This document shows positions 1 through 8,344 of a DNA stretch of 8,344 nucleotides, one piece after another. Source of the DNA: Dehalobacter sp. CP (GTDB lineage: Bacteria > Bacillota_B > Desulfitobacteriia > Desulfitobacteriales > Syntrophobotulaceae); assembly GCA_009910795.1 (NCBI GenBank), contig VMEE01000073.1, positions 1 through 8,344 of the forward strand, in the 5' to 3' direction. A model generated the notes under the pieces. The model had not been told where the DNA came from. It saw only the letters and a list, made by a program, of their open reading frames with translations, and did not search any database. The translations under genes and the position numbers were made by a program. Position 1 is the stretch's first letter. Each line of letters opens with the position of its first letter.

Positions 1-106
1 CCTATCCGAGCCGGCGATATTGCCAGGGATGCAACGTAGCAAATGCATTGTGGCATGGAGGAAGAGGGCGATTGAAACAATCTGAAACGTTGAAACATGC
101 GAAGGG
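1..106. other. Unassigned left edge
   Basis: No gene can be assigned here. Forward frame 3 is open from the edge to a TGA at 117-119, which lies inside the following inverted repeat. Forward frame 2 is open to a TGA at 83-85. On the minus strand an ATG at 48 opens a frame reading MHLLRCIPGNIAGSDR that leaves the window. Any of these could be the end or start of a neighbouring gene, and 100 bp is too little to choose. The stretch also holds three TGAAAC hexamers (73-78, 83-88, 91-96). Confidence 0.3.
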
Positions 107-158
107 AATAGTTCTATGACATTATCAAAAGGTTTAAGTAAAATGTCATAGAACTATT
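107..158. repeat. Perfect 17-bp inverted repeat around a TATA-like box
   Basis: The left arm AATAGTTCTATGACATT (107-123) and right arm AATGTCATAGAACTATT (142-158) are exact reverse complements separated by 18 bp. The spacer contains AAAAGGTTTAAGTA, which can be read as a purine-rich BRE followed by a TATA-like box at about 133-140. That would place transcription start near 160, upstream of the gene at 203. The arms would then be an operator bracketing the core promoter. The alternative is a long stem-loop or the trace of a small mobile element. The symmetry is directly visible; the regulatory role is inferred. Confidence 0.7.
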
Positions 159-180
159 TACTATGCACAAGACCGCCGCC

Positions 181-206
181 GGAGAGAGATGCACGAGCAG
201 CCATGA
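181..206 (+). promoter_or_regulatory. Shine-Dalgarno plus five-codon upstream ORF (MHEQP) overlapping the next start
   Basis: GGAG at 181-184 stands 4 nt before an ATG at 189, which opens a five-codon frame, M-H-E-Q-P, ending in TGA at 204-206. That stop overlaps the ATG at 203-205 as ATGA. The 203 start itself has no Shine-Dalgarno at normal spacing (GGAG is 18 nt away). Its translation could therefore depend on ribosomes finishing the mini-ORF. The arrangement is seen; the coupling is inferred, and it may be chance. Confidence 0.4.
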
Positions 207-598
207 AAGCGGCTGAGATCCTGCCAGATGCCAGGAGAGAGGCCCGTAGGATGGAAGGGCGGGCCGATGAGCTGAAGGCTGAGGCTGAGGCCCTCAAAGG
301 AGCTGCCAGGCTGGAAGATCTCACCCTCTGGCAGATGGAGAAGGCAAAGACCACCAAGAAAAGGAGCAAGACCTATCTTTACTGGATGGCCTCATGGAGA
401 GAAGGCGGGAAGGTCCGAAATGTGCACCTAGGGAGCTGCAGGAAGGTAGACCACGAGATAGCATTACAGAAGGCTAGGAAGATAAAGGCAGAGGCCCTTA
501 AGGGAGCTGCAGGAGGTGCACCTTCGCATCCTTCCGAATTACATGACCCGCATTCCGAACCTTCCAGATTAATCTATCAATCTACTGGCCAACCTTAG
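203..598 (+). CDS. Small basic protein of unknown function, methanogen-type
   Basis: This 131-aa protein is not assigned a function. The N-terminal half (about residues 1-35) is a charged, Ala/Glu/Lys/Arg-rich likely helix. The middle (about 50-90) reads KTYLYWMASWREGGKVRNVH and then LGSCRKVDHE. This Trp/Tyr-rich compact motif resembles short conserved proteins I associate with Methanothrix and relatives, some of which lie near recombinases; that is recollection, not a search. The element KAEALKGAA occurs twice (near residues 29 and 95), matching a 24-bp DNA direct repeat. The last ~30 residues are Pro/Ser/His-rich and look non-conserved, as if the end had been replaced. The start at 203 is the only ATG in frame after a TAG at 149-151. 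The stop is 5 bp from the convergent res stop, leaving no room for separate terminators. Confidence 0.7.
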   Translation: MKAAEILPDARREARRMEGRADELKAEAEALKGAARLEDLTLWQMEKAKTTKKRSKTYLYWMASWREGGKVRNVHLGSCRKVDHEIALQKARKIKAEALKGAAGGAPSHPSELHDPHSEPSRLIYQSTGQP

Positions 599-603
599 TG
601 AGC

Positions 604-3294
604 TCATATGTTCTCTTTGTACTCCCTGAAACCATCAACCAGTTGCCTAAATTTAGTGGGCTTGTATCTCTCAAAGCTCTCCTGATCGACATAAACAAAA
701 TCGAACGTTTTGTCGGTCTGCGCCCGGTTGATATCTTCGCACCATTGCCTTAGACGTTGCATCTTGAGCGGCACGTCCAGGTCTTCTTGTCCCTTCGTCT
801 CAACAATGAATGTTTCTCTGTCCGTCACTTTAACCACGAAGTCCGGGTAGTAGTTGGAGATATCCCCGTCTGCGTTCACGTAGTCCAGCTTAAAACCCAC
901 TGCTAGATAATTCTTGGAATAAGAGATTACATCGTCGCATCCTTCTAGGAAAGCGGCAAACAGCAGTTCTAAATGACTATCCCCAATAATGCGATTGAAT
1001 GGACTCTTTTTGGGGATAAGGTATTCCTGATCCTTAACCACAAATGGACGGGTCTGTCGCAGCTTGATGGTGTCCCGTATTTCGGCATCACCTTTATTTC
1101 GCACGGTAAGAGCATTGATAGCTCTCTTGAAAGACTCGATCACAGTTTTGGTGGCTTCCAATTCTGACAGATTACGCAGTGTGTTGGGACTTTCCAGATC
1201 TACCGGTCGGTCGAATAACTCATCCCTCACAAAGGTTTTGATCTTACCATAAAGCACATCATAACCACTGACTAATCTCAATTCTCTCATTATGGTCTGG
1301 GCAAAGTAGCCGATAACGCTATGGTAATCGGCAATCCCTGCTGTATCAAGGATGGTTGTGTGAGTTATTTCGCCCGTAGTGAGATCCTTGAAGACTATCT
1401 CACGCAGTTGTTCTTCAGTGAATGATAGGTATGGAATCTTTGCGCTACCCAGTGCAGCCACATTCAGATCAGCTAGGTTCTTATATTCCCGGTAGATGCG
1501 AGGTGTCAGAACGGGAATCTCGATATCCAGGGCATCGAGATCCTTCTTGACGTTCTCCTTGTCAACCTCTACCACCAATGGGGTCTTTGGCCCTGTGCCT
1601 TCGCCCATCGGTTTGCGTTCCAGCACTACACCTTCGGCCTGGATGGATTCCACAAAATCCATAAAGGCATTTGTGCCGATCACGCTGACATACTCCTCTA
1701 GGCCCCCTGGATACATCTTGCGCAGCCCTCGCCCAAGTGTCTGTTCCGGTAGGATGTTGCTCTTGGCCGAATAGGCACGCAGCCCTACGATGGTGGTGAC
1801 GTTGCGTACATCCCATCCTTCAGTGAGCATCATCACTGAAACTATGGCTTTGTAGGGGCTATCCCAGCTATCAATAGCATTCGCCTGCTGGCGCAATTTA
1901 TCCAGTTCTTCTTTGGCCTTGCCGGAGTTTGCTTCAGAAATCTCGCCATTGTTCTTGGTATGGATGACCAGAACTGCGCCCTGCAATTCGAGATAATTGC
2001 CTTCCAGGTAACTGGCAACGTCATCGCAGTTGCGGGTGTCATCGGTCATAACGAAGAGTATGGCCTTCTTACCCATCTTTTCATGCTCTTCATAGGCTTT
2101 GCGCCACTCGATCATTCCCAGGTGAAGGTAGTCGGCATATTTTTCGGTGAACTTGGCACTCTGGCGCTCCATCAGTTTTGCCCGGCTGGCGGCATCTGGC
2201 AGTACGGGGTGTTTGACGACATTCTGAGAGATGGCTTCAACCAATGGATAATCGGTTACGGTTTGCACGAAGATGGCCCCATTGCTGTGCTTTGGCGTTG
2301 CAGTCGTGTCTATTTGGAGAGAAAGGGCCGAGTCCTTTAGTTTAAGGCGATTATGAATGTCTTCGATGGATTTAAACCAGGCCATGCGCGGGTCGTGGAT
2401 GTGGTGTGCCTCGTCATCGAGGATCATCAGTTCATCGATATCACGCACAATCATACCCAGATCTACTTTGGAGTCGGTAGTGGCTCCCGTAGGTCGTTTG
2501 CCCAGGAAGTAGTCCATCGTATTTTCATCGTCACTAGATGCAGGGATGTCGTCGCCAGCATAGACGCGGTGGATATTGGTCAAAAAGATATTACCTGTAG
2601 GGCGAATGATATGCACTTCGTCTTGCATGTGCAGATTAAGTTGTTGAAAGTCATCATGCCAATTGCGGCCTCCAATACCATCATCAGGCAATACTGGATC
2701 TTCATAGAATATCTTCAGGCCCTGAAAATCCTTTTTAATGCGGTCCAGAACGATGATATTGGGAGTAATTACCAGAAAATTGCGAGATAACCCTGATTCA
2801 GGCTCATACAGCTTATGGAAGAAGCTCCAGGCCAACGCCAGGCTCAAAACCTTCGTCTTTCCAGATCCCGTTGCCATTTTGACAACGAAACGCCGCCAGG
2901 TTTCGTCGAACATGCTTGTGGTAACCGAACCGGAACTGTCGAAGCGCATCAGGTCGTATTTATCACGAACGGCTGCCACATCATAGAGGTAGATGATTGT
3001 CTCCACGGCCTCGCGTTGGGCAAAGAAGTACTGAAATTCGGCCATTGTGCCGTCTGCTTTGGGCAACAGGTGCGGGGTGTTGAACCACCAATTTAACAGG
3101 CTTTTGCTGGTGTCAGTTGCACCCGTATAGCCACTGTCGCGCCATATCTTTACTTTCTTGCGAAGATCTGACACTAATGGTGGCATGAGCTTGTCCATGC
3201 TAGTCTCACGCAAGGATTCATCGGCTGGGAACCAGCGAACTGCTGGATCAAGGATAGCATGTGGTGATCCGGGAAAGTTGGGATGGAGTGCCAT
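604..3294 (-). CDS. res: Type III restriction enzyme, Res subunit (ATP-dependent helicase/endonuclease)
   Basis: This 896-aa restriction subunit works only in complex with Mod, using ATP to communicate along DNA and cut unmethylated targets at a distance from the recognition site. Superfamily 2 helicase motifs appear in order: Walker A ATGSGKT (141-147), DEAH box ILDDEAHH (291-298), TTATP (330-334), TEGWD (491-495) and the arginine-finger motif QTLGRGLRK (518-526). The C-terminal nuclease is a PD-(D/E)xK domain: YPDF (Asp818), then VETKG (Glu832, Lys834), the usual type III arrangement. Length is slightly under the ~970 aa of EcoP1I/EcoP15I Res, and all key residues are present, so it should be active. 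The start ATG shares one base with the mod stop (TAATG). A GGAG in the end of mod (plus-strand 3305-3308) lies 10 nt upstream, so translation is probably coupled to mod. Confidence 0.97.
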   Translation of the reverse strand: MALHPNFPGSPHAILDPAVRWFPADESLRETSMDKLMPPLVSDLRKKVKIWRDSGYTGATDTSKSLLNWWFNTPHLLPKADGTMAEFQYFFAQREAVETIIYLYDVAAVRDKYDLMRFDSSGSVTTSMFDETWRRFVVKMATGSGKTKVLSLALAWSFFHKLYEPESGLSRNFLVITPNIIVLDRIKKDFQGLKIFYEDPVLPDDGIGGRNWHDDFQQLNLHMQDEVHIIRPTGNIFLTNIHRVYAGDDIPASSDDENTMDYFLGKRPTGATTDSKVDLGMIVRDIDELMILDDEAHHIHDPRMAWFKSIEDIHNRLKLKDSALSLQIDTTATPKHSNGAIFVQTVTDYPLVEAISQNVVKHPVLPDAASRAKLMERQSAKFTEKYADYLHLGMIEWRKAYEEHEKMGKKAILFVMTDDTRNCDDVASYLEGNYLELQGAVLVIHTKNNGEISEANSGKAKEELDKLRQQANAIDSWDSPYKAIVSVMMLTEGWDVRNVTTIVGLRAYSAKSNILPEQTLGRGLRKMYPGGLEEYVSVIGTNAFMDFVESIQAEGVVLERKPMGEGTGPKTPLVVEVDKENVKKDLDALDIEIPVLTPRIYREYKNLADLNVAALGSAKIPYLSFTEEQLREIVFKDLTTGEITHTTILDTAGIADYHSVIGYFAQTIMRELRLVSGYDVLYGKIKTFVRDELFDRPVDLESPNTLRNLSELEATKTVIESFKRAINALTVRNKGDAEIRDTIKLRQTRPFVVKDQEYLIPKKSPFNRIIGDSHLELLFAAFLEGCDDVISYSKNYLAVGFKLDYVNADGDISNYYPDFVVKVTDRETFIVETKGQEDLDVPLKMQRLRQWCEDINRAQTDKTFDFVYVDQESFERYKPTKFRQLVDGFREYKENI

Positions 3295-5564
3295 TATTTG
3301 TTCTCTCCTACGTTGATGTCGACAATAGTCATGGTGTCATTGCCGAAGATGTCCACCACCTTGACGGCAAGTTTTCGCCGTCCAGGTTTGCATTCGTGAA
3401 ATACGCTTGTCAGTTCCAGAGACCGATCTTTCTTGGTACGGAAGGATTGCCACTCGTTTTCGAAGATGTAGTCGCCAGTCCAGACTTCCTCATATTCGCC
3501 GCTATCTTCATTCCGCACACGCACTATCTCGCGCTTGCTCTCGAAGTTGAAGTCCACTGCCCAGTAATCAACCCAGTCAGTCCAGTGCTGAGTGAGTACT
3601 TCACGACTGACGATGCCGTCTTTATCCTTGCTCACTTTGACGATCCGGCCTTTCTCGACAACAATCTTGCTTGCTTTGTTCTTGAGCGCAGCTTCCGCAG
3701 CAGCAATCGAATCCTGTGAATAAAAGACAGAAAAGTCGGTCAGCTCCACAGCTACGCGGTTATTCTTGACTAGAGGTTTGACCTCTATCGCGGCCACGTC
3801 GTGGAAGACGACCTGGTTTTTTTCCACCGCACGTTTATCGAATACCTCTGCGGGAATGTACTTGGGAGCGATGTCGATCCCCTTCGTCCTAGCCTCATCC
3901 AGCACATTTGGAAATAGGCCCATCTCGAATTCGAATCCGAGGATGTCAACACGAGATATGTGCTTCTTCCGGCATTCCAAAATGACCTCCTCGACGAAGA
4001 GGCGTGTCACGGGCATGTTGATCGGTCCCACTGACACCAGTCTCCCAGCTCTCTTGCCGTGGAAAGTGGTGAAGCCCTCGGTCCTCTCCGCCCGATAGGC
4101 TCGCAGGATCAGGTCAACGAAAGCGGCTTCCTTCTCCTCAAGTTGCTTTTGCTGCTCGGCCTCACGCAAGTTGGGATTGACACCAATGTAGTGTTGGCGT
4201 TCGTACTTGCCCAAGTTGAGGATCTCAAAGGCTCGGTATCCCTTGCCCTCCACTTTTAGTTGGCGTTGCACGCCGATCATGCGCTTGCGAGTCGTATGGA
4301 TGGCAAATTTGCCAAGGTCGGCGACAATCCACTTGCGACCCAGCTTCTCAGCCGTGGCTGCGGTAGTACCGGATCCGCAGAAGAGATCGGCTACTAGGTC
4401 GTTCTCTTCGCTACTCGCAGTGATAATCCTCTCTAACAGACTTTCAGGTTTCTGGGTATCATATCCGGTGCGTTCTCTTGCCTGTGGTGAAATGGAAGGG
4501 ATGTCTGTCCATATGCTCCGTAAGTTCACTCCTGGCATTTCTGCCAGATACCGCTTCAACCCCGGTATGCCACCTTCTTTATCAGGCCAATATATCCTCC
4601 CTTCCTCATCCAACTTATCCAACTTCTCGACCGCATAAATCCAATGCTTTCCCCGTGCAGCTATATCAATACCTTTCCAAGGTAATCCAGAGCTGCCATT
4701 TCTTACTCCTGCTGCCGTAAGATCGCTAACTCTATACTCTCGGCCATCGGACTCTTTGTAACGATAGAATCCATTGATGTATTCTTCCGAATACTGCGTA
4801 TACTGCTTAGTCCATCTGTATATATTTGAACGGGTATAGAAGAAGACCATATCATGAACATGGCCGTAAGTTTTCGAATCACTATGTCCCGTTGTCCGTT
4901 GCCAGATAATTTCGTTCCTGAAGCTGTCCTTTCCGAACACTTCATCCAGAATTAACCGAATGTAGCTACTCACCCGCCAATCACAATGCACGTAGATGCT
5001 CCCATCCTCAGCAAGCAAATCCCGCATCAACATCAGCCGCTCGTAGATCATTGCGATGAAGGAGTCTGCTCCCTTCCCCCATGTATCACGGTAGGCGATC
5101 TCCTCCAGGATGTTGGGCTTCTTGGTGAATGTGTCGCCGCCGATCTCGATGTCCATCGAGAAATCTGCGCCAACGTCGAAGGGCGGATCAATGTAGATCA
5201 GTTTAATGCCGCCTTGCGCCTCTATCTCTTCACGGAGCGGGCCGTTCTTCAAACTTGATAGGATCAGCTTGTTGTCGCCCCATATCAACTTGTTAGTCCA
5301 GCCTTTGAGCTGGCGGCCGCGGTTGTCCAGGTCAAAGAGTGTCTTCTGGAAATTAGTGTCCTTCTCGGCTCGCGGCTCGTCCACTTGCTCGATCACCTGA
5401 AAAGGAAGCACGATGTTGCAGACTTCATTCGTCTTGCCGTTCCAAACCAGCTCTACCTCACGTTTATCCTCAAAAAGCAGAAAGCGATACTTGTCGGGCA
5501 GAGGCTTATCGGCTTCGATGTAGCGGATTATCTCTTGTTGTTCTTTTTCGGTCAGGCGTGACAT
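3294..5564 (-). CDS. mod: Type III DNA methyltransferase, Mod subunit (adenine-N6)
   Basis: This 756-aa protein recognises the short asymmetric target and transfers methyl from S-adenosylmethionine to an adenine; it also supplies specificity to Res. It is a beta-class enzyme: catalytic motif IV LIYIDPPF (122-129) precedes SAM-binding motif I ADLFCGSGTT (392-401). The motif GYDTQKPE (367-374) lies before motif I and KWIVADL (411-417) after it. The segment between motif IV and motif I, about 218-345, is the expected target-recognition domain. Residues ~470-756 form a long C-terminal part, longer than in EcoP15I Mod (~644 aa total), probably for Mod-Mod or Mod-Res contacts. The start at 5564 has a good Shine-Dalgarno, GAGGT (plus-strand 5569-5573), 4 nt upstream. 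No repeat tract suggesting phase variation is visible in the reading frame. It is first gene of a mod-res operon. Confidence 0.97.
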   Translation of the reverse strand: MSRLTEKEQQEIIRYIEADKPLPDKYRFLLFEDKREVELVWNGKTNEVCNIVLPFQVIEQVDEPRAEKDTNFQKTLFDLDNRGRQLKGWTNKLIWGDNKLILSSLKNGPLREEIEAQGGIKLIYIDPPFDVGADFSMDIEIGGDTFTKKPNILEEIAYRDTWGKGADSFIAMIYERLMLMRDLLAEDGSIYVHCDWRVSSYIRLILDEVFGKDSFRNEIIWQRTTGHSDSKTYGHVHDMVFFYTRSNIYRWTKQYTQYSEEYINGFYRYKESDGREYRVSDLTAAGVRNGSSGLPWKGIDIAARGKHWIYAVEKLDKLDEEGRIYWPDKEGGIPGLKRYLAEMPGVNLRSIWTDIPSISPQARERTGYDTQKPESLLERIITASSEENDLVADLFCGSGTTAATAEKLGRKWIVADLGKFAIHTTRKRMIGVQRQLKVEGKGYRAFEILNLGKYERQHYIGVNPNLREAEQQKQLEEKEAAFVDLILRAYRAERTEGFTTFHGKRAGRLVSVGPINMPVTRLFVEEVILECRKKHISRVDILGFEFEMGLFPNVLDEARTKGIDIAPKYIPAEVFDKRAVEKNQVVFHDVAAIEVKPLVKNNRVAVELTDFSVFYSQDSIAAAEAALKNKASKIVVEKGRIVKVSKDKDGIVSREVLTQHWTDWVDYWAVDFNFESKREIVRVRNEDSGEYEEVWTGDYIFENEWQSFRTKKDRSLELTSVFHECKPGRRKLAVKVVDIFGNDTMTIVDINVGENK

Positions 5565-5568
5565 GAGT

Positions 5569-5573
5569 ACCTC
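5569..5573 (-). promoter_or_regulatory. Shine-Dalgarno of mod
   Basis: Read on the minus strand, GAGGT lies 4 nt before the mod ATG and complements the ACCUC at the 3' end of archaeal 16S rRNA. It fixes the start at 5564. I see no convincing TATA box in the 100 bp upstream. Confidence 0.7.
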
Positions 5574-5616
5574 TTCTCTCTATCCATAACTACTAGACAA
5601 AACGTCGAATCCCTTG

Positions 5617-5727
5617 ATGCTATACTTGGCGATGTCACTAACTATGAAAAATGCTTCGGTGTTGAAGCCCTGGTCACGAGCTTATGAGCTGACAGAAGAG
5701 GAGATCTGGATTGTGGAGTGGAATTGA
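5617..5727 (+). CDS. Possible 36-aa ORF, divergent from mod
   Basis: The ATG at 5617 opens 36 codons ending in TGA at 5725, with internal ATGs at 5632 and 5644. The C-terminal half, KPWSRAYELTEEEIWIVEWN, has a protein-like mix of aromatic and acidic residues, which is why it is listed. No family is recognised and no Shine-Dalgarno is evident. It overlaps the minus-strand remnant that ends near 5733 only outside the coding part. It could be a small protein, the tail of a lost gene (the frame is open from 5590), or chance. Confidence 0.2.
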   Translation: MLYLAMSLTMKNASVLKPWSRAYELTEEEIWIVEWN

Positions 5728-5732
5728 GCTTG

Positions 5733-5867
5733 TTAGTCTCCCTTCAACATCTACGCAAGCTTCTACCCGTAAATCTGATTTTCTTTCTTCAGTGCTTTGC
5801 TGGCATTCAGCCATCTGGCTGAAACATTCTTTACATCCATTCTCACGCTCTCGAAACTCCGGCCCAT
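5733..5867 (-). pseudogene. Broken small conserved gene (MGRSFESVR-type) with two in-frame TAG codons
   Basis: The ATG at 5867 follows the stop of the upstream gene by 2 nt and has GGGTG about 7 nt before it, as in a tight operon. It reads MGRSFESVRMDVKNVSAR and continues to residue 34 (IYG), where a TAG stands at 5763-5765. The same frame continues K-L-A, a second TAG at 5751-5753, then M-L-K-G-D and TAA at 5733-5735. I recall intact methanogen proteins of this start, with QKLAEM-like text at this point; if right, the TAGs replaced CAG and GAG codons and the C-terminal half is lost. This is recollection, not a search. Alternatives are a genuine 34-aa protein, or TAG read as pyrrolysine in a Pyl-using host. 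A GTG frame on the same strand (66 aa, ending 5674) is less protein-like. Confidence 0.5.
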
Positions 5868-5869
5868 GA

Positions 5870-6100
5870 TTATTCACCCACACAGAACGTCGCAGGCCAC
5901 AGCTTCGCCTCGCTCTCCTCCGGCCAGATGTTCCCCTCATTGGGCAAGCTCCTCTCTTCAAGCCTCCTCTGGATCATATCCTCTATGTCTGCAGGCCGGG
6001 TATGGAAGACCTCTGCCAGAATCTCCTTGGCCGTCTCGAGCTCCAGGACCTTGGGATTGACTGCCCTCCTGGGCTCAATGAGCCGCTTCCAGAGACTCAT
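5870..6100 (-). CDS. Conserved-looking 76-aa protein of unknown function
   Basis: The protein begins MSLWKRLIEPRRAVNPKVLE and carries a likely helical pair, TAKEILAEVFHTRPADIEDM followed by IQRRLEER (about residues 23-50). A Trp-containing tail ends in LWPATFCVGE. No catalytic motif, signal peptide or membrane segment is visible. The pattern of helices suggests a small interaction domain; I do not recognise the family with certainty, though the text resembles conserved small methanogen proteins. The start is supported by an ATGA overlap with the 170-aa gene upstream and by GGAGG (plus-strand 6108-6112) 7 nt before the ATG. It is the middle gene of a three-gene minus-strand operon. The frame overlapping it in 5674-5961 has an Arg-rich antisense-like N-terminus and is not preferred. 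Confidence 0.72.
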   Translation of the reverse strand: MSLWKRLIEPRRAVNPKVLELETAKEILAEVFHTRPADIEDMIQRRLEERSLPNEGNIWPEESEAKLWPATFCVGE

Positions 6101-6609
6101 GAGAAAGCCTCCAGAGTGGCCTGAGCCCCTTGCATCTTCTGCTCGGCTTTTGCTCGGCTTTTTGCCGGAGCTCTGGGCATCTCGTAGAAGCAGAACACTC
6201 TATCGGCCAGCTCGGTTATCTTCTGCAGATGAGGATCCAGAGCAGGCGAGTAGAGCAGGATGGTAGCCTCCCTAGAGGTCTGCTTCAGGGCCTGGGCCAC
6301 ATACTCGACCATCTCTTTGGCATCCTCGTAGAGCATAGGGTCATGCTCAATGATTAGAAAGCTATGGTGGTTCTCCTCCAGGATGGTCATGAGCTGGAAG
6401 ACTGTGAAGGCCCGGCGGATCTCCAGCTCGGTGATTTTGCGGTCGAGCCGGCTGAGTATGCGGGAGTAGTTGCCAGGGATGTAGAGGACCTTGTATCTCT
6501 GCAGGTTTAGGTGACTGTTCAGGGCCTCGACCAGCATCTCCACTGGGGCAACAAGGATATTGAAGGTCTCGGGGAGCAAGGAGACTGCTGGGTGGAGCTC
6601 GATTTCCAT
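6097..6609 (-). CDS. 170-aa protein resembling a RecA-fold domain lacking a P-loop
   Basis: The protein has alternating strands and helices. A Walker-B-like strand FLIIEHDP (residues 84-91), a later strand ATILLYSPALD (115-125) and ADRVFCFYE (135-143) follow the order of core strands in RecA/Rad55/KaiC-like ATPases. The place where a Walker A GxxGxGKT should sit reads FNILVAPVEMLVEAL, so no ATP-binding loop is present. It may be an inactive, structural RecA-like partner; this is inference from strand order. The tail (~145-170) is basic and Ala/Lys/Gln-rich. I chose the internal ATG at 6609: the 47 residues added by the upstream start at 6750 are Ser/Thr-rich and look untranslated, and a CTTTAAT element about 30 nt before 6609 would suit a leaderless start. 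Its stop overlaps the next start (ATGA). Confidence 0.7.
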   Translation of the reverse strand: MEIELHPAVSLLPETFNILVAPVEMLVEALNSHLNLQRYKVLYIPGNYSRILSRLDRKITELEIRRAFTVFQLMTILEENHHSFLIIEHDPMLYEDAKEMVEYVAQALKQTSREATILLYSPALDPHLQKITELADRVFCFYEMPRAPAKSRAKAEQKMQGAQATLEAFS

Positions 6610-7060
6610 GGATAAGGATAGTGAGCTTTGAGGATTAAAGGTCGAGCTGTGAGTGGTGCGAATGTGATAGAACCATAATTTCAAAGACATAATTGGCATT
6701 GATTCCCTTGCCCTTTTCGACCCAGAACTGGGCTCAAAAGTGCCTAACAAATGTGGTCTTATTTACGAAATGGCGCATCACTTTGTGTACCACTTAGAAT
6801 TTCCCAATCCTCGAAAATCGTATCGTCTTTTGATATCGATGTCGTAATCTATATCTAATACGACATGCTTGCCTTCGAGTATGAGGCCACAAGAAGCTAT
6901 GCAATGGCTACAAGATAGGCGGGTCTTCCTGGACCTGGACAACAAGACCGGCAAAGACTCAGCTTTGGCAGCTTTGAAGGAGGATACCTTCATGTAGTGT
7001 ACGTTAACGGAAGCAAGAGAGCATATCGATCCACTCAGAGACTTTATTTTTATAGCAATA
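6610..7060. other. Gene-poor stretch with ambiguous short frames
   Basis: No gene is securely supported. A minus-strand frame spans 6778-7194 (138 aa from its first ATG; 72 aa from an internal ATG at 6993) but is Ser/Arg-rich in the middle, as antisense frames often are. The opposite strand carries a more protein-like 38-codon frame at 6881-6997. A short palindrome, CCCAGAACTGGG, lies at 6721-6732. The stretch also contains GTCGTA/TACGAC half-sites (6841-6864). It probably holds promoter sequence for the 170-aa gene near 6640 plus remnants of lost genes. Confidence 0.4.
6881..6997 (+). CDS. Possible 38-aa ORF or gene remnant
   Basis: The frame starts at ATG 6881 (a second ATG is at 6899) and ends in TAG at 6995. 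It reads MRPQEAMQWLQDRRVFLDLD and then an amphipathic stretch ending KEDTFM. The balance of charged and hydrophobic residues is better than on the opposite strand. There is no Shine-Dalgarno and no known family. It could be the C-terminal piece of a decayed gene; the frame has a TAA just upstream at 6845. Confidence 0.22.
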   Translation: MRPQEAMQWLQDRRVFLDLDNKTGKDSALAALKEDTFM

Positions 7061-7080
7061 CCCCGATGCTTGCATCGGGG
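7061..7080. repeat. Perfect 9-bp palindrome with CTTG loop
   Basis: CCCCGATGC and GCATCGGGG are separated by TT, giving an 8-bp GC-rich stem closed by a CTTG tetraloop. It sits 34 nt past the stop of the minus-strand gene at 7115. On that strand it is followed by TATTGCTATAAAAATAAAG, which is A-rich rather than T-rich, so it is not a classical intrinsic terminator. The flanking TTTATTTTTATAG (about 7042-7055) is T-rich on the plus strand. Possible roles are mRNA 3' end protection, a REP-like repeat, or an IS200/IS605-type end. Confidence 0.6.
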
Positions 7081-7114
7081 ATAAAGGGCATCCGTGTCCA
7101 ACTTAGGGATTGAA

Positions 7115-7459
7115 TCAGATCTGAGTCTTTCTGCGCCTAGTCGGCTCCATGAATATTCTATCATTTGGGTCTCTTGGTTCCAGAACAATAACAAGAAGGT
7201 CTTTATTTGTCACACATTCATCGCCTTTCCCAAGAGAGAACCTCCCGTATCCATCGCTTGTTCTTCGAAGCACCTTCAAAGGAACCCTTTCATCTCCCTC
7301 AATGACAACTCTCACTTTTGTCTTGTCTATAGCATTCTCAGAGGGTGTGGTTTGGATTTGGGAAAGGGGTTCTTCGATCACATGACCTTCCATGAATGGT
7401 ACACATCTGTAAGAGATTTCCTTTCCGTTATCCTCTTTGACCTGCAAAGTTAACTCCAT
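7115..7459 (-). CDS. Orphan 114-aa protein, probably beta-rich, unknown function
   Basis: The protein begins MELTLQVKEDNGKEISYRCV and alternates hydrophobic and polar residues through VRVVIEGDERVPLKVLRR and DLLVIVLEP, as in a small beta-rich fold. The end is basic (EPTRRRKTQI). There is no signal peptide, transmembrane segment or recognisable catalytic motif, and I cannot name a family. I chose ATG 7459 over the in-frame GTG at 7465 because a strong TATA/BRE lies at the spacing expected for a leaderless mRNA starting at or just before 7459. It is monocistronic as far as can be seen, flanked by decayed DNA on both sides, yet intact with its own promoter, which suggests it is retained under selection or recently arrived. 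Confidence 0.75.
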   Translation of the reverse strand: MELTLQVKEDNGKEISYRCVPFMEGHVIEEPLSQIQTTPSENAIDKTKVRVVIEGDERVPLKVLRRTSDGYGRFSLGKGDECVTNKDLLVIVLEPRDPNDRIFMEPTRRRKTQI

Positions 7460-7482
7460 ATACACACTACGGATCGCGTTCC

Positions 7483-7497
7483 TATATATATGTTTCC
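7483..7497 (-). promoter_or_regulatory. Archaeal BRE/TATA promoter for the 114-aa gene
   Basis: Read on the minus strand, GGAAAC (a purine-rich BRE, plus-strand 7492-7497) is followed directly by ATATATATA (7483-7491). The centre of the TATA element is about 28 bp from the ATG at 7459. Archaeal transcription starts ~25 bp from the TATA centre, so the mRNA should have a leader of a few nucleotides at most. This agrees with the absence of a Shine-Dalgarno. Confidence 0.72.
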
Positions 7498-7499
7498 AG

Positions 7500-7865
7500 T
7501 GGAACTTGTTAGTCCTATCAAACCTATTGTTCCTTTTGTCCCAATTATTTGCTTAGATTCTCGCCGATCACCCCCGCTCTTGGTTCGGCATTTGGGCAGG
7601 ATCAGTCACTGATGTCCTCTTCGGAGGACGCTGTGGTCGGTATTGATTCCGCTAAGACTCGATTGCTGTACGCAGCCCTCAATGAGTCTTGATGAGATGA
7701 TTCAGGTCATATGCAAAACAGGCTACGAGGTCAGAAGTTTGACGAATCTGGAGCGTGGATAATCTGTTGCTCCGGATTCACCGGACATTTTCATGGTATT
7801 TCGTAACTGCATGTATCCTATTATCATTATTCTTCGTCCATCGTTAAATACTTTTTACCCATGAT
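7500..7865. other. Decayed DNA with transposase-like fragments
   Basis: No intact gene is present. On the minus strand (about 7560-7815) a frame reads VACFAYDLNHLIKTH, stop, GLRTAIES, stop, then a basic tail ending MPNQERG and TGA. The Cys/Ala/Tyr/Leu/Asn string resembles the last helix of IS5/IS1182-type DDE transposases. On the plus strand, frames 7612-7692 (MSSSEDAVVGIDSAKT, then to LNES) and 7682-7762 (MSLDEMIQVICKTGYEVRSL) could instead be a frameshifted gene. The strand cannot be settled by eye. Either way it is a remnant lying between the orphan gene and the IS256-type fragment. Confidence 0.35.
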
Positions 7866-8069
7866 CTACTCTTCATTTTTATTTATCATGATGCATCCTG
7901 CTAATCTCATCAGGGATTGATCACTCGGGAATGCTCCCACAGGGCTGCTTCTGCGCTTCAATCCCTTATTGATGCGCTCAATGATGTTTTGTGATTCGTA
8001 TCTTCTTCCAATGCGCCTTTGGGAATGCCAGTTATTCCACAAATCGAATCTGAGAAGAGTTTGCCAGAA
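7866..8069 (-). pseudogene. IS256/Mutator-family transposase remnant (C-terminal end)
   Basis: The frame ends at TAG 7866-7868 and reads RRYESQNIIERINKGLKRRS, then SPVGAFPSDQSLMRLAG and CIMINKNEE. This matches the family signature of IS256-type transposases (PF00872): TTNxxERLNxEIKRRTRVVGxFPNxxSxLRLxxAVL. That element is the conserved C-terminal end after the third catalytic residue. About 67 codons remain; an in-frame TGA stands at 8070-8072 and upstream text (toward the heptad array) no longer looks like the family. The DDE catalytic core is missing, so it cannot transpose by itself. It marks a past insertion cut off at the border with the parA region. Confidence 0.78.
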
Positions 8070-8114
8070 TCATAAGAACCATGGGTAGGCACTGAGGTCT
8101 TCACCCTTTTCTCT

Positions 8115-8178
8115 CCTTAAGCATTAAGGCTTAATCCTTAATGGATATCCTCTTAAGTCTTAAGGCGTAATTCTTAAT
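8115..8178. promoter_or_regulatory. Heptad-repeat operator/centromere array before parA
   Basis: Eight 7-bp units lie end to end: CCTTAAG CATTAAG GCTTAAT, then CCTTAAT (8115-8142); then palindromic GGATATCC (8143-8150); then TCTTAAG TCTTAAG, GCGTAAT, TCTTAAT (8151-8178). Each half is 28 bp and the two halves agree at 23 of 28 positions, as direct repeats. The array ends 2 bp before the parA start. Contiguous 7-bp repeats before a parA are the known operator and centromere design of ribbon-helix-helix partition repressors such as omega of pSM19035. It would therefore be expected to bind a small CopG/omega-like protein, to repress parA and perhaps act as parS. The periodicity is seen; the binding protein is inferred and lies outside the window. 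Confidence 0.75.
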
Positions 8179-8180
8179 GC

Positions 8181-8344
8181 ATGGAAGTAGTAGCAATAGC
8201 AAACCAGAAAGGGGGCTGTGGCAAAACTACCACCGCCGTCAATCTATCGGCCTGCCTTGCTGCCAAAGGGAAGAAGGTCTTGCTAATAGACCTAGATCCT
8301 CAGGGATCGGCTACAACTCACCTGGCAATCAGTGAGTTCGATAA
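8181..8344 (+). CDS. parA: ParA-family partition ATPase, N-terminal part (runs off window)
   Basis: The 54 residues present start [20 protein letters not shown], the deviant Walker A of ParA/Soj/MinD ATPases with signature Lys10 and Lys15. The Walker A' element [10 protein letters not shown] (33-42) follows, then SATTHLAI. ParA proteins bind DNA non-specifically as ATP dimers and move plasmid or chromosome cargo held by a centromere-binding protein. The start is short, without an N-terminal HTH, as in the small type Ib ParA group, which usually pairs with a small RHH-type ParB; this agrees with the heptad array upstream. ATG 8181 is the only start, since a TAA lies in frame at 8175-8177. There is no Shine-Dalgarno, so translation is probably leaderless. 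The rest of the gene and its partner lie to the right. Confidence 0.93.

Follow-up and report, generated by a model that had tools for sequence, protein, structure and literature searches.

What does a run of 7-bp repeats do immediately in front of a parA gene? The question is raised by the window, that is, the whole stretch of 8,344 nucleotides analysed here, in which positions 8115-8178 (64 bp) consist of four 7-bp units, the 8-bp palindrome GGATATCC and four further 7-bp units, followed by GC and then the ATG (Table 1). The original prediction read this as an archaeal partition operator and centromere with a new heptad and a ribbon-helix-helix (RHH) partner. On recheck its coordinates, letters, palindrome, match between the halves (23/28 as direct repeats, only 8/28 as reverse complements) and 2-bp gap to the ATG at 8181 were all exact. 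Its description of eight units built on TTAA holds for seven of them but not for the seventh, GCGTAAT, so that the pattern is NNTTAAN with one NNGTAAN. The interruption by GGATATCC leads to a 15-bp step between the flanking TTAA cores, and the downstream half contains the 13-bp sequence CTTAAG-T-CTTAAG.

The array stands out from the DNA around it. Four copies of one 4-mer spaced at period 7 occur just once in the 8344 bp, and both halves were called by TRF as period-7 arrays, each at the low score of 33. Seven of the eight slots of the 4-8-4 template are filled in the window, vs at most four of eight in 120 simulated windows, and TTAA(N3)TTAA(N3)TTAA gave two hits as against none in 200 dinucleotide shuffles. 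We also applied a motif-free test, in which 3-mer self-matches at each lag were compared with dinucleotide shuffles over the last 120 bp before segA; for the window the z-scores were 8.3, 5.8 and 5.0 at lags 7, 14 and 21.

Table 1. Features of the window, and letters read upstream of segA in the window and related cassettes
Feature	Position	Strand	Remarks
Res-like gene	604-3294	-	ResIII E 1e-13
Mod-like gene	3294-5564	-	N6_N4_Mtase E 3.6e-40
Upstream half-array	8115..8142	+	CCTTAAG CATTAAG GCTTAAT CCTTAAT; TRF; L113 identical at 24/28
8-bp palindrome GGATATCC	8143..8150	.	-38 to -31 from ATG; L113 identical 8/8
Downstream half-array	8151..8178	+	TCTTAAG TCTTAAG GCGTAAT TCTTAAT; L113 identical at 27/28
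parA/segA 5' end	8181..8342	+	54 codons, runs off the window; Pfam AAA_31 E 2.4e-22
Letters TTAAG (by eye)			window, L113, L096, L093, L091, L092
Letters CTAAAG/CTTTAG (by eye)			L150
Letters GAGTC (by eye)			L081, L087, L088, L097, L114
Letters TAGAGTC (by eye)			L089, L090
Letters GTACGAAG-like (by eye)			L098, L099
Letters AGTGATAAG (by eye)			L174, L177
Letters AACTTAT (by eye)			second phylum
Letters ACTTATC (by eye)			L185, upstream only

The nearest relative is L113, a contig from a viral collection that is 95.6% identical in DNA to the window from 8117 onward. When the two are aligned from the ATG, the array agrees at 59 of 64 positions and the coding sequence at 157 of 164, vs 54 of 234 (chance level) in the DNA preceding the array; conservation thus begins with the array. 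This bears on the very unlikely alternative that the repeats are something else altogether: iterons of a replication origin, satellite DNA or the site of some unrelated repressor. Partition loci often adjoin replication origins, a point in favor of iterons or another element of that kind. Nevertheless, the array is conserved along with segA and the preceding DNA is not, and from cassette to cassette the letters upstream of segA tend to agree with the boxes found within the adjoining segB (see below).

The window ends inside segA, and what lies beyond has to be read from its relatives. In L113 the operon is complete: parA encodes 251 aa, and a 127-aa gene overlaps it by 16 bp. In L096 the two genes overlap as well, by 4 bp. 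The window fragment, a ParA-type ATPase by its AAA_31 match (Table 1), is identical to each of these two proteins at 52 of 54 residues. Among the 80 best genome loci its closest match is a Methanothrix MAG (77%), and the cassette probably derives from a Methanothrix relative or from a mobile element of one. The exact 4-8-4 layout of the window does not extend to relatives at large; of the loci compared, L113 alone shares it and L093 does so in part, where TTAA cores at -64, -57, -50, -43 and -28 fall at the same places as in the window.

Several observations concern the setting of the window and of L113. At positions 7798-8053 the window matches part of the Methanothrix MAG genome with 82% identity, and at 7866-8042 (-) this segment includes a C-terminal piece of a transposase of the Mutator family; an insertion-sequence remnant thus seems to have taken the place of the DNA in front of the array. 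Further upstream, 604-5564 (-) holds a type III restriction-modification pair (Table 1). The small ORF at 5870-6100 (-) has look-alikes, judged by eye, near segAB at L001 5605-5925 (-) and L113 6344-6640 (-), and is a possible conserved neighbor of segAB. The contig of L113, the nearest segAB relative, is virus-like: its positions 41-703 (+) resemble terminase large subunits (phrog_2, E 2e-5; phrog_5909, E 2e-4), the best match being phrog_27743 (function not known; E 6e-30). A 4+2 TTAA pattern matched seven viral contigs, and in the DNA searched a ParA relative (E 1e-5) was found on the L113 contig only. Searched against a plasmid collection, the window gave two short hits, neither extending beyond the parA region, and ParA gave bacterial ParA among the matches listed (10 of at least 5000, and 25 of 26 in a second search). 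The phage collection gave no match.

A SegA relative (E 1e-30) was present in 10 of 50 genomes from the order of the Methanothrix MAG. In one of them (G035) the sole place, L095, is a bacterial-type ParA/ParB pair, which leaves SegAB-type cassettes in 9 of the 50. With E 1e-6 as threshold, a SegB match turned up in 13 of the 392 genomes sampled from the phylum that includes the Methanothrix MAG (the first phylum), and in 135 of the 151 genomes from the phylum to which a Methanobacteriaceae MAG belongs (the second phylum). The cassettes are consequently patchy in the former, as would fit a mobile or accessory system, and close to universal in the latter. Our first set of SegB cassettes (n=19) comprised 13 of the 14 places found by the SegA search (L095 was kept out and served as control), L174, L177 and L185 from the 17 places of the SegB search, and the viral L113, L150 and L114. 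The SegB places L171, L172, L173, L179, L184 and L186 coincided with loci already obtained, and L175, L176, L178, L180-L183 and L187 were left unused since none of them had, next to it, a segA parsed in full together with its upstream DNA. From the second phylum we took the 30 best-scoring loci, many of them close kin; 27 were parsed (L199, L204 and L223 were lost) and 26 had usable upstream DNA, L218 having too little. In L176, L178 and L182 the ORF preceding a SegB-like gene is ATPase-like but by eye unlike ParA, and SegB may thus occur without an adjoining SegA.

The original prediction hinged on a small DNA-binding gene beside parA. In the relatives a small gene follows segA in all 19 first-set cassettes; it overlaps segA by 1-16 bp in 18 of them (L174 and L177 included) and starts 31 bp downstream in L185. 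A profile of 13 partners matched the solved SegB structures (7duv, 7dv2) with its later part at E 8e-13. Taken as a single sequence, the L113 partner matched SegB at E 1e-4 over residues 70-118, and this was its sole PDB match up to E 10. Against Pfam and NCBIfam no family scored above cut-off for the partner gene, and the L113 partner matched none up to E 1. AF2 modelled L113 SegB poorly (mean pLDDT 55) and Foldseek returned no structural match at E 0.001, so that the case for its RHH fold comes from sequence homology. By that homology the cassette is a member of the archaeal SegAB family; judged by sequence, the window array belongs to a SegAB-type cassette whose predicted SegB partner is known from the genes of its relatives. 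The prediction of an RHH partner is borne out to this extent, but the partner belongs to a known family and is not an orphan look-alike of omega. At L092 2250-2711 (+) the segB frame stops early within the repeats, and the next ORF, in another frame, carries the same repeats and RHH-like domains; the SegB-like partners at L091 524-1492 (-) and L094 2243-3067 (+) have, by eye, two RHH-like domains each.

The cited sections on SegAB describe a segA that overlaps segB and a SegB that binds sites at the segA start (PMC12284271; PMC5120986). The cassettes resemble those of Saccharolobus and Sulfolobus in their ParA-type SegA, overlapping segB, SegB homology and sites at the start of segA. The published site, TCTAGA-S-TCTAGA, consists of two palindromic hexamers spaced by 7 bp, as does CTTAAG-T-CTTAAG; the window thus holds at the segA start a site of SegAB form together with six further units, and binding by SegB is predicted. 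The Sulfolobales letters themselves, typical but not defining as far as that account goes, are missing from the window, which has CTTAAG instead. In two relatives (L089, L090) the DNA before segA contains TCTAGACTCTAGA, the exact S. solfataricus consensus TCTAGA-C-TCTAGA given in the same text (PMC12284271), which also expects the SegB motifs of Euryarchaeota to be more degenerate.

Is the 7-bp register a property of the window or of the family? In the first set the mean z upstream of segA was 4.5, 3.5 and 2.2 at lags 7, 14 and 21; it lay between -0.6 and 0.8 at the remaining lags from 4 to 23, and segA coding DNA gave -0.3, 0.1 and 0.4 at the same three lags. The best upstream lag was 7, 14 or 21 in 17 of 19 cassettes, the exceptions being L114 and L094, and the signal of L185 was weak (z 1.9). 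In the second phylum (n=26) the corresponding means were 3.7, 4.5 and 1.7, the best lag being 7 or 14 in 21 cassettes and a different one in five. The original prediction had staked itself on homologous parA loci sharing this periodicity, and the register is present in them. Its claim of a new heptad calls for correction: the letters of the window are one among several variants in related cassettes (Table 1), of which L094 was assigned to none.

In the first set the register also continues into segB. In the front half of this gene z at lag 7 was at least 3.0 in 12 of 19 first-set cassettes, with means of 4.8, 3.9 and 5.5 at lags 7, 14 and 21. It could be argued that the boxes within the gene are a by-product of peptide repeats in SegB, structural or linker, and not a DNA signal. 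However, neither lag 7 nor lag 14 is divisible by three, and peptide repeats therefore do not explain the periodicity. We asked how much of each segB front is covered by 7-mers from the 200 bp upstream of its own segA. Coverage exceeded a synonymous-codon null, drawn from the codon pool of the cassette itself, in 14 of 19 cassettes at p 0.05, and a null of codon permutation within the region in 12 of 19. The pool null was not exceeded in L093, L114, L177, L185 and L094; for the permutation null, L113 (p 0.08) and L098 (p 0.06) also fell short. Moreover, among 14 dereplicated cassettes (L081, L087, L099, L096 and L092 left out; for L177 the pool was its own segB only) the mean z was 3.09 with the cassette's own upstream DNA vs 0.49 with the upstream DNA of the others (permutation p 5e-5), and the own upstream ranked first in 8 of 14. 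The lag tests in both phyla, the 7-mer test and this covariation test involve no chosen motif.

Boxes and codons were also counted directly, with motifs picked after inspection of the sequences and with L177 and L185 outside the test. In seven loci each segB front half holds 5-26 GAGTC/GACTC boxes, vs 0-1 in segA; the boxes occupy three codon frames in six of the loci and two in L090, and exceed synonymous nulls in all seven (p ≤0.005), which argues against a peptide origin. L098 and L099 have two boxes in segA as well, vs four and three in segB. In L113 and L096 the step in segB is 15 bp, or five codons, and lag alone cannot decide there between DNA and peptide. Codon choice is more telling: leucine in the L113 segB front is TTA in 6 of 6 cases vs 6 of 38 elsewhere, with seven boxes where synonymous sequences have a mean of 0.8 and a maximum of 4, and in L096 it is TTA in 4 of 5 vs 2 of 37. 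The codon evidence is weak in L093 (TTA 1/2 vs 5/38; one box, p 0.12) and L150 (6/10 vs 14/51, p 0.066), neither reaching 0.05, and this leaves some room for peptide repeats. So do the homologues of L113 SegB, of which the best 120 of 258 were considered: in 119 of these the length before [VI]W[SD]P is 56, 61, 66, 71, 76, 81 or 86 residues, that is, it varies in fixed 5-residue steps, although these may come partly from alternative start sites five codons apart.

Two further points count on the side of peptide repeats. The repeats of 14 residues reported for Metallosphaera SegB are interpreted as a beta-helix in the published account (PMC12284271), and TTAAG series at 15-bp spacing are not rare in viral contigs, where at least 120 stretches were found. 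On balance we consider a peptide by-product improbable. The 15-bp TTAAG series had itself been tried as a signature and was rejected as unspecific; some of the viral series of four TTAAG at this spacing (L287-L366 among the matches listed) are long. As for Metallosphaera, 14 residues equal 42 bp, or six times seven, and its repeats may represent the same in-gene box phenomenon.

Inside segB the second phylum gave another result. All 27 of its parsed cassettes had a codon multiple as the best lag of the segB front, and 24 had no AACTTA/TAAGTT box in segB, one had a single box and two had 2 each. The in-gene array is accordingly a feature of most first-set cassettes and not of SegAB as a whole. 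We lean modestly towards the following reading of Methanothrix-type SegAB: the centromere would lie largely inside the coding sequence of its own binder, the disordered front of SegB serving mainly to carry boxes across codon frames. Upstream and in-gene letters would shift together with SegB specificity, each cassette would possess a private, self-contained centromere, and boxes would be gained and lost in fixed steps. A different pattern was seen in L115, L116, L118 and L120, where a bacterial-looking ParA is followed by a different small partner whose front half is periodic in multiples of 4 bp (lags 8, 12, 16, 20 and 24; z 10.7 at lag 8 in L116), with no matching lag-8 series upstream. This partner gene perhaps holds an in-gene site array of another register.

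Where the boxes lie in the genome bears on what the upstream array is for. The GASTC triple heptad GASTCNNGASTCNNGASTC had 37 matches in five genomes (G001, G023, G036, G002 and G019; ~14 Mb): 27 inside segB and 8 at most 200 bp upstream of segA, together 35 of 37. The reversed control gave no match in the same genomes, and the L114 contig had no GASTC triple heptad. The other two matches lie ~2.1 kb upstream of segA in G023 (L111 711-736, G023:C17), in an isolated array resembling the upstream array of G001. An exact TTAA triplet was searched in ten genomes or records. At segA it occurred with four forward hits in the L113 contig (all its hits) and two each in G018 and G045; away from segA, G004 had two occurrences and G001, G019 and G040 one apiece; and it was absent from G002 and from the L150 and L114 contigs. 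As the control pattern also matched in G001, G019 and G040, confinement is weaker for TTAA than for GASTC.

With 27 of 37 triple heptads inside segB, the upstream array could be just an operator for autorepression, the centromere being the in-gene array or sites scattered over the chromosome. The place of the array fits this as well, since it occupies the expected position of the promoter and covers the interval of about -30 to -34 in which several relatives, by a crude score, have TATA-like boxes. We regard this as possible but rather doubtful; it overlaps with the reading of the array as operator and centromere, and the two are not exclusive. Published SegB sites upstream of segA have already been deemed possible centromere analogues in the account cited (PMC5120986), and the parS arrays of pSM19035, according to the sections cited, overlap promoters and yet also serve as centromeres (PMC9499535).

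Backed by the operon of the relatives, the SegB homology and the 7-bp register, we consider the array very probably to be the operator and centromere of a SegAB-type archaeal partition cassette, and the original prediction thus stands as the best reading. From the array, the relatives' operon, the SegB homology, the conserved periodicity and the covariation of upstream and in-gene boxes we infer SegB binding, one dimer per heptad, repression and partition. Each 7-bp unit would be the footprint of one SegB RHH dimer, and on the four contiguous units either side of the interruption SegB would line up into a short helical filament covering the core promoter, of which the 8-bp palindrome is possibly a part. 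TATA-like boxes, by a crude score, lie ~-30 to -34 before the ATG in L081, L088, L114, L089 and L098 and suggest leaderless transcription; the equivalent interval of the window consists of GGATATCC and the first downstream units. It is plausible that the array buries the segA promoter. The interruption would accommodate the core promoter of a leaderless or near-leaderless segA beneath the filament, and SegB bound on both sides would repress segAB while building the partition complex, which in turn would activate and track the SegA ATPase on the nucleoid. In L113 and L096, where the same boxes run on inside segB, a private centromere would lie both before segA and within segB.

Parallels exist in two plasmid systems, as far as the cited texts describe them. 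The omega/parS system of pSM19035 likewise has an RHH protein and unspaced 7-bp repeats over promoters; one dimer binds per heptad, at least four contiguous heptads are needed for full activation of ParA, and two three-heptad runs with a gap did not activate it fully (PMC9499535). Each half of the window array has four contiguous heptads and so reaches this minimum. However, the pSM19035 heptad is WATCACW, unlike the units of the window, its partner is omega whereas the L113 partner matches SegB, and the portion of the source cited mentions no in-gene arrays (PMC9499535). The AspA-ParB-ParA system of the Sulfolobus plasmid pNOB8 shares archaeal partition and a helical protein-DNA assembly, but as described it has the order aspA-parB-parA, a winged-HTH protein and a 23-bp palindrome (PMC5120986); in all 19 first-set cassettes, by position and by eye, parA comes first and the small SegB-like gene follows. 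A helical complex of SegB with S1 DNA from earlier work is mentioned in the part of PMC11381335 cited here.

As to novelty, SegAB, its upstream sites and sites within genes, including segAB of S. acidocaldarius, were already known (PMC12284271, sections cited). Compared with what is described for Sulfolobus SegAB, the contiguous heptad arrays of the cassettes studied here are longer, and the exact triple heptads of the five relatives' genomes lie mostly inside segB, whereas Sulfolobales sites, besides clustering around segAB, occur dispersed along the chromosome. In the literature searched we found neither the heptad array form, nor the letter classes, nor a dense in-gene array covarying with the upstream one; we make no claim of their absence from print. 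Among the papers listed on parS inside coding sequence we found nothing on point; 'intragenic parS' appears there for P. aeruginosa.

In conclusion, an isolated repeat is now tied to an archaeal chromosome-segregation family, and the 7-bp register before segA spans cassettes of two archaeal phyla. Because many cassettes show their site several times, SegB specificity becomes directly testable, and the puzzling repeats of large SegB proteins can be read in another way. Should the in-gene boxes prove functional, segregation DNA would dictate part of the amino-acid sequence of a segregation protein, and a cis-acting site lying within the gene of the protein that reads it would be out of the ordinary.
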